This document shows positions 1-64,000 of a stretch of 64,000 bases of DNA, piece after piece. The stretch spans positions 1 through 64,000 of the forward strand of contig JAFYHG010000025.1 of assembly GCA_017539265.1 (NCBI GenBank). Reading direction: 5' to 3'. The translations under genes and the position numbers were made by a program. Every line of letters starts with the position of its first letter. The first letter of the stretch is position 1. Below the pieces are notes generated by a model. The model was not told the origin of the DNA and did not search any database. It saw nothing but the letters and a program-made list of their open reading frames with translations. The stretch is from Alphaproteobacteria bacterium (GTDB lineage Bacteria; Pseudomonadota; Alphaproteobacteria; CAAHEQ01; UBA3637).

Positions 1-375
1 ACCCCAGAACGAACCGTGCCACCTGCGCCAGAGAAGGTCAAATCAATTGATGATGAGGTAGCAGATGAACTAAACGATCCCCGTAATCAAGAGCAAACAG
101 AGGATGCCCAGTTTATAACGAAATGCTACAAGTACTTAAGGAAATTAGGGTATATAGATAGTCAGTACCAGTTTTCGGAACAATTTTTAAATAAAAACAA
201 GTATTACTACGGAATGATATTATGCGAGCAACGTCATCCCTCAATAGATTCAGTGCATAATTTAATACGAAACATTGCAGATTTGAATGATGGCCTCACT
301 AAACGCCTTTACCTAGACCGACTTTATGAAGAAGGTCAATCCATCTTGACAAAGAGGTTATTAAAATATTTGTGA
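1..375 (+). CDS. C-terminal fragment of an unknown protein (gene runs off the left edge)
   Basis: The frame is open from the first base, so the true start is outside the window and only the last 124 codons are visible. The visible part is acidic and charged at first (about residues 10-40). It then has a compact helical segment with the pattern YLRKLGYIDSQYQFS, later NKYYYGMIL. This pattern recalls small uncharacterised alphaproteobacterial proteins (DUF6626-like) that read as a degenerate helix-turn-helix, but I am not certain of it. No membrane segment or enzyme motif is visible. Nothing nearby suggests a function. Confidence 0.6.
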   Translation, partial: TPERTVPPAPEKVKSIDDEVADELNDPRNQEQTEDAQFITKCYKYLRKLGYIDSQYQFSEQFLNKNKYYYGMILCEQRHPSIDSVHNLIRNIADLNDGLTKRLYLDRLYEEGQSILTKRLLKYL

Positions 376-694
376 CACCTCTCCATCTGACTTTTTATCC
401 AAATGGGACACAAGGTTATTTTACCCCTCAAATACATCTCCCGAAGTGCCCATAAAATACAATTACAAAAAGTGCCTTTCCATCAATAATATTCGGCCAT
501 GAGGCCGCTTCCCAAAATCCCCCAAAATGGCCAAAAATTTTTTTAACTGTTCCAAGGGCTTATTTAATTCAAATCCTGCCGTCCGGCTTTCCGCACCACT
601 TTTATTAAAACCCTTTGGAAACAAAGGGTTTTTATGTTTGAAATACTGATTTTTAAGTATAATACCTCCAGAAATTTGAGTGCTAAAAAAAAGC
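376..694. other. Intergenic region without a gene
   Basis: This stretch holds no convincing reading frame. It contains a short GC hairpin (CGGCC/GGCCG at 494-507), a tRNA 3'-end-like string at 568-598 that does not fold, and a strong hairpin at 607-632. The promoter of the next gene begins at 695. Confidence 0.6.
607..632 (+). terminator. Intrinsic terminator-like hairpin
   Basis: An 11-bp perfect stem, AAAACCCTTTG with CAAAGGGTTTT, closes a GAAA tetraloop and runs into a T-rich end. It is nearly symmetrical, so it could act on either strand. It ends transcription coming from the left edge. Confidence 0.7.
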
Positions 695-723
695 TTGACT
701 TACCATAAAATTGCAGGTAGGAT
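695..723 (+). promoter_or_regulatory. Sigma70 promoter of the 753 gene
   Basis: TTGACT at 695-700, a 17-nt spacer and TAGGAT at 718-723. The sequence around it (CTTGACTTA, then ATAAAA.TTG) is repeated almost unchanged in front of the paralogue at 3761. Confidence 0.6.
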
Positions 724-752
724 GGAGTAAATTAAACAGAAAGGAGAATATA

Positions 753-1232
753 ATGAAAACAATTTACTGGATACCCATTTGTATTGGTCTCGTGTGCGTT
801 ACCGGGGTAACCTCATACATGATTGCATCTCGGCCTGATACGGATAAACCGGGAACCGTTATCGCACGGATTAGTGACGCCGATCTTCAGGCAAACGCTT
901 CGCAGCCAAGTGCCCCTCAATTAGCTACTCAACAGGGTATGCTGCGTGGAAGTTTGACCTATACCGGTGTTGAAAATTTGTTAACCGATGCTTGTATGAT
1001 GTCAAAGTGGAGAGTGGTTAATAAAGGTAAGAATTTCATGACAATTAATTTCGATCACAAAGGAATTAACTTCGATGCCACCCTTCGTTTTACAAATTCC
1101 AAATATTCCATCGTCTATAAAAAGATGAATCAGGATAGAGGTGATCGTGTCAAGGCTTATGCAGTATATAAAAAATACGTGGATAAATTGAACAAAACCA
1201 TCCAAAAGGCTGTGTATAAAGGCCGTTATTAG
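753..1232 (+). CDS. Membrane-anchored small protein, paralogue of the lipoprotein at 3761
   Basis: The start is the ATG at 753, preceded by AAGGAG at 741-746; upstream in-frame codons have no ribosome site. The 159-residue product has one N-terminal membrane segment (about residues 4-22), a low-complexity linker, then a domain of about 95 residues with GxLRGxLTYxxxExLLxDAC, KWRVVNKGKNFMTINF and NQDRGxxxxAYAVYKKY. The same domain forms the mature part of the lipoprotein 2.5 kb downstream (3761-4141). The domain probably sits in the periplasm. I do not recognise the family and can assign no function. The paired copies and their similar promoters suggest an old duplication. Confidence 0.75.
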   Translation: MKTIYWIPICIGLVCVTGVTSYMIASRPDTDKPGTVIARISDADLQANASQPSAPQLATQQGMLRGSLTYTGVENLLTDACMMSKWRVVNKGKNFMTINFDHKGINFDATLRFTNSKYSIVYKKMNQDRGDRVKAYAVYKKYVDKLNKTIQKAVYKGRY

Positions 1233-1427
1233 GTATACCGGAAACAAAGCCCTATATGACGGATTAAACGTCCTTTTCGGAAAAGGAGGTGTGGTGTGTA
1301 CTTTAATTTTGCACAGGGATTTCGTTTATCGTAAAATAAAATTCCTTTGTGTCTAGGGGAAAATAATGCTACCGAATTTTTTTATAATTTCACTTAAGCT
1401 AAAATTCGTATAAAATATAGGATATTT

Positions 1428-2546
1428 ATGAAATATAAAAAAGTAAAAAAATTCAAAAATATTGTTTGTATTTTTATTCTGATCATTATTGGCATGCTAT
1501 GTGTGTTTGTCGGTAGAACACATTCTGCAAGCAGAATTGATATGGGGATAAATGCACTATCTAATATGGTAGAAGCAGACGGCTCAATCAGGTATAAAAT
1601 TGATTTTCTAAAAAATGAAGAATACAAAAAGAACAATATAGTACGGGAAATGGGGAGTGCTTATGCTCTGGCATTTGCCTATAATCAAACGAAAAATAAA
1701 AATCTTGAAAAAAAACTCCGTTTAATATTATCACGCATACAAAATAAGTATTGCCAAACTTTTGAAGAGGGTACTTGCTATGTCGCTAATGATAAAAATA
1801 AAATAAAAATTGGTGCCACGGCATTAGCATTATTGGCGGTTCTCCATTTTGAACAGACAAATCATGATTCTTCTTTTTCGGATTTGAAAGCTCAGTTGGC
1901 TAATGCATTAGCAAATTCATATAGGGAAAATGTAGGCATTATATCGCCGACAACGACTAAAATTTCGCCTTATTACGATGGGGAAACATGGTTTGCTCTA
2001 TCCGTTTATAATATTTTTTATCCTTCTGATAAAAAAATTGAAGATTTATTACGTTCCTTGGATGATACAATGTTTAAAAATTATAAAGATAAGTATCTGA
2101 TTTCATTTATCCATTGGGGAACGATGGCAGGATCATATCGATTTCAGGCGACAAAAGATGATAAATTTATCGATTTTTTAAAAACGCAATTTGATTTATA
2201 CCTTAAAAACAATCCCATTCCGCGAAAAAGAAGTTCTACATGTTCATTAATGGAAGGATTCTCGGATATTGTTTATGTTATTTCGGATACAGATATAGCT
2301 TTCGCACAAAAAGTTTTCAATCGAATTGAAGAAAGTAATGAACAAATATATGATTTGCAGGTAATACATGATGAAGTGATTGGAAGCCAAAGTAAGGAAT
2401 TTCCCTATATACACGATAAAACAAAAAAATATATTGGAGCATTTAAGCATACACCGCATCATTATCTGACCAGAAACGATGCTACACAACACTGTTTAAT
2501 CGCTCTGTTAAAGCGAGAACGGGCGCTAAAGAAAATTCATCCGTAA
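1428..2546 (+). CDS. Exported alpha-helical, possibly (alpha/alpha)-toroid protein
   Basis: This 372-residue protein has a lysine-rich N-terminus and a hydrophobic segment (about residues 11-30) ending near HSAS, so it is probably secreted or membrane-anchored. The rest is helical with spaced motifs GATALALLAVLHFE, YYDGETWFALSVYN, SLMEGFSDIVYV and DATQHCLIALL. Such helix-pair signatures occur in (alpha/alpha)-barrel enzymes of the six-hairpin glycosidase or thioredoxin-associated type, but I cannot name a family. Four cysteines are present, two of them in a QNKYCQTFEEGTCYV stretch that could form a disulfide. It is more AT-rich than its neighbours. A weak AGGA precedes the ATG. Confidence 0.7.
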   Translation: MKYKKVKKFKNIVCIFILIIIGMLCVFVGRTHSASRIDMGINALSNMVEADGSIRYKIDFLKNEEYKKNNIVREMGSAYALAFAYNQTKNKNLEKKLRLILSRIQNKYCQTFEEGTCYVANDKNKIKIGATALALLAVLHFEQTNHDSSFSDLKAQLANALANSYRENVGIISPTTTKISPYYDGETWFALSVYNIFYPSDKKIEDLLRSLDDTMFKNYKDKYLISFIHWGTMAGSYRFQATKDDKFIDFLKTQFDLYLKNNPIPRKRSSTCSLMEGFSDIVYVISDTDIAFAQKVFNRIEESNEQIYDLQVIHDEVIGSQSKEFPYIHDKTKKYIGAFKHTPHHYLTRNDATQHCLIALLKRERALKKIHP

Positions 2547-2747
2547 AAATTTATGGTTAATTATCGTGGATGGAAAAACATTTTTACCCGTTAAGAATTA
2601 ATATTTTTATAAAAATTTTTTAGAAAAGTTATACAAAATATATAACCGGTTGTTTTATCGTCCTTATTTTTGAATAGAAAAGATCATTATATGCTATAAT
2701 GAAGGTGTAGCGGATAGGTTATGCTGCAACAACAAAAGGAGGATAAA

Positions 2748-3614
2748 ATGCCAAAACCAAAGATGAAAAAAACAGCACTTATGGCGATGATAAGCGGATT
2801 ATTGGCCGCCGGAGCCATACTGCCTTTTATGCGAACTAAATCGGAAGCCAGAGCACCAATTCCGGCCGAGAAATTGATCGCAGCCATTAAGGAAAATTGG
2901 GATGATAATTCACCGACAGCCATATCTAATATCGTGAAAAACATTAATTTTCCTGCTTTTATGCCAGTGGATGAAAATGGACAATTCAGTGAAGAAAAAG
3001 CGCAAAAAGCCATTGATGCTTTAAAAATTGATAAAAATCGCGAAGTTTGCCAAAGTTTCTTTGAAGGGAAGTGTACTTTTGATGAGTTCTGTCAGGCTTT
3101 TATTGGCGAGGATAAGGCCAAACAGGAGCAGTTGGCACCGATTATCAATGAACTGAAAACCTATGCTTGGGGTGAAACGAAGGGAGAAAAAGATTCGCTT
3201 AAAACACATTATTATGATGTGATGAAGTGGGGATCTGTTGCTTTAATTCCTCTTTGTTTTTTGATGATTCTTGGCGGAACAGCGGCTGCATTGGGGGAAG
3301 GAAATCCTCTGGAACTTGTTGCTGCCGGTGCGGTTGCGATGGGGCTGATGTATCTGGGAACGAAAGGCTTTAATAAATATGAAAGGCTAGGCGATGAGTT
3401 AAGGTTGTCTAACTATAGGGCTGATCTGGTGCAAAAGGCTTTGCATACCGTTCAACATGACATGTATGATGCCTATGTCAAACAAACCATTGATGGGGAA
3501 AAAGCTAGGATTATTAAATTAAATCAAGAACAAAGTAAGCAAATGATGAAATGGCTTCAAAATAACGGACAGGCTGGTTTCTATTTTGATATCGGTGGAA
3601 ACTTTAGGCAATAA
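2748..3614 (+). CDS. Unknown membrane protein with signal peptide
   Basis: AAAGGAGG just upstream fixes the start at the ATG at 2748; an in-frame ATG at 2721 has no good ribosome site. The 288-residue product begins with a lysine-rich signal sequence and a hydrophobic stretch. A soluble region follows with EVCQSFFEGKCTFDEFCQAF (three cysteines, short spacing). Two adjacent hydrophobic segments lie near residues 165-210 (VALIPLCFLMILGGTAAALG and LVAAGAVAMGLMYLG), and the helical C-terminus is probably cytoplasmic or periplasmic. I do not recognise it. A terminator hairpin follows directly. Confidence 0.7.
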   Translation: MPKPKMKKTALMAMISGLLAAGAILPFMRTKSEARAPIPAEKLIAAIKENWDDNSPTAISNIVKNINFPAFMPVDENGQFSEEKAQKAIDALKIDKNREVCQSFFEGKCTFDEFCQAFIGEDKAKQEQLAPIINELKTYAWGETKGEKDSLKTHYYDVMKWGSVALIPLCFLMILGGTAAALGEGNPLELVAAGAVAMGLMYLGTKGFNKYERLGDELRLSNYRADLVQKALHTVQHDMYDAYVKQTIDGEKARIIKLNQEQSKQMMKWLQNNGQAGFYFDIGGNFRQ

Positions 3615-3630
3615 TAAAAAACTAAATCTT

Positions 3631-3656
3631 TCTCCTCCCTATATTGAGGGGGGAGA
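3631..3656 (+). terminator. Intrinsic terminator after the 2748 gene
   Basis: A 10-bp stem, TCTCCTCCCT with AGGGGGGAGA (one G-U pair), closes loop ATATTG. The following T-tract is weak. Confidence 0.6.
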
Positions 3657-3692
3657 AGTTTCATATATCTTCGAAAATTTTTTATACTGGAC

Positions 3693-3720
3693 TTGACTTA
3701 TGATAAAAATTGAATAAAAT
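3693..3720 (+). promoter_or_regulatory. Sigma70 promoter of the 3761 lipoprotein
   Basis: TTGACT at 3693-3698, a 16-nt spacer and TAAAAT at 3715-3720. It shares the CTTGACTTA..ATAAAA.TTG context with the promoter at 695. Confidence 0.65.
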
Positions 3721-3760
3721 ACGAAATTATATATGGGGTTTCATTTGAAAGGAGATAACA

Positions 3761-4141
3761 ATGAAAAAGATATTTTTTACCATATGTTTGGCCATTTGGC
3801 TTGCCGCTTGCGGTGGTCGCGAATTACCTTTGCCGGACACACAAAATGGTGTTTTTCGGGGAAATTTGACCTATGCCGCCGCCGAAGAAGTGTTATTTGA
3901 TGCCTGCACGCGGGCAAGTTGGCAGGTGATTAATAAAGGCAATAATTTCATTACGATTAACCTGACTCACAAGGGTTATAGTTTTGATGCCGATATTCAA
4001 TACACAAATTCCCATTATGCTATCATTTTCAGGCGTCTCAATCAAGATAGGGGCAGTAAAAAAGAAGCCTATGCGGTTTATAAAAAATATGCGATAAAAC
4101 TAAATAAAGTTATCCAAAAGACGGTTTATAATAAGCGTTAG
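3761..4141 (+). CDS. Small lipoprotein, paralogue of the 753 protein
   Basis: The N-terminus has a signal peptide with a clear lipobox (LAAC, Cys at about residue 17), so the 126-residue product should be lipid-anchored in the envelope. The mature domain, with GNLTYAAAEEVLFDAC, SWQVINKGNNFITINL and LNQDRGSKKEAYAVYKKY, matches the 753 protein along its whole length. A strong ribosome site (AAAGGAG) precedes the ATG. Its 3' end overlaps the convergent ketosynthase gene by 4 nt. The family and function are unknown to me. Confidence 0.8.
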   Translation: MKKIFFTICLAIWLAACGGRELPLPDTQNGVFRGNLTYAAAEEVLFDACTRASWQVINKGNNFITINLTHKGYSFDADIQYTNSHYAIIFRRLNQDRGSKKEAYAVYKKYAIKLNKVIQKTVYNKR

Positions 4142-5370
4142 TCCGTAACTCGTTTAAAGATAAGGGATGTATTAATCCCGCCGAACGCAAAATTGTTGGA
4201 CATGATATAACTTGTATCAATTTTTCGCGCTTCGTTCATGATATAATCTAGCTTACCACAATTTTCATCGGGGTGTTTTAGGTTCAGTGTCGGTGCAAAC
4301 CAATTATTGTTCATCATTTGAATGCTCCAGATGGCTTCTAATGATCCGCATGCCCCCAAAGTATGTCCTACATAACTTTTTAAGGAACTGATGGGCGTAT
4401 GCGTACCAAAGATTTGTTCCGTAGCCCGTGATTCGGCAATGTCGCCATGATGTGTTCCCGTTCCGTGTGCATTAATGTATCCGATGTTTGACGCGGATAG
4501 TCCGGCAGACTCTAATGCCAATTTCATACAAATAGCCATTGTTTCAAAATTTGGTTGTGTAATATGTGTGCCGTCCGTATTTGTGCCAAAACCGACTAAT
4601 TCCGCATAGATTTTGGTCCCGCGGGCTTTGGCGTGCTCATATTCCTCTAAAATAAGGGTACCCGCCCCTTCGCCGATAACCAAGCCATCGCGATTCGCGT
4701 CAAAGGGGGAGGGGGTCTCTGCCGGTTTATCATTTTTGGTACTTGTGGCAAAGAGCGTATCAAAAACAGCCACTTGAGTCGGACTAAATTCTTCGGCTCC
4801 TCCCACAATCATAACATCTTGTAATCCTTGACGAATCGTTTCATAGGCGTATCCGATGGCCAAACTGCCCGACGTACAAGCCGTTCCAGACGGAATCAAT
4901 CGTCCTGTTGTTTTAAAATACAGGGATAAATTCACGGCTGTTGTCTGGGGCATCATTTTAACATAGGTTGATGAAGTTACCGATGTTACCTCGTTTTTAA
5001 TCAACATATCAAAAAAATCACAAATAGGCTCTGCCGATCCCCATGATGATCCATAGGCCACCCCTGTCCGTCCACCGGTTAAAATATCGTTTTGATCTTT
5101 TAATCCCGCTTGTTTAATGGCTTCCTCGGCCGAATAAACCGCCATCACAGATACCGGCCCCATCGTGCGTAGTGTTTTTCGTGTAAAATGGTCGGGGATA
5201 GTAAAATCTGTATCTGGGGCACCCAATAGGGCATGGAGTCCTTTATATTTTTCCAAATCCTGCATTTTTTGAACGGCATTTTGAAAGGTATGTAACCTTT
5301 CCCATGAGGATTCTAAACTGTTCCCTAATGCGCTTACAACGCCCATTCCCGTTACAACGACACGTTTCAT
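4138..5370 (-). CDS. FabF-like beta-ketoacyl-ACP synthase (aryl-polyene cluster)
   Basis: This 410-residue protein has the full thiolase-fold condensing-enzyme signature: VVVTGMGVVSALG at the N-terminus, the active cysteine in GTACTSGS near residue 165, the first histidine in NAHGTGTHHGD, the second in YVGHTLGACGS, and a C-terminal NNFAFGGINTS. All catalytic residues of an elongating ketosynthase are kept, so it should do decarboxylative condensation of malonyl-ACP. Its start overlaps the stop of the ketoreductase gene by 1 nt, so the two are coupled. It is the last gene of the leftward operon. Confidence 0.9.
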   Translation of the reverse strand: MKRVVVTGMGVVSALGNSLESSWERLHTFQNAVQKMQDLEKYKGLHALLGAPDTDFTIPDHFTRKTLRTMGPVSVMAVYSAEEAIKQAGLKDQNDILTGGRTGVAYGSSWGSAEPICDFFDMLIKNEVTSVTSSTYVKMMPQTTAVNLSLYFKTTGRLIPSGTACTSGSLAIGYAYETIRQGLQDVMIVGGAEEFSPTQVAVFDTLFATSTKNDKPAETPSPFDANRDGLVIGEGAGTLILEEYEHAKARGTKIYAELVGFGTNTDGTHITQPNFETMAICMKLALESAGLSASNIGYINAHGTGTHHGDIAESRATEQIFGTHTPISSLKSYVGHTLGACGSLEAIWSIQMMNNNWFAPTLNLKHPDENCGKLDYIMNEARKIDTSYIMSNNFAFGGINTSLIFKRVTD

Positions 5371-6098
5371 TACAGCATTCCTCCGTTCACGGAAATAACC
5401 TGACGTGTAATATAGGCGGCATTTTCGGATAGTAAATAATCCACCAAACCCGCAATTTCTTCCGGTTTTCCCAGTCGTCGCATAGGAATCAGTTTCCGAA
5501 TTTCCTCAATGGGTAAATCTTTTGTCATATCCGTTTCAATAATACCCGGCGCAATACAATTAACCGTTATTTTATGTTTGGCTAATTCTATAGCCAACGC
5601 TTTGCTTGCTCCGATAATACCGGCCTTGGCTGCGGAATAATTAACTTGTCCTCGGTTCCCGATAATCCCCGAAATAGAGGATATGGTAATAATTCGGCCC
5701 CGAATCCGGTTTTCAACCATTGGCATAATAACGGGTTTTAAGACGTTATAAAGACCGTCCAAATTTGTATGTATAACGTTATCCCATTGTTCGTCTTCTA
5801 AAATAGGGAAGGGATTATCCGAATGAATACCGGCATTGCAGATGACGCCGTAGTAAACACCATTTGAAGCTATATCTGCCTCCAATACCTTTTTTGTTTT
5901 TTTTCGATCCGAAATATCAAAGGATATAAGGCCTGCTTTTGCGCCAAGATTTTGCACTTCCCGTAGGGTTTCCTGGGCGGCTTCCTCGTTTTGATTATAG
6001 TGTAAAATCAATTCATAACCCTTTTGGGCAAGGTATAAAGCGATGGCTTTCCCGATACCGCGGCTGGCGCCTGTGATTAATATTCGTTTTTCATTCAT
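5370..6098 (-). CDS. FabG-like 3-oxoacyl-ACP reductase (aryl-polyene cluster)
   Basis: This is a 242-residue classical short-chain dehydrogenase. The Rossmann motif TGASRGIGKAIAL is at residues 8-20, NAG at about residue 89, and the catalytic Ser, Tyr and Lys fall in ISSISG...VNYSAAKAG. The C-terminal part reads NCIAPGIIETDMT, typical of FabG. It should reduce the beta-keto intermediate with NADPH during polyene chain building. It overlaps the dehydratase gene before it by 4 nt and the ketosynthase gene after it by 1 nt. Confidence 0.9.
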   Translation of the reverse strand: MNEKRILITGASRGIGKAIALYLAQKGYELILHYNQNEEAAQETLREVQNLGAKAGLISFDISDRKKTKKVLEADIASNGVYYGVICNAGIHSDNPFPILEDEQWDNVIHTNLDGLYNVLKPVIMPMVENRIRGRIITISSISGIIGNRGQVNYSAAKAGIIGASKALAIELAKHKITVNCIAPGIIETDMTKDLPIEEIRKLIPMRRLGKPEEIAGLVDYLLSENAAYITRQVISVNGGML

Positions 6099-6559
6099 GT
6101 GTAATCCTTCATAAAAGTATCAATATTTTCAGGGCGATAAGCGTTAATAATAGCATTTGCAAACACGTCATTCGTTTTTTCATTATACATGATACATTCA
6201 AAAGAAGCAAGGTTTTCATCACAAAAGAGGGCACTTACCTTGATAATATAGTCTTCATCAAGTAAGAAAACGGGCTTTAGAATTTGTAACTTACGGGATC
6301 CCAGAACAAAACCGACCCCGGGCTTTTTATCGGGGTTTTGCTCTAGATCATATAAGCCCACAAAACACCCGATGGCTTGTGCCATATATTCCAATGCCGC
6401 ATAGGTCGGAACACCGTTTAGGGATTTTTGATATAAAACATCACTTTCTTGAATGTGTGAATGGGCAACCAAAATTCCCTTTTCTATATCAAAGGAACGA
6501 ACATCCGATATGAAAATCATTGGGGCTTGATGGGGAAGCAGTTCGGCCGGTGTTTTCAT
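6095..6559 (-). CDS. ApeP-like 3-hydroxyacyl-ACP dehydratase
   Basis: The 154-residue product is a single hot-dog domain. The N-terminal ELLPHQAPMIFISDV carries the catalytic histidine of the FabA/FabZ-like ApeP group. TYAALEYMAQAIGCFVGLY is the conserved central helix that supplies the acidic residue. It should remove water from 3-hydroxyacyl-ACP to give the conjugated double bonds. It overlaps its neighbours by 4 nt on both sides, inside the leftward operon. Confidence 0.85.
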   Translation of the reverse strand: MKTPAELLPHQAPMIFISDVRSFDIEKGILVAHSHIQESDVLYQKSLNGVPTYAALEYMAQAIGCFVGLYDLEQNPDKKPGVGFVLGSRKLQILKPVFLLDEDYIIKVSALFCDENLASFECIMYNEKTNDVFANAIINAYRPENIDTFMKDYT

Positions 6560-7692
6560 CCTTCCCCCCTTAAAATAAGGCTTGCATTACTGCCCCCAAA
6601 GGCAAAAGAATTGCTTAAAACAGTGCGTATTTTTCTACTCTCGTGTCCATTGGCTAAGTAAATAGGGGGTAATTGCGGGTCATAGGCACCGTCATAAAAA
6701 TGGGGAATAATAAAATTTTCCCGTATCATCAGCCAACAAAGGGCGGCTTCAATGGCGCCGGATGCCCCCAGTGCATGGCCGGTCAGTGGTTTTGTTGAGG
6801 CACATAGCGCATCTTCCCCGAACAGTTGATACACCGCTTGACTTTCCATGCTGTCGTTGGCAATTGTACCCGTGCCGTGCAGGTTGATATAATCAATTAT
6901 TGACGGCTCTATATGGGCATCTTCTAATGCCTTTTTCATGGCAGACAAAGCTCCTTTTCCTTCAGGATCCGGATGCGTTAAATGATGGGCATCAGAACTT
7001 TCGCCTATTCCGGCCACTTCAATACCGTTTTTATCTTTTTCCATGATAAAAAGGGCCGCGCCTTCACCCAGGTTAATTCCTTGCCTGTTTTTTGAAAAAG
7101 GAACAGATACTTGCGGGCTAAGTGCTTCCAAGGCATAAAAGCCGTTTAGAGCAAAATCACAACATGAATCAACACCACCGACCAAAACAGCATCACAAAT
7201 ATCGGCTCTGATTAAATTGCGGGCCGAAGAAAAAGCTTTCGCACTGGAAGAACAGGCCGTAGAAACCGTAAAAGCAGGCCCTTTAAATCCCGTTTTTTCT
7301 TTTAGATAACAGGCCGGTGTCCCCAACTCAATTTCATCAAACGAAAAATCTGCGGGACATTTTTGGGTTTCCATCCATTGATTGATGTGCTTTTGCGCCT
7401 CGTGAATACCGGTATTGGAAGACCCCAATACAATTCCCATGCGTTGAAGCGGATACTCTTTTTTAATGTTTTCCAAGGGTTTTTGAATTTGTGCCAGGGC
7501 ATTATCCAATAAATCAAAGCAGCGCATTCTTTTTGTTGTCGGAACCGGGGCGGCACCGAAAGGCATTTCTCGTCCCGCGACCAATCGTTTATCTAACTTT
7601 GGCACCGATAGTGCTTTAATATTTTTCAGGATTTCCTCTACGGATTTTCCCAAAGCACAGACCAACCCCAAATGCGATAAAGTGACTTTCAT
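6556..7692 (-). CDS. Second FabF-like beta-ketoacyl-ACP synthase (aryl-polyene cluster)
   Basis: The 378-residue condensing enzyme has the cysteine in VSTACSSSAKAF, the histidines in NLHGTGTIAND and LTGHALGASGA, and the terminal FAFGGSNAS. All three catalytic residues are present, so this is an active ketosynthase and not a chain-length factor that has lost its cysteine. It is first in the leftward operon and divides from the rightward operon by only 66 bp. Confidence 0.88.
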   Translation of the reverse strand: MKVTLSHLGLVCALGKSVEEILKNIKALSVPKLDKRLVAGREMPFGAAPVPTTKRMRCFDLLDNALAQIQKPLENIKKEYPLQRMGIVLGSSNTGIHEAQKHINQWMETQKCPADFSFDEIELGTPACYLKEKTGFKGPAFTVSTACSSSAKAFSSARNLIRADICDAVLVGGVDSCCDFALNGFYALEALSPQVSVPFSKNRQGINLGEGAALFIMEKDKNGIEVAGIGESSDAHHLTHPDPEGKGALSAMKKALEDAHIEPSIIDYINLHGTGTIANDSMESQAVYQLFGEDALCASTKPLTGHALGASGAIEAALCWLMIRENFIIPHFYDGAYDPQLPPIYLANGHESRKIRTVLSNSFAFGGSNASLILRGEG

Positions 7693-7758
7693 TTAAAAAC
7701 TCTTGCAAAAAATATTAATTTATGCAACATTATAACAAAAGGATAACAGTTTTTCAAC

Positions 7759-8400
7759 ATGAAAAAAATTTTTTACATTCAAAAATATGCATTTTGGAGG
7801 CAAACGGATAAGGAAAATATGCCCAATGTTGATTTTATTCCGGCGCTTTTACGTCGCCGTTTGACAGGTGTTGAAAAAATAGGTTTGTATTTGGCTAACC
7901 AACTGGAGCCGTTTCCCCCCGCTACACAGGTCGTTTTTGCTTCCCGTTTTGGAGAATGGCAACAAACAATTGATCTAATCAGACAGTTTTTTAATGATCA
8001 CGAAATGTCGCCGGCCGGTTTTTCGCATTCGGTCCATAACGCCATGCCGGGGGTATTCTCGCTTTTAGGGAAAAATAAGGAAAGTTACACTTCAATCGCC
8101 GCCGGTGAGAATACCATCGAAAGCGGTTTAATGGACGCTTTTTGTGGAAAACTCCCCACCTTATTCATTTGTGCCGAGGAAGAAACGCCTGAATTCTACC
8201 GCCCTCAATTTTCAAATCCGTTTGGCGGGCATGGGGTGGCTTTTATCTTGTCAGATCAACCTTTTTTAAACGCCCGTAAGATTTCATTGGAAATAACAAA
8301 ATCCAGCGAAACATCACTGACATTTGAAAAACTGTGTCGCTTTTTAGATACGGAGGACGGTTTAATAACCGAACATTTTGTTTTAAGGAAAGAAAAATGA
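7759..8400 (+). CDS. Ketoacyl-synthase-like N-terminal domain protein (aryl-polyene cluster)
   Basis: This 213-residue protein matches the short ketosynthase-N-like family found in aryl-polyene clusters (ketoacyl-synt_2). It shows FASRFGEWQQTIDLI, SPAGFSHSVHNAMPGVFSLL, TSIAAGENTIESGLMDA and FGGHGVAFILS. It has no cysteine in an active-site context, so it is probably a structural partner of the ketosynthases. It opens the rightward operon, and its stop codon overlaps the next ATG (ATGA at 8397). Confidence 0.8.
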   Translation: MKKIFYIQKYAFWRQTDKENMPNVDFIPALLRRRLTGVEKIGLYLANQLEPFPPATQVVFASRFGEWQQTIDLIRQFFNDHEMSPAGFSHSVHNAMPGVFSLLGKNKESYTSIAAGENTIESGLMDAFCGKLPTLFICAEEETPEFYRPQFSNPFGGHGVAFILSDQPFLNARKISLEITKSSETSLTFEKLCRFLDTEDGLITEHFVLRKEK

Positions 8401-9140
8401 GGTTCCTTCGTTCTTGCTTGACCATATTTTGTTTTGGCCTTTTCGGATTAGGTGGTCTGATTATCGGAACGATAGTATTTCCGGTTTTGGTTCTTTTCTT
8501 ACCCGTTCAAAAACAACGTCCGATTTTAAGTAATATTGTCCACTATACATGGATTTTCTTTGTAAAAGTAATGGTCTCTTTGCGTTTAATCAATGTCAAA
8601 GTGACGGGGATGGAAAAAATTAAAGATCTAAAAGGTCATATTATTGTTGCCAATCACCCGACTTTATTGGATGTTGTCCTGATTATCAGTAGTATTCCCA
8701 ATACGATTTGTATTGTAAAGAGCACTCTGGCTAAGAACTTTTTTATCAAGCACCTGATTCAAAGGATATACCTGCTCAACGACGATAATCCCGAATATTT
8801 TTTAACAAAAGGTCAGGAAATTTTATCCCAAGGCATAAATATCATTATCTTCCCCGAAGGCACCCGAACAAATTCTGATAACCCACTTAAAATACATCGG
8901 GGTTTTGCACAACTGGCCGTTCGCTCCAAGGCCCCGATTTTACCCGTTCGGATTGATTGCGTACCGATTATTTTGGATAAGAAGCAAAAATGGTATGATA
9001 TCGGGGTAAAAACCGCGGTATATCACGTCCGTTTTTTGGATCCGATATCGGGTGCTTTAACCCCCGATGAAACCTTTCATCATCGGGCAAAAATCCTGTC
9101 CGAAAAAATTTCTTTAAAACTTTTTAAAAGAATTCATTGA
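8397..9140 (+). CDS. 1-acyl-glycerol-3-phosphate acyltransferase-like enzyme (PlsC family)
   Basis: The start is the ATG in the ATGA overlap with the upstream gene, although the frame is open further back. A hydrophobic anchor (about residues 5-35) precedes the PlsC motifs: NHPTLLDV (the HxxxxD catalytic pair), IIFPEGTRTNSDN, and PVRIDCVP near the end. The 247-residue enzyme should move an acyl group at the inner membrane, here probably the finished polyene chain onto a lipid or sugar acceptor. Confidence 0.85.
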   Translation: MRFLRSCLTIFCFGLFGLGGLIIGTIVFPVLVLFLPVQKQRPILSNIVHYTWIFFVKVMVSLRLINVKVTGMEKIKDLKGHIIVANHPTLLDVVLIISSIPNTICIVKSTLAKNFFIKHLIQRIYLLNDDNPEYFLTKGQEILSQGINIIIFPEGTRTNSDNPLKIHRGFAQLAVRSKAPILPVRIDCVPIILDKKQKWYDIGVKTAVYHVRFLDPISGALTPDETFHHRAKILSEKISLKLFKRIH

Positions 9141-9193
9141 CTTTCTGCCCTTTTTTGACTAAAATGCTATGCAGTATACTCAGGAGATAAATA

Positions 9194-9457
9194 ATGAATA
9201 AGGCCGATTTAGTTCAAGACATTAAAAAGTTAATCATTTCTTCTCTGGATTTAGAAGATTTGACTGCCGATGATATCGATGAAAATGCCCCGTTGTTTGG
9301 CGATGGTTTGGGGTTGGATTCGATTGACGCCTTGGAACTGGGGATGGCACTCAAAAAGAAATTTGATATAACCTTTAAGACGGATAAAGAAGCCAATAAA
9401 AAATATTTTTATTCTGTTTCCACATTGGCCGATTATATCCTTGAAATCAAAAAGTAA
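9194..9457 (+). CDS. Acyl carrier protein 1 (aryl-polyene cluster)
   Basis: An 87-residue ACP with the phosphopantetheine serine in GLGLDSIDALELGMAL at about residue 41. AGGAGAT precedes the ATG. It carries the growing chain for the ketosynthases, ketoreductase and dehydratases of the cluster. Only 11 nt separate it from the second ACP gene. Confidence 0.9.
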   Translation: MNKADLVQDIKKLIISSLDLEDLTADDIDENAPLFGDGLGLDSIDALELGMALKKKFDITFKTDKEANKKYFYSVSTLADYILEIKK

Positions 9458-9468
9458 GTGGGGTTCAT

Positions 9469-9726
9469 ATGCACACACAGGAAGAAATTTTAAATACCGT
9501 TAAAGAAATATTGATTTCCGATTTTGAATGTCCGGCAGAAAAGCTTGTGCCTTCCGTGCGTTTATTTGAAGATTTGGATTTAGACAGCATTGATGCGGTT
9601 GATTTGATTGTCAGATTACAAAAAATTATTCAAAAAAAGGTTAATCCCGATGATTTTAAACAAATCCGGACGCTGCAAGATGTCGTTGACGCTATCGCAA
9701 AAATTGTCAATGATTCGGAAAAGTAA
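9469..9726 (+). CDS. Acyl carrier protein 2 (aryl-polyene cluster)
   Basis: An 85-residue ACP with the modified serine in DLDLDSIDAVDLIVRL near residue 38. Paired ACPs are typical of aryl-polyene clusters, where one may serve starter loading and the other elongation; which does which cannot be read from the sequence. Its last codons overlap the start of the next membrane protein. Confidence 0.9.
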   Translation: MHTQEEILNTVKEILISDFECPAEKLVPSVRLFEDLDLDSIDAVDLIVRLQKIIQKKVNPDDFKQIRTLQDVVDAIAKIVNDSEK

Positions 9727-10252
9727 AGCCCTAAAGGCCTGTGGCTTTATTCTACCGATTTTGTATCCTTTTTGTGTTTTTTGGGCTCTGCATAAGGGGA
9801 TGTCCTTGCGTTGGTTATCTCTGTTCTTGCTGATTATTGTGCTTTCTGCTTTTTTGCGTTCTCATCGGAAAACATTTTTGGCGGCTGGCTTGTTTTTGAC
9901 CTCGGCCCTGCTTCTTTTTAACAACGAAATTTTCTTAAAACTTTATCCTGTCTGTATGAATATGCTGATTTGCTTTTCTTTTTGGATCTCCCTAAAGACA
10001 AAGCCTCTGATTACCGTTTTTGCCGAAAAAATGGGTCAGGAAATGACACCGGATGTGTTGCACTATACCCGAAAGGTCACAATTGCCTGGGGCATATTTA
10101 TGGCACTAAGCACCCTTATTTCAATCATAACTCTTTCAACCCCCATGTGGATTTGGACGCTGTATAACGGCCTTATTTCTTACCTTTTAATCGGTTTAAT
10201 GTTTGGGGGCGAATATTTGATTCGGCGGAGGTGTCAGCATGAAAGCCTCTGA
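9710..10252 (+). CDS. Small polytopic membrane protein of the aryl-polyene cluster
   Basis: The frame is open upstream inside the ACP gene, but the ATG at 9710 gives a natural N-terminus, MIRKSKALKACGF, so I take that start (17-nt overlap with the ACP). The 180-residue product has about five or six membrane segments. It resembles the unnamed membrane protein (COG4648 type) that accompanies aryl-polyene clusters. The function is not known; a role in assembly or export of the product fits its place. It overlaps the AMP-ligase gene by 14 nt. Confidence 0.7.
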   Translation: MIRKSKALKACGFILPILYPFCVFWALHKGMSLRWLSLFLLIIVLSAFLRSHRKTFLAAGLFLTSALLLFNNEIFLKLYPVCMNMLICFSFWISLKTKPLITVFAEKMGQEMTPDVLHYTRKVTIAWGIFMALSTLISIITLSTPMWIWTLYNGLISYLLIGLMFGGEYLIRRRCQHESL

Positions 10253-11927
10253 AATCCTATGCGGATCCTATGACTTTTCCCCTTTTATTTTGGGTGACAA
10301 TAAAATTTCATTCCAGAAATTTCAATCCGATGTTCAAAAATATGCCGCAATTTTCCAAAAAGTGGATAAATCTTCCGTCATTTTATATATTCCGGATGAT
10401 TTATATCTTTTTTATTGCTGTTTTATGGCATTATTGCATGCGGGAAAAGATGTTGTTTTGCCTGCATCTATGGGGCCTAAAATTGTTGAAGAATTATCAA
10501 ATTTATCCTTGCCCTTTATTACAAATCAAGATATAAATGTCCCGACTATTAATCCCAATCGGCTTTTGTTAGGGGAAAAAGCCCCCTTAAATCCTATTCA
10601 TGATACATATATATCCTTCTTTACGTCCGGTTCGACGGGCAAACCAAAACAAATTCGTAAAAATTTTGATACATTGGTTGCTGAGGTTCAACTCCATTCC
10701 CAAATGCAAAAATCGGTTATTGCCCAAAACCCGACCTTGATTGCGACTATTATGCCCAATCATATGTACGGGATGTTGTGGCGTTTTTTATTTCCTCTTT
10801 GTAATTTCTTGACTCAGGATTTGGATACGGTTATTTCCCCAGAAGAAATTCAAAATAAACAAAAGTTATATCCTCATATCTTACTGGCAACAACCCCAAC
10901 ATTTATGAATGAATTAACCTCCTATGCCGGCCAATATAACTTTTCCAAAAATTGTCTGGCAATTTATTCGTCGGGTAGTCTTTTATCCCTTGATACATCC
11001 CGAAAGATGCTTGATTTGTTTGGTGTCAGCCCCTTTGAGGTTTTTGGTAGTACCGAAACGGGCGGTGTGTCCTATCGTCAGCAAATGAATGGTGAAAAAT
11101 GGCATATTTTTCCTTCTGTTCAAATCCAACAAAATGATCAATCCTGCATTCGTGTTAATTCCCCCTTTTGCTTTCAAAATCCCTATGATATGCAGGATTT
11201 AATTCGGTGGGAAGGTGGATCTGATTTTATCTTATTAGGACGCAATGACAGGGTTGTTAAAATTGCCGAAAATAAAGTTGATTTAAATGAAATGGAAGAA
11301 AGGCTATCGGCTCATCCCTTTGTTCGGGATGTTTATCTGCTTTCCTTGGAAAACGGTAAAAATTTAACTTTAGGTGCGTTAATTTGCCTAAATGATACGG
11401 GGATAGAGCAATTAAAATCAAACGGGAAACTGCCTCTGGTTCAAGATATCAAAAAGCATTTATCCGCCTGGTATGACAAAAATTTATTGCCGAAAAAGTT
11501 CCGTTTTGTGCATCAAATTCCCAAAAATCAGCAAGGTAAAATTTTGAAACAGGAAATCATCGGCTTTTTTGATTCAAATGTGTCCGAACCTGTTATTGAA
11601 AATTTAAAATTTGATAAAAATCAACTTTCTGCGGATTTGATATTTTTAAAAGAAGCCATTTATTTTCAAGGTCATTTTCCCCGTTATCCCATTTTGCCCG
11701 GGGTAATTCAACTGCACTTTGTTTTTTACTTTTTAAAACATTATTTTCATTTAAATCCAATTCATTATTGCATTCAAAAATTAAAGTTCACAAACCTTAT
11801 TTTACCGGATGTGCGGGTTCATTTCCAAATGGATAAAATAGGGCAGGGCGAATATTCTTTTTCCTATCAATCCGGGGATAAGCTTTATTCAACAGCCAAA
11901 GTGAAAATAGGAGATGACAATGTTTAA
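10239..11927 (+). CDS. AMP-dependent acyl-ACP ligase fused to a hot-dog dehydratase
   Basis: This 562-residue protein has two parts. Residues 1 to about 445 are an adenylate-forming enzyme: FTSGSTGKPKQIRK is the nucleotide loop, FGSTETGGVSYR the adenine region, and LLGRNDRVVK the hinge; PKNQQGKILKQEI carries the C-terminal lysine. Residues of about 465-562 form a hot-dog domain with IYFQGHFPRYPILPG, the ApeI/FabZ-like GHFP.xP..PG signature. It should load an aryl starter acid onto an ACP and also take part in dehydration. Aryl-polyene clusters often encode these as two genes. GGAGGT precedes the ATG. Confidence 0.88.
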   Translation: MKASEILCGSYDFSPFILGDNKISFQKFQSDVQKYAAIFQKVDKSSVILYIPDDLYLFYCCFMALLHAGKDVVLPASMGPKIVEELSNLSLPFITNQDINVPTINPNRLLLGEKAPLNPIHDTYISFFTSGSTGKPKQIRKNFDTLVAEVQLHSQMQKSVIAQNPTLIATIMPNHMYGMLWRFLFPLCNFLTQDLDTVISPEEIQNKQKLYPHILLATTPTFMNELTSYAGQYNFSKNCLAIYSSGSLLSLDTSRKMLDLFGVSPFEVFGSTETGGVSYRQQMNGEKWHIFPSVQIQQNDQSCIRVNSPFCFQNPYDMQDLIRWEGGSDFILLGRNDRVVKIAENKVDLNEMEERLSAHPFVRDVYLLSLENGKNLTLGALICLNDTGIEQLKSNGKLPLVQDIKKHLSAWYDKNLLPKKFRFVHQIPKNQQGKILKQEIIGFFDSNVSEPVIENLKFDKNQLSADLIFLKEAIYFQGHFPRYPILPGVIQLHFVFYFLKHYFHLNPIHYCIQKLKFTNLILPDVRVHFQMDKIGQGEYSFSYQSGDKLYSTAKVKIGDDNV

Positions 11928-12642
11928 ACCGATTATCATCATCCCCTTTTTTAATCATGCATCGGCTTTTGAAAAAATTGCACCCCATTTAGAACAATAT
12001 AAAATACCTATATTGGTGGTAAATGACGGAAGTGCCCCCCCTGATACTCAAATTTTGGAGGGGTTATGTTCCAAATACCATTTTAACTTAATCCGAAATA
12101 AAAAAAATGGCGGGAAAGGTGCCACGGTTAAGACAGGACTTAATTGGGCCCTTTCAAACGGATATACTCACGCATTGCAGATTGATGCCGACGGGCAGCA
12201 CAGTTTGGATGATATTCCCTGTTTTTTAAAGCTGTCCCAAAATCATCCGGACCATATTATTGCGGCGCAACCGATTTATGATTCTTCTGCACCTAAATCA
12301 CGCCTTTACGGACGTAAGATTACGAATTTTTGGGTATGTGTGGAAACCATGGGCCGGTTTAAAATGGATACTATGTGCGGTTTTCGGATTTATCCTTTGG
12401 CTCAAATTAAAAAGATATTACCGGTCATTTGGTTTAATCGAATGGGATTTGATGTTGAAATCCTGGTCAAAAGTTTTTTAAATCGTATTCCTATTCTGGG
12501 GCAGCAAACACAGGTTATTTATCAAAAAGACGGTATCTCGCATTTTCATCCGTTTAGGGATAATCTTGAAATCAGTTGCGTTCATACCTCATTATGTGTA
12601 TATTCTATCTGGAAATTCCTAACGAAATGGAGGCATTCATGA
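11920..12642 (+). CDS. GT2 family glycosyltransferase (aryl-polyene cluster)
   Basis: AGGAG at 11909-11913 fits the ATG at 11920 better than the ATG at 11914. The 240-residue protein has the GT-A nucleotide-sugar fold: PIIIIPFFNH, VVNDGSAPPD, GGKGATVKTGL, and the DxD-like metal site in QIDADGQHS. C-terminal segments resemble dolichyl-phosphate mannose synthase-like enzymes. It probably glycosylates the polyene or its lipid anchor. It overlaps the ligase gene by 8 nt and the thioesterase gene by 4 nt. Confidence 0.85.
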   Translation: MFKPIIIIPFFNHASAFEKIAPHLEQYKIPILVVNDGSAPPDTQILEGLCSKYHFNLIRNKKNGGKGATVKTGLNWALSNGYTHALQIDADGQHSLDDIPCFLKLSQNHPDHIIAAQPIYDSSAPKSRLYGRKITNFWVCVETMGRFKMDTMCGFRIYPLAQIKKILPVIWFNRMGFDVEILVKSFLNRIPILGQQTQVIYQKDGISHFHPFRDNLEISCVHTSLCVYSIWKFLTKWRHS

Positions 12643-13040
12643 GTATCGATTATGAAAAAGTAATTCCTTTTTACGATGTAGATCCGATGCGGATAACTTG
12701 GCACGGTAACTATGTAAAGTATTTGGAAGAAGCACGCTGTGCCTATTTGGAAAGTAGGCATATGAGTTATTATGACATGAATATCTTAGGTTATGCCTTT
12801 CCCATTGTGGAATTAAAGATAAAATATATCCACCCCTGCCATTTCGGACAAAAAATTATCGTTCGGACAGAACTGGAAGATTGCGAAAATTTCATGACAT
12901 TTAAATATGAGATCTTAGATGCCAAAACCGGTCAAAAGTTATGCCGGGCCCAAACAAAACAAATGTGTGTTGTGATGGAAACCGAAGAAACCCTCTTTGA
13001 AATTCCGGAAATTGTTTTAAAACAGTTGGGGCTTAGATGA
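12639..13040 (+). CDS. 4-hydroxybenzoyl-CoA type hot-dog thioesterase
   Basis: The ATG sits in an ATGA overlap with the glycosyltransferase stop and is preceded by TGGAGG. The 133-residue product shows the family opening VIPFYDVDPMRITWHGNYVKYLEEAR, where the aspartate of DxDPMR is catalytic. It is a YbgC/4HBT-type acyl-ACP or acyl-CoA thioesterase. In this cluster it probably releases the chain from the ACP or edits stalled intermediates. Confidence 0.88.
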   Translation: MSIDYEKVIPFYDVDPMRITWHGNYVKYLEEARCAYLESRHMSYYDMNILGYAFPIVELKIKYIHPCHFGQKIIVRTELEDCENFMTFKYEILDAKTGQKLCRAQTKQMCVVMETEETLFEIPEIVLKQLGLR

Positions 13041-13615
13041 AACGTTTCCTTTTTTTGTTTTTGATATTTTTTTCGCTATCCGCCGGGGCTGCACCTATTC
13101 CGTCGGATGCTTTGGTTATTCGTTTTTTGACGCATCTTCAAAAAATGACTCTGCGATTTGATCAAACAAAAACAATTCCCGAAATTGAAAAGTCTTTTAA
13201 ATCATCCGGGATTTTCCAATTTGAAAAAAATAAAGGCCTTATTATTAAACAGGAACGTCCCACTTCACAAGTTTTTGTTTCAACACTTGAAAGATATTGT
13301 ACTGGGGAAAAAAGTGATTCTTTGAAAAATCTTCCCCATTTTTCAGATGCTAAATCATTGGTAGATCACCTGCTGCAGGGGGATTTATCCGATTTGAATA
13401 AAATCTTTGAAATCATCTATTTTGAAAAAAATAAAACATGGCAAATGGATATGATACCTTCTGATAAGGATATGAAGGCCTTTATCCGAAAAATAGTTCT
13501 AAAAGGAAATATCAATCATCTAAAGCAAGTCATAATTGAATACGCAGATGGTACACATATGCAGATTGATTATTCGCCAGTTCAACAGGATTTAACCCAT
13601 GAAATTAAATGTTAA
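13037..13615 (+). CDS. LolA-like outer-membrane lipoprotein carrier protein
   Basis: A 192-residue secreted protein with a hydrophobic signal peptide (to about residue 18, GAA). FQFEKNKGLIIKQERPT and later beta-rich stretches resemble the LolA-related proteins of aryl-polyene clusters. It should work in the periplasm, probably carrying the hydrophobic product from the inner to the outer membrane together with the exporter encoded next. The genes overlap by 17 nt. Confidence 0.75.
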   Translation: MKRFLFLFLIFFSLSAGAAPIPSDALVIRFLTHLQKMTLRFDQTKTIPEIEKSFKSSGIFQFEKNKGLIIKQERPTSQVFVSTLERYCTGEKSDSLKNLPHFSDAKSLVDHLLQGDLSDLNKIFEIIYFEKNKTWQMDMIPSDKDMKAFIRKIVLKGNINHLKQVIIEYADGTHMQIDYSPVQQDLTHEIKC

Positions 13616-15719
13616 ACAACTTTTATTTTTATTGGGATTGGCTACCTTTGGGGTACTTATTCTTTTTTTTCGTTTTCCCATTCATTTAAAGTCATCTCTT
13701 AATGACTTATTTCCGGTTCAAATAGCGGGTAAAGTATTGCCCAAAGAAGTTACCGGAAAATACGCAAATTTATTAAATATTGTGATAGAGGCCGATTCAT
13801 TTAATACGGCCAAATCAAGATCTGATGAACTTATCTCCGGGTTAAAGTCTTTTAATATTCAGAATATTACTTACCATGTCTCCAAAAATTCTCTGGCACA
13901 AAGTTTGGATTATTTTAAAACATATCAAAACTCTTTTTTATCGCCGGATGTAAGACGCCTGCTTTTAAATTCGGATACTCAAAAAATTCGCGAACAAGCC
14001 CTTAACCGGATTCAGACATCTTGGATGCCACCTGTTGCACCGCTGCAGGATGACCCCTTTTTGCTTCTTTCCGATTATGTTCAAGGAATACCCAAGCCCG
14101 CTTCTGCCTGGGCCGAAAGGGAAGGGGTATTGTGGCAGGAAAAAGACGGCAAACATTATATTCTAACCCTTATTCAATTCAACCAAGGAAATATTTATGA
14201 TTTACTGGAAAAAATTCGTTTAATCCGGCAAATATCTGTCCCTAAAAATTCCGATTATCAAGTTCATCTGTCCGGTGCCCCTCTTCATACGGCACAAATG
14301 TTTGAAAAAACAAAATGGGATATATCCTTGATATCCTGTGCTGCGCTTTTAATGTTGCTGGTGCTGACTTATCTGCTTTTTCACCACATAGGGTCTGTAT
14401 TTATGGTCTTTTTTAATTTGGCTGTTGCATTTATATCGGGGTTATGGTGTGTCCTTTTATTTATTCCCGATGTTCATTTTTTAACATTTGCTTTTGGGGC
14501 ATCCTTGGTTGGTATTTGTATAGATTATTCTTTTCATCGATTCTCTTGTCAGGATAAAAAAATTCCCCCGGATCTTTTTAAAAATATTTTCTATTCATTT
14601 TTAACTACGGTTGCTTGTTTTATTCCTTTATTATTATCGGATCTTCCGCTATTGAAACAAATCGCTGTTTTTACCATCGGGGGACTTTCGGGAACATTTA
14701 TTTGGATTTTAATAACGCCCCTGCCGGCCACAAAAGATTTAAAAAGCCCATCCTTTGGATTTTCCGGTATTCCGTTTAAGAAAACATTTTTTGTTCTCTT
14801 TTTACTTGTTGGTGCTTTGGGACTTATAAAAATCCAAATAAATCATTCCCCTGAAAATTTGTATAAACCTTCAAAAGATTTACAACAGGAAGAAACCTTT
14901 GCCCGTAATTTAAACGGCAATACTTTTAATTGGCTTTTATTGATACGGGGGGATAATCTGCAATCTGTTTTGGAAAAGGAAGAAGCAATAAGGGAAACAA
15001 ATCTATTCTTCGGTCTTTCTACAATGCTTCCTTCACTTCAAAGGCAAAAACAAAATCTTAACCTGATTCAAAATTTATATAATCAGGAATCAAAGGAATT
15101 AAAGGATCAATTGGGGCTAAAAAAAATGCCCACCCCAAAACAGACACCGCTTGTTGATGAAAAAACATTTCAAAATCAATTTGAATTTTTACTTCGCCAA
15201 TTTATTGTAAAAACACTCAATGGGGTGTGGAGTATTACGCCATTGACAAAAAAAATGGATATTGCCGATCAAGATGCCCTTATTTTTGAACCGTCAAAAT
15301 ATGTATCCGATATATTAGATAGATATGCTTCAAAAACCTATCAAATCCTTTGCGTCAGTTTTGGACTATTGTTCATAATTTTACTCTTTGTTTATCGAAA
15401 AAAAGCATTTTTATATCTCCTCCCGTCTTTATTGGGCGGGTTCGGCACATTGGGCATTTTGTCATTATGTGGTCAAGGAATTACTTTTTTTCACCTGTTG
15501 GCTTTGTTTGTTGTTATCGGGCTTAGTATGGATTACACTATATTTTTATTCGGCTCTCATCGACCAAACAGGTCGGTTTTATTCGCTTTCATCAGCAGTT
15601 TAATCGGTTTTGGATTACTGTCCTTTATTCACTTTCATATGATAGCCATCATGGGCCAGACAATTGCCTTAGGGCTTCTTTTGTCTTTTATGGTTATCTG
15701 GGCCATTAAAAAAGATTGA
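13599..15719 (+). CDS. MMPL/RND-type exporter of the aryl-polyene cluster
   Basis: The 706-residue inner-membrane protein has the duplicated RND layout: one N-terminal helix, a large periplasmic loop (about residues 30-240), a block of five helices (about 240-375), another helix and second periplasmic loop, and a last helical block (about 580-706). FGASLVGICIDYSFHRF and FVVIGLSMDYTIFLFG are the paired GxxxDY motifs of MMPL transporters, with the aspartate likely in proton coupling. It should export the lipid product. Confidence 0.88.
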   Translation: MKLNVKQLLFLLGLATFGVLILFFRFPIHLKSSLNDLFPVQIAGKVLPKEVTGKYANLLNIVIEADSFNTAKSRSDELISGLKSFNIQNITYHVSKNSLAQSLDYFKTYQNSFLSPDVRRLLLNSDTQKIREQALNRIQTSWMPPVAPLQDDPFLLLSDYVQGIPKPASAWAEREGVLWQEKDGKHYILTLIQFNQGNIYDLLEKIRLIRQISVPKNSDYQVHLSGAPLHTAQMFEKTKWDISLISCAALLMLLVLTYLLFHHIGSVFMVFFNLAVAFISGLWCVLLFIPDVHFLTFAFGASLVGICIDYSFHRFSCQDKKIPPDLFKNIFYSFLTTVACFIPLLLSDLPLLKQIAVFTIGGLSGTFIWILITPLPATKDLKSPSFGFSGIPFKKTFFVLFLLVGALGLIKIQINHSPENLYKPSKDLQQEETFARNLNGNTFNWLLLIRGDNLQSVLEKEEAIRETNLFFGLSTMLPSLQRQKQNLNLIQNLYNQESKELKDQLGLKKMPTPKQTPLVDEKTFQNQFEFLLRQFIVKTLNGVWSITPLTKKMDIADQDALIFEPSKYVSDILDRYASKTYQILCVSFGLLFIILLFVYRKKAFLYLLPSLLGGFGTLGILSLCGQGITFFHLLALFVVIGLSMDYTIFLFGSHRPNRSVLFAFISSLIGFGLLSFIHFHMIAIMGQTIALGLLLSFMVIWAIKKD

Positions 15720-15779
15720 ATACAATCTTTCTTGCATATTGGGAATAAATTTGATACAAAGATATAACAGGAAAAAAAG

Positions 15780-16679
15780 ATGACAAATTGGTATTCAATT
15801 AAAGAACAATGCGCCGGCCGATACAGGCTCCTGTTTTTATGGTGGGTTTATCGGCTTTTTCGATTAAAGGGATTGAAAATAATCCTTTATCCCATTGTTT
15901 TTTTTATTGTTCTTTTTTCGAAAAACGGGCGTCAGGCATCCCAAAAGTATCGGGAAGTATTGTACTCTTATCAAACAAATCATAATATAAAGTCCATACA
16001 ATTTTCATCTTACAGGCATATTTTTTCCTATGCTTTTTCTTTGGCCGAAAAGATGAGTGCCGTTTGTGACCCTAAATCCCCCCTCAAATTTGAAGTATAT
16101 AAAGATGAAAATTATAAATCTTTTCAAAAGGATCTTTCTACCGGCGTTTTCTTAATCAGTTCCCATCTGGGGAATATTGAGGCTCTATCTGCCTTTCCGC
16201 GCCAGTTATCGCAACATTGCCCGATGGTTAATGCTCTAATGCAAATCAATCAAAACAGCATTTTTCATCAATTTATTCAGGAAAGGGCTAATAATACCTA
16301 TTTTCACCTCTATCCTGCAGAACAATTCGGTTTTCAAGAAATAATGTCCCTTTATGAAAAAATTTCAACGGGTGAAGCAATCTTAATGGCAGGGGATCGC
16401 ATTTCGTCTCAAAGTTTCAAGGATATCTTATCATCTTGCCTATTGGACCGGAATTGTGTTTTGCCCAAAGGTGTTTTCCGATTTGCAAAAAAAATCAATC
16501 ATCCTACGTATGCAATTTTATTGCTCCGAACATCTGGAGATACCTATAAACTCATTTTAAAACAATTAGATATTTCACGTCAAGAACAAGATTTGGTACA
16601 AGATTATACTGCCTTTTTAGAAAAATACCTTTTGGAATATCCCGACCAATGGTATAATTTTTTCGACTTTTTTAAATAA
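15780..16679 (+). CDS. LpxL/HtrB-like lipid acyltransferase (end of the aryl-polyene cluster)
   Basis: A 299-residue protein with an N-terminal hydrophobic anchor and the lysophospholipid acyltransferase signature SSHLGNIEALSAFP (HxxxxE rather than HxxxxD, as in LpxL-type enzymes), then LMAGDRIS. In many proteobacteria this domain is fused to the glycosyltransferase of the cluster; here it is separate and lies 60 nt after the exporter. It probably joins the polyene acid to a glycolipid. Confidence 0.8.
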   Translation: MTNWYSIKEQCAGRYRLLFLWWVYRLFRLKGLKIILYPIVFFIVLFSKNGRQASQKYREVLYSYQTNHNIKSIQFSSYRHIFSYAFSLAEKMSAVCDPKSPLKFEVYKDENYKSFQKDLSTGVFLISSHLGNIEALSAFPRQLSQHCPMVNALMQINQNSIFHQFIQERANNTYFHLYPAEQFGFQEIMSLYEKISTGEAILMAGDRISSQSFKDILSSCLLDRNCVLPKGVFRFAKKINHPTYAILLLRTSGDTYKLILKQLDISRQEQDLVQDYTAFLEKYLLEYPDQWYNFFDFFK

Positions 16680-16695
16680 AAAGCATACAAATGTA

Positions 16696-16725
16696 TTGAC
16701 ATATCCTTTGAATTTGTTTTAAAAT
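16696..16725 (+). promoter_or_regulatory. Sigma70 promoter of the Bor-family lipoprotein
   Basis: TTGACA at 16696-16701, an 18-nt spacer and TAAAAT at 16720-16725. Confidence 0.7.
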
Positions 16726-16759
16726 ATATCCGTAATCTTATTTTAAAAAGGAGTTTTTT

Positions 16760-17080
16760 ATGAAAAAATTATTACTTGTTTCACTCTGTTGTTTGGCTAT
16801 ATCTGCTTGTCAGGATACACGTTTTGTATTCGGCAATGCACCGGTATCCAAGCCTTCTTATTCTGCCACAATGCATTATGTGTTTTGGGGTAAGAAAACG
16901 ACGATCAATCCGGTTGCTGTTTGCGGCTCTGCCGAAAACGTGGCCATGATTGAGGAAAAAGAAAAGACAGAACAAAGTTGGTTGCGTTGGTTGACTGGCT
17001 GTATTTATCAACCCGTAACGGTTAGCGTGTATTGTAAACGACCCGTAAAGACGGAATATAAGGCTCCGCAACCCAAATAA
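16760..17080 (+). CDS. Bor-family lipoprotein
   Basis: A 106-residue protein with a signal peptide and lipobox (AISAC, Cys at about residue 17). The mature part follows the phage lambda Bor/Iss pattern closely: MHYVFWGKKTTINPVAVCG, SAENVAMIE, a hydrophobic GCIYQPVTVSVYC end, and the spaced cysteines. Bor proteins are outer-membrane lipoproteins known from serum-resistance work in E. coli; the role here is unknown. It has its own promoter (16696) and terminator (17102), so it is a single-gene unit. Confidence 0.75.
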   Translation: MKKLLLVSLCCLAISACQDTRFVFGNAPVSKPSYSATMHYVFWGKKTTINPVAVCGSAENVAMIEEKEKTEQSWLRWLTGCIYQPVTVSVYCKRPVKTEYKAPQPK

Positions 17081-17101
17081 TTTTGGTAGCAGGATTAATA
17101 A

Positions 17102-17135
17102 GAAGATTCATCTTAATAGGTGAATCTTCGTTTTT
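17102..17135 (+). terminator. Intrinsic terminator of the Bor-family gene
   Basis: GAAGATTCA pairs perfectly with TGAATCTTC and can be extended by two pairs, followed by GTTTTT. Confidence 0.8.
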
Positions 17136-17187
17136 ATATACAAAAAAATACCCTGCAGAAGCAGGGTATAGTTTGATAAAACAAACA

Positions 17188-17715
17188 TCAACGTTTGCTG
17201 AATTGGAAACGTTTGCGGGCTTTGGAAAGACCGGGCTTTTTCCGTTCCACGATACGAGAGTCGCGGGTTAAGAAACCGGCTTTCTTAAGGGCCGTATGCA
17301 ATTCCGGTTCAAATAAATCCAAGCAACGGCTGATCCCGTGGCGCAAAGCATAGGCTTGGCCCGACAATCCGCCGCCACAGATTGTGCAATCAACATCAAA
17401 TTGATTTTCACGATTTGTGATGGCAAACGGTTGCTTAATGATCATTTGAAGCACAGGGCGGGGGAAGTATTTATCCATTTCCCGACCGTTCACGGTGATT
17501 TTACCTTTACCGAGTTTGATAAAAACGCGTGCAATGGCATTTTTCTTTTTACCGACGGCTTGGGAACGTCCGAATTTATCTTTCTTTGGTTGACGCGGAG
17601 CCGAAACTTCAGCCGGCTTTTCTGCCGGAGCAGCTTCTTGAACCGATGTTTCAACCGCGGTCATTTCTTTCTTTAAATCAGATAATTTTGCTTTTTTCTT
17701 GACAACTTCAACCAT
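17188..17715 (-). CDS. rpsI: 30S ribosomal protein S9
   Basis: The conserved S9 core starts at about residue 52 ([20 protein letters not shown]) and ends with the diagnostic tail [17 protein letters not shown], which reaches the P-site tRNA in the ribosome. The 175-residue length is above the usual 130 because of a lysine- and alanine-rich N-terminal extension, which is common in alphaproteobacteria. The start overlaps the L13 stop by 1 nt, so the two are translationally coupled. Confidence 0.95.
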
Positions 17716-18185
17716 TATACGCTCCTTTTATTCTTACGGTTTTTAGATGCAATATCGAGCACGATCGGATTTTGTGCGGCATGCGGATGTTCGGATCCGG
17801 CAAAGACGCGCAATTTCGTCATTTGTTTAGCACCCAAACTATTGCGGGAAATCATGCGTTCCACAGCCTTAATCAAAACCTTTTCCGGTTTTTCTTGCAT
17901 TAAATCTTTGGCTTTTTCACCATGAATACCTCCGATATAACCTGAATGGTGGAAGTATTCTTTTTGTTCCAGTTTTTTACCTGTTAATTGGATTTTGTCC
18001 GCATTAATCACGACAACATAGTCGCCACAATCTTGTGAGGGAGAAAAGGACGGTTTGTTTTTGCCGCGTAAGATTGTTGCAATCTGGCTGGCTAAGCGTC
18101 CCAAAACCAAATCGGTTGCATCAATCAAATACCATTTGATATTGCAATCGGCCGGTTTTAATGTTTTTGTAGATTTCATAGTCAT
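17715..18185 (-). CDS. rplM: 50S ribosomal protein L13
   Basis: A 156-residue L13 with the core [45 protein letters not shown] and a C-terminal [21 protein letters not shown] lies 7 nt before the ATG at 18185; a second in-frame ATG is two codons in. It is the first gene of the rplM-rpsI operon, the usual bacterial pairing. Confidence 0.95.
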
Positions 18186-18282
18186 TGTAATATTCCTTAT
18201 GTTAAAAATACGAGGTTACTTATACACTTATTTTTTTAAAAAGTCAACATCTTTTTTATTGAATTTTAAATATTTTTTAAAG

Positions 18283-18298
18283 TGGTATTATAATACCA
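18283..18298. promoter_or_regulatory. Perfect 16-bp palindrome containing TATAAT on both strands
   Basis: TGGTATTATAATACCA lies about 100 bp upstream of rplM, in the gap between divergent genes. It could be a regulator site, a symmetrical -10 region, or a short hairpin. No good -35 box is seen at the right distance on either strand. Confidence 0.35.
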
Positions 18299-18431
18299 TC
18301 TTCAAAGTATGCTTAACCCTTTATTTTTCCTTAATTTATTGACCTGATGTAATTTTTTTTCATTTTTTATAATTTTTTTCTGGTATTTTGATTTATTCTG
18401 TTGTATAAGGAGTTATAAATGAGGGATGGGT

Positions 18432-19406
18432 ATGCCAAAAAGCAAAATTAATTTTACAAGGATTTTATGCACCGGATTTATCTGGACAATCCTTTATTTT
18501 ACGGTAATGGATACTTTTGGATGCCATGTCCTGAATTTTAGTCCCCTAAGTCTTTCCGATTGGGGAAAGCGTATCGGTGATTGGCTGAATAGTCGCTGGG
18601 TAATTACAACCGGAAAAGATTGGATGATTTTGTTCATCCTTATCGGATTTTGGCCGATTTACATTATCGGTTGGCGTAAGTTTTATCGATTCAATTGGGG
18701 GCGTATTAAACCCAGATGTTTTCGTAAGAAAGTTATACCGGTTAAATCCTCCGGTGCGGAACCTGTTAAGAAAAACTTTGGCCCTCAAAAGCTCAGGGTT
18801 CAAACATCCGCTCTTTTAAGTGTGCCGGCGGCAGATGCCCAAACGCCGATTGCCCCTTCCACAGGAGGAAATGCAGCGGGTGGTACACCTCCGATGGGTG
18901 ATCAAAATCCTGTTCCTAATCGACCGCCGATTCCTCAATATGAAGACGAAGCCGAGGTTCAGCAAATGTTGGCCCAGACGGCAAATGTTCAAGCCGATTT
19001 CTTCCCGCATGTTTTGCTGGATGGTAAGTATGCTTCCTTTGCAATGTCTACGGAAAAGTTGGCCGCTGTGGTGCGCATTATCAATCGGCCCGAATCAACT
19101 TTTGCCGTGGACACTGAGGTTGATATCAATAGCAGTGATTGGTTTTATGAAAGCGGCCTCATTCAAGCTCCTGCCAAAGATATTATTGCCATTTCTCAAA
19201 ATCTGCAGGCAAATGAACCCGATTCGGTTGCAACTTCGGTTATTTTACTGATGGGCGGACAGTTGTTGAATGTAGAAGAAACATTGGCGTATTTTGAAAA
19301 GAATAATATCATGCTGCTTCGTACGGAATCGGTAGATATTCCCGAAATACCGCTTGTCGGGGATTTTATGCATGATTATTTTGGCTTGCGCTCTGAGGGA
19401 GCTTAA
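18432..19406 (+). CDS. Unknown inner-membrane protein with proline-rich linker
   Basis: I choose the ATG at 18432, six bases after GAGGG; the ATG at 18426 is also possible. The 324-residue product has two N-terminal membrane segments (about residues 10-30 and 58-76), a basic loop, a Pro/Gly/Ala-rich linker (about 130-165) and a soluble acidic C-terminal domain (MSTEKLAAVVRIINR, VDINSSDWFYESG). I do not recognise the domain. Its stop is directly followed by the pgpA start, so the two are co-transcribed and may act together in the membrane. Confidence 0.7.
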   Translation: MPKSKINFTRILCTGFIWTILYFTVMDTFGCHVLNFSPLSLSDWGKRIGDWLNSRWVITTGKDWMILFILIGFWPIYIIGWRKFYRFNWGRIKPRCFRKKVIPVKSSGAEPVKKNFGPQKLRVQTSALLSVPAADAQTPIAPSTGGNAAGGTPPMGDQNPVPNRPPIPQYEDEAEVQQMLAQTANVQADFFPHVLLDGKYASFAMSTEKLAAVVRIINRPESTFAVDTEVDINSSDWFYESGLIQAPAKDIIAISQNLQANEPDSVATSVILLMGGQLLNVEETLAYFEKNNIMLLRTESVDIPEIPLVGDFMHDYFGLRSEGA

Positions 19407-19898
19407 ATGAAGTTTTCAACGCTTAAACGGTCTACACTTACGGAAACAATCGGTTGGATTTTTGCAACTTGGTTCGGCTCCGGTCTGTCGCCCAAAGCAC
19501 CGGGAACGGTTGGCTCATTCTTTTCTTTACCGGTTGTTTTATTTGGGATTTATGGCGGTTATGAAAGTTTACTGGGCGTTATTATTTCTCTTTTCTTCAT
19601 CGGTTGGTGGGCAACCGCAGTGGTTTTAAAGACACAAAAGGAACAAGATCCCGGCTTTGTTGTTATTGATGAAACGGTTGGACAAAGTTTGACTTTTGTA
19701 TTGGCTTTGTCATTAGGCCTTACATGGTGGGGTATTCTCCTTGGCTTTTTGTTGTTTCGCTTTTTTGATATTATTAAGCTTTGGCCTGCTTCATATTTTG
19801 ACGGCCATGTGCATAATGCCTTCGGGGTAATGATGGATGACGTTATCGCCGGTTTTTACGCCGCCATCGCCCTATACGGGATTATGTTTTTGTTATAG
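19407..19898 (+). CDS. pgpA: Phosphatidylglycerophosphatase A
   Basis: A 163-residue membrane enzyme with the PgpA signature FGSGLSPKAPGTVGSF near the N-terminus and DPGFVVIDETVGQ in the middle, both holding conserved acidic residues, plus about four hydrophobic segments. It removes the phosphate from phosphatidylglycerol phosphate in phospholipid synthesis. The ATG follows the stop of the upstream gene with no gap. Confidence 0.9.
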   Translation: MKFSTLKRSTLTETIGWIFATWFGSGLSPKAPGTVGSFFSLPVVLFGIYGGYESLLGVIISLFFIGWWATAVVLKTQKEQDPGFVVIDETVGQSLTFVLALSLGLTWWGILLGFLLFRFFDIIKLWPASYFDGHVHNAFGVMMDDVIAGFYAAIALYGIMFLL

Positions 19899-19899
19899 C

Positions 19900-19928
19900 T
19901 TGCTATTTTTCTTAAAATATGCTATACT
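19900..19928 (+). promoter_or_regulatory. Sigma70 promoter of the 19964 gene
   Basis: TTGCTA at 19900-19905, a 17-nt spacer and TATACT at 19923-19928. The -35 box abuts the pgpA stop codon. Confidence 0.7.
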
Positions 19929-19963
19929 CGGGGCAGTTTTAGAAATTGAATTAAGGAGAAAAT

Positions 19964-20644
19964 ATGCGCCCCTTTACAAAAGCCGTCTTCGAAAGAGAAG
20001 GTAAACTTGTCGTCGGTTCACGATGGACTTTGGAACAAGTACAACAAGCCTATGAAAAGGCCGATAAATTATTGGATTACGTTTCGGAATATAAGGCATT
20101 TGAACACGTTAAAGAATTAGGTCTGGATAAAGTTCATACCGGTTTTAAGGACGGTCTGAAATTTCACCTGGCAAAAGATTTACCTAATAAAGCCCTTCAA
20201 TCCCTAAGCCTGCTTTTTTTCAGGCAATTACTTGATCAAGGCAGGGACGTAATGCGTTTTGCGGCTTGGGCTTATAAGAATAAGTCCGATACTTTTAAGG
20301 GGTACTATGCATCTTCCAAGGCAGCTTTTTTAAAAGACAAATTTCTTCTTCGTGATGTTCCCGTATATAGTTTTTCACCCTTTGATACGGGGGATAATCC
20401 GGCTATTATTCAAGATGAGAAACTATCGCAAATATGTGCCAAGATGTATCATGATTCACAATCGGAATCATATCCGAAAGGGCAGACCATTCCCGGTTAT
20501 ATTTTTTGGATGCGTTCTTCAGCCGGTGATAGGCTTTTCAATGAAATGGTCTGGCTTAGAAAAGTATCTTATGAGGTTGACCCCAAACGCATTGACCATT
20601 CTATTCCACTAATTGCATCACAAATGCAACATACGAATGAATAG
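19964..20644 (+). CDS. Unknown 226-residue cytoplasmic protein
   Basis: No signal peptide or membrane segment is visible. The protein starts with KAVFEREGKLVVGSRWTLEQVQQAYEKAD and is mostly helical, with charged stretches such as AFEHVKELGLDKV and a C-terminal MVWLRKVSYEVDP. AAGGAG precedes the ATG, and it has its own promoter at 19900. I do not recognise the family; codon use matches its neighbours. Confidence 0.7.
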   Translation: MRPFTKAVFEREGKLVVGSRWTLEQVQQAYEKADKLLDYVSEYKAFEHVKELGLDKVHTGFKDGLKFHLAKDLPNKALQSLSLLFFRQLLDQGRDVMRFAAWAYKNKSDTFKGYYASSKAAFLKDKFLLRDVPVYSFSPFDTGDNPAIIQDEKLSQICAKMYHDSQSESYPKGQTIPGYIFWMRSSAGDRLFNEMVWLRKVSYEVDPKRIDHSIPLIASQMQHTNE

Positions 20645-20661
20645 GATAGAATACATAATAA

Positions 20662-21639
20662 TTATTTGAATTTATTTGTTAGATATCGTTTACAGGGGAC
20701 TTGGATGAGGTGATATAATATTATCCCCATAGACCAACTTATAAAAATTCCAATAATAAATAAAAGTATCATACGATTATCACATATTTTTTGAATATAA
20801 GGAAAAAATGGTTTACGGTACCACAATCCGTGAGTCATATAAATCGGAAAAACGTAAATTGAAATGGTTGTAAATATTTTTTTATTTAGAAAGGAGCCAA
20901 TATATCCTTTTTTTAAAGAAAATGAAATAATTAAAATGCCCATCAACAACATAATTGCAACAACATTTTGAACTTTGTATGTCGAAAAAAGTATTTTAAT
21001 TAAATACAGAAGAACGCTGGCTTCAAAGGCCGTTGCAATTATAGATTTTTTTTGTTTATTATATGATGGAATAACTTTTATAAATTCTGCACAAAAATAT
21101 CCTATTGAAATACTTGAAAAACCTCTGCAAAGATGTTTTAACTGATATGTATCTTTAACATTATTAACAATAAAAATTAAAGAAGCAAATGTCAGAATCC
21201 CTAATATTAAGTTCGTTACCTTTTCTGGGATATTTTTTCTTAAACAGAAAATGAACAATAGTTCCCAAAAAAGAACCGATATAAACCACGCGGGTCTATT
21301 ATATCCCCCTCCATCAGAATATAATCCAGTACGTTGGAGGAGGAATAAATCAGCTAGCAACTTTTGTATATGAAATTTACCGAAGATACTTAAAGTTGTT
21401 GATGTAAAAATTAATAAAGGTAAAAAAAACGTTAATTTGCTGCGAATAAAGTCGATAACTGTCTTTGTTTTATCATAACTGATGTTAAAAACAAAGCCAG
21501 AAATAATAAAAAATAACTCAACAGCGTATCCCCCGCTATTCCAAATTCCTGTTTCCATATGATAAAAATGGTGTATTATTATTGCATTAATGAAAATAAT
21601 TCTTAAAAAATCAATATTATGATAACGTTCCTTTTCCAT
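20662..21639 (-). CDS. Acyltransferase-3 family membrane O-acyltransferase
   Basis: This 325-residue polytopic protein opens with RYHNIDFLRIIFINAIIIHHFYH, the acyltransferase-3 motif whose histidine is needed for catalysis, and continues with GGYAVELFFIISGFVFNISY and about nine more hydrophobic helices. Relatives add acetyl groups to cell-surface or exopolysaccharide sugars. It is clearly more AT-rich than the housekeeping genes and has no operon partner, which points to acquisition by transfer. rfbC lies next to it, divergently, which fits a surface-sugar role. Confidence 0.85.
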   Translation of the reverse strand: MEKERYHNIDFLRIIFINAIIIHHFYHMETGIWNSGGYAVELFFIISGFVFNISYDKTKTVIDFIRSKLTFFLPLLIFTSTTLSIFGKFHIQKLLADLFLLQRTGLYSDGGGYNRPAWFISVLFWELLFIFCLRKNIPEKVTNLILGILTFASLIFIVNNVKDTYQLKHLCRGFSSISIGYFCAEFIKVIPSYNKQKKSIIATAFEASVLLYLIKILFSTYKVQNVVAIMLLMGILIISFSLKKGYIGSFLNKKIFTTISIYVFPIYMTHGLWYRKPFFPYIQKICDNRMILLFIIGIFISWSMGIILYHLIQVPCKRYLTNKFK

Positions 21640-21781
21640 TATATTCTCCCTTAATACTACGAGAGTCAGAATATCAAATTATTTGTAAAAGCGCAATAAA
21701 AATATTTTTTATTACCGTTTAAATGAAAAATATTATTTTAGAAAAATGCATGTTTTCCTATATTTTGAAGAGTAGTAATCA

Positions 21782-21810
21782 TTGACATTTATTATGTAAT
21801 TTTGTATAAT
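21782..21810 (+). promoter_or_regulatory. Consensus sigma70 promoter of rfbC
   Basis: TTGACA at 21782-21787, a 17-nt spacer and TATAAT at 21805-21810. Every consensus base is present. Confidence 0.9.
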
Positions 21811-21844
21811 AAATCCATTAAAATTAGTGTAAAAAAGGATAAGC

Positions 21845-22399
21845 ATGAACTTTATTAAAACAGAGATAGATGGTGTTATTATTGTTGAACCTGAAATACC
21901 TAAGGATCCGCATAACTATACCATTGAAAGCTATAATAAAGTGGAATTTACAAAAAACGGAATTCCTAACCGCTTTGTTCAGGATAACCAATCTTTCTCT
22001 ACTTATGGAGTTGTCCGCGGCCTACATTGTCAGTTAGGTGATAAAGCTCAAGCCAAACTTGTCCGTGTATTGCAAGGTAAAGTTTTGGATGTTGCGGTGG
22101 ATGTTCGTCCCAATTCTCCAACCTTTGGTAAGCATGTGGCGGTAGAGCTATCTGCGGAAAATCGTCGCCAATTATTTATTCCGCGTGATTTTTTACATGG
22201 TTTCTCGGTGCTAAGTACAACAGCAATGTTTGCCTATAAATGCGATAATTTTTATTGTAAGGAAGCTGAATTTGGGATTCGTTATGATGACCCTGAAATA
22301 GGTATTGATTGGCGTGTGCCACCGGAAAAAATAATAACTTCCCCAAAGGACAGATTGGCAAATCGTTTGCAAGACCTCAAAGCCCGCACCCGAGAGTAG
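21845..22399 (+). CDS. rfbC: dTDP-4-dehydrorhamnose 3,5-epimerase family protein
   Basis: This 184-residue RmlC-type cupin has FVQDNQSFSTYGVVRGLHCQ (the family opening, with the catalytic histidine in RGLH), KLVRVLQGKVLDVAVDVR, and IPRDFLHGFSVLS. It should act on a dTDP-hexose for surface polysaccharide. The other rfb genes (rfbA, B, D) are not near, so the exact substrate could differ. It has a perfect sigma70 promoter. The repeat region begins about 30 bases after its stop. Confidence 0.88.
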   Translation: MNFIKTEIDGVIIVEPEIPKDPHNYTIESYNKVEFTKNGIPNRFVQDNQSFSTYGVVRGLHCQLGDKAQAKLVRVLQGKVLDVAVDVRPNSPTFGKHVAVELSAENRRQLFIPRDFLHGFSVLSTTAMFAYKCDNFYCKEAEFGIRYDDPEIGIDWRVPPEKIITSPKDRLANRLQDLKARTRE

Positions 22400-22430
22400 C
22401 GCTTAAAATTCAGTATGTCAATTACACAAT

Positions 22431-22503
22431 TGGGCGAGTGCATGCTATTTTCGAACAAATTTGGATGAGCTAAGAGAGTTGGTAGATAGGATAAAAAATT
22501 TGA
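22431..22503 (+). repeat. Direct repeat B, copy 1
   Basis: This 73-nt block matches 23711-23783 at about 58 of 73 positions without gaps. It starts with TGGGCG, the bases that at the right-hand end of the region belong to the tRNA-Lys 3' end. One frame reads RTNLDEL(R)ELVDRIK in this copy. Confidence 0.75.
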
Positions 22504-22561
22504 CATAAAATAAAAAATATGATACAACCGTTACAGTTTTAAACGATTGAAAGGATACCCT

Positions 22562-22915
22562 ATGCAAAAGAGTTTGGAAAAATTAGCAAAAGAAATACGC
22601 GTTTTAGAACCATTTCAGAGAGAATTAGGTGTGCACGTCTTAAAAGAATATTGTGATAGAATTATTGCTTGTAATAAGGTTAATGCTACCTGTGCCCAAC
22701 GGGATGCACATAGGCTTAAACGTGAGGCGATAGAGGAAACTTTCTGTTATTTAAACAAAGATGTCCTCAGAGATGGAATTAATACTCTTTTGTCACTCCC
22801 CAAAGAAGAAAGAGAAAAGTTCTATGAGGATGTCATTAAAAAGGCACCCCACAAAGTTGGAACATGCCATTATCACCTAGTGACAAATCGACAAATGGAA
22901 CATTTGCCTTTTTAA
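22562..22915 (+). CDS. Small hypothetical protein in the tRNA-Lys accessory region
   Basis: AAAGGA at 22550-22555 supports the ATG at 22562 over earlier codons. The 117-residue product is charged and helical, with three cysteines and the pattern RIIACNKVNATCAQRDAHRLKREAIEETF. It ends in a histidine-rich segment (GTCHYHLVTNRQMEHLPF). No family recognised. It stands alone between repeat B copy 1 and the next cassette gene and is AT-rich, consistent with transferred DNA. Confidence 0.6.
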   Translation: MQKSLEKLAKEIRVLEPFQRELGVHVLKEYCDRIIACNKVNATCAQRDAHRLKREAIEETFCYLNKDVLRDGINTLLSLPKEEREKFYEDVIKKAPHKVGTCHYHLVTNRQMEHLPF

Positions 22916-23131
22916 GTTTTGTATAGCAAGTTCGAAACTGTCAAATATGGGCAGTTTTTAATTTTGGTATTTTCAAATAAATGTGAATGAGTTGATGAAT
23001 CTGAGCAAATGAATAAATTCAAAATATCAAAAATAAGCTTTGAATTTTTCCCAGTGGGGAAAAAGTGATAAAATTGTTGACTCCAATAAAGAAAATATGA
23101 TAGAATTATTCAATAATCTTGAGGACAAAAT

Positions 23132-23551
23132 ATGAACTTAATTGAAAAGAAACCAGTTGTTTTTACAGCGCAATCAAAAAAGAATTTTTTTATGAGAATG
23201 CTTGTTTGTAAATATGTTTTTGAACATGGAGGCGTGCCGCTTAACCCTTTTAATGTATTTGGATATTTTCTATATGAACTTGTGGACAGAGATTTAGTCC
23301 GTAATGGAAATAATAATTTGATTAATCGCTCAGATGAAGTATGGTTTTTTGGAGAAATTGCTGATGGTTGCATTTCTGAGATAGAGTACGCGATGGAATT
23401 AGGAAAAAAGATTGCTTTTTATAAAATGGGCTCTACCTACCAATCAATAGAAAAATGTACAATTGATGAATTGATTTTTGAAGATGAAGTGACGGTAGAT
23501 ACTGAAAAGTTGAAACAAAAAATAAAAGAATATCCGTATGTTAGTCTCTGA
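23132..23551 (+). CDS. Nucleoside 2-deoxyribosyltransferase/SLOG-like small protein
   Basis: The 139-residue protein has the pattern KYVFEHGGVPLNPFN, YELVDRDLVRNGNNNLINRSDEVWFFG and ADGCISEIEYAMELGKKIAFYKM. This layout (early Pro-Asn motif, an acidic 'DEVW.FG' strand, then a SEI..A..LGK helix) is that of the nucleoside 2-deoxyribosyltransferase-like fold (DUF7768 type). Relatives bind or process nucleotides; a defence or stress role is possible but not shown. It stands alone in the accessory region and is followed by a terminator. Confidence 0.65.
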   Translation: MNLIEKKPVVFTAQSKKNFFMRMLVCKYVFEHGGVPLNPFNVFGYFLYELVDRDLVRNGNNNLINRSDEVWFFGEIADGCISEIEYAMELGKKIAFYKMGSTYQSIEKCTIDELIFEDEVTVDTEKLKQKIKEYPYVSL

Positions 23552-23582
23552 TAAACTTTTCAGATAAGAGAGAGACTTTTTT
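23544..23582 (+). terminator. Terminator after the deoxyribosyltransferase-like gene
   Basis: GTCTCT at 23544-23549 pairs with AGAGAC at 23571-23576, followed by six T. The stem overlaps the stop codon. Confidence 0.5.
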
Positions 23583-23597
23583 AGATTTTACTTTAAG

Positions 23598-23716
23598 AGT
23601 TCGAAAATGCTTAAAATTTAGCCATTTTTGAAAATCTTATCTTCGAACTAGTACAAGCGCTTGGAAACAAAAGAAAAAGCCACAGATTAAACGGTGGCTG
23701 TTACAAATGGTGGGCG
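23598..23716 (+). repeat. Direct repeat A, copy 1
   Basis: This 119-nt block aligns without gaps to 24225-24343 with about 90 identical positions. It includes a copy of the tRNA-Lys terminator hairpin (AGCCAC/GTGGCT) and ends in TGGTGGGCG, the reverse complement of the tRNA-Lys acceptor end with CCA. Here no tRNA follows; repeat B copy 2 does. Confidence 0.8.
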
Positions 23717-23783
23717 AATGTACGCTATCTTCGAACAAATTTGGATGAACTAATGGAATTGACAGAAAGGATAAAGGTATTGA
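23711..23783 (+). repeat. Direct repeat B, copy 2
   Basis: About 79% identical to 22431-22503. It begins within the last six bases of repeat A copy 1. One frame reads RTNLDELMELTERIKVL and ends in a stop at 23792-23794. Confidence 0.75.
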
Positions 23784-23802
23784 ATTTAAGATAGATTAAT
23801 AC

Positions 23803-24153
23803 TTACAATATCATTCCTGTTTTATCTTCTACGGGTGGTAAAACTTTCTCTCCTTTTTCGTCAAAATATTCCCAATCTTTCATCTTAATTGGGGGAATAG
23901 TATTGCGCCAATGGCCTCGCGCACTAACAGTTCCATTTTCATGGTAGCTTTCTTCAAAAACAGATTCGTCAGAAATATCATGCATAATAGATTTACTTTT
24001 TATTTTTCCTGATTCATAAAAAGTATATATTCCTGTTGTACCATCTGAAAATTTCACATTAATTTGAGTTTCCGGATCCTTTTGGGAATCAGGAATATAT
24101 TTATCATTGTACGGAAGCTTGACTTTCAGATCAATTATTTTATATTTTGACAT
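23803..24153 (-). CDS. Small MORN_2-like repeat protein
   Basis: AAGGAG stands before the ATG. The 116-residue product has no signal peptide. It shows short antiparallel repeats of the type found in YwqK/MORN_2 proteins: GIYTFYESGKIKSKSIMH, EESYHENGTVSARGHWRN and DWEYFDEKGEKV. Such repeats occur in antitoxin-like and surface proteins. It is the only gene between repeat B copy 2 and repeat A copy 2. A larger MORN_2-like protein is at 45183-46115. Confidence 0.6.
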   Translation of the reverse strand: MSKYKIIDLKVKLPYNDKYIPDSQKDPETQINVKFSDGTTGIYTFYESGKIKSKSIMHDISDESVFEESYHENGTVSARGHWRNTIPPIKMKDWEYFDEKGEKVLPPVEDKTGMIL

Positions 24154-24224
24154 TTTTTATCTCCTTGAACTAAAGTAATAACTTAGCGAGTGTAACATAA
24201 ATTATAGTGTAATGCAATACATAA

Positions 24225-24334
24225 AGTTCGATAATGATGAAAAAATAGCCTTTTTCAAAAATCGTGCTTTCGAACTCGTGCAGCGCCTTGTAAAATAAAG
24301 AAAAAGCCACCTATTTTAAGGTGGCTGTATTAAA

Positions 24335-24343
<9 letters not shown>
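24225..24343 (+). repeat. Direct repeat A, copy 2 (runs into tRNA-Lys)
   Basis: This copy carries the working terminator of tRNA-Lys and its last nine bases are the tRNA 3' end itself. One frame reads FFKNRAFELVQRLVK and then stops; copy 1 keeps FELVQ.L with third-base changes. Confidence 0.8.
24297..24326 (-). terminator. Intrinsic terminator of tRNA-Lys
   Basis: On the minus strand AGCCACCT pairs with AGGTGGCT around a 6-nt loop and is followed by TTTTTCTTT. Confidence 0.8.
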
Positions 24344-24410
<67 letters not shown>

Positions 24411-24540
24411 CCAAGTAACGCGCATTATACAAAAATCATTTTTGATTGTCAAGATATTTTCACTTTCTTCAAAAAATTTTTAACCCAAAGGGGGTATACC
24501 CCCATAAAATCGGACTTTAAATAAAAATTGATAAAAAGTC

Positions 24541-24568
24541 TTGACAAAATCAAAAAATGCGCTAGAAT
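24541..24568 (+). promoter_or_regulatory. Sigma70 promoter of the 24594 gene
   Basis: TTGACA at 24541-24546, a 16-nt spacer and TAGAAT at 24563-24568. Confidence 0.8.
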
Positions 24569-24593
24569 AATCTCTTGTTAAAGGAGATTTTTT

Positions 24594-24866
24594 ATGCCAA
24601 ATAATATGAATGCAAACGAAGAAACAGATAGTAAAGCTTTTTCAAAGGCGTTGGACGTAGCCGTTCCTGATGCCCGTACTTTTAGGGGCTTAAAACCGCG
24701 CCAAAGACAGGAATTAATGGCGATGTATCAATGGCTGCAACAAAATGAGCCCGATTTTCAAGATCCCATGGCGGCAATGCGTCGGGATCCGAATACACCG
24801 CGCTTAATCCGTAAGGCGACTCATCGTAAAAAATCACCGCGCAGCCATCATCGGCAACATTATTAA
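24594..24866 (+). CDS. Small basic hypothetical protein
   Basis: The 90-residue product has an acidic start, a helical centre ([29 protein letters not shown]) and a very basic, His/Arg-rich tail ([17 protein letters not shown]). It is cytoplasmic; the tail could bind nucleic acid, but that is a guess. A strong promoter and AAAGGAG before the ATG support expression. Its stop overlaps the convergent dnaJ stop by 4 nt. Confidence 0.7.
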
Positions 24867-25993
24867 AGTCCCTGCCAAATCTTCTTGATTTTCGTCAGGA
24901 AATCATCACACGCGGATTGGTTGTTTTTGCCGGCTTGTTCAAATTCTTGTAACAGCTCTTTTTGTCGAGCGTTCAGGTTCGTGGGTGTTTCTACTTGAAA
25001 GATAACATACAGGTCCCCAAAACTGTTCGCCCGCAAAACAGGCATACCTTTCCCTTTAATCTTTGTTTGCGCACCGGTCTGCAGCCCCGCTTTTATCTTA
25101 ACCTTTTCACCTTTACCATCCATCGTCGGGACAAGGATTTCTCCGCCCAAGGCCGCCGTCGTCATCGGTACCGGCACCTCGCAATACAGATCCGCCCCGT
25201 CGCGTTTAAAGATCGGATGTTCCTTCACGGATATAAAGACATATAAATCGCCGGCCTCACCACCGTTCATAGCCGCATCACCTTCGCCCGATAGCCGCAT
25301 CCGTACACCGGTATCCACACCGGCCGGAATATTAACTTCCAACGTCCGCTTTTTCCGAATACGCCCTGTTCCTTTACAATCGGGGCAGGGGTCCTTAACG
25401 GTTTTTCCCCGTCCGTGACAGACCGGACACTCTGTTTCCATAACAAAGAAACCTTGCCGTGTCTGAACATGCCCACGCCCGTTACAAGTCGGGCAAGTCG
25501 TTAAATTCTTACCGCCTTGACCATCGCATTTTTCACACTTGACATAATTTTCAACCTGAATGTTCTTTTTAAGGCCTGTATACGCTTCCGCCAGATCAAT
25601 TTCCAGATTATACCTTAAATCATCGCCCCGTGTGGTTTGCGGGCCACCCCGCCTTCTGCCACCGCCGAAAGCACTAAAGACTTCATCAAAAATGTTTTCA
25701 AATCCGGCACCGCCAAAGTCAAAACCGCCAAATCCTTGACCAAAACCGCCGTTGCCGCCGTTCATACCGTTCACAAAAGCATCATGCCCGTATCGGTCAT
25801 AGGCCGCCCGTTTTTGTTCATCTTTTAAAACTTCATAGGCTTCATTAATTTCTTTGAACTTTTTTTCGGCTTCCGGATCATCGGGATGATAGTCCGGATG
25901 GCAGGCTTTTGCCTTAACACGAAAAGCCCGCTTGATATCATCAAACGAGGCCGATTGGGTCACGCCCAAAACTTCATAATAACTTTGACTCAA
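24863..25993 (-). CDS. dnaJ: Chaperone DnaJ (Hsp40)
   Basis: The 376-residue protein has the J domain (residues 4-70, with HPD in [11 protein letters not shown]), a Gly/Phe-rich linker (about 75-120), and four zinc motifs: [25 protein letters not shown] and CPDCKGTG. A two-part C-terminal substrate-binding domain follows. It stimulates the DnaK ATPase and delivers unfolded clients. It lies downstream of dnaK as usual, but a terminator stands between them, so it probably also has its own promoter. Confidence 0.97.
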
Positions 25994-26048
25994 AATTTAT
26001 CCGCCAAATTCACTCCCTGCTGTCTCATCAAAAGGGTCCCTCAACCCG

Positions 26049-26080
26049 AAAAAAGCCTGACGGGCTCTTCACCCGTCAGG
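26049..26080 (-). terminator. Intrinsic terminator of dnaK
   Basis: On the minus strand CCTGACGGG pairs perfectly with CCCGTCAGG (26056-26080), followed by CTTTTTT. Confidence 0.85.
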
Positions 26081-26089
26081 TCTACCATC

Positions 26090-26953
26090 TTATTTCTTCA
26101 CTTCTTCAAAGTCGGCATCGACAACCGTGTCGTCATCTTTTTTGGATTCTTCCGCCGGTTGTTTACCACCCGAAGCCGCCGCTGCATCGGCCTGTTGCTT
26201 ATACATGGCTTCACCCATTTTCATGGAAGTCTGCATTAAGGCTTCTGTCTTTTCTTTGATCTTATCACCATCGTTGCTGTCCAAAACATCTTTTAATTCT
26301 TGAATAGCTTTTTCAATGGCTTCCTTATCCGCAGCCGGTACTTTCCCTTCGTTTTCCTTAAGGGTCTTTTCCGTCGTGTGGATAAGGGCATCTGCATGAT
26401 TCTTTGCTTCAATGGTCTCTTTGGTCTTTTTATCTTCCTCGGCATGAGCTTCGGCATCTTTAACCATCTGTTCAATATCTGAATCCTTAAGTCCACCGGA
26501 CGCCTGAATGCGAATATTCTGTTCTTTGCCGGTTGCCTTATCTTTCGCCGACACGTTCACAATACCATTGGCATCAATGTCGAAACTGACCTCGATTTGC
26601 GGCATACCGCGTGGGGCAGGGGGAATACCGACCAAGTCGAATTGACCCAGTAATTTATTATCCCGCGCCATTTCACGTTCACCTTGGAAAACCCGAATGG
26701 TAACGGCTGTTTGTCCGTCTTCCGCCGTTGAAAAGACTTGTGATTTCTTTGTCGGAATGGTTGTGTTTCGATCAATTAAACGTGTAAACACACCGCCCAA
26801 TGTTTCAATCCCGAGGGAAAGGGGTGTCACGTCCAAAAGCAAGACATCCTTCACATCACCCTTTAACACACCGCCCTGAATGGCTGCACCCGTGGCCACC
26901 ACTTCATCAGGGTTCACGCCTTTATGCGGTTCTTTGCCAAAGAAGTCTTTCAC
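26090..26953 (-). CDS. dnaK: Chaperone DnaK, C-terminal part (downstream of an in-frame stop)
   Basis: This 287-codon frame continues DnaK exactly in phase after the TAA at 26957-26959. It covers the end of the nucleotide-binding domain ([21 protein letters not shown]), the linker [18 protein letters not shown], the substrate-binding beta domain and helical lid, and the normal acidic end ([15 protein letters not shown]). A GTG at 26951-26953 could start translation but has no clear ribosome site. Two extra codons (TAA, ATT) separate it from the N-terminal part; together they make a normal 634-residue DnaK. It is therefore one gene broken by a nonsense codon, or a sequence error. Confidence 0.85.
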
Positions 26954-26956
26954 AAT

Positions 26957-27994
26957 TTACTGCACTTTCGGCATACGGGTCATACCGCCGACCAAAATGA
27001 CTTCATCAATTTGTTTTTTCGTCAGTCCCGCATCTTTTAACGCTTTTTCCATCGGACCTTTGGTGCGTTCCAACAAATCTTCACACAAAGATTCCAATTT
27101 TGCCCGTGTCAGGGATACATTCAAATGTTTCGGCCCTGTTGCGTCCGCCGTAATAAAGGGCAGGTTAATATCTGTTTGTGAAGCACTCGACAGTTCAATT
27201 TTGGCTTTTTCTGCCGCTTCTTTGAGGCGTTGTAAAGCCATTCTGTCCTGCCGCAAATCAATGCCGTTTTCTTTTTTGAATTCATCGGCCAGATAATCCA
27301 TAACCCGTGCGTCAAAGTCTTCCCCGCCCAGGAACGTATCCCCGTTTGTGGATTTCACTTCAAACACACCATCACCGATTTCCAAAATGGATACATCGAA
27401 GGTTCCGCCACCCAAGTCATAGACGGCAATCATACCGGATTTTTTCTGATCCATACCATAGGCCAAAGCTGCCGCCGTCGGTTCGTTAATGATCCGTAAT
27501 ACGTTTAAGCCTGCAATTTTACCGGCATCTTTTGTTGCTTGACGTTGGCTGTCATCAAAATAGGCCGGCACCGTGATAATGGCCTCGGTTACTTTCTCGC
27601 CCAAATAACTTTCGGCATCTTCTTTCATTTTTTGTAAAACGAAAGCGGAAATCTGACTGGGGGCATACTTTTTGTCTTGAACCTCTACCCACGCATCGCC
27701 GTTATCACTGCGAACGATATGGTAAGGAACCATACCCTTGTCTTTTTCTACCATTTTATCGTCAAAACGTCGTCCGATTAACCGTTTAATGGAAAAAAGT
27801 GTTCCTTCCGGATTTGTTACGGCCTGCCGTTTTGCTGGTTGTCCGACCAAACGCTCGCCCTTGCTTGTGAAAGCTACCATAGACGGAGTTGTTCTGGCTC
27901 CCTCCCGATTTTCCAAGACTTTCGGATCTTTTCCGTCCATGATACACATGCACGAGTTTGTTGTTCCAAGGTCAATTCCCAAAATTTTAGACAT
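26957..27994 (-). CDS. dnaK: Chaperone DnaK, N-terminal part (ends at a premature TAA)
   Basis: The 345-residue frame has the Hsp70 ATPase start [30 protein letters not shown], the phosphate motif [14 protein letters not shown] and [14 protein letters not shown]. It then meets TAA where the family normally has a charged or polar codon before xVKxFFG. The codons after it continue in frame with a full DnaK C-terminus. TAA is the usual stop for other genes here, so reassignment is not likely. Truncation at this place would remove the substrate-binding domain of an almost always essential chaperone. AAGGAG precedes the ATG. Confidence 0.85.
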
Positions 27995-28147
27995 CTTTAT
28001 TTCTCCTTTTTTAATAAAAAATTTAACCTGATGGGGTGTATATAGGTCATAACATTGTATTTCGCAACACCTTTTTGTTATTTTTTCTTTACTTTTTAAT
28101 TTTTCTTGTCTAAAATGACGGAAAATTGGAACTGAAAAGGATACAAA

Positions 28148-29740
28148 ATGGATCAGGCATTACACTACGGTAGCGTCTTTTTTAATGCAATTTCCCCGTG
28201 CTGGGCCGAATTTGTCGGCGCTCTTTTAATGGTTTTAACAAATAACCTCATTTCGATTAAGGGAACGCAAAAAGAAACCTTCCGGCTTTTAACATTTGCT
28301 TTCTATACAATTATTCTAAAAGATATTGCTACTGTCTTTTTTGAACTGATCCCCGTCTTGGATCCGAATATAAATTTGCCACGTTTTGTCAGGCCCTTAA
28401 CGGAATTATCCTTGGTTTCTTTAACAACGGCCTTTTTTGTGGCGGGGGCTCTTCGCAATATTCGAATGTATTTTTCGTCAATATTACTTGTAATTCTTCT
28501 AACGCTGTTATTGGCGGGGGTTAGTATCGGTCTTTCGTATTCTGAGACCCTGTGGACGATGGGGGCTTATTTATCCTCAATATACATGCTGACAGGCTTT
28601 TTTATTGCGGGTGCTTCTTTTTACGTCAGCTCCGCCAGTCGCCAAAACAAAGCCGTTCGGGCCGTCGGCAACGGCTTTATTGTTTTAGGTATTTGTTACG
28701 GTTATCAACTATTTGATTTAATAGCAAATATTCAGCAAATTATTCTGCTTTGTTATACGATTACCATTGTGCTTTCTTTGGTGGCCCAAGTTCAACTCTT
28801 GAATTTAGAGGCCGGCAAACTGCAATATCGATTAGATCTTGAAAAAAAAGGTAAAAAAGAAGTCTGGGAAGTATCTCCTTTCCCGATTGTTATTTCCAGA
28901 CTTCGGGACGATAAAATTATTTATGTTAATCCCGCTGCTCGCCAAATGCTCTTGTTGCCCGAAGAGGGCGATATTGAATATCCCTTATCTTCCTTTTTTG
29001 CTCAGCCCGAGCAAAAAGACAACCTACTGGAAAAACTTCATAAATCTCCAATTGTCAGGTCTTTCGAAGCCGAAGTACATCATCCCGAAAAAAATAATAA
29101 TTTTTGGATTGATCTCATGACCCGTACAACGGATTTCGATGAAGAGGTTGTTTTGTTTACCACGTTTAAGGATATTACAACTCAAAGGAAAACGGCTGAA
29201 ATTTTGAAAGAACAAGCCTCCACCGATCCTTTAACGGGCCTATATAATCGGCGTCAATTTGAAATTCTCGCGTATCAGGCCTTACAAACGGCCCGCCGTT
29301 ACGGTTCGCCTTATTCTGTCGGAATGATTGATATAGACTTTTTCAAAAAGGTCAACGATACCTATGGTCATGAAGCCGGCGATGCTGTTTTGAAGGGACT
29401 TGCCGATGTCTTGAAAAAGACCTTACGTAAATCCGACGTTGTAGCCCGTTACGGCGGGGAAGAATTTGTTATATTTTTCTCTAATACCCCTCCTGAAGGG
29501 AGTAAAATCGGGATGGAACATGTCCGTGAAGCGGTTGAAAAAATGGAAATTTCTGCCGACGGACAGGTTATTCATATATCCGTCAGTGGTGGCATTTCTG
29601 ATTCTCAATCCGGTAATTTAAATACCCTTATAAAGCATGCCGATGAGGCTCTTTATGCATCTAAAGAAAATGGCCGTAATCAGGTAACTCTATATCAAGA
29701 TTTGCGCAATTCTGAGAAAGAGGAAGAAGATCAAGAATGA
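28148..29740 (+). CDS. Membrane PAS-GGDEF diguanylate cyclase
   Basis: The 530-residue protein has seven or so N-terminal membrane helices (about residues 15-225), a PAS domain (about 240-350; [25 protein letters not shown]) and a C-terminal GGDEF domain (about 360-525). The active site is the intact GGEEF in [11 protein letters not shown], and the RKSD five residues before it is an RxxD inhibitory site, so it should make cyclic di-GMP with product feedback. The membrane part may sense a signal. Its stop overlaps the ftsB start by 4 nt. Confidence 0.92.
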
Positions 29741-30033
29741 TTTACATTCCGCGTTTCAAAATTTTTCCCACAGTTTGCCTTGTTGTTGCCGTTTATTTCG
29801 TTTATCACGGAATTTGCGGGGCTCACGGGTATCGACGCTTAAAACAGGTTCAAACCGAAATAGCTTCGGCTCGTCAACTTGCTGAAGAAATACATGCCCG
29901 CCGTGCATTTTTGGAAATGAAGGTTAAGTCGCTTTCCGAAAATGCGTTGGATATGGATCAACTGGAAGAATCCGCCCTTCATTTTTTGAATATGGGCAAA
30001 GCCGAAGATGTTATTTTATTCACGGATTCTTGA
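29737..30033 (+). CDS. ftsB: FtsB/DivIC-family septum formation initiator
   Basis: A 98-residue bitopic protein: short cytoplasmic tail, one membrane helix (about residues 9-27), then a periplasmic coiled coil (RLKQVQTEIASARQLAEEIHARRAFLEMKVKSLSE) and a C-terminal DMDQLEESALHFLNMGKAEDVI, the usual FtsB end. It links early and late divisome proteins in cell division. The ATGA overlap shows coupling to the diguanylate cyclase gene. In many alphaproteobacteria ftsB lies beside eno or pdhA instead. Confidence 0.8.
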   Translation: MIYIPRFKIFPTVCLVVAVYFVYHGICGAHGYRRLKQVQTEIASARQLAEEIHARRAFLEMKVKSLSENALDMDQLEESALHFLNMGKAEDVILFTDS

Positions 30034-30387
30034 ACCTGAAAAATTTGCTAATGCCATCATCATAAGGGTGCGCAAAGTTCTTTTTTCTCTATGAAATGTT
30101 CGATTAATTGCCCGTGCCAATTCGGGTGTTTGAAATTCCGGATGCTTTTTAAATTCTTCTTTAACCAAAGATTTATCTAATCGGGAATCATTTCCGTCTA
30201 ACTGATAGTGTTCATGGGGAACCCATTTCCCAAAAAAAGGTCGCATATAACCTCCCGATAAAAAATTTTGGGGAAGAATGCCTTTTCCCTGAGCATAGGT
30301 TGTATGAATAACATCATCCGTCCAAAAGGCTACTCGTTTTTGCGCTTTTGGGGTATCTCTATAGACGATATATCTTAAATAAATCAT
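30016..30387 (-). CDS. Hypothetical 123-residue protein
   Basis: No signal or membrane segment. The protein starts MIYLRYIVYRDTPKAQKRVAFWTDDVIHTT and has GYMRPFFGKWVPHEHYQLDGNDSR and a basic C-terminus (RAINRTFHREKRTLRTLMMM). I do not recognise it. The start overlaps the transporter stop by 4 nt, so it is the last gene of the typA operon. Its 3' end overlaps ftsB convergently by 18 nt. Confidence 0.65.
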   Translation of the reverse strand: MIYLRYIVYRDTPKAQKRVAFWTDDVIHTTYAQGKGILPQNFLSGGYMRPFFGKWVPHEHYQLDGNDSRLDKSLVKEEFKKHPEFQTPELARAINRTFHREKRTLRTLMMMALANFSGSRIRE

Positions 30388-31607
30388 ACATTAAAAAATT
30401 TCTTGTTAAACCGAATAATGCACAACGCCGGCACCATCAAGAAACCCGTCAAAGCAAAGAACTCAGGCCATCCCAGAGTTTGTGCAAGCCATCCGCTTAA
30501 CATACCCAAGAGTGTCAAAGGAATCATCGTCAAGGCATCCAAGAATCCAAACTGAGTTGCAGAAAAGTTTCGCGAACACATACGGGAAATAAAGACCACC
30601 CAAACGGCACTTCCGATACCACCGATAATATTGTCGAAGATAATCACCAAAACGAATAAGGGAATATTAGGGCCCGCCAAAGCCAACCCTGCAAATGCAA
30701 AACTGGTCAAAATTTCGATGCATCCTAATGTAAATAAAAGCGGTTTAAATTTAAAACGATGTAAAATAAATCCTCCCAGGCAGATACCAAGTGCCGTCAT
30801 GATTGTGCCAAAGATAGATGATACCTTCATAATATCCAAATCGGTAAATCCGTTATCGTGATAGAACGGCCAGGCCATACTCCCCAGCATTCCGTTGCAG
30901 AGTTTATACAAAACGATAAACAAGCACAATAAAGGGAAATTTTGCCTGTTCCACAAATCCATCAAGGGCATTTTAATTGCGGTATTAAAATTAATCGGTT
31001 CCGATTTCGAAATCGGTTCTTTCACGAACATCAGGGAAATAATCCCGATAACAGCCATAATTGTTGAAATTTTGTAGGCCGTATTCCAACTGAGGAAATG
31101 GGATAAAGCCAACATACCGGCCGTTGCGCCTAAGTACCCTATGCGTCCGCCAAATTCCTTAACGGTTGTTCCGTCGGTTAATTCCGAATCATTTAAGATA
31201 TCAATTTTAAGGGCATCTACGGTTAAGGCTTGGCTGGCACCGCAAATCGCAATTGTCAGGCATCCCAAAAACAAAGACCACACACTTTGAACCGGATTTA
31301 AAAAGGAAATAAACCAAAGACCGGCCAAAATTCCCAACTGAAACAATAAACACCATGCCCGTTTACAACCCATGCTTTTTGCCCACGGCAGATTAATCCG
31401 ATCAATAAACGGTGCCCACAAAAATTTCAAACTGTATGGCATTGTTACGGCGGCAAAAATGCCAACCGTTGCCAAATCAAGACCTGATGATCGTGTCCAT
31501 AGTTTTAATGATCCCCCAATCAGGTTAATTGGGGCCTGAACAGAAATCCCTAATCCCAAGAAGGGTAAAATTTTCGGATTTAAAAATTTTCTTAAAAGTT
31601 CTTTCAT
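30384..31607 (-). CDS. AmpG-like major facilitator superfamily transporter
   Basis: A 407-residue polytopic protein with 12 predicted helices. The first loop reads GLDLATVGIFAAVTMPYSLKFLWAPFIDRI, the AmpG-family signature, and the protein keeps the AmpG-like layout throughout. Characterised members import muropeptides or other cell-wall or acetyl-CoA-type substrates, so the cargo here is not certain. It overlaps typA by 4 nt and the small downstream gene by 4 nt. Confidence 0.82.
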   Translation of the reverse strand: MKELLRKFLNPKILPFLGLGISVQAPINLIGGSLKLWTRSSGLDLATVGIFAAVTMPYSLKFLWAPFIDRINLPWAKSMGCKRAWCLLFQLGILAGLWFISFLNPVQSVWSLFLGCLTIAICGASQALTVDALKIDILNDSELTDGTTVKEFGGRIGYLGATAGMLALSHFLSWNTAYKISTIMAVIGIISLMFVKEPISKSEPINFNTAIKMPLMDLWNRQNFPLLCLFIVLYKLCNGMLGSMAWPFYHDNGFTDLDIMKVSSIFGTIMTALGICLGGFILHRFKFKPLLFTLGCIEILTSFAFAGLALAGPNIPLFVLVIIFDNIIGGIGSAVWVVFISRMCSRNFSATQFGFLDALTMIPLTLLGMLSGWLAQTLGWPEFFALTGFLMVPALCIIRFNKKFFNV

Positions 31608-33439
31608 TCTTGTGCCTCCGGCAGTCTTCCACGTTCAAATTTGCGCCTGTCATTGCTATCCAAATATTTTTTGCGTAGTCTGATTGTTTTAGGCGTTACC
31701 TCAACCAATTCATCTTCGGCGATATAGGAAAGGGCTGCTTCTAACGACATTTGTATCGGCGGGATTAAAGCAACCGCTTCATCTTTACCGGCTGCCCGCA
31801 TATTGGTCAGTTTCTTTCCTTTAATCGGGTTCACTTCAATATCGCCGGGTTTGGCGTTGGCCCCGATGATCATGCCGGGATAGACCGCTACCCCTGCAGG
31901 AATGAACAATGGACCACGTTCCTGAATGTTCCACAGGGCATAGGCTACCGATTTACCCGACTCGGTTGAAATTAATACACCATTTCTCCGTCCCGAAATC
32001 GGTCCCTTATAGGGTGCATAACTATGGAAAAGTCTATTCATAACACCCGTTCCGCAGGTATCTGTTAAAAATTCACTATGGTACCCGATTAAGCCGCGTG
32101 ACGGTGCCAAAAAGGTTAACCTGGTTTTACCGCCACCGCTGGGGGCCATTTCGGTCATTTCTGCTTTACGAACCGACATTTTTTCTACCACAACACCGGT
32201 ATAGGCGTCATCAACATCGATAACAACTTCTTCCAGCGGTTCAAACTTGTGTCCTTGTTCATCGATATGGAAGACTACGCGTGGGCGTGATACCGATAGT
32301 TCATATCCTTCCCGCCGCATCGTTTCGATTAAGATCCCCAGTTGTAGTTCCCCGCGTCCTGCTACCTCAAACGAATCGGTCGATTCGGTCCGCGATATTT
32401 TAAGGGCGATATTCCCTTCGGCCTCTTTTTCCAAACGATCCCAAATCATACGTGAAGTTACTTTATCTCCTTCCGTTCCGGCCAGCGGCGAAGTATTAAT
32501 CGAAAAGGTCATTGCCAGTGTCGGTGGGTCAATCGGCAAAGCATGAAGAGGTTCTTCAACCGTCAAATCACATAAAGTATCGGCCACGGTTGCTTCGGAA
32601 AAACCGGCAATACTGACAATATCACCGGCAAAACCTTCTTCAATTTGCTGCCGCTTTAATCCCCGAAACGCCACGATTTTTGAGGCTCTAGCCGTCTCCA
32701 CGGGTTTCCCTTCACGGGATAGGGCTTTTATGGTTTGATTCATTTTAATATGTCCGGATGTAATTCTACCCGTTAAAATCCGTCCCACGAACGGATCTGC
32801 TTCCAGGGTTGTCACCAACATTTTAAAGGGCCCGTTTTCATCACAGACCGGTGCCGGCACATGTTCCAGAATTTTCTGAAACAGCGGTTCAATATTTTTA
32901 CGTTCATCCGTTAAGGAATTGGCTGCCCAACCGTCACGCCCCGAAGCGAACAGGGTCGGAAAATCCAGTTGCTCATCCGTTGCTCCTAAATTGGCAAACA
33001 GGTCAAAAACTTCATTTTGTACCTCAATCGGTCGGGCATCGGAACGATCTACTTTGTTAATGACAACAATGGGACGAAGCCCTAATTTTAAGGCTTTACT
33101 CACCACAAATTTTGTTTGCGGCAGCGGGCCTTCTGCGGCATCCACTAGCACAATAACCCCATCCACCATCGATAGGATTCGTTCCACTTCACCGCCGAAA
33201 TCGGCATGCCCCGGTGTGTCCACGATATTGATACGGGTTCCTTTCCATTCAACGGAAGTACACTTGGCGAAAATCGTAATACCGCGTTCCCGTTCCAAAT
33301 CCCCTGAATCCATGGCACAGGTTGCAACCTGTTGATTTTCCCGAAAAGCCCCGCTTTGTTTTAAAAATGCATCTACAAAAGTAGTTTTCCCATGGTCTAC
33401 GTGGGCAATAATAGCTATATTTCTGATATTTTGAGTCAT
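31604..33439 (-). CDS. typA: Ribosome-associated GTPase TypA/BipA
   Basis: A 611-residue translational GTPase with G1 AHVDHGKTT, the RERGITI switch I, G3 [13 protein letters not shown]4 NKVDRSDAR, and domains II, III and V. The BipA-specific C-terminal part is present ([14 protein letters not shown]-like [13 protein letters not shown], then [13 protein letters not shown]). It acts on 50S assembly and stress or low-temperature growth. It leads an operon with an AmpG-like transporter. Confidence 0.96.
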
Positions 33440-33589
33440 TTATTTCACCGATAAAAAATTAATCCAAAAAAACTTGCGCAAGATTATAACAAAAAAGATT
33501 AAAAATTGCAAATATTTTTTATTTTAAAATTTTTGTTTGTAATTTAAAAAAAAGTGTGTTATGGTGAAAAAAAATAAGCAGGGGGCATT

Positions 33590-34606
33590 ATGAAAAAATT
33601 ATTTTTATTGTTCACGTTATTGTCTGCCACGTCGGCCTTTGCAGGCTATACCGACGGTTTAAACTATTTTGATAATCAACAGTATCCGCAGGCTTTTGCC
33701 GAATTTAAACCTTTGGCCGATAAGGGTAATGATCGGGCGCAATATTATGTCGGTTATATGTATTTAAACGGCTACGGTGTAGATCAAGATAAAAATTTAG
33801 GCCTTCAATATATTCAAAAATCCGTTAATCAAGGTTTTGAAAAAGCGGAGGCTCTGATGGGATATTTCTTGTCCGAAGGCGTGTATGTGCCGCAAAATAA
33901 GGCAAAAGGGTTAGAGCTTTATCGAAAAGCCGCTGAGAAAAAAGATGATGATGCCCTTTTAAACTTGGGGGTTGCCTATTATTTAGGGGAAGTTGTCGAT
34001 CAGGATTTGGATAAATCCATTGAATATTTTTCTAGGGTTAACAAAGTTACCAAGCCGATTGCCGGTCGTTATCTGGCGGATGTTTATCTGGCGCGGGATC
34101 AAAGCGGTGATGCTAAAAAGGCTATGGACAGTTATCGTTTAGCTGCGGCAAACGGGGATTTGGCCTCTTTCCATTCTTATGCCTATATTCAACAGAAAGG
34201 TAAAGTTGATGGGGTAAATTTGCCGGAAGCCATTAAATATTATACTTATGCGGCTTCACAAAGTTATGCGCCTTCTCAATATGTGTTGGGTACTATGTAT
34301 ATCAACGGTGATGGTGTTACGCGTGATGTCTTCAAAGGGTATGCTTGGATTTCCTTCGCCGCGAATCAGGAATTTAAGCCCGCCATTGAGATTCAAAAAA
34401 AGTTAGAGGATAACATGACATTATCTGATGTGGATAAAGCCCGTCGTGAGATGCTTGTTATTCAACGGGAAACGGTTAATCAGGTCGAATCTCCCTTAAA
34501 AAATGCTGCCTTAAGAAACGGTTCCGTTGTTGTCGCCAATCCTGGTGCAGGGAATGGTAAGGGTTCTGATTCGAATCGTGTTCGTCGTCCGCGTCGTCGT
34601 CGTTAA
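33590..34606 (+). CDS. Secreted Sel1-repeat protein
   Basis: The 338-residue protein has a signal peptide cut near SAFA (about residue 18). About six Sel1-like repeats follow, such as DRAQYYVGYMYLNGYGVDQD, ALLNLGVAYYLGEVVDQD and PSQYVLGTMYINGDGVTRD. Sel1 repeats form helical solenoids that bind other proteins, here in the periplasm. A low-complexity tail ends in an arginine run (RRPRRRR). A strong AGGGGG ribosome site precedes the ATG. Confidence 0.88.
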   Translation: MKKLFLLFTLLSATSAFAGYTDGLNYFDNQQYPQAFAEFKPLADKGNDRAQYYVGYMYLNGYGVDQDKNLGLQYIQKSVNQGFEKAEALMGYFLSEGVYVPQNKAKGLELYRKAAEKKDDDALLNLGVAYYLGEVVDQDLDKSIEYFSRVNKVTKPIAGRYLADVYLARDQSGDAKKAMDSYRLAAANGDLASFHSYAYIQQKGKVDGVNLPEAIKYYTYAASQSYAPSQYVLGTMYINGDGVTRDVFKGYAWISFAANQEFKPAIEIQKKLEDNMTLSDVDKARREMLVIQRETVNQVESPLKNAALRNGSVVVANPGAGNGKGSDSNRVRRPRRRR

Positions 34607-34623
34607 TTTGAAAGGAATGTAAA

Positions 34624-34941
34624 ATGAAAATACCAGAATTTGCGAAATCATTTTTAACTTTTCGTTTAATTATTTTAATCGGTATTGCCATGGGGCTATG
34701 GCTTTTTTCGGTCCAAACAGAGCAAGTTCCTTTATCTGTATTGCTGACAGAAACACGGATTTACCTGATCTCATTTATGATTGTATTGGGATTTCACGTC
34801 CTCCTTTGGATTATTGTTCAAAAAGCGTCCTTTTATGATATCGGCGGTTATGTTTGGCGGATTATTCGGGACACGGTCATTATCAACGCCGTTATGCTCA
34901 GTACAACGGCCGCCTGCTTTTTATACCACATTTACGCCTAG
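34624..34941 (+). CDS. Small hypothetical membrane protein
   Basis: A 105-residue protein with three hydrophobic helices (about residues 15-30, 45-66 and 83-103) and a short charged N-terminus. It follows the Sel1 gene by 17 nt with AAAGGAATG as ribosome site, so the two are probably one operon. No family recognised. Its stop overlaps the convergent rimI stop by 4 nt. Confidence 0.7.
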   Translation: MKIPEFAKSFLTFRLIILIGIAMGLWLFSVQTEQVPLSVLLTETRIYLISFMIVLGFHVLLWIIVQKASFYDIGGYVWRIIRDTVIINAVMLSTTAACFLYHIYA

Positions 34942-35369
34942 ATTTCTTTCGTCAGGCACAGGGCATCCACCATACCGTTTTCAGTCGGGTAGTAGCCTTT
35001 TCTGACTCCTGTTTGTTTAAAACCGAAACCGCCATAAAGCCTTTGTGCCGCTATGTTTAAAGCAGACACTTCCAGAAATATTTTTTTTACCTTTTCTTGC
35101 TTGGCATAATTCATCAATTCCCGCATTAGGGCACTTGCCAAATGCATTCGCCGATATTCCGGCAGAACCCCGATAGAAATAATTTCCATTTCATCCAATA
35201 CGCGGGTGCAAATTAGAAATCCTTTTTCCGTTACCCAACCGATTGTTGTCGGAAGGGCAAGTATTTGTTCGATTTCCGAAACACTCCATCTGTCTTTAAA
35301 ACAGTGTTTATAAAGCTCCGCAATAACGGGGGCATATTCTGTCTGACCGCTAGATACTAACATCGGCAT
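34938..35369 (-). CDS. rimI: RimI-type ribosomal-protein-alanine N-acetyltransferase
   Basis: A GNAT-fold acetyltransferase: MEIISIGVLPEYRRMHLASALM holds the acetyl-CoA loop (xxRRxxxAxxLM), and KIFLEVSALNIAAQRLYGGFGF is the RimI-type end. The frame is open to 35402, but ATG codons at 35369 and 35363 match the usual N-terminus better, so I use 35369 (143 residues, 20-nt overlap with tsaB). The tsaB-rimI pairing is widely conserved. Confidence 0.85.
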   Translation of the reverse strand: MPMLVSSGQTEYAPVIAELYKHCFKDRWSVSEIEQILALPTTIGWVTEKGFLICTRVLDEMEIISIGVLPEYRRMHLASALMRELMNYAKQEKVKKIFLEVSALNIAAQRLYGGFGFKQTGVRKGYYPTENGMVDALCLTKEI

Positions 35370-35952
35370 CTCGCAAATAAAGAGGTTCCGGTGCTCTTTC
35401 ATTTTTTAATGAACAAAGTCCGACGGCAATGGCCGATTCATATTTCGGGGCGATAATATTAAACTTTGTCTCCTTTAGATAAGAAGCACCCGATCCGGTC
35501 AGGGTAGGGGGATTTAATTTTCGGATTTGTTCTTCGTTTCTGATTACGGCTTCCTCGACGGGATTGCCGTCTTGAAAAGTTTGCGTAAAGAAATCCCCGC
35601 GTTTCGTATCCAAAACAACCAAAACTTTTCCCTTTGTTTCTAACGCCGCCGCCTCAAAAGAAGTAATACCCGCCACGGGAATATTTAAGGCCAACCCAAT
35701 CCCTCTTGCCGTTGCCAACCCAATTCTGACTCCCGTAAATGATCCCGGCCCGACAGCCACAGCCACCTTGGTCACTTTTTTGAAATCACGTTTTGCTTTT
35801 TTAAGGACTTCCTGTATCATGGGAATAAGGGCTTCTCCTTGTCCGCGTTCCATCTCTTGATACTGATGCGCCAATACCTTATCGGTTTCGATTAAAGCAA
35901 CTGAAATACTGTTTTCCGTGGTGTCAAGGGCTAATATAACGTCATTTTTCAT
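35350..35952 (-). CDS. tsaB: tRNA threonylcarbamoyladenosine biosynthesis protein TsaB
   Basis: A 200-residue ASKHA-fold protein: ILALDTTENSISVALIE (first phosphate-like motif), AVAVGPGSFTGVRIGLATARGIGLAL (the TsaB signature) and GITSFEAAALE. TsaB partners TsaD and TsaE in making t6A37 of tRNAs that read ANN codons. It is rather short at the C-terminus, as usual in alphaproteobacteria. It overlaps rimI and the upstream lipoprotein gene. Confidence 0.93.
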   Translation of the reverse strand: MKNDVILALDTTENSISVALIETDKVLAHQYQEMERGQGEALIPMIQEVLKKAKRDFKKVTKVAVAVGPGSFTGVRIGLATARGIGLALNIPVAGITSFEAAALETKGKVLVVLDTKRGDFFTQTFQDGNPVEEAVIRNEEQIRKLNPPTLTGSGASYLKETKFNIIAPKYESAIAVGLCSLKNERAPEPLYLRDADVSI

Positions 35953-36343
35953 AATCGACTCCCTTTGAATAAGTTTGTTTTAGGGTTAAAACAAATCGTT
36001 TATTTCCTTTTGTTATTAAAGTCAAATTATCTTCAGTTAACTCGAATTCTTGGATTTCTGTCAGTAAATTTAAAAATTTTTCTTCTTCCGTCATATCAAA
36101 ACTATCCCCCATCATCATGGTAGAAGATGGTGTCTGGAAAGAAATTTGCTTTTTATCTGATCTGTAAGTCCCAAAGTATTTGTTAATACCTTTTCCGAAA
36201 TATCTGTTTGTGTTTTCATCAAATCCCAAAGTAATTTGGAATCCCGACGGCGTTTGATAGATATACTCTTTTCCTTTAAAGGATATTTCCTTTCCGCACG
36301 CCCACAAAAAAAACATGAATAAAACGACCCAATATCTTTTCAT
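35942..36343 (-). CDS. META/HslJ-like lipoprotein
   Basis: A 133-residue protein with a signal peptide and lipobox FLWAC (Cys at about residue 16). The mature part resembles a META domain: NRYFGKGINKYFGTYRSD, KKQISFQTPSSTMMMGD, EEKFLNLLTEIQEFELTEDNLTL. META proteins such as HslJ are small beta-rich envelope lipoproteins whose role is not well known. It overlaps tsaB by 11 nt. Confidence 0.65.
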   Translation of the reverse strand: MKRYWVVLFMFFLWACGKEISFKGKEYIYQTPSGFQITLGFDENTNRYFGKGINKYFGTYRSDKKQISFQTPSSTMMMGDSFDMTEEEKFLNLLTEIQEFELTEDNLTLITKGNKRFVLTLKQTYSKGVDYEK

Positions 36344-36429
36344 CTTTTAACCTTTAAAAATTAAGGTATATTATAAAAGGATCTCCCACTTTTGTCAATA
36401 AAAAGATTCGTTCACATCATACAACTTTT

Positions 36430-37584
36430 TTACTTTACTTCAACCATTTCCGGTTGCTGGGTATTGGGATTGTACCTAAAGGATAATTTTCCCTGTTTAA
36501 ACAGAATTACCTTGGCCCCAAAGGCGTCATACCGCCACCCTTTCATACAGGGTACATTATTCTCCCCTAATGCCAAAGTTTTCAGTTCCTCGGTCGACGA
36601 AATAATTTTGGGTGCTACATTCAGTTCTGCCCCGACAATCATCAAGAGGAGGTGGTATAAGTCCACCAAAGTTTTTTGTGTATGCGTTAAGGTTTTTGGC
36701 TTTTCCCAATCCTTTGGGTAAAGTTCGACCGGATCTTTTTTGGCCGCCTGTATAACTTTTAGGATTTCCTGCCCCAGGGCACTCTTTCCAAATCCTCCCG
36801 ATATCCCGCGACAAGCGTTCATGTCTTCGGCATTTTCCGGCATCAGAACCGCCAATTCAATCAAGGCATCATCTTTTAAAATATGCTTTCTGGGCCTGTT
36901 CTTGGCCTTGGCCGTTTTCTCGCGCCAGGCACACAATTTTGCGAATACATGTGTTTGTATCGGGCGCTTAAAAGGAATTTTAACTTTCCGCCAAACTTCA
37001 TTTTCATCCGTGTCATAAGTTTTCGGGTCATTTTGAATGATAATTTCCTCTTTTAACCATTCTTCACGACCGCTATTGATTATTTTTTCATTTAAGGCCA
37101 AATAGATATCTCTTAAATAAGTGACGTCATTTAAGGCATATTCTTCCTGTTCAGGGGTTAAAGGCCTGTGGTGCCAATCGGTAAAGCGCATGGATTTATC
37201 CAAGGCAACCCCCGCCAAGTCATGCACCAGTTGTTGATAGCCCACATTTTCATCATAGCCGCACACCATCGCCGCAACTTGTGTATCAAAAACGGGTGTT
37301 GGCACTTTTCCCGTCAGGTGATAAAAGATTTCAATATCCTGTCTGGCTGCATGGAATACTTTAACAACTTTCGGGTTTTGTAAAAGGTCAAACAAAGCCG
37401 TCAAGTCCATCTCTGTGGCCAAGGGATCAATTACTTCCGCCACACCTTTCCCCGCGATTTGTATCAGACACAATTCCGGGTAGTAGGTTTTTTCGCGGAT
37501 AAATTCGGTATCCAGTGTTATAAAGGGTAATTTTGCCAATTTTCGGCACAGTTTATTTAAATTTTCCGTCGTATTTATCATCAT
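36430..37584 (-). CDS. rnd: Ribonuclease D
   Basis: The 384-residue protein has the DEDDy exonuclease motifs: FITLDTEFIREKTYYPELCLIQ (ExoI, D and E), VFHAARQDIEIFYH (ExoII) and YALNDVTYLRDIY (ExoIII with Tyr and Asp). HRDC-type helical domains follow (about residues 200-290 and after). It trims the 3' ends of tRNA and other stable RNAs. I take the ATG at 37584; the frame is open further upstream and no strong ribosome site is visible. Confidence 0.93.
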   Translation of the reverse strand: MMINTTENLNKLCRKLAKLPFITLDTEFIREKTYYPELCLIQIAGKGVAEVIDPLATEMDLTALFDLLQNPKVVKVFHAARQDIEIFYHLTGKVPTPVFDTQVAAMVCGYDENVGYQQLVHDLAGVALDKSMRFTDWHHRPLTPEQEEYALNDVTYLRDIYLALNEKIINSGREEWLKEEIIIQNDPKTYDTDENEVWRKVKIPFKRPIQTHVFAKLCAWREKTAKAKNRPRKHILKDDALIELAVLMPENAEDMNACRGISGGFGKSALGQEILKVIQAAKKDPVELYPKDWEKPKTLTHTQKTLVDLYHLLLMIVGAELNVAPKIISSTEELKTLALGENNVPCMKGWRYDAFGAKVILFKQGKLSFRYNPNTQQPEMVEVK

Positions 37585-37645
37585 TTTTTTGAATTTACAC
37601 TTTTTTTTGTTGAAAAGCAAGGTTTAATTCGTTAAAATAAAAAAC

Positions 37646-38419
37646 ATGATTAATTTATGGACACCCAATGTTTTAAAAATTTATCGGGCGCTCAATGGCC
37701 AAATGCGCCTGGTAGGCGGGTGCGTACGTGATTTTTTGTTGGGTAAAGAGCCCGATGACATCGATATGGCAACACCGCTTCTGCCTGACGCGGTGCGGGA
37801 TCGGTTATCAAGTGCCGGCGTAAAATCCCATTTGATTGCCCCCCGCCACGGGTTGACGGAAATTTTGTTGGATGGGGAAAAGTTTGAAATAACGACGCTG
37901 CGACGTGATTCGTACGAAGGGGGAAAACAACAGGTTACCTTTATTACCGATTATGAACAGGATGCTATTCGGCGTGACTTTACCATAAACGCACTATCTA
38001 TGGATAAAGATAAAATCTATGATTATTTTGGCGGGGAATCGGATTTAAAAATGCATCAGGTTCGCTTTATCGGCGATTCGGAAAAACGTATTATGGAAGA
38101 TCCTCTTCGTATTTTCCGCTATATTCGGTTTTGGGCGGCATTTGGCGGGGATAACCCTGATTCGGATGTTTTGGCTTTATTCCCAAAATATAGAGGCCAT
38201 TTGACCGATGTATCGTTAACCCGTCGTAAAAAAGAGTTTTTAAAAATCATCATGGGACCCAGACCTTTGGCCGCCTTGGATATCATGCGGGCAGGGGGGC
38301 TTTTCCCCTATATCGTTTCGCGGGACGGTTTAAATCATTTACAAAAATTATTGAGTTTAAAACCAAATGCTTCTAAAACAGAGCGACTTTTATGCTTTAA
38401 CAATTTCATTCAAAATTAA
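37646..38419 (+). CDS. Short tRNA nucleotidyltransferase/poly(A) polymerase family protein
   Basis: A class II CCA-adding/PcnB-type enzyme. MRLVGGCVRDFLLGKEPDDIDMATPL has the GG...R nucleotide motif and the catalytic DxD; EITTLRRD, RRDFTINALSMD and RIMEDPLRIFRYIRF are the next motifs. The 257-residue length is clearly below the usual 380-450: the C-terminal helical tail and body domains that hold the tRNA are largely missing, with no frameshift visible. tRNA-Lys here encodes its CCA, so the main job may be repair. Confidence 0.85.
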   Translation: MINLWTPNVLKIYRALNGQMRLVGGCVRDFLLGKEPDDIDMATPLLPDAVRDRLSSAGVKSHLIAPRHGLTEILLDGEKFEITTLRRDSYEGGKQQVTFITDYEQDAIRRDFTINALSMDKDKIYDYFGGESDLKMHQVRFIGDSEKRIMEDPLRIFRYIRFWAAFGGDNPDSDVLALFPKYRGHLTDVSLTRRKKEFLKIIMGPRPLAALDIMRAGGLFPYIVSRDGLNHLQKLLSLKPNASKTERLLCFNNFIQN

Positions 38420-38434
38420 CAGAAAGGAAAAAAC

Positions 38435-38920
38435 ATGCAAATCAATAATCAAGAATCAGGTCGTACAATGATGGAAATGATCGGTGTTATCGCTATTATC
38501 GGTGTTTTAACGGTGGGAGCGATTTCTGCGGTTAACTTCGGGTTGGAATCATTTCGGGTATCCTCGGCATTCAGTATGGTTGAAAACACTGCCGCTGCCG
38601 TTTCCGACTTATATTCGTGGAAACGAGAATTCCCCACGAATGCTGAGGCTAAACAAATGCGGGATAAGATTTGTGACAATAAAGTTTTTGATGATACTTG
38701 CCTCGATCAGGAAAATGCCGCTACTATTCCGACTGCTTGGGGCTATTTAATGGTTGAGCCTGATAGTGCCTCTCAATTTAAAATTACATTAACGAATGTG
38801 CCATATATGTCGTGCAACCAACTTATGACCATGAGTTGGACAAACGCAACGCTTGACTCTAAATTGACCTGCAAGGAGGATGGTGATGCCAAAACAGATA
38901 TGGTTTTCTATGGAAATTAA
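38435..38920 (+). CDS. Type IV pilin-like protein with non-standard leader
   Basis: The 161-residue product has a short leader ending ESG and a hydrophobic helix RTMMEMIGVIAIIGVLTVGAIS. The prepilin glycine and Glu5 are kept, but position +1 is Arg instead of Phe or Met. The C-terminal domain has five cysteines (KICDN, DTCLD, SCNQL, LTCKED and one more) that could form disulfides. No pilus assembly gene (pilB, pilC, pilD) is in the window. AGAAAGGA precedes the ATG, and a strong terminator follows. Confidence 0.8.
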   Translation: MQINNQESGRTMMEMIGVIAIIGVLTVGAISAVNFGLESFRVSSAFSMVENTAAAVSDLYSWKREFPTNAEAKQMRDKICDNKVFDDTCLDQENAATIPTAWGYLMVEPDSASQFKITLTNVPYMSCNQLMTMSWTNATLDSKLTCKEDGDAKTDMVFYGN

Positions 38921-38934
38921 TGGTATGTGATAAA

Positions 38935-38960
38935 AAAAGCCACCCGTTTGGGTGGCTTTT
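38935..38960. terminator. Bidirectional terminator between the pilin-like gene and serS
   Basis: AAAAGCCACCC pairs perfectly with GGGTGGCTTTT around GTTT. T-runs lie on both strands, so it serves the convergent pilin-like gene and serS. Confidence 0.9.
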
Positions 38961-38971
38961 AAAATTGTTCC

Positions 38972-40264
38972 TTATTTTTTCGTTGGGGTCAAAACAGTTT
39001 GTCCACCCATGTAAGATTGCAATACCTTCGGAATACGAACTGTTCCGTCTGCTTGCAGATTGTTTTCTAAGAAAGCAATCAACATCCGCGGCGGCGCCAC
39101 AACGGTGTTATTTAGTGTATGGGCAAAGTATTTTTTACCGTCTTTGCCGGCCACCCGAATTTTAAGGCGTCTGGCCTGTGCATCGCCGAGTGTCGAACAA
39201 GATCCGACCTCAAAATACTTTTTCTGACGCGGCGACCAAGCCTCTACATCACAAGATTTGACCTTCAAATCCGCCAAATCGCCCGAACAGCATTCCAAAG
39301 TTCTGACCGGAATATCCATCGTGCGGAATAAATCTACGGTGTTTTGCCAGAGTTTGTTATACCACATCATGCTGTCTTCCGGCTTACAAATGACAATCAT
39401 TTCCTGCTTTTCGAATTGGTGAATCCGATAGACCCCGCGTTCTTCCAATCCGTGGGCACCTTTTTCTTTACGGAAACAGGGCGAATAACTTGTCAGCGTA
39501 TAGGGCAAGTTATCTTCCGGAATAATCTGGTCGATAAATTTACCGATCATAGAATGCTCCGATGTACCGATTAAGAACAGGTCTTCCCCTTCAATTTTAT
39601 ACATCATGGCATCCATTTCGGCAAAGCTCATCACGCCTTCCACAACTTGCGAACGAATCATAAACGGTGGCACACAATAGGTAAAACCCCGTCCGATCAT
39701 AAAGTCGCGGGCATAAGCCAAAATCGCCGAATGAAGCCGTGCAATATCGCCTTGCAGGTAATAAAAACCGTTACCGGCCACACGCCGCGCGCTATCCAGA
39801 TCAATGCCCGAAAAGGATTCCATAATATCGATGTGATAGGGAATATCAAAATCCGGTACTTTCGGCTCGCCAAAGCGCTCCACTTCCACGTTTTCCGAAT
39901 CGTCTTTTCCGATGGGAACGGAATCATCAATAATATTCGGGATAGTCATCATTCGGGTTCTGATTTCGGATTGCAACATTTCCTGTTCGCCTTCCAAAGC
40001 GGTGATTTTTTCACCGATTTCGGTACTTTCTTTACGAACGGCTTCGGCTTCATCTTTTTTGCCCTGACCCATCAAGGCGCCGATTTGTTTCGAAAGTTTT
40101 GTGCGCTTTGCGCGTAAAGCTTCCACTTCCGTAATGGCGGCGCGATTTTTCTTATCCAAATCGAGCACTTCATCCACCAAGACAAGTTTCTTATCTTGAA
40201 ACTTCTTCTTAATGTTCTCTTTGACCAAGTCGGGATTTTCCCGCAGTAATTTTATATCAATCAT
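38972..40264 (-). CDS. serS: Seryl-tRNA synthetase
   Basis: A 430-residue class II synthetase. The N-terminal antiparallel coiled coil (about residues 25-100) grips the tRNA-Ser long arm. Motif 2 is YSPCFRKEKGAHG...GVYRIHQFEKQE, and the serine pocket TSEHSMIGKF and motif 3 NNTVVAPPRMLIAFLENN are intact. It charges tRNA-Ser in the cytoplasm. It is followed upstream by the protease-NagZ-SPOR block on the same strand. Confidence 0.96.
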   Translation of the reverse strand: MIDIKLLRENPDLVKENIKKKFQDKKLVLVDEVLDLDKKNRAAITEVEALRAKRTKLSKQIGALMGQGKKDEAEAVRKESTEIGEKITALEGEQEMLQSEIRTRMMTIPNIIDDSVPIGKDDSENVEVERFGEPKVPDFDIPYHIDIMESFSGIDLDSARRVAGNGFYYLQGDIARLHSAILAYARDFMIGRGFTYCVPPFMIRSQVVEGVMSFAEMDAMMYKIEGEDLFLIGTSEHSMIGKFIDQIIPEDNLPYTLTSYSPCFRKEKGAHGLEERGVYRIHQFEKQEMIVICKPEDSMMWYNKLWQNTVDLFRTMDIPVRTLECCSGDLADLKVKSCDVEAWSPRQKKYFEVGSCSTLGDAQARRLKIRVAGKDGKKYFAHTLNNTVVAPPRMLIAFLENNLQADGTVRIPKVLQSYMGGQTVLTPTKK

Positions 40265-40275
40265 TTTTTATTCTC

Positions 40276-40929
40276 CTACTTCATAAATAACTCAACAATG
40301 CCGGCAAATAGCGGCCACAGGGTTCCGATAAACCACCCGATGACATTTATCCCCGATACTTGTGATAGCAATATTACACCAATTAAAACAAAAAATCCAT
40401 ACTTTTCTGTAGATTGATACTTAATTGCGTATTTCAGGGGTAAAATTGACACCAAAATCCGCCCGCCGTCCAGTGGTAAAATCGGCAACAGGTTAAAGAT
40501 TCCGATTACCAAAGATATCGCCACTCCATTTTGCACATTTTCTATAGTCCACTTCAAAAGAGTCCCTTGTGGTAGTAATTCTATGGCGAATCGCCCGATG
40601 ATGACAAACAAAATGGCTAATAACAGATTCGCCAGGGGGCCTGCTCCTGCCACTAACCCCATATCCCGCTTCGGATGATTTAAACCGTTAAAATCGACCG
40701 GCACAGGTTTTGCCCAACCGAACATCACTCCCGAATGACTTAACCAACACAACAGCGGTAATAAAATACTTCCCACTGGATCAATATGGGGCAGGGGGTT
40801 CAGGGTTAAGCGTCCCGCCCGTGCCGCTGTATCATCGCCCAATTTTCTGGCGACCAGTCCATGGGCAACCTCATGCACAATCATGGCCAAAAGAAGCGGT
40901 ATTACCCATGTCGATAGTGTATAAATCAT
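40276..40929 (-). CDS. Site-2-protease (M50) family membrane metalloprotease
   Basis: The ATG at 40929 overlaps the nagZ stop (ATGA), so I use it rather than the longer frame. The 217-residue membrane protein has the zinc motif HEVAHG (HExxH) in the first helix and NLLPILPLDGGRILV, where the aspartate is the third ligand. It is of the compact, PDZ-less S2P type. These enzymes cut inside the membrane; the substrate is unknown. Confidence 0.88.
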   Translation of the reverse strand: MIYTLSTWVIPLLLAMIVHEVAHGLVARKLGDDTAARAGRLTLNPLPHIDPVGSILLPLLCWLSHSGVMFGWAKPVPVDFNGLNHPKRDMGLVAGAGPLANLLLAILFVIIGRFAIELLPQGTLLKWTIENVQNGVAISLVIGIFNLLPILPLDGGRILVSILPLKYAIKYQSTEKYGFFVLIGVILLSQVSGINVIGWFIGTLWPLFAGIVELFMK

Positions 40930-41876
40930 AATAGTCCTTCCGCCCGTTTCAGCCTCTTGATTGATTCGACCGATAAATCCGGAATATGGGACGCCAAAGC
41001 CACCATATCTTCCAAAACTCCGCTGCAATGAAGAACGGTATCACAACCCGCCTTAATAATTTTTTGTGCGACTTGTGCTGGGGTTCCGAAAGTTGCCAAA
41101 GCCCCCATCGCCATATCATCACAAATTAAAAATCCGTCAAATCCGATTTTTTTCCGAATATAGCGAATAACTTTTTTTGAAAGTGTCGCCGGTAATTTGG
41201 AATCCAAAGCCGTATAAATCACATGTGCGGTCATACCCCATACGGGCTGTTCCATTTGGCGGAAAGGATAGAAATCCACCTTTTCCAATTCTTTTAGGGC
41301 ATCTGTCACGGTCGGTAGGGCTTTATGCGGATCAACGGTCACCCGTCCATAGCCAGGAATATGCTTAATAATCGGCATCAGGCCGCTTTTAAGGGCCGTA
41401 TCCACCGATACTTGTGCCATCTCGGCCACCAAGACCGGATCATCGCCATAGCACCGCCGATACATCACGTTATGATCTTTGTTTTTAACATCCAAACACG
41501 GCCAACAATCCACATTTATCCCTAAATCCGATAACTCTTTTGCAATTGTTTTTGCGTGTTTCTTAATACCCGCCATAGCTTTTGGGGGATCTGTTTGATA
41601 TAAATCACCGTATTCTTCCGCCGCCGGCAGCTTCGTCCAATGCGGTGGTTTCAGGCGCTGTACGGTCCCTCCTTCCTGATCGATCAGGACAGGAGCATTT
41701 TTTCGACGCACGCATTTACGAAATGAATCCACCAAAGCCCGTACTTGATCGGGATCTTGAATGTTTCTGCCAAAAAGGATTAAGCCAAGGGGATTTATTT
41801 TCCGAAAAAAAGCCTTTTCTTCTTTGGTCAGTTCATAACCGCTACATCCAAAGATAACAGATTTAATCGGTCGCAT
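40926..41876 (-). CDS. nagZ: Beta-N-acetylhexosaminidase (GH3, NagZ-like)
   Basis: The 316-residue GH3 enzyme has INPLGLILFGRNI, APVLIDQEGGTVQRL, KHIPGYGRVTVDPHKALP (the loop with the catalytic His-Asp pair; the usual KHFPGHG is here KHIPGYG) and LICDDMAMGAL with the nucleophile aspartate. It removes GlcNAc from muropeptides during wall recycling in the cytoplasm. The order SPOR-nagZ-protease matches the conserved alphaproteobacterial block. It overlaps the SPOR gene by 1 nt. Confidence 0.92.
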   Translation of the reverse strand: MRPIKSVIFGCSGYELTKEEKAFFRKINPLGLILFGRNIQDPDQVRALVDSFRKCVRRKNAPVLIDQEGGTVQRLKPPHWTKLPAAEEYGDLYQTDPPKAMAGIKKHAKTIAKELSDLGINVDCWPCLDVKNKDHNVMYRRCYGDDPVLVAEMAQVSVDTALKSGLMPIIKHIPGYGRVTVDPHKALPTVTDALKELEKVDFYPFRQMEQPVWGMTAHVIYTALDSKLPATLSKKVIRYIRKKIGFDGFLICDDMAMGALATFGTPAQVAQKIIKAGCDTVLHCSGVLEDMVALASHIPDLSVESIKRLKRAEGLL

Positions 41877-42802
41877 TATTTATCCGCCTTTACAGGGACA
41901 CAATCTTGTTTTTGCGCTTTCAATTTAGTGCAAAGTGCTGCTGCCTGATCGCGGGTAGCAAATCGGCCGGCCTGCAACCGATAGAAAGTGCCTTTACCGG
42001 CAATTTCTGCTGATATAATATCATGCGATGTATTGGACAAAAGGGCTTTATGCTTTTGTGAAATTTCTTTCCAAGCTTTTTCCACGGTCGCCTTTTTAGG
42101 TGAAGACATTAACTGAATCCGCCAACTTTGCGCCGCTTCCTTAGGGGCTTCTTTTTTCACTTCTGCCGTTTTTTTTGGGGTTTCTACCTTTGGTTTTACC
42201 GGTTCGGGGGCCAAGGGTAAAACCTCCGCCTTAGGTGTAGGCTCTTCTTTTACAACAATAACAGGTTCCGTTTTAACCTCAGGAGCTTTTGGGGATGCTT
42301 CCGGAGCGATTGGAACGACCGGCTCTGCTACCGGTTGTGCAACCGGCAAAGGGTCCAGAATCATTCTTTCCGGCAAAACGGGTTTTTCCGGTTCGGGGAA
42401 CAGTTGTTCTACCTTTGGCATTTCGGCCTGAATGCGCTTATAAATCAATTTGTCTTGATTGGGAATATTTGCCCCGCCTGCATTTTCTGGTTTAACCCGC
42501 ACGGGTTCCGGCGTTGGCGAAATGGTAATAATTTTATCGGATTGTTCATCTTCGCCGAATAGGAAAAATCCGCTTAAAACCACAGCCAACAAACCTACAA
42601 AAATCCCCAAAGCGATGAAGTGCCACTTAAATGAAGTTACACTTTTCTCCTCCACCTCATCAATGGGTTTCAGTTCAATTTCTTCTTTAAAAGGCGAATC
42701 GATTTCCTCGGGTCCTGAGGCCGATTCTTTACCGTCAAAGGAAGGTTCCTTGCGCCCGATAATATCATCGGACAACTCTTTTATTTTATCAAATTCATCC
42801 AT
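41876..42802 (-). CDS. SPOR-domain membrane protein
   Basis: A 308-residue bitopic protein: acidic cytoplasmic N-terminus, one helix (about residues 62-82), a long Pro/Glu/Val-rich periplasmic linker (about 100-225), and a C-terminal SPOR domain (SWRIQLMSSPKKATVEKAWKE...YRLQAGRFATRDQAAALC). SPOR domains bind denuded peptidoglycan at the division site. It is first in the SPOR-nagZ-protease operon, which suggests a wall-remodelling role. Confidence 0.9.
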   Translation of the reverse strand: MDEFDKIKELSDDIIGRKEPSFDGKESASGPEEIDSPFKEEIELKPIDEVEEKSVTSFKWHFIALGIFVGLLAVVLSGFFLFGEDEQSDKIITISPTPEPVRVKPENAGGANIPNQDKLIYKRIQAEMPKVEQLFPEPEKPVLPERMILDPLPVAQPVAEPVVPIAPEASPKAPEVKTEPVIVVKEEPTPKAEVLPLAPEPVKPKVETPKKTAEVKKEAPKEAAQSWRIQLMSSPKKATVEKAWKEISQKHKALLSNTSHDIISAEIAGKGTFYRLQAGRFATRDQAAALCTKLKAQKQDCVPVKADK

Positions 42803-42963
42803 AATACGTTCCTTTCATAGGTTTTTCCTTACCCTAGCACATTTTTTTTCTAAAAATCAAGATATTTTTTGATAATTTTAGGTATTTATAGTGCAACAAA
42901 CGGGTAATGGCATGGGGATGCGGTACTTAAAATAAAATACCATCATCTATGAAAAATACCCCC

Positions 42964-42992
42964 TTGACAAGGGACGTAAGTTGTGCTATGAG
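42964..42992 (+). promoter_or_regulatory. Probable sigma70 promoter of hppA
   Basis: TTGACA at 42964-42969, a 17-nt spacer and TATGAG at 42987-42992; the -10 box is weak. Confidence 0.55.
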
Positions 42993-43053
42993 TCTTAAAA
43001 ATCAAGTGATCGCGGCATGCGGTCCGTTTTTTATTGTAGAGGAGTATTTATTT

Positions 43054-45093
43054 ATGTTAGACAGTTTATTTTCATGTATTTTTACGGCTCCCTTTTTGGG
43101 TGTTTTAGGGCTATTGACGGCTATATTCATTTATTTTTATATTGCACGTCAACCCAATGGTACGCCGCGGATGGTTGCCATCGAACATCAAATCCATTCC
43201 GGGGCAATGGCCTTTTTGAAAAAGGAATATAAGGTTTTGGCCTGTTTTATTTTGGTAATTTTTGCCTTAATTGCTTTTGGGCTCAATATCCAAACGGCTC
43301 TTTCGTTTTTGAGTGGCGCTATCACCTCTATTTTTGCGGGCTTGTTCGGTATGATGGCTGCTACAAAAGGTAATTCCCGCACCGCTCAAGCTGCTAAAAC
43401 GCTGGGCCTAAAGGGTGCACTGAACATTTCCTATTTTGCAGGTTCCGTTATGGGGCTTTCCGTTGCCGGTTTGGGTTTGCTGGGCTTAGGTATTCTATAC
43501 GCCGTTTATGGTCAGGAAATTACCACTATTCAATATATTAACGGCTTCGCCATGGGGTGCAGTTCTATTGCATTGTTTGCCCGTGTCGGGGGCGGTATTT
43601 ATACCAAGGCCGCCGATGTCGGTTCGGATCTTGTCGGTAAAGTAGAGGCCGGCATTCCCGAAGATGATCCGCGTAACCCCGGTGTGATTGCCGATAATGT
43701 AGGCGATAACGTTGGCGATATTGCCGGTATGGGCGCCGATATTTATGAATCCTATTGCGGGGCAATTATCGCGTCTTCTGCCATTGCCGCTACGATGAGT
43801 GAATCATCTTTGTCTTCCCTGGGTGTTGCCAGAATGACACTTTTACAACTGCCATTGTTTTTGGCGGTAATCGGTATGATTGCTTCATTAATTGGCGTCG
43901 GTTCAATGCACTTTTTCAAAGGCCTTAAACCCGCCGTAGCCCTACGCGCCACGACATTAAGTGCCGGCGGTCTATTTATTTTACTCAGTTTAGGCTTGGT
44001 CATGGGTATGGATTTGCCGATTCGTTTGTTTTGGGCCGTTCTTTCTGGTTTAGTCGTGGGGACTTTAATAGGCCTTTTTGCTGAATATTATACGTCGGGT
44101 TTTCCTGTCCGTAAGATTGCGCATCAAAGCCGCACCGGTGCAGCTACCGTTATTATTTCCGGTTTGTCTGTCGGTATGGCCAGTACTGTTTTACCTGTGA
44201 TTTGCATCTGTGTTGCAACCTTTATAGCCTATTTCGCGGCCGGTATTTACGGAATCGGTATCTCTGCGGTCGGTATGTTGGCAACCGTTGGTGTTACTAT
44301 GACGGTCGACGCCTATGGCCCGATTGCCGATAATGCAGGCGGTATAGCCGAAATGTCGCACCTGGGTGCGGAAACGCGTGAAATAACGGATCATTTGGAT
44401 TCTTTGGGTAACACAACTGCCGCCATTGGTAAGGGGTTTGCCATCGGATCGGCGGCTTTAACAGCATTGGCTTTGTTTGTGGCGTTTATTCAGGCCGCCA
44501 ATTTAGATCGGATCGACTTGGTTAATCCGATGGTTATTATCGGGACCTTTATCGGCGGTTGTATTCCGATGTTGGCCGCCGCCATGACGATGCAGTCTGT
44601 GGGTAAAGCGGCCTATTCCATCGTTAAAGAGGTTCGCCACCAATTCCGCACCATTAAGGGATTATTAGAAGGTGTCGAGGGTGTTCAACCAAATACGGAA
44701 CGGTGTGTCAGTATTGCGACCACTGCTGCCTTACATGAAATGATTTTGCCCGGCATATTGGCTATCTTTGCACCGCTTTTAACGGGGGTATTATTAGGTC
44801 GGGAAGCTTTAGGCGGTATGTTATTGGGTGCAACGATTGTCGGTGTATTTTTAGCACTGTGGATGTCAAATGCCGGCGGTGCATGGGATAACGCCAAAAA
44901 ATATATCGAATGCGGTAAGTTTGGCGGTAAAGGAACACCTTCACACAAAGCTACCGTTGTCGGTGATACCGTTGGCGATCCGTTTAAAGATACATCGGGC
45001 CCGGCTCTTAATATTTTAATTAAGCTGATGATTATAGTGTCATTGGTTATCGCCCCGATTTTAGCTGCCTATAACTGGAATGGGCTGTTCTAA
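43054..45093 (+). CDS. hppA: Membrane-bound ion-translocating pyrophosphatase, K+-dependent type
   Basis: The frame is open from 42949, but GAGGAG at 43039-43044 supports the ATG at 43054 (679 residues, the normal length). It has about 16 helices and the catalytic loops [50 protein letters not shown] and [17 protein letters not shown]. The motif [10 protein letters not shown] near residue 452 has alanine where K+-independent enzymes have lysine, so it should need potassium. It pumps H+ (or Na+) using pyrophosphate; the ion cannot be settled from the sequence. Confidence 0.95.
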
Positions 45094-45182
45094 ACAGGTT
45101 TTGGGGTTAAAATTTTAGGCGATTAAAATGAAAAAATATTTGTCTCTAATTTTTAAATGCGGCAAAATTTCCAAAAGTTGCT

Positions 45183-46115
45183 TTATCTCTGGGGCAGATG
45201 ATCCTTTATGGCTTTTTGTTGTGCTTGTTCATTAATGCGGTCCTGTTGCTCTTCATGAAAAATTTCTTTAATTTGGTCTAGGGAAAGGGAGTCTGCATAG
45301 TAGTTCTTGGCACTATTTTTTTTCGTTTCAGGAAAATCCATCGTTTTCATAACACCATTTTCATCTAAAAATCCGATGTGTGCGACTCGTCCTTCATCGA
45401 CACCCCAATTATCAAGGGTATATGTTCCGATGACATCTTGAGTTATGGGGTTGTATAAATCAACCTTTTTTACATCGCGTGACGTATAAACCATTCCGTC
45501 TCCGGAATTTCGAGGTTGAGAGGGCATCACATTGTAATGATGCTCTGTTCGGCGGCCTTCCTCGTCCAAGACATCATAAGCTTCCAATGTTTTATGAGGT
45601 GTCTCTTTGATCTTTTCCTTTCCTTTTATTCCGCCAGGATGATAGGTTGTTTCAACACCATCTTCTGTACGAACAAATTTTCTCGAGCCATCAGGATAAT
45701 AACCTTCGTATGCTTGTCCATTATTTCCTGATTTGGCTTGTAGTACTCCGTTGGGATAATAGGATTCAACGGTTCGACCTTTCTCTGGTTCATAGGTTAC
45801 AAATACATATCCATTTTCATCTTTGTGGGGAATTTCAATTTTTTTGATTTTTTCCTGCTGCATAGCATTAAGGGTGGTTTGTACGCCATTTTCTGCTTTA
45901 AAAGATTTCCATCTTGCAGATCTTTCGGCTTGTGTTTCACCATTTATGATTATTCCACGTTCGACACGTTGATCCAAGAGTACTGTTGGCGTAGGCTTAG
46001 TACCTTCTTGCGTATGATTTGTTTGCGACGATAAGGGTTCAGTATGCAAAGCTACCGTCGAAGAAACGACAGCAACCCAATTTGCCACTTTTTTTAGTCT
46101 GCTATTAAATGACAT
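45183..46115 (-). CDS. Secreted MORN_2/YwqK-like repeat protein
   Basis: The 310-residue product begins with a weak signal-like segment (about residues 10-30). Its centre holds short repeats of the MORN_2 type: VESYYPNGVLQAKSGNNG, AYEGYYPDGSRKFVRTEDG, VETTYHPGGIKGKEKI and VLDEEGRRTEHHYN. The C-terminal part is charged and helical. YwqK-like proteins are mostly uncharacterised. A perfect sigma70 promoter lies just upstream (46136-46164). Confidence 0.7.
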   Translation of the reverse strand: MSFNSRLKKVANWVAVVSSTVALHTEPLSSQTNHTQEGTKPTPTVLLDQRVERGIIINGETQAERSARWKSFKAENGVQTTLNAMQQEKIKKIEIPHKDENGYVFVTYEPEKGRTVESYYPNGVLQAKSGNNGQAYEGYYPDGSRKFVRTEDGVETTYHPGGIKGKEKIKETPHKTLEAYDVLDEEGRRTEHHYNVMPSQPRNSGDGMVYTSRDVKKVDLYNPITQDVIGTYTLDNWGVDEGRVAHIGFLDENGVMKTMDFPETKKNSAKNYYADSLSLDQIKEIFHEEQQDRINEQAQQKAIKDHLPQR

Positions 46116-46135
46116 TTCAGACCCTCCATGCTTCC

Positions 46136-46164
46136 ATTATACCTTATTTTCATTGTTTTGTCAA
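46136..46164 (-). promoter_or_regulatory. Consensus sigma70 promoter of the 46115 gene
   Basis: On the minus strand TTGACA (46164-46159), a 17-nt spacer and TATAAT (46141-46136). Confidence 0.9.
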
Positions 46165-46194
46165 TGTATAACAACCCTATTTTCAATTAAGAAT

Positions 46195-47169
46195 TTATCG
46201 TTTTAAATTTGCTATTGAGTCGCATAAAATATCAAAAAAGGCTTGTTTGTTGATATCTCGAATAACATTAACCACTCTTCCTTCGGGTGCTATTAGGCTT
46301 TGTCCCCGAAAATTTTTCAAGTCGATTTTTATGGGAATTTGTTCGATTTTAAAAATGGAGTCATCCACCAAATAACACATGGCAACGGCATCGTGGAGAG
46401 CCCGTATCGGATCGGTAGGTGTTTTTTTAACCGGTGCATAATCCTCCATATCATCCGGTCCGATTGCAGAGAGCATATCTGCAATCATAATAGCCTCTTT
46501 TGTCCCGATTTTCCTGATACGCGTATCTACTTCCCCATTATATAGAACACGCCTGGTAATATCCAATCCGATTAAATTAATTTTTTGGATACTCGAACAT
46601 AAAGTAATATCTGCTGCTTCTGGGTCCATGGCAAAGTTATATTCCGCATATACATCATCCCCATTTACTGAGATATTTCCCATCCGTCCGCGTAACGGCT
46701 CCGGAAAGACACATCCTCCCATGATCGTTATACCGGGAATATTTTCAGAAATTTGTGGCTGTTTTAACAAAGCCTGAGCGATATTTGTTTGTGGGGCTGT
46801 AGCACACAGATGCGGATAATTATTCGCATTAGAATAGGTTTTGATTAAAAAATCAACGGCGTTTTCTTGCGGCACAAAAAATTTGGGAATTTTCCAATTC
46901 TCTGTGCCGGCCATACCAGATTCCCCAAATACGTTTTCCAGTGTTGTCAGATTTTGTTTTAAGGGCCGGTTAGCCCCTCTATAAACTGGGATATCCGTTC
47001 TGCCTGCAAATGTTAAGACTTTCATGGCATTCAGGTAGCATTTGTCCACGGACACATTTCCACCGACGACTGTAATAGCCTTTAAATTAATATCTGCGGA
47101 TCCTAACGCCAATAAAATTGCCAAGGCATCATCTTGGCCGGGGTCGCAATCAAGGATAATATCTTTCAT
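46195..47169 (-). CDS. Inosine-uridine preferring nucleoside hydrolase family protein
   Basis: The 324-residue enzyme starts ILDCDPGQDDALAILLAL, the IunH calcium-binding motif, and has VVGGNVSVDKCYLNA, ITIMGGCV and EYNFAMDPEAADITL. It should split the N-glycosidic bond of nucleosides into base and ribose. The ATG at 47169 follows AGGGGA and lies just after the hisIE stop (1-nt gap), so it belongs to the his operon, an unusual partner. The ribose or purine product could feed the same precursor pool, but that is a guess. Confidence 0.9.
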   Translation of the reverse strand: MKDIILDCDPGQDDALAILLALGSADINLKAITVVGGNVSVDKCYLNAMKVLTFAGRTDIPVYRGANRPLKQNLTTLENVFGESGMAGTENWKIPKFFVPQENAVDFLIKTYSNANNYPHLCATAPQTNIAQALLKQPQISENIPGITIMGGCVFPEPLRGRMGNISVNGDDVYAEYNFAMDPEAADITLCSSIQKINLIGLDITRRVLYNGEVDTRIRKIGTKEAIMIADMLSAIGPDDMEDYAPVKKTPTDPIRALHDAVAMCYLVDDSIFKIEQIPIKIDLKNFRGQSLIAPEGRVVNVIRDINKQAFFDILCDSIANLKR

Positions 47170-47170
47170 T

Positions 47171-47779
47171 TTATTCCCCTTTATTTCTTGTGCGTAAATA
47201 TTTTGATACATCCGTTAGACGAAAACCTTTGGCGTTCAGTAATACCAACAGGTGAAAGATTAAATCCGATGCTTCTCCGATAAAGTTCGGGTCATCCGTT
47301 ACGGCAGCCAAAGCGGTTTCCAGACCTTCTTCTCCGACCTTTTGGGCCATACGCGATAAGCCACGTTCGAAAAGGCGTGCGGTATAACTGACATCCGGAT
47401 TGTCATCTTGTTTCCGCTTTTCAATGACTTCCTCCAAAAGTGGGAGCCATTCCAAGGGCGCATCCGCAAATGCGCCAAAGCAAGATTTTCTGCCCAGATG
47501 ACAGGTCGGTCCCGTTGGAATAACCCGTACCAACAGGGTATCACTATCGCAATCTGTTTCCACTCCGACAAACTTTAAAAAATTGCCCGAAGTTTCCCCC
47601 TTAGTCCACAGGCAGTTCCTTGCCCGACTAAAAAATGTCACCTGACCGGATTTAATCGTTTTTTTAAGGGCTTCCTTATTCATATATCCCAACATCAATA
47701 CTTCCATGGTGCGATTATCTTGAATAATTGCGGGAATAAGACCGTTTCCTTTATTAAAATCGAGTGTTTCTATGTTCAT
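47171..47779 (-). CDS. hisI: Bifunctional phosphoribosyl-AMP cyclohydrolase/phosphoribosyl-ATP pyrophosphatase
   Basis: A 202-residue HisIE fusion. The N-terminal HisI half has NRTMEVLMLGYMNKEAL, TFFSRARNCLWTKGETSGN, DCDSDTLLVRV and GPTCHLGRKSCF (metal cysteines). The C-terminal HisE half (about residues 110-195) has SYTARLFERGLSRMAQKVGEE and EASDLIFHLLVLL. It does steps 2 and 3 of histidine synthesis. It lies 10 nt after hisG. Alphaproteobacteria often have the two functions as separate genes, so the fusion is notable. Confidence 0.93.
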   Translation of the reverse strand: MNIETLDFNKGNGLIPAIIQDNRTMEVLMLGYMNKEALKKTIKSGQVTFFSRARNCLWTKGETSGNFLKFVGVETDCDSDTLLVRVIPTGPTCHLGRKSCFGAFADAPLEWLPLLEEVIEKRKQDDNPDVSYTARLFERGLSRMAQKVGEEGLETALAAVTDDPNFIGEASDLIFHLLVLLNAKGFRLTDVSKYLRTRNKGE

Positions 47780-47789
47780 TGTTTCCTCC

Positions 47790-48446
47790 TTAATTCATTG
47801 TCAAAGCCCGACCGATACGGGCCATTAGGTTGTTGGCAATAGACCTTTTATCATCAGAAATCTGACGATTACTGATCAACACGGCTTCCGAATTCAAAAT
47901 CGGCATAACTTCGGTCAGGTTGTTTTCTTTTAAGGTTGCCCCGCTGGAAACAATATCCACAATCACGTCCGACAGTTTTAGACTCGGTGCAATTTCCACC
48001 GATCCGTTCAGTCGCACAATTTGTGCTGAAAGCCCTTTTCCCCTCAAAAAGTTTTGAACAATCTGCGGATAGGTTGTGGCGATTTTTAGATTATTTAAAT
48101 CATCTAACGTATTAAACCGGACATTCTTGGGAACCGCAATCGAAAGACGACACTTCGATATTCCGAGTTTTGCAAAGATTTCGGCGTTAAAGTTATCGGT
48201 TTCCCCGAATTTTGTTTCTTCAAAGACGTTCAGGCCCACTATCCCGAAATCGCAAACCCCTTGTGATACCAGGGCAGGGATATCGTCATCTCGCACGAAT
48301 AACAGGTCTATCGGCATTTCCGGAACCGTGTAGATAAGTTCTCTTTCTCCCTCATCAAACGAAAGTCCTGAGTTGTTAAATATTTGACGGCAAGATTCGG
48401 TTAATCTGCCTTTTTTTTGTATGGCTAGTCTAATTCTATCAGACAT
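47790..48446 (-). CDS. hisG: ATP phosphoribosyltransferase, short form
   Basis: The 218-residue protein is the short HisG: IRLAIQKKGRLTESC at the start, DLLFVRDDDIPALVSQGVCDFGIVG and IVDIVSSGATLKENNL (phosphoribosyl-pyrophosphate loop). It lacks the C-terminal regulatory domain, so by family knowledge it should need HisZ for activity and histidine feedback; no hisZ is in the window. It catalyses the first step of histidine synthesis. A His-rich leader peptide and a promoter lie upstream (48521-48633). Confidence 0.94.
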   Translation of the reverse strand: MSDRIRLAIQKKGRLTESCRQIFNNSGLSFDEGERELIYTVPEMPIDLLFVRDDDIPALVSQGVCDFGIVGLNVFEETKFGETDNFNAEIFAKLGISKCRLSIAVPKNVRFNTLDDLNNLKIATTYPQIVQNFLRGKGLSAQIVRLNGSVEIAPSLKLSDVIVDIVSSGATLKENNLTEVMPILNSEAVLISNRQISDDKRSIANNLMARIGRALTMN

Positions 48447-48520
48447 AGTAAATCCTTTTCAATAAAATTGTTATAAATATAAATTAACGGAAAATAATAA
48501 AAAGCAAAAAAAATACACTC

Positions 48521-48595
48521 TTACGGGTGATGATGGGCGTGAACAACCGTCAAGCCATTAACAAACATTAAAAAAGATGTTTCATCATACAACAT
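48521..48595 (-). CDS. His-rich leader peptide of the his operon
   Basis: A 24-codon frame from ATG 48595 ends in VVHAHHHP and then TAA: four His codons in five, 74 nt before hisG. Nine nt separate the -10 box from the ATG, so the transcript would be leaderless; an internal ATG at 48568 gives a 15-codon form. The sequence then runs into eight T (on the minus strand) after a weak hairpin (CACCC GTAA GAGTG). This is the layout of histidine attenuation: stalling at His codons when histidyl-tRNA is low changes the RNA fold. The terminator hairpin is poorer than usual. Confidence 0.75.
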   Translation of the reverse strand: MLYDETSFLMFVNGLTVVHAHHHP

Positions 48596-48604
48596 AACAA
48601 CTTC

Positions 48605-48633
48605 ATTTTATCGGATAAATTTTTAGATGTCAA
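48605..48633 (-). promoter_or_regulatory. Sigma70 promoter of the his leader
   Basis: On the minus strand TTGACA (48633-48628), a 17-nt spacer and TAAAAT (48610-48605). Confidence 0.85.
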
Positions 48634-48668
48634 CACATTTTTAAAAAATGTTCATTGGTAAAGAAAAT

Positions 48669-48684
48669 GGGCCCTTGCGGGCCC
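48669..48684 (-). terminator. Intrinsic terminator of the VIT-VWA gene at 48709
   Basis: GGGCCC pairs with GGGCCC around a 4-nt loop, followed on the minus strand by ATTTTCTTT. It separates this gene from the his promoter. Confidence 0.75.
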
Positions 48685-48708
48685 TAAAATAGATGAAAAA
48701 TTGAAAAT

Positions 48709-51700
48709 CTACTTTTTGAACTTATTAATGATTGTGTCCAAAAAGTCGCCTTTCCAAGTAATTTCACCGATTGTATTATTTTCTTTCACATTCTCTGTCC
48801 TGACAAAAACACGTTCGTGTTTTTGATTGGGCTTGGAATAATTGGTATACAGATCCAAATACAGGGTTGTCGGGCCGGAAATACTCTGCCGGTGATCGCC
48901 AAAATTATTTGTCCGAATGGTATATTTACCGTCGGCTGCCCGTCTTAACATAAATTCTTCAGGACCAAAGCCTTGTGTAAAATCATGCGGATAGCGACCG
49001 CCGATTTCGGTCATTTTGTGGCTGTAATAGCATTCTTCGTTATACGGATCAATCACGTGCAGGTCTATATCCGTATTATCTGTACTCCATGCCAGAACAA
49101 TTCGGATATCCACCGGCATATTGAACACAAAGTCCGGATCCATATTTTGGGTATTTACCTCAGGATGTAAAGAGAGCAAATTATTCATTTCGACAAAGAT
49201 AATCTGCTTAATTTCATTAAAGCGGCCCCAATCATTTTCCAAGATATGATAGAATGTATCAAATGCCTTTTGATAATCGCCCTTTGCCTGATAGGCCAAA
49301 GCCAAATCACGGAAAGATTGCGGATCCTCACCGCGCAGTTTTGTTATTTTTTCAAATAACTCTACCGCATAGCCATATTCTTTCATCTGCATTAATTTAT
49401 TGGCCGTAATTCGGATCAATTCCACATTATCCAACTTCATTTCAACAATATTGGATAACACTTTTAATCCTTTACCGTATTGATTGCGGCGAATAAACTC
49501 ATCCGTTATATCAAAGTAGAAAGAGGGCTGATCGCTATACCCTTTCTTTAATTTTAAATAGTCCGCATACAGATCCGCATCTCTTGATGCTTTTAAGATC
49601 TTTAAATACGGCACATCTGGATCCCATTGTTTAATTTGAATGGAATTTCGGGATTGAGAACTGATTCGTTTAGAATTAGAAACAATGGCCCCGTCTGAGT
49701 CGACTCTGCCGATATAATTGGCACTCATATCTGCCTCACCGGAATCAGTTAATGTATCCCTAAATTTAATCCCGCTTGCAGATACAGCATGTCCCTCATC
49801 TGAACTCGATAGTGTATCACCATAACTTGCTCCTACGGAATAATGGGCGTCATTGACTATCCGCCGCCTACCACGGGAACGATGGCCACTGGCTGCTTTT
49901 ATTGATTCATATCTTGATACCGGTTTGGTTTCATATTTCCGTCTCCACCATTCTTTGACACCATTGGCTTGACGCATAGCATCTCGGATAGCGGATGACT
50001 TTTTCGTCTTGATATCATTTTCCTGGTTCCAGGCTAACCGATCATATTCGGCCCGTAATTCTGGCGGTGGTGTAATATGGTATCTGAAATAATCGGATGC
50101 ATTTTCCAAAACCAATAAAGATGTATTTTCCGTTACAACGGAATATTTTTGCCCTAATGCCAATATTTCATCTCTATTCTCATCGGCATTTTGCTCTAAA
50201 TAAGAAATCTTTTGTTGTGCCCACAGCCGTTCTACCGCCGGATTATTTCCTTCGGCCGAAAGGGATATTTTTTGTGTTTGAATAACATGATCTTTATCAT
50301 AACCCAAAGCAATTTTCAGTTCTGTCTTGCGTCCAGCAAAGATACCCGCAACGCTGAGATTTTCGTCGGCAATTGCCCCGATTGGCGGATAAATTTCCGA
50401 TACGTTATTTCCCTTATAGGAAACAACGCGTAAGGGTTGCTTTGTTAATTGTGTCAGTGCTTTTTTGGTGCTGACTTGTGCTAAATTAATAAATGAACCG
50501 AATGTCTTGTTTGCCCATCCTTTTAATGTTCCGGCGGCATATTCCGGCGCCGAATTGATTGTATATACGGGTACATTCGGTAATTTAAATTTCACTTTAT
50601 TTCCGAAAGTATTTAATCCGTCCGTGAATAATAAGATTTCGTCTGCTTTAATTTTTTTCAGATTCAATTTTTCAAAACGGGTTGCGCCATCATAGACAAT
50701 TTTATCAATAGCCGATAAAACAGGGGCGGCATTTCCGTTCCTTACGGAAATATTTTGCGCTTTACCCATTTCGATATCAAACGGAATAAAGGTTACGGAT
50801 ACATTATTTAATTTCTTTAAGTAGGCTTCTAAAAGCTCTTTTTCTTTTTCGATATCCCGTTTTTCTCCGGATAAAGAAGCATCCCAAAGAATAGCCACGT
50901 TTTTCGGATAAGTTTTATTCTTTTCGGATTGCTTTAAATCAACACTGCCGTAGAAATAGGTTCCCCCCGATGTTCTGTGGGTGAAAAACGGATTTTTTTC
51001 TGTTGTCGGGATGCTGAAAGATAAAGTGTTATTTAAATCATAATCTGCCGCATCAAAGTGGGATAGAAATACTTGCCCCGACCGTGTGAAGTGAAAACCA
51101 CGTAAATCGGTTGCAACCTGTGGAGCTCTGTCTGATTCTGTCGGCAGATTGATGTCTAAACTGAAACGTTCTAATCTTTGATTAAAGTTTAATGGCAGAA
51201 CATACCTGAATTGTCCTTTTTCTTTTTGAAGGGGTTCTTCTAAAATAATACGAATTCTTCTTGTCCCGTTCGGCGTGAAGGGGTAAATACGTGTTTTGAA
51301 TTGATTCCCCGCCGTTTTTTCAACCAACAAGGGATCGACACCTTGCCGCACAACGGCTTCAAATGTTTGACGCGCCTTTTCTTTTTCGACGACAACACCT
51401 TCGCGCATTTTTCCGTTAATGTCTAGGGCAATCGCCGCTACGGTCTGATTTTCCGCCAAAGGAAATTCAAATTCGGCCTCCAAAGTTGCCGAATTTGGGT
51501 TATACATAACCATTTCATAGGTTGTGTTGGCAACATTACCGATAATATCCGTTTTAATGGATAAATCCCGAATGGTAATGGGTTGATAATTAGGGCGTAC
51601 GATAATTCTGGGAACAAAGATAACTCTACGACGTGGCATAACCAGACAATCCCCCGAATCGCAATCTATTCTATCTGCTACACCGGAATTTACCCGTAAA

Positions 51701-51786
51701 GGCCGATAGCTTTCCTGTGCATTAACCGAAGCAATCAAAAATAAAACAGATAAAATAGTCGAACAAATAACAATTATTTTTTTCAT
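48709..51786 (-). CDS. Secreted VIT-VWA-TPR-DUF2135 protein (paralogue 1)
   Basis: The ATG at 51786 starts a signal peptide cut near VNAQ (residue 24). A VIT domain follows (about 70-190; TTYEMVMYNPNSATLEAEFEFPL and GNQFKTRIYPFTPNGTRRIRI), then a VWA domain (about 295-440) with an intact metal site DASLS. After a linker with GRVDSDGAIVSN come TPR-like helices (about 760-870) and a DUF2135 domain (about 905-1020; DIDLHVIDPYNEECYYS). VIT-VWA proteins mediate protein contacts outside the cell or in the periplasm. The same architecture occurs at 54593-59562, but this copy has no Cys-rich tail. Confidence 0.88.
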   Translation of the reverse strand: MKKIIVICSTILSVLFLIASVNAQESYRPLRVNSGVADRIDCDSGDCLVMPRRRVIFVPRIIVRPNYQPITIRDLSIKTDIIGNVANTTYEMVMYNPNSATLEAEFEFPLAENQTVAAIALDINGKMREGVVVEKEKARQTFEAVVRQGVDPLLVEKTAGNQFKTRIYPFTPNGTRRIRIILEEPLQKEKGQFRYVLPLNFNQRLERFSLDINLPTESDRAPQVATDLRGFHFTRSGQVFLSHFDAADYDLNNTLSFSIPTTEKNPFFTHRTSGGTYFYGSVDLKQSEKNKTYPKNVAILWDASLSGEKRDIEKEKELLEAYLKKLNNVSVTFIPFDIEMGKAQNISVRNGNAAPVLSAIDKIVYDGATRFEKLNLKKIKADEILLFTDGLNTFGNKVKFKLPNVPVYTINSAPEYAAGTLKGWANKTFGSFINLAQVSTKKALTQLTKQPLRVVSYKGNNVSEIYPPIGAIADENLSVAGIFAGRKTELKIALGYDKDHVIQTQKISLSAEGNNPAVERLWAQQKISYLEQNADENRDEILALGQKYSVVTENTSLLVLENASDYFRYHITPPPELRAEYDRLAWNQENDIKTKKSSAIRDAMRQANGVKEWWRRKYETKPVSRYESIKAASGHRSRGRRRIVNDAHYSVGASYGDTLSSSDEGHAVSASGIKFRDTLTDSGEADMSANYIGRVDSDGAIVSNSKRISSQSRNSIQIKQWDPDVPYLKILKASRDADLYADYLKLKKGYSDQPSFYFDITDEFIRRNQYGKGLKVLSNIVEMKLDNVELIRITANKLMQMKEYGYAVELFEKITKLRGEDPQSFRDLALAYQAKGDYQKAFDTFYHILENDWGRFNEIKQIIFVEMNNLLSLHPEVNTQNMDPDFVFNMPVDIRIVLAWSTDNTDIDLHVIDPYNEECYYSHKMTEIGGRYPHDFTQGFGPEEFMLRRAADGKYTIRTNNFGDHRQSISGPTTLYLDLYTNYSKPNQKHERVFVRTENVKENNTIGEITWKGDFLDTIINKFKK

Positions 51787-51979
51787 AATACACCCCATTT
51801 AAGAATTAATCTGTGGGTATTCTAATATGTATAATTTAAAAATGCAAATAAAAAATAAATCCACTCTGATTATTTTTTAGGTGTGTTTTAAGAACGCTGC
51901 TATTTATGGATTTTATACAGCTTTTAAAGAGAAATTCTATCCTAAATTTCAAGCTATTTAAAAAAATATAAAAAACGTA

Positions 51980-52008
51980 TTGACAAATGAAAAGAAAAGG
52001 CATATAAT
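51980..52008 (+). promoter_or_regulatory. Consensus sigma70 promoter of the Phe-leader operon
   Basis: TTGACA at 51980-51985, a 17-nt spacer and TATAAT at 52003-52008, all consensus. The region 51787-51979 between it and the divergent VIT-VWA gene shows no other feature. Confidence 0.92.
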
Positions 52009-52017
52009 TTCCCTGTT

Positions 52018-52101
52018 ATGACGAAAAGTATTAACTTTTTTGCTTTTGCTTTTAACTCTTTTTGGTTTTGGTTTAATCGAAAAGAGGGCTTTTTGTTGTA
52101 A
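52018..52101 (+). CDS. Phe/Trp-rich leader peptide
   Basis: A 27-codon frame begins with ATG 9 nt after the -10 box, so the transcript should be leaderless. Its core is FFAFAFNSFWFWF: eight Phe and two Trp codons in the whole peptide, like pheA/pheS leaders (PheL). A strong terminator (52133-52162) lies between it and the structural gene. AAAGAG at 52081-52086, in the last codons, can pair with CTCTTT in the terminator 5' arm, a candidate antiterminator. Together these form a classical ribosome-stalling attenuator that would respond to charged tRNA-Phe (and perhaps tRNA-Trp). Confidence 0.85.
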   Translation: MTKSINFFAFAFNSFWFWFNRKEGFLL

Positions 52102-52132
52102 TTAATCCGTCAAATTTTAATAACAGTAAGAG

Positions 52133-52162
52133 GCTCTTTCGTATAGAAAGGGCATTTTTTTT
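52133..52162 (+). terminator. Attenuator (intrinsic terminator) of the Phe-leader operon
   Basis: GCTCTTTC pairs with GAAAGGGC (8 bp, one G-U) around GTATA and is followed by A and eight T. It lies 30 nt before the start of the structural gene. Confidence 0.9.
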
Positions 52163-52192
52163 ATTTTACAGAAAGGAAATATAAGAGTAACA

Positions 52193-53854
52193 ATGTCAGA
52201 CGATATAGATATTTTAAGGGCTTTACCGGTTTTGCAAAAAATATGGAACACACGCACGCTGTCGGATTATTTTAAGGCAACAATTACCCCCTTGGGACAA
52301 ATGGAAGAAGTTCCCGAAAAAAGGATGATGGTTGATGCGATATTCTCGGAAACAGAACGCCTTTATGGTTCGGATACCGCCCAAGGTGTTTGCGCACAAA
52401 TAACAAGTTTTCCTGTGGTGGAAACGGGCACCCATCTGGCTTTCTTACGCGATTATGATACCCCTCTGAAAGACGATTTGCGTTCTCGCCTCAATCAAAA
52501 TGTTCTGATTTCAAGCGCCTTAATGCGTCATTCCGGACAAAAATATCATGTCGGCGTATATGGTAGTAATGTTACCCTAAATCATCCCTGTGGCGGTGGT
52601 TTCTTTCAACTGGGCGATGATATTTTTCCCGTTACACAATTAGGTCAGATCGGCCAAGTCTGCCTGTATGATGCCCCGCGGATGACCGGTAATGCTTTTA
52701 ATGAATCGTTACCGCTGGTTGCAAAATTGAATATGCTGAACACGGTTTTAACGGATGATATTATCAATAAGACTCAGACCCCGCGTAAAGAAATGCTCTT
52801 GAAAACTCGTAAGATTATCAATCAATTATTAACACCGGTCGGCCATGGTAAAGCCAATTACGGCACGGTTCAAAAGCAATACCAATCCCTAAATGTCACG
52901 AATAAAGGTTTTGTGGAATCGGCCTTTCTTACTTTTTCAATGGAAGCCTACAAAAAATACGGCTACACTTTTTCCGATGTCGATAGGCAATATCGGGAAT
53001 TAGCAACTGTGTTTGATCGCAAGGATTTAAAACTACCCGATCAGGTCGCTTTGGTTCAATCCAAGACCATTAATGGGGCTTTGGGCGGGACGGATATCCG
53101 CCATATTTCCGTAGATGCCGTAGAAGTGACTCGAAAATTTTTGATCTCATCACTGGAAAATAAGAATAGTTTATGGTATAAGATTTTCAATAACTCGGAA
53201 AGTTTTAGGAAAATGCATCAATCATTTATTGGTATTAGGGGTAGTTGGAAAGAATCTGAATCTCCCTTTGACTATGTCGTGCGGGATAAAGGTTTCGCTA
53301 AATGCATCTCTCTGCCACTGGAAAAAATTGATCACAAACCGGAAACATTGGTTCCCTTGTTAAGGGAAAAAAAGATTATTCCCTCCAGTGCCCTTATCGT
53401 TTTGATTTTTCAAAGTTCGGGCATTATGGCGCATGGTGGTTTTTTTCAAACCACATATGCGGATAAAATTAAAAAACGTTTTGTCGGACTCTTAACGGAC
53501 ATGGGCGAAACAAAGCGAGCTCAGCAATTGCAACAATTACCGGTAGATATGGCTTTGCTTTCACTGGCTGCCGTGAATGATAAAACCGGAAAACCCATGA
53601 AGTTATCCGAAATTTCGCGTCTACCTGTGAACAAAAGACAAGAATTGATGGATATGATTCCCCAATATCCTTCTTGCCGTGCGGTAACAAATGCTTTGCC
53701 GACCCTGAAACGCTATCTGGATTCAACAGCCCCGGGTTATGTCGCTGGCGAAGCCGCTCAAGCCCCTCAGCCGCGCCTTGTTTGCCATCACCAAAAAGTA
53801 TCGGGTATTTTACCTCAGATGCGGGAAGAAACACATCTTGCGAGGTCTGCATGA
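52193..53854 (+). CDS. Unknown 553-residue protein under a Phe/Trp-leader attenuator
   Basis: No signal peptide or clear membrane helix; it is probably cytoplasmic. Regions that look conserved: ITSFPVVETGTHLAFLRDYD (about residues 64-83), NQNVLISSALMRHSGQKYHVGVYGS, HPCGGGFFQLGDDIFPVTQLG, ALGGTDIRHISVDAVE and SALIVLIFQSSGIMAHGGFF. The Gly-rich and His-containing segments suggest an enzyme, but I recognise no family. It is not PheA, TrpE, AroG or a tRNA synthetase. Control by a Phe leader implies a role in making, saving or using aromatic amino acids. The stop overlaps the next ATG (ATGA at 53851). Confidence 0.8.
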   Translation: MSDDIDILRALPVLQKIWNTRTLSDYFKATITPLGQMEEVPEKRMMVDAIFSETERLYGSDTAQGVCAQITSFPVVETGTHLAFLRDYDTPLKDDLRSRLNQNVLISSALMRHSGQKYHVGVYGSNVTLNHPCGGGFFQLGDDIFPVTQLGQIGQVCLYDAPRMTGNAFNESLPLVAKLNMLNTVLTDDIINKTQTPRKEMLLKTRKIINQLLTPVGHGKANYGTVQKQYQSLNVTNKGFVESAFLTFSMEAYKKYGYTFSDVDRQYRELATVFDRKDLKLPDQVALVQSKTINGALGGTDIRHISVDAVEVTRKFLISSLENKNSLWYKIFNNSESFRKMHQSFIGIRGSWKESESPFDYVVRDKGFAKCISLPLEKIDHKPETLVPLLREKKIIPSSALIVLIFQSSGIMAHGGFFQTTYADKIKKRFVGLLTDMGETKRAQQLQQLPVDMALLSLAAVNDKTGKPMKLSEISRLPVNKRQELMDMIPQYPSCRAVTNALPTLKRYLDSTAPGYVAGEAAQAPQPRLVCHHQKVSGILPQMREETHLARSA

Positions 53855-54465
53855 TTTTAAAACGCATTCAAACCTCATATATTCAGTCAAAACTGATGTA
53901 TGCTACACCTAATAATTCCTTCTATAAGGATATGTATTCTGCCTTTGGATTAACTGAGGCTTTGGTTCATCCTGAACTTTATAATCGTTTAATCCGATTG
54001 GAAAAACAACTGAATGAAAAACAACTGATTTTAGTAATCTATGATGCGTTCAGACCCTTGGCTGTTCAAAAGTTTATGTATGAAACAGCCCCCGATTATA
54101 TCAAACCTTATATTGCTCCGCCGCCTCAGCCTGATTCCAGGCGTGGTTTCCATCCGCGCGGTGTTGCTATTGATTGCTATTTGGCGAATAGGGTAGGGGA
54201 GCCTCTTCCGTTTCCGACATTGCCGGATGCATTTTATCCCGGTTATGAGAAGGACCCGAATTATCCTCAATATTTAAAAAAATGTCACAGGGACTATAAC
54301 AGCCCCGATTTAACCGACGCTCAAAAGGATAATCGTACACTTTTGGAAGACATGATGGCGTCTGTCGGTCTTGAAGGCCTTCCCCACGAATGGTGGCACT
54401 TTAATCTACCGAACGCATGGAAATACCCACTTATTGAATCTTTAAAAGATGTTGAAATTAAATAA
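53851..54465 (+). CDS. VanX/DdpX-like D-Ala-D-Ala dipeptidase family protein
   Basis: The ATG in the ATGA overlap is the natural start. The 204-residue M15-type metallopeptidase has LILVIYDAFRPLAVQ (the arginine of the family's YDAFRP), GFHPRGVAIDCYLA (zinc His and Asp) and GLPHEWWHFNLP (catalytic Glu and zinc His). There is no signal peptide, so it acts in the cytoplasm. VanX enzymes split D-Ala-D-Ala, but relatives cut other dipeptides. With a Phe-responsive leader and no Van genes near, a dipeptide scavenging or processing role seems as likely as a wall role. Confidence 0.85.
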   Translation: MILKRIQTSYIQSKLMYATPNNSFYKDMYSAFGLTEALVHPELYNRLIRLEKQLNEKQLILVIYDAFRPLAVQKFMYETAPDYIKPYIAPPPQPDSRRGFHPRGVAIDCYLANRVGEPLPFPTLPDAFYPGYEKDPNYPQYLKKCHRDYNSPDLTDAQKDNRTLLEDMMASVGLEGLPHEWWHFNLPNAWKYPLIESLKDVEIK

Positions 54466-54592
54466 AAACTTCATCAAGAAAACATTGTCTTGATTGGCCG
54501 ATAAAATCACGCCCTTAATTTCAAAATTCTTGTTGCATTCTCTCGGAAATTACTTTATGATGACGACATCTTGTTTGTCAGGAGGTATTATT

Positions 54593-56455
54593 ATGAAGAA
54601 AATAGTGTTTATTCTTATCGGTTTGATATTAAGTTTATCTGCTGCCGCGCAATGGATGCCGTATATTCGCGTGCCGGAAAAACAAAAGCAAATGGAATTA
54701 AAGAGCTTAAATATTAATGTTCAGGTCATGGGCAATATTGCCACAACGACTTATGACATGGTCTTTTTTAACCCGAATGACAAAACACTGGAAGGCGAAA
54801 TGATTTTTCCGATGTCTCCCAACCAAACGGTTGTAGCGATGGCCTTGGATATTAACGGCAAAATGCGCTCCGCCTCTGCCGTAGATAAAGATGAAGCCCG
54901 TCGTATTTTTGAAGAACAGGTCCGTCGCAATATAGATCCTGCCTTAATTGAAAAAGTGGCCGGAAACCAATATAAAATGCGTATTTATCCCTTTAATCCC
55001 AAAGGGCAACGCCGCATTCAAATTACGACCGAAGAAAACCTAAAGATTCAAAATAATGAAATGCCTCTGTCCATTCCTTTAACATATAATAAAAGATTAG
55101 AGCATTTTGGCTTAACGATTAACGTGGCTCAAGATATTGCCAAGATGCCCAAAATCAAAACAGACTTTGAAAATTTTGAATTTGAAAACAGAAATCAGCA
55201 TTTAACCGCCTCTTTTGAAAAGCAGGATTATTTGTTAGATAATTCGCTGGAATTAACACTTCCGGCCCCTCAAAAAGAGATTATTTATACCGGTAGCGAA
55301 TCGGGCAAAAATTATTTTTATTCAAACATCAATGTTAAAAAAGCCGAAAAAACGAAAGTTCTTCCTAAAAAAATAGCCGTTGTTTGGGATATTTCTTCCT
55401 CCGGCAACGATCGCGATTTGAAAAAGGAAAAAGAATTATTAATTGCTTATTTGAAGAAAATCAAAAATGCGGATGTTGATTTAATTACCTTCAATATTCG
55501 CCAAAATACATCTTCTTCATTTAAGGTAAAGGATGGTAATATGATTACATTATTGCAATCCATTGATGCCCTTCCTTATGATGGGGCAACCCGCTTGGAT
55601 AAGGTTGACTTATCCGCCATTCAGGCAGATGAAATCCTGCTTTTCACGGATGGTGTTGCCACAATCGGGGATAGCGTGATTAAACCGGTTAAGACCCCCG
55701 TTTATGCCATTGTATCTTCGGATAAAGGGGAGTTTTCAATGCTGTCCAATATGGCCAATAAGACATTGGCGCGCCTTATCAATTTGAAAAAATTATCGAT
55801 TGATGCTGCTTTGAAGGAACTTACCCAAAAACCGTTGCGCTTAATTGCCTATAAAACTACATCTGCTCAGGAAATTTACCCGCTCCCCTCGGCCGTGGTG
55901 GGGGAAGATTTCACTTTCACCGGTCGGTATAACGGAAAGTCCGCTGAGGTTGAATTGCAATTCGGTTACGATGAAAAGAATATCACCGAAACGAAAAAGA
56001 TTAAAATCGGCGCTGTGCAAGGCAACACCCTTGTCCCCAGACAGTGGGCCGCCCACAAAGCGCGCGAATTAGAATTAGATGCCAAAAACAATCGGGAAGC
56101 CATTGTGCAACTGGGGAAAGATTTTTCAATTTTAACCGAATATACGTCTTTGTTGGTACTTGATAGTTTGGATGATTACCTGCGCTACAAGGTTGCCCCC
56201 AAAGATCCCGATTTATTGGCAAAGTATAACCGTTATGTATCCTTAAAGGATAAAAAGAGTAAGTATGCCGAAGCAAAAGAGAAACGGCGTGCTATTACGG
56301 ATACATTACGCATGGCCAATCAAATAAAGAAATGGTGGGAAAAAGAATTTAAACAAACCCCGCCCGAAGCACCTATGAACCCTGGGATTTTGAAAAAAAT
56401 CCGGAAGATTTGGACAGACAATATGGCATTCTTGCGGATAAAAATGGAAATATGA
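54593..56455 (+). CDS. VIT-VWA protein, paralogue 2, N-terminal part (frameshifted gene)
   Basis: GGAGG at 54581-54585 fixes the ATG at 54593, which begins a signal peptide cut near SAAAQ. The VIT domain (about residues 35-165; TTYDMVFFNPNDKTLEGEMIFPM, GNQYKMRIYPFNPKGQRRIQI) and VWA domain (about 255-400, metal site DISSS) match paralogue 1 along their length. The frame ends at 56455 after a short out-of-phase tail, while the TPR part continues in the -1 frame from at least 56353. It is the front half of one gene. Confidence 0.85.
   Translation: MKKIVFILIGLILSLSAAAQWMPYIRVPEKQKQMELKSLNINVQVMGNIATTTYDMVFFNPNDKTLEGEMIFPMSPNQTVVAMALDINGKMRSASAVDKDEARRIFEEQVRRNIDPALIEKVAGNQYKMRIYPFNPKGQRRIQITTEENLKIQNNEMPLSIPLTYNKRLEHFGLTINVAQDIAKMPKIKTDFENFEFENRNQHLTASFEKQDYLLDNSLELTLPAPQKEIIYTGSESGKNYFYSNINVKKAEKTKVLPKKIAVVWDISSSGNDRDLKKEKELLIAYLKKIKNADVDLITFNIRQNTSSSFKVKDGNMITLLQSIDALPYDGATRLDKVDLSAIQADEILLFTDGVATIGDSVIKPVKTPVYAIVSSDKGEFSMLSNMANKTLARLINLKKLSIDAALKELTQKPLRLIAYKTTSAQEIYPLPSAVVGEDFTFTGRYNGKSAEVELQFGYDEKNITETKKIKIGAVQGNTLVPRQWAAHKARELELDAKNNREAIVQLGKDFSILTEYTSLLVLDSLDDYLRYKVAPKDPDLLAKYNRYVSLKDKKSKYAEAKEKRRAITDTLRMANQIKKWWEKEFKQTPPEAPMNPGILKKIRKIWTDNMAFLRIKMEI
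56353..56455 (+). other. Frameshift zone within VIT-VWA paralogue 2
   Basis: The upstream frame is open to 56455 and the downstream (-1) frame opens after a TAA at 56350-56352, so the shift must lie between. The -1 frame already reads YEPWDFEKNPEDLDRQYG here, which looks more protein-like than the 0 frame. A run of seven A at 56393-56399 is the only homopolymer in the zone. Confidence 0.75.
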
Positions 56456-59400
56456 TTGGATATATAGCCGATGAAGGAAGAATAGTTAGCGTAGATGGGA
56501 AAGCCATCGGTCGGATTGTTGATGCTAAGAGTAGTACTTACTTGGCAGATCCAGAAAAGGATGAAACATCAAAAAAAGAGGCCAAAATCAAATTAAAAGA
56601 ATGGTCGCCCAATACCCCTTATATTAAGGAATTGCGTAAAGTTAAAGATGTCGATTTATACCGCACCTATTTGATCTTGCGTGATAAGTATCAGGATATG
56701 CCCGCCTTTTACTTTGACGTGGCCGATGAATTTGTCAAACGCAATATGGCTGAAAAAGCCACTTTAATCTTGACCAATTTGCTGGAAATGAAGACTGATA
56801 ATGTGGAACTCTTGCGTGTGGCCGCCCAAAAATTGCAATCTTACGGGCAATATCAAATGGCCGAGATTTTATTCAAAAAAATCGTTGAAATGCGGGCGGA
56901 AGAACCCCAAGGCTATCGTGATTTAGCCCTGCTATACGAGGCCTCAAACCAAAACCAAAAAGCCTTGGATCAATATATGATAATCCTCAGTAAGAAATGG
57001 AATAACTTTAACGATATCAAAAAAGAAGTTTTTGTTGATTTAAACGGCCTTATTGCACGGGATAAAACCCTGAATACAAGGGATGTTAATCCGCATTTGA
57101 TTTTCAATATGCCGATTGATTTGCGGATTACCTTGGGGTGGAGTGCCCGTGATAAAAGCGTCGGGTTAAGCGTTATTGACCCTTATCATCAAGGTGTCTA
57201 CCGGGGTGAAAATAACAGTGGCGCAAAGCACATGCACGCCGGTTGGGGATGGGGTCCGGAAAGTTATATGATTAAAAAGGCAATTGAGGGCAAATATGAT
57301 ATCAAGGCCCACGATTATTATAGTGACAACCGTCAAGGTGTTGTCTTACCCGTTTTCGCCTGGGTTGATGTTTATACCCATTTCGGACAAAAAAATCAAA
57401 AACATGAACGCACCCTTATTCGTATGGATGAGGTTAAAAATCAAGAACTCGGAAGCGTCAGTTTTGAATCCGCTTCTTGCCCAAAAAGAACGCCTGTTCG
57501 GTATATGAACGATTGTGTTTCCTGTAATGATACACGAAAGTTATTTGTGCCCGAAAAACAGTGCGATCTTTGTTCCAATAGAAAAATGTTTGGTGATTTC
57601 TGTATCCAAACCTGCAGTGCGGATAAACCGATGCAAAGTTCTGTCGGAAATTGCTACGAATGCAATAATCAAAAAGCCCTAAGGTTATCCGAAGAAGAAT
57701 GTAAAAAATGCCCCAATCGGGAAATGAAATTCGGCTATTGTGTCTTAAACAGCTATAATTGCACGGATGATAAACCGCTTCGTGAAGGGATCGTAACCTG
57801 TCAATCTTGCGATTATGAAAAATCCATGATTGTTTCGCCCGAAGATTGTGCTAAATGTCCCAATCGGGAAATGATCGGCAAATATTGTGCCTTAAAACAA
57901 TGTCCTAAGGATAAACCTATGCAGGGGAGTAACGGTATATGCTATAACTACGACTGTAATACACTCTCTGCCGATATTATTGCGCCCGAAGATTGTGCCA
58001 AGTGCCCCAATCGGGAAATGAAGGGTAAATATTGTGTCCGTAAATCCTGTTCGGCCGATAAACCCATTCAGGATAAAGCCGGCAGTTGCCATACCTGTGC
58101 TTCGGAATTTTCTATCACAGCGGATAAAGCGGAATGCGATAAATGTGATAACAGGACCATGTATGGTAATCAATGCAAATTGAATTGTTCGGCTGATAAA
58201 GTCCAAGATAAAAACGGGAATTGCTATACCTGTGATGATAATTGGTCTGTGGAAACAACACCGGAAGAATGTGCAAAATGCCCCAATCGTGCGTTTGATG
58301 ACGGCAAATGCGTTAAAAAGACTTGCTCCAATGATAAAAATATTGAAAGCAAAGAAGGCGGTTGCTTTGCCTGTGATTATAAAGGTAGTATTCATACCTA
58401 CCCCGAAGAATGTGCAAAATGTTCCAATCGTTATATGATGAAAGAATTTTGCGTCACCGCTTGTGAAAAGAAAGGCCAAGTCCAGGATACCAACGGTAGA
58501 TGCTATGATTGTGACGTCGATTATCCGATTGATGTGGATGAAAAAACATGTAAAAAGTGTCCCAACAGAGTTTATAAAAACAACCGCTGTATTGCTTCTT
58601 GCCCCAAAGACAAACCTGTCATGGATAAATGGGGAACCTGCCATGCCTGCGATGATGAATATAATTTCTCAACGGACGAAATTGAATGCCAAAAATGTCC
58701 CAATCGGACACAGTATGGGGAATCTTGTAAAATTGCCTGCGATAAATACGAACCCATGCAGGATATAGAAAGAGACGGTCACTGTTATGATTGCGATTAT
58801 GAAGGCGGCATCAGGCTCCCGAAATCCGAATGTGACAAGTGTCCTGATCGGGAAATGGTCGGCGAAGGGTGCTATGAAAAATGCCCCGATTATGCCCCCT
58901 TAATTGCCGAAGACGGGACTTGCTATACCTGTGATATGGAAGAGAATATCCGGCGGAATTACTACCCCATCAGGGATAACAACTCTACCCCCACTGGTAT
59001 CGTCGTAATTGATGATAGAGGGCGTATTATCCGCAGGGAAAGTGAAAGATATCCGATGCAGGCGGTTAAAACAACCGCACAAAGTTGTGCCCAATGTCCC
59101 AACCGCGTTTATCGGAACGGACTGTGTATCAATAAGCCGCCCAAAGGTATCTTTATGGCTGATTTTAAAGAGAAAGAATACTTCTCCTGTTCGGTCGAAG
59201 GAACTCTAATCGTTTCCAAAGAAGAATGTGATAAATGTTCTAACCGGATGATGATTGGTGATGCTTGCGTCATTAAAGAATGCCCTGATAATGCTCCGCT
59301 TCAAACATCAAATGCGGAATGCACTTCTTGCTATAGCCCCGAAATGCTGTCCATTTCCAAAGAACAATGCGACAAGTGTCCTAATCGGGTTATGCACGGA

Positions 59401-59562
59401 CCGTTCTGTACACTGAAACAATGCCCTGATGATTCACCGATGATTGGAAATAACGGCAGCTGTATCTGGTGCGGTACAAAAACTTTGCTCTCCGTTCCGC
59501 CGCAGGAATGCGCCAAGTGCCCGAACCGTGAAATGAATGGTAATTATTGCGTTTTGAAATAA
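56410..59562 (+). CDS. VIT-VWA protein, paralogue 2, C-terminal part with TPR, DUF2135 and Cys-rich repeats
   Basis: The frame has only a TTG (56410) and a later ATG as possible starts, neither with a good ribosome site, and its first part aligns with the middle of paralogue 1. It holds a GYIADEGRIVSVDGKAIG linker, TPR-like helices (about residues 85-200 of this frame), a DUF2135-like domain (about 225-345; SARDKSVGLSVIDPYHQG), and then about 690 residues of cysteine-rich repeats with CxxCPNREMxGxYC. I infer it is the back half of the same secreted protein, about 1.65 kilo-residues in all. Confidence 0.8.
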   Translation: MDRQYGILADKNGNMIGYIADEGRIVSVDGKAIGRIVDAKSSTYLADPEKDETSKKEAKIKLKEWSPNTPYIKELRKVKDVDLYRTYLILRDKYQDMPAFYFDVADEFVKRNMAEKATLILTNLLEMKTDNVELLRVAAQKLQSYGQYQMAEILFKKIVEMRAEEPQGYRDLALLYEASNQNQKALDQYMIILSKKWNNFNDIKKEVFVDLNGLIARDKTLNTRDVNPHLIFNMPIDLRITLGWSARDKSVGLSVIDPYHQGVYRGENNSGAKHMHAGWGWGPESYMIKKAIEGKYDIKAHDYYSDNRQGVVLPVFAWVDVYTHFGQKNQKHERTLIRMDEVKNQELGSVSFESASCPKRTPVRYMNDCVSCNDTRKLFVPEKQCDLCSNRKMFGDFCIQTCSADKPMQSSVGNCYECNNQKALRLSEEECKKCPNREMKFGYCVLNSYNCTDDKPLREGIVTCQSCDYEKSMIVSPEDCAKCPNREMIGKYCALKQCPKDKPMQGSNGICYNYDCNTLSADIIAPEDCAKCPNREMKGKYCVRKSCSADKPIQDKAGSCHTCASEFSITADKAECDKCDNRTMYGNQCKLNCSADKVQDKNGNCYTCDDNWSVETTPEECAKCPNRAFDDGKCVKKTCSNDKNIESKEGGCFACDYKGSIHTYPEECAKCSNRYMMKEFCVTACEKKGQVQDTNGRCYDCDVDYPIDVDEKTCKKCPNRVYKNNRCIASCPKDKPVMDKWGTCHACDDEYNFSTDEIECQKCPNRTQYGESCKIACDKYEPMQDIERDGHCYDCDYEGGIRLPKSECDKCPDREMVGEGCYEKCPDYAPLIAEDGTCYTCDMEENIRRNYYPIRDNNSTPTGIVVIDDRGRIIRRESERYPMQAVKTTAQSCAQCPNRVYRNGLCINKPPKGIFMADFKEKEYFSCSVEGTLIVSKEECDKCSNRMMIGDACVIKECPDNAPLQTSNAECTSCYSPEMLSISKEQCDKCPNRVMHGPFCTLKQCPDDSPMIGNNGSCIWCGTKTLLSVPPQECAKCPNREMNGNYCVLK
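57476..59562 (+). repeat. Fourteen cysteine-rich repeats of about 46-50 residues
   Basis: Each unit has the core C(x2)C(P/S/D)NR(x3-5)C followed by C..DKPMQ...G.CY.C. I count 14 cores, from CDLCSNRKM to CAKCPNREMNGNYC. The pattern resembles the growth-factor-receptor or furin-like cysteine-rich fold, with many disulfides. Between cores 10 and 11 lies an insertion with GIVVIDDRGRIIRRE, similar to the linker near 56460. Confidence 0.85.
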
Positions 59563-59601
59563 CCTGAAAGGGGCATTATTGGGAAAATCGGTTGGGAATA
59601 C

Positions 59602-59630
59602 TTGATTTTTCGCCCGATTTATGCTATAAT
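59602..59630 (+). promoter_or_regulatory. Sigma70 promoter of the 59640 gene (leaderless)
   Basis: TTGATT at 59602-59607, a 17-nt spacer and TATAAT at 59625-59630. The ATG is 9 nt after the -10 box, so transcription should begin at or next to the start codon. Confidence 0.8.
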
Positions 59631-59639
59631 GCCCCCATC

Positions 59640-60869
59640 ATGACAAATTTTTCAGATCAAGATAAACAAGAATTAAAAAAACGCCTTGATAATTTGCAGG
59701 CGTTTTGTTTTCCGCCGGCTGATTTAATTCGGCCGAAATTAACCTTTTTATTTCAAAAAGATTTTGGACCCGGTACCGTTCTAAGGCGGGGGAGTTGTTT
59801 TTATCCCGTTGAACCCTCAGAAATTAAAAATATTTGGGAGGATAAACACACCTTACGGGATTCCAATTTGGACTATATCATGGTCCAAAAGAAAAAGTGG
59901 TTTTTTAACACCCAAGAAAAAGTGGGGCAGTTCTTTTTGGAAGACGGTAGTCGCATGGTTGAAATGGTATTTCCGTATTGGATGGACATGTCAAACGTTA
60001 TTAAAACACCTGGTGTTCGTACGACCGTTTTTAATGTCCTAAGCCAATGTATGGGGCAAGATTTTCCTAAATCAAAAACAGCACAAGCATGTTTTTCCAA
60101 AAAACTTTGTCAGGAAATTTATAATCGAAATCCTTCGGGTGAGTCTTTGGGAATCGCCCTTTTGGAGATACTGGAAGTATTGCGCACAAAGACAAAAGCT
60201 CTTTTAAATGCGAATCATTCCATGGACATTGCCGATAGCATAAGTTTTAAACGTTATCAGAATTCAAGATCATTTCCGAAAAATACACCGCCATTCCAAA
60301 AGGTAGTTGAATATCTGGATGGTAATTATAAGAGGATATACACTTGGGGTGAGCATTTTGGAATTATGAAAAATGCACAAAGGGTTTTTCGATATGAGGC
60401 CATACGTAACCATTTCCGTCACCCTGACAGAATTCCCGAACATAAGCTTCATCCGGAACAGATTTATAATGATTTTTGTTTAGCCTTGGGGGAACCGAAC
60501 ACCTCTGCTTCTCGGGGCAAAAAGTCCGTCATTTTTGGGCATAATGCGGAAATTACGCGTCAATTAGGCTTATTAGGCCGTATTTGGGATGTTTTGGATT
60601 ACCATGTCAATCCGAAACTACAAAGAAAGAAAAATGAAGAATGTTACTATACTGATTTGGTTCAAAAAGGCCTTTTAGAGTCAGAGGAAGTTCCCTTCCT
60701 ACGCGCCGCTCGGTTATACTGTAATGCGGTCGCTCATGTAGGTAATTTTGTTACAGATGCGCGTTCAGAGGTCATCAATAAGATTGAATTAGATAACCTC
60801 TCTTACACGATCTACGACCGCCACAGCCGGATGATCAAACAGTGGCTCGCCGACCACGACCGGGAATAG
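59640..60869 (+). CDS. Unknown 409-residue protein on a leaderless transcript
   Basis: The frame is open to 59592, but the promoter at 59602-59630 rules out that start and places the mRNA 5' end at the ATG at 59640. No signal peptide. The protein is mixed charged with KLTFLFQKDFGPGTVLRRG, PYWMDMSNVIKTPGVRTTVFNVLSQCMG, FGHNAEITRQLGLLGRIWDVLDYH and a C-terminal helical part with FLRAARLYCNAVAHVGNFV. It may be an accessory or regulatory protein; no family recognised. It has no operon partner. Confidence 0.75.
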   Translation: MTNFSDQDKQELKKRLDNLQAFCFPPADLIRPKLTFLFQKDFGPGTVLRRGSCFYPVEPSEIKNIWEDKHTLRDSNLDYIMVQKKKWFFNTQEKVGQFFLEDGSRMVEMVFPYWMDMSNVIKTPGVRTTVFNVLSQCMGQDFPKSKTAQACFSKKLCQEIYNRNPSGESLGIALLEILEVLRTKTKALLNANHSMDIADSISFKRYQNSRSFPKNTPPFQKVVEYLDGNYKRIYTWGEHFGIMKNAQRVFRYEAIRNHFRHPDRIPEHKLHPEQIYNDFCLALGEPNTSASRGKKSVIFGHNAEITRQLGLLGRIWDVLDYHVNPKLQRKKNEECYYTDLVQKGLLESEEVPFLRAARLYCNAVAHVGNFVTDARSEVINKIELDNLSYTIYDRHSRMIKQWLADHDRE

Positions 60870-60901
60870 TTTTTGGGTGTTCTCTTAACTTTTCTTCAAA
60901 A

Positions 60902-61552
60902 TTAAACCCTTAACGCTTTTTCTCCATTAATATAACGTTCGGCCATAATCATAACTTTCAGGTAATACCCCGAAATTTCAACCCGGTCATGATAAGAGCA
61001 AAAATCTTTCTTTGTAATTGTTCTTGTGGTTGTTTCATATCCATCCTTATTCCAAACTTTTCCTTTAACGGATACGCTTTCCCGATTATCTGCGAATAGA
61101 TCTATTGCCTCGTTAATATCTATTGCAAAGATGCCGGTTACTTCGCCTGCCTGTAATTCAAAATCGGATAAAGAGTTTTCTGTTTTTGCAATGAATATAT
61201 GGCAAAATTCATGGTTTATATATGTACCTTGGATAATCACATTTCTATTGATACCCAAAAAGGTCTTATCGGTCAGGTTCAGATTTTTCCCCAATTCTTC
61301 TTCCACTTCCCGAAAGCCGTCTATCGGCTTTTCCCCGGCAGATAAATGCCCGCTTGCCGAAGCGTCAAATGTGTTTGGTCCAATCCGGTTCCATGGCCCC
61401 CTCAGTTGCAAGAAAATCTTATTTTCTTTCGGATTCACAAGCCAACAGGCAAAAGTCTGATGCCACAGCCCCTGTTTATGGATAACATCTATCGTTGTTG
61501 TATAGGGTTCTATCACCTGAAATTCTTCATCAAAGACATCAATCTGTTCCAT
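60902..61552 (-). CDS. NUDIX hydrolase (YfcD/IDI-like)
   Basis: I use the ATG at 61552, which overlaps the rdgB stop, rather than the longer frame. The 216-residue enzyme has the Nudix box GHLSAGEKPIDGFREVEEELG, one residue shorter than the usual spacing between its first Glu and the REVEEE core, and before it HQTFACWLVNPKENKIFLQLRGPWN, typical of the YfcD and isopentenyl-diphosphate isomerase-like group. It likely hydrolyses a nucleoside-diphosphate-linked or pyrophosphate substrate, perhaps a damaged one. Confidence 0.85.
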   Translation of the reverse strand: MEQIDVFDEEFQVIEPYTTTIDVIHKQGLWHQTFACWLVNPKENKIFLQLRGPWNRIGPNTFDASASGHLSAGEKPIDGFREVEEELGKNLNLTDKTFLGINRNVIIQGTYINHEFCHIFIAKTENSLSDFELQAGEVTGIFAIDINEAIDLFADNRESVSVKGKVWNKDGYETTTRTITKKDFCSYHDRVEISGYYLKVMIMAERYINGEKALRV

Positions 61553-62129
61553 TTTTAATCCTTTCCAAATACCACTTTGCAAAATCATCCAAAGCATGCC
61601 CCCAATAGGCAGCCTCACGGGCATGGTCGATTGCGCGCAGTTCACTTAAAGTCATTTCTTCACCATCTGGAATATAGAACTTATCGTGCCATCGGCCGAG
61701 TTCTCCTCGCTGTTCATAGGCAATTCGTCCCGTCCCTCCGCCCGAAAAGACAACCGGTTCCGTATTCGGCTCACAATAAGCAAAACAATGTTCCAATCTG
61801 GCTTTGCGGTTTGAAATGTCTTTCATCATCTGCAGGAATAAATCGATACCGATTTGTTTGTCAAAATAGGCGTTATAGGGCCCCGGAAGGCCGCCCAAGG
61901 CTTCTATATATAGTCCCGTATCGGATTTTAAAACGGGTTTTTCCAGTTTATCTGCGGCGTATTTTGCACTGAAAGCCGTAACCTCTGCACAAGTCTTGGC
62001 CTGAATTTCCGGCACCGAAAAATTCGGGTTCATAATCATAAGTCCAATTCCGTATTTTTCGCCCAAGAAGGCGTTGGCTTCCTCTACTTTATGCGGATTA
62101 GTCGTCAGGTATATCAATTTTTTGGACAT
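61539..62129 (-). CDS. rdgB: RdgB/HAM1-family non-canonical purine NTP pyrophosphatase
   Basis: A 196-residue HAM1-fold enzyme: IYLTTNPHKVEEANAFL (the NxxK substrate motif), LKSDTGLYIEALGGLPGPYNAYF (the SDxGLxxxALxGxPG signature) and FSGGGTGRI. It removes ITP/XTP-type nucleotides from the pool. It overlaps the CYTH gene by 16 nt and the NUDIX gene by 14 nt, in a tightly packed operon. Confidence 0.85.
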   Translation of the reverse strand: MSKKLIYLTTNPHKVEEANAFLGEKYGIGLMIMNPNFSVPEIQAKTCAEVTAFSAKYAADKLEKPVLKSDTGLYIEALGGLPGPYNAYFDKQIGIDLFLQMMKDISNRKARLEHCFAYCEPNTEPVVFSGGGTGRIAYEQRGELGRWHDKFYIPDGEEMTLSELRAIDHAREAAYWGHALDDFAKWYLERIKNGTD

Positions 62130-62719
62130 GGAATATCCTTTCCTTTTAAAATTAATTCCTTTGCTTTTTTAATATCGGTTTCATTGCTTAGTTTAAGGCC
62201 CAAAGATTTTAATTCCCAAAATAGTTTTTGTTTCTCCTCTCGGATTTTATCTGGGGAAGCCCTCGTAAAATCCCGGGGGCTTTCACATTCAACAAGGGTT
62301 CCTAGATCTTCTACTTCCTGAAAGGCAAAACGAAAGTCGCCTTTTTTCATCTCCGTCACATTATAGCGCACATGGACAAGTGTTTTAAACCCCAAGGCCT
62401 GAAACAATTTTCTGGCCGTATCCAAATCATCGCAGGGAATATTGTATTTTTCTTCGGAAATAACTTCACCGTTTAAATATTCTTTTTTCTTAAGGGTAAT
62501 TTTTTTATAGACCTGACTTTCTTCTTTCAAATATCGTAGCAATACAGCATGTGCCAGAACGTCCAAGACATTTTCTTCCGTTATGGGGACGGAATTTTGC
62601 GTCATGTATTCATCTTCAACCCTGCTGTGTAGGGAAACAACAAATCCCTGTTCCTTCAATAATCGGATTTGATTTTCCAAGTTCCCCAAAAACCGCGATG
62701 TGATTTCAATTTGTTCCAT
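62114..62719 (-). CDS. CYTH-domain protein
   Basis: The 201-residue protein has the CYTH layout: charged N-terminal strand MEQIEITSRFL, later a basic strand (KKITLKKKEYL), RYNVTEMKKGDFRFAFQEVEDLGTLVECE, which matches the 'D.V..LG.FVE.E' part of the fold, and a helical end. CYTH enzymes act on triphosphates (thiamine triphosphatase, class IV adenylate cyclase, RNA triphosphatase). The exact reaction cannot be read. It overlaps argE by 14 nt and rdgB by 16 nt. Confidence 0.8.
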   Translation of the reverse strand: MEQIEITSRFLGNLENQIRLLKEQGFVVSLHSRVEDEYMTQNSVPITEENVLDVLAHAVLLRYLKEESQVYKKITLKKKEYLNGEVISEEKYNIPCDDLDTARKLFQALGFKTLVHVRYNVTEMKKGDFRFAFQEVEDLGTLVECESPRDFTRASPDKIREEKQKLFWELKSLGLKLSNETDIKKAKELILKGKDIPCPKN

Positions 62720-63821
62720 TTATTCTTTCCAATAAGTTCATTAAAAATTCGGCATATCTGTTAAGGTCCGCTATGGCGACATGTTCATCGGAACTGTGGG
62801 CCAATTTCGGATTGCCGGCCCCGCACATTAGGGTATCCATCCCCAGCGCCTGATAAAAGCCTGCCTCGGATGCATAGGGAAAAGAAGTCCTTTGGGTATT
62901 CAAAATGCTTTCGGCCAATGTTACCAATCGGCTGTCAGATTTTTCTTCAAAAGCTGGTAAAGTCTCTTTCGGCTCCACCCAAATTTCGGCCTTGGGATAA
63001 TTTTGCTTCAATTCTTTATAAAGGCTTTCCATCTCTTTGATAATTTGTTGATGTGCTTCATCATTTTTATACCGCACTTCCCAATCGATAGTGGCTTCCG
63101 CAGGTATGGCATTTCGCCCGATACCGCCTTGGATAATTCCGACGTTTAAGGTTGTCCCCTTGGGGGCATAAAGCGCATTTAAATCTTCAATCTTGGATAT
63201 GATTTTCGCCGCAATATATGCCGCATTTGTCCCCAGTTCCGGTGCACCCGCATGACCGGCAACACCCCGTATAATCGTTTGATAACCGGCATATCCCCGA
63301 TTAGCAACATATAGGTTAAAATCGGTTGCTTCCCCAATTAAAGCATATTGCGGGCGAATATTATTCTTTTCTAAAAGGGCCGCTAATTGCCGAACCCCCA
63401 GAACATTTGTCTCCTCATCACAGGAAAAAGCTAGAAAAATCGGCAATTTCAAGTTCTTGAACTGGGGAATAAGCCCCAATACAACGGCGATAAATTGCTT
63501 CATATCTATTGTCCCGCGGCCATAGATTTTCCCGTCTTTTATGGTTGCCCCAAAAGGATCGCTTTGCCAATCCGCTGGCGTTGCACCCACCGTGTCCATA
63601 TGTCCCGATAGGAGTATCCCACCTTTAATGTTTTTCAGCTCTCGAACATTAATACCGGCCAACAAATTATTCCCCGCGCCATCGGGATTAGGGACTTTTT
63701 TATAAACAATATCGTTCTGCTTTAAAATTTCAATAACATAATTCACAAAGTCGGTATTATTTTGAACAGCCGGATCTGTCCGAATTTGTATCAAATCACT
63801 TAAGATGTCTTCTACTTTCAT
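62706..63821 (-). CDS. argE: ArgE/M20-family deacetylase (acetylornithine deacetylase-like)
   Basis: A 371-residue M20 metallopeptidase-fold enzyme with LLSGHMDTVGAT (zinc His and Asp), YGRGTIDMKQFIAVVLG (bridging Asp), FSCDEETNVLG (catalytic and zinc Glu) and HSSDEHVAIADLNRYAEFL (final His). The dimerisation domain is present (about residues 170-285; NRGYAGYQTIIRGVAGHAGAPE). It fits ArgE, which frees ornithine from N-acetylornithine, but related succinyl-diaminopimelate or dipeptide hydrolases share these motifs. ATGA overlap with the upstream peptidase gene. Confidence 0.85.
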   Translation of the reverse strand: MKVEDILSDLIQIRTDPAVQNNTDFVNYVIEILKQNDIVYKKVPNPDGAGNNLLAGINVRELKNIKGGILLSGHMDTVGATPADWQSDPFGATIKDGKIYGRGTIDMKQFIAVVLGLIPQFKNLKLPIFLAFSCDEETNVLGVRQLAALLEKNNIRPQYALIGEATDFNLYVANRGYAGYQTIIRGVAGHAGAPELGTNAAYIAAKIISKIEDLNALYAPKGTTLNVGIIQGGIGRNAIPAEATIDWEVRYKNDEAHQQIIKEMESLYKELKQNYPKAEIWVEPKETLPAFEEKSDSRLVTLAESILNTQRTSFPYASEAGFYQALGMDTLMCGAGNPKLAHSSDEHVAIADLNRYAEFLMNLLERINGTN

Positions 63822-64000
63822 AAACCAATCTCTTTCTCAATGACCTGACCGGCTTTTGAAGTGATTTCAAAGGCCTTTGCAGTCGGTTTGCTTTTTAACA
63901 CGCGTACTAGTTTTTCATCTTGGAACAACAATGCCGCTTCATTATCTATCCCATAGGCAATACCTTCATATTTCTTCATCTGGTGCAGAAAAGCCGGCCG
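63818..64000 (-). CDS. C-terminal fragment of an S51 (dipeptidase E-like) peptidase
   Basis: Only the last 60 residues are in the window; the gene runs off the right edge. The pattern RPAFLHQMKKYEGIAYGIDNEAALLF... followed by SKPTAKAFEI matches the end of dipeptidase E/S51 serine peptidases, where RPAF and the 'GIA.D..AAL' strand are usual. It overlaps argE by 4 nt (ATGA) and so leads or belongs to the argE operon. Confidence 0.7.
   Translation of the reverse strand, partial: RPAFLHQMKKYEGIAYGIDNEAALLFQDEKLVRVLKSKPTAKAFEITSKAGQVIEKEIGL

Follow-up and report, generated by a model that had tools for sequence, protein, structure and literature searches.

A two-gene operon in the 64-kb stretch of alphaproteobacterial DNA analysed here (64,000 nucleotides, the window) is headed by a short ORF rich in Phe and Trp codons and by competing RNA pairings, and these make up, with a probability that we put at about two in three, a ribosome-mediated transcription attenuator whose operon most likely responds to starvation by salvaging or conserving hydrophobic amino acids that the cell imports. 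The attenuator is well supported in its anatomy and as a conserved unit. Its operon encodes a 553-residue protein with a predicted fold like that of BshC and an M15 dipeptidase, and the features of the locus are collected in the table.

Table. Layout of the leader, RNA switch and operon in the window (positions counted from its first nucleotide)
Feature	Position	Strand	Description
Sigma-70 promoter, TTGACA-17-TATAAT	51980..52008	+	12/12 consensus match; 9 nt from −10 box to leader ATG
Leader ORF, MTKSINFFAFAFNSFWFWFNRKEGFLL followed by a stop	52018..52101	+	27 codons, 8 Phe and 2 Trp; homologous ORFs in 9 genomes
Hairpin 1:2	52056..52086	+	strand 1, Phe/Trp codons; strand 2, AAAGAG region
Antiterminator 2:3	52083..52139	+	52083–52099 with 52123–52139; in silico, ribosome placed at about codon 17
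Intrinsic terminator 3:4, GCUCUUUC/GAAAGGGC with U8	52133..52162	+	8-bp stem 52133–52153, eight T 52155–52162
553-aa protein	52193..53854	+	no sequence family; BshC-like predicted fold
M15 (VanX/DdpX-type) dipeptidase, 204 aa	53851..54465	+	start overlaps stop of 553-aa gene (ATGA)

The perfect sigma70 promoter, the 27-codon frame with eight Phe and two Trp codons and the 8-bp terminator with eight T that the sequence-only reading had described were all found in place, and the attenuator layout that it proposed was borne out in its anatomy and is conserved in nine homologous loci. The promoter is the sole 12/12 match among 25 promoter-like sites in the 50–56 kb region. When the whole window was scanned for a promoter followed by a 12–40-codon ORF and a terminator, a strong promoter was found only here and at a tRNA-Lys gene (24.4 kb), and the aromatic content of the leader ORF (0.37) exceeded twice the value of every other candidate. 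Rfam covariance models, including those of known attenuators and T-boxes, gave no match at the locus at gathering score and only a tRNA in the window. The TTGACA box is common to all nine loci; the −10 box is poor (3–4 of 6 positions) in the three that belong to genus g2. Since the −10 box lies only 7–9 nt from the ATG in 9/9 loci, the leader mRNA is probably leaderless, with its 5′ end at or just before its ATG, in which it would be like the trp attenuator RNA (trpL) of Sinorhizobium meliloti, which starts at its own ATG (PMC7298713). Around the operon stand two paralogue-like VIT-domain proteins encoded on opposite strands (48709–51798 and 54584–59562), with a Cys-rich repeat ORF after the second. 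We also noted by eye, at 46195–48446, a short-form HisG-like gene and a HisI/HisE fusion-like gene and then a nucleoside-hydrolase-like gene, with no further his genes seen nearby.

The short ORF carries its regulatory codons in strand 1 and, in silico, is accompanied by the mutually exclusive 1:2, 2:3 and 3:4 pairings and intrinsic terminator that mark a ribosome-mediated attenuator. The antiterminator that had been suggested from the letters alone (AAAGAG at 52081–52086 with CTCTTT at 52134–52139) was recovered on folding as part of the 2:3 helix, which reached −18.2 kcal/mol with a ribosome stalled at codon 17 (z −2.8 including strand 4, z −4.6 without it). Over the nine loci, region 2:3 without strand 4 gave z-scores of −2.75 to −6.1, and all three pairings recur, with most of their ΔG z-scores between −2.2 and −6.1. 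With the ribosome placed at the leader stop, the free RNA folded into the terminator in 9/9 loci; when it was placed at codon 13 or 17 instead, the antiterminator formed in most, some homologues failing at one or the other position, and its best fold requires a stall near codons 13–17. In a six-sequence alignment, the antiterminator pairs were present in 95% of cells, compared to ~60% when slid, and those of 1:2 and the terminator in 90%, compared to 44–73%. Pairing is preserved and compensatory change is scant: covariation adds little because the changes within stem pairs are nearly all one-sided.

The case against chance rests most strongly on conservation in nine genomes. Of 43 genomes from the same bacterial family, 9, in three genera, have the leader, the switch and both genes together, with a leader ORF of 25–27 codons at the same position in every one of the nine and the dipeptidase gene after that for the 553-aa protein in all homologous loci read. 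Flanks of the operon differ among the window, genomes G022 and G005 and genus g2, so that what is conserved there is the operon together with its leader; the three g2 genomes have a common neighbourhood. In G005, the operon adjoins a permuted tmRNA gene (L007:6263–6603), a possible insertion hotspot. Outside the family, the 553-aa protein was not found among 385 sampled genomes of the class or 398 of the phylum (Pseudomonadota), and it had no match in plasmids, phages or viral contigs.

A covariance model of the switch built from six of the nine loci recovered the other three weakly at the operon leader and more strongly at a second site downstream; a search of the window's own genome gave no convincing further copy (next E 1.2). 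Just downstream of the operon, the three g2 genomes have a second copy of the switch (L008:9256–9904, L018:7250–7828, L019:7490–8069), with its own TTGACA box and terminator and a Phe/Tyr-rich leader (MITKTINFFGFYFYSFYFRK followed by a stop, with FF for FY in G058). This copy precedes a 138–146-aa ORF with a conserved Cys at its end, found only in those three genomes, and the switch therefore also stands before a second gene. The C-terminal Cys of this ORF beside the operon prompted us to consider a PEARL-type ligase, which was dropped since g1 and g3 lack the ORF and the predicted fold of the 553-aa protein resembles BshC. A third leader-like ORF (MFISTIKALKQSKREEYFSRIDV and variants), again with its own TTGACA box and terminator (L008:9920–10130, L018:7836–8040, L019:8076–8285), precedes genes for a GNAT acetyltransferase and an AstE/aspartoacylase-like enzyme.

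The leader of the window had been taken to name phenylalanine, a claim that its homologues do not bear out. In the window the leader block is FFAFAFNSFWFWF, the leader there containing a 7-codon duplication (NFFAFAF then NSFWFWF) visible as a 21/22-nt tandem repeat, and the corresponding blocks are FFAFDFFSFWFW in G064 and FFAFNFSFFWFW in G065, these three leaders having 8–9 Phe codons. The number falls to as few as three elsewhere: the leaders of G022 (LLGFYYTSLWFLF) and G005 (FFGFNYSSLWLLL) are biased to Leu/Phe/Trp, that of G062 (LIIFIFASFGLL) to Leu/Phe/Ile, and those of G028 (FIIIIFTLLFI), G058 (IIMINMFAFLFI) and G057 (FIMIIMISFLFM) to Ile/Met/Phe/Leu. For G028, the aligned +2 frame (YYYYFYSF) lacks a start codon and was rejected in favour of the ATG frame, which stops at the expected place. 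The expectation that aromatic-rich leaders precede homologues of the 553-residue protein thus holds for the leader ORF, present at 9/9 loci, and fails for a constant aromatic bias, Phe (at least three codons) being the sole amino acid in which all nine leaders are rich. What is kept across the leaders is the class, bulky hydrophobic, and the identity of the amino acid drifts. Sensing of Phe only was rejected on this composition. An attenuator specific for Phe and controlling a new step of aromatic amino-acid supply would account for the 8 or 9 Phe codons in the window, G064 and G065 and for the Phe/Tyr-rich second switch in g2, but we consider it quite improbable, given that six of the nine leaders are dominated by Leu or by Ile/Met, that chorismate synthase went undetected in every genome of the family and that the operon, unlike those of the pheA/pheST type, has no gene recognised as making or charging Phe. 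In known attenuators the leader codons usually stay with a single pathway, and the drift of the leaders therefore also counts against the attenuator reading itself.

If the ORF were a U-rich spacer through which termination follows the general speed of translation, its residues would be irrelevant, as might be expected from a T content that is similar at the three codon positions of the block when all loci are pooled, and from the need of a U-rich strand 1 to pair with an A/G-rich strand 2. Over codons 7–18 of twelve leaders, however, F, W, Y, L, I and M occur in frame 110 times versus 94 ± 4.3 in nucleotide shuffles (z 3.6), and F, W and Y 75 times versus 56 ± 4.3 (z 4.4), both z-scores overstating the certainty because the leader rows are related. 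Moreover, hydrophobic residues are retained upstream of strand 1 despite changed nucleotides in their codons, and in the g2 leaders first codon positions turn to A while second positions remain T, which together make the spacer highly improbable. A peptide of 25–27 residues remains inside the ribosome exit tunnel when the stop codon is reached, and a secretion or membrane-insertion monitor of the SecM or MifM type was rejected on this ground. Stalling of the nascent chain by a ribosome-binding drug or metabolite (erm or msrD type), with the operon as a protective response, would be consistent with leader residues conserved as a hydrophobic class rather than as one amino acid and with a VanX-like second gene, and short drug-sensing leaders are known, such as the macrolide-responsive msrD leader (PMC10314930). 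Nevertheless, SFWFWF, SLWLLL and FLFIK have no residue-level stall motif in common, neither gene resembles a ribosome-protection or modification enzyme, and the codons match amino acids whose pathways were undetected here, so that we regard such stalling as unlikely.

Those pathways were assessed from two marker genes, chorismate synthase (aroC) and dihydroxy-acid dehydratase (ilvD), each of which was undetected in 43/43 family genomes and detected in 14/14 controls. Judged from these single markers, the family is probably auxotrophic for Phe, Tyr, Trp, Leu, Ile and Val, and the leader codons would then read imported amino acids. Because both genes went undetected throughout the family, a role in aromatic biosynthesis is unlikely; of the new step in aromatic supply or use that had been proposed for the operon, the biosynthetic form is therefore disfavoured, and salvage or use of imported hydrophobic amino acids is the form that may hold. 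Upstream regions of pheS in relatives had no conserved or obvious Phe leader and hence provide no internal positive control.

The 553-residue protein had been described as unrecognised, and this stands at the level of sequence, where it had no match in Pfam, NCBIfam, PHROGs or PDB sequences; it is not featureless, however, in its predicted structure. AlphaFold models obtained from 4 and 9 sequences (pLDDT 72 and 80) both matched Bacillus subtilis BshC (4wbd), with Z 14.5 and 14.9 over 345 and 351 residues, the next structural matches being tyrosyl-tRNA synthetases (Z 6.6 and 5.8). The PDB entry was reached with a BshC N-terminus used as a probe only, and its own sequence was used afterwards. 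In the match with Z 14.9, the fold of the predicted model is like that of BshC over nearly its whole length (rmsd 4.3, colinear 4–501 on 8–535), but identity is 7% and the gene, unlike that of BshC, is paired with a dipeptidase gene. Pfam PF10079, the BshC family, did not match the protein and was itself undetected in the window's genome and in 398 Pseudomonadota genomes. Comparison of the two profiles with hhalign gave no alignment (probability 0.1, with a BshC profile of only three plasmid-borne sequences), and a plain Foldseek search of the PDB found nothing at E <0.001, BshC being third by E and having by far the highest probability, 0.63. With a Foldseek probability of only 0.63 and an empty profile–profile comparison, we take BshC as a match of fold and not as family membership.

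BshC is the presumed Cys-adding enzyme of bacillithiol synthesis, with GlcN-malate as the acceptor. It combines a Rossmann core bearing connecting-peptide motifs with a coiled-coil domain, and its ligation mechanism is reported as unknown (PMC4360819). Among homologues of the 553-aa protein, the invariant residues cluster in E-GTHLAFLRDYD, KYHxGxYGSNV, HPC and AHGGFFQ, which suggests a putative active enzyme. Placed by eye on the model, TGTHLAF would follow the first Rossmann strand, at the place of GGQQAGL in BshC, and HGGFFQ would fall at that of GPGEIAYW. The protein appears to be of a kind not described before, with a rare predicted fold.

The second gene, which had been read as a VanX-like dipeptidase, indeed encodes a Pfam Peptidase_M15 domain that scores above the cut-off (E 1.8e-12, 47.9 bits versus 27). 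It shares the catalytic features YDAFRP, H-x6-D and EWWH with VanX and DdpX but misses the NCBIfam equivalog cut-offs for both (78.5 versus 176; 26.4 versus 320). Residues H101-x6-D108, E180, H183 and R68 are invariant across four aligned homologues, the alignment with VanX covers the R and ExxH parts, and the set of Zn ligands with the catalytic Glu and Arg is intact in the sequence.

For the sensing of tRNA, the direction of regulation, the leaderless start and the chemistry of the operon, we infer the following course. From the strong promoter, a probably leaderless mRNA would begin at or near the leader ATG. With plentiful charged tRNAs for the bulky hydrophobic residues (Phe and Trp in this leader), the ribosome would reach the leader stop and cover strand 2, allowing 3:4 to terminate transcription; with these scarce, it would stall in strand 1 (about codons 12–19), 2:3 would pair in place of the terminator and transcription would read through into the operon. 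Were the leader not translated, 1:2 and 3:4 would form and transcription would end. The products would be the BshC-fold protein, with its core like that of class I aminoacyl-tRNA synthetases, and the M15 dipeptidase, and salvage might proceed, for example, by hydrolysis of dipeptides or amino-acid conjugates. Shortage of hydrophobic aminoacyl-tRNAs is the best-fitting signal because the codons sit in strand 1 and the pathways were undetected, and we read the operon as a starvation response because the family apparently lacks the chorismate and branched-chain pathways. As such switches turn genes on in shortage, a role in supplying or sparing amino acids is likelier than one in consuming them.

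The switch resembles the enteric pheA, pheST and ilvGMEDA and the alphaproteobacterial trpE(G) (trpL) attenuators in its leader ORF with codons in strand 1, its competing 1:2, 2:3 and 3:4 pairings and its U-run. It differs from them in three respects: the operon has no recognised biosynthetic or charging gene, the aromatic and branched-chain pathways of the host genomes were undetected, and the leader residues drift among Phe, Trp, Leu, Ile, Met and Tyr. A bolder and distinctly tentative extension is that this is a portable attenuator cassette in auxotrophs, in which the bulky hydrophobic sensed is exchangeable and which might drive a dedicated dipeptidase and, alongside it, a new BshC/class I synthetase-like enzyme family with hydrophobic amino acids or conjugates of these as substrates.

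From a leader peptide one can read what an otherwise uncharacterised gene responds to, and here that label is attached to an unannotated enzyme family with a rare fold, in bacteria that apparently cannot make the amino acids spelled out by the leaders. Should the tRNA-sensing model be true, attenuation would have been reused from the control of biosynthesis to the sensing of starvation for imported nutrients, and the series of leaders from Phe/Trp through Leu/Trp to Ile/Met would offer a direct test of drift in attenuator specificity.
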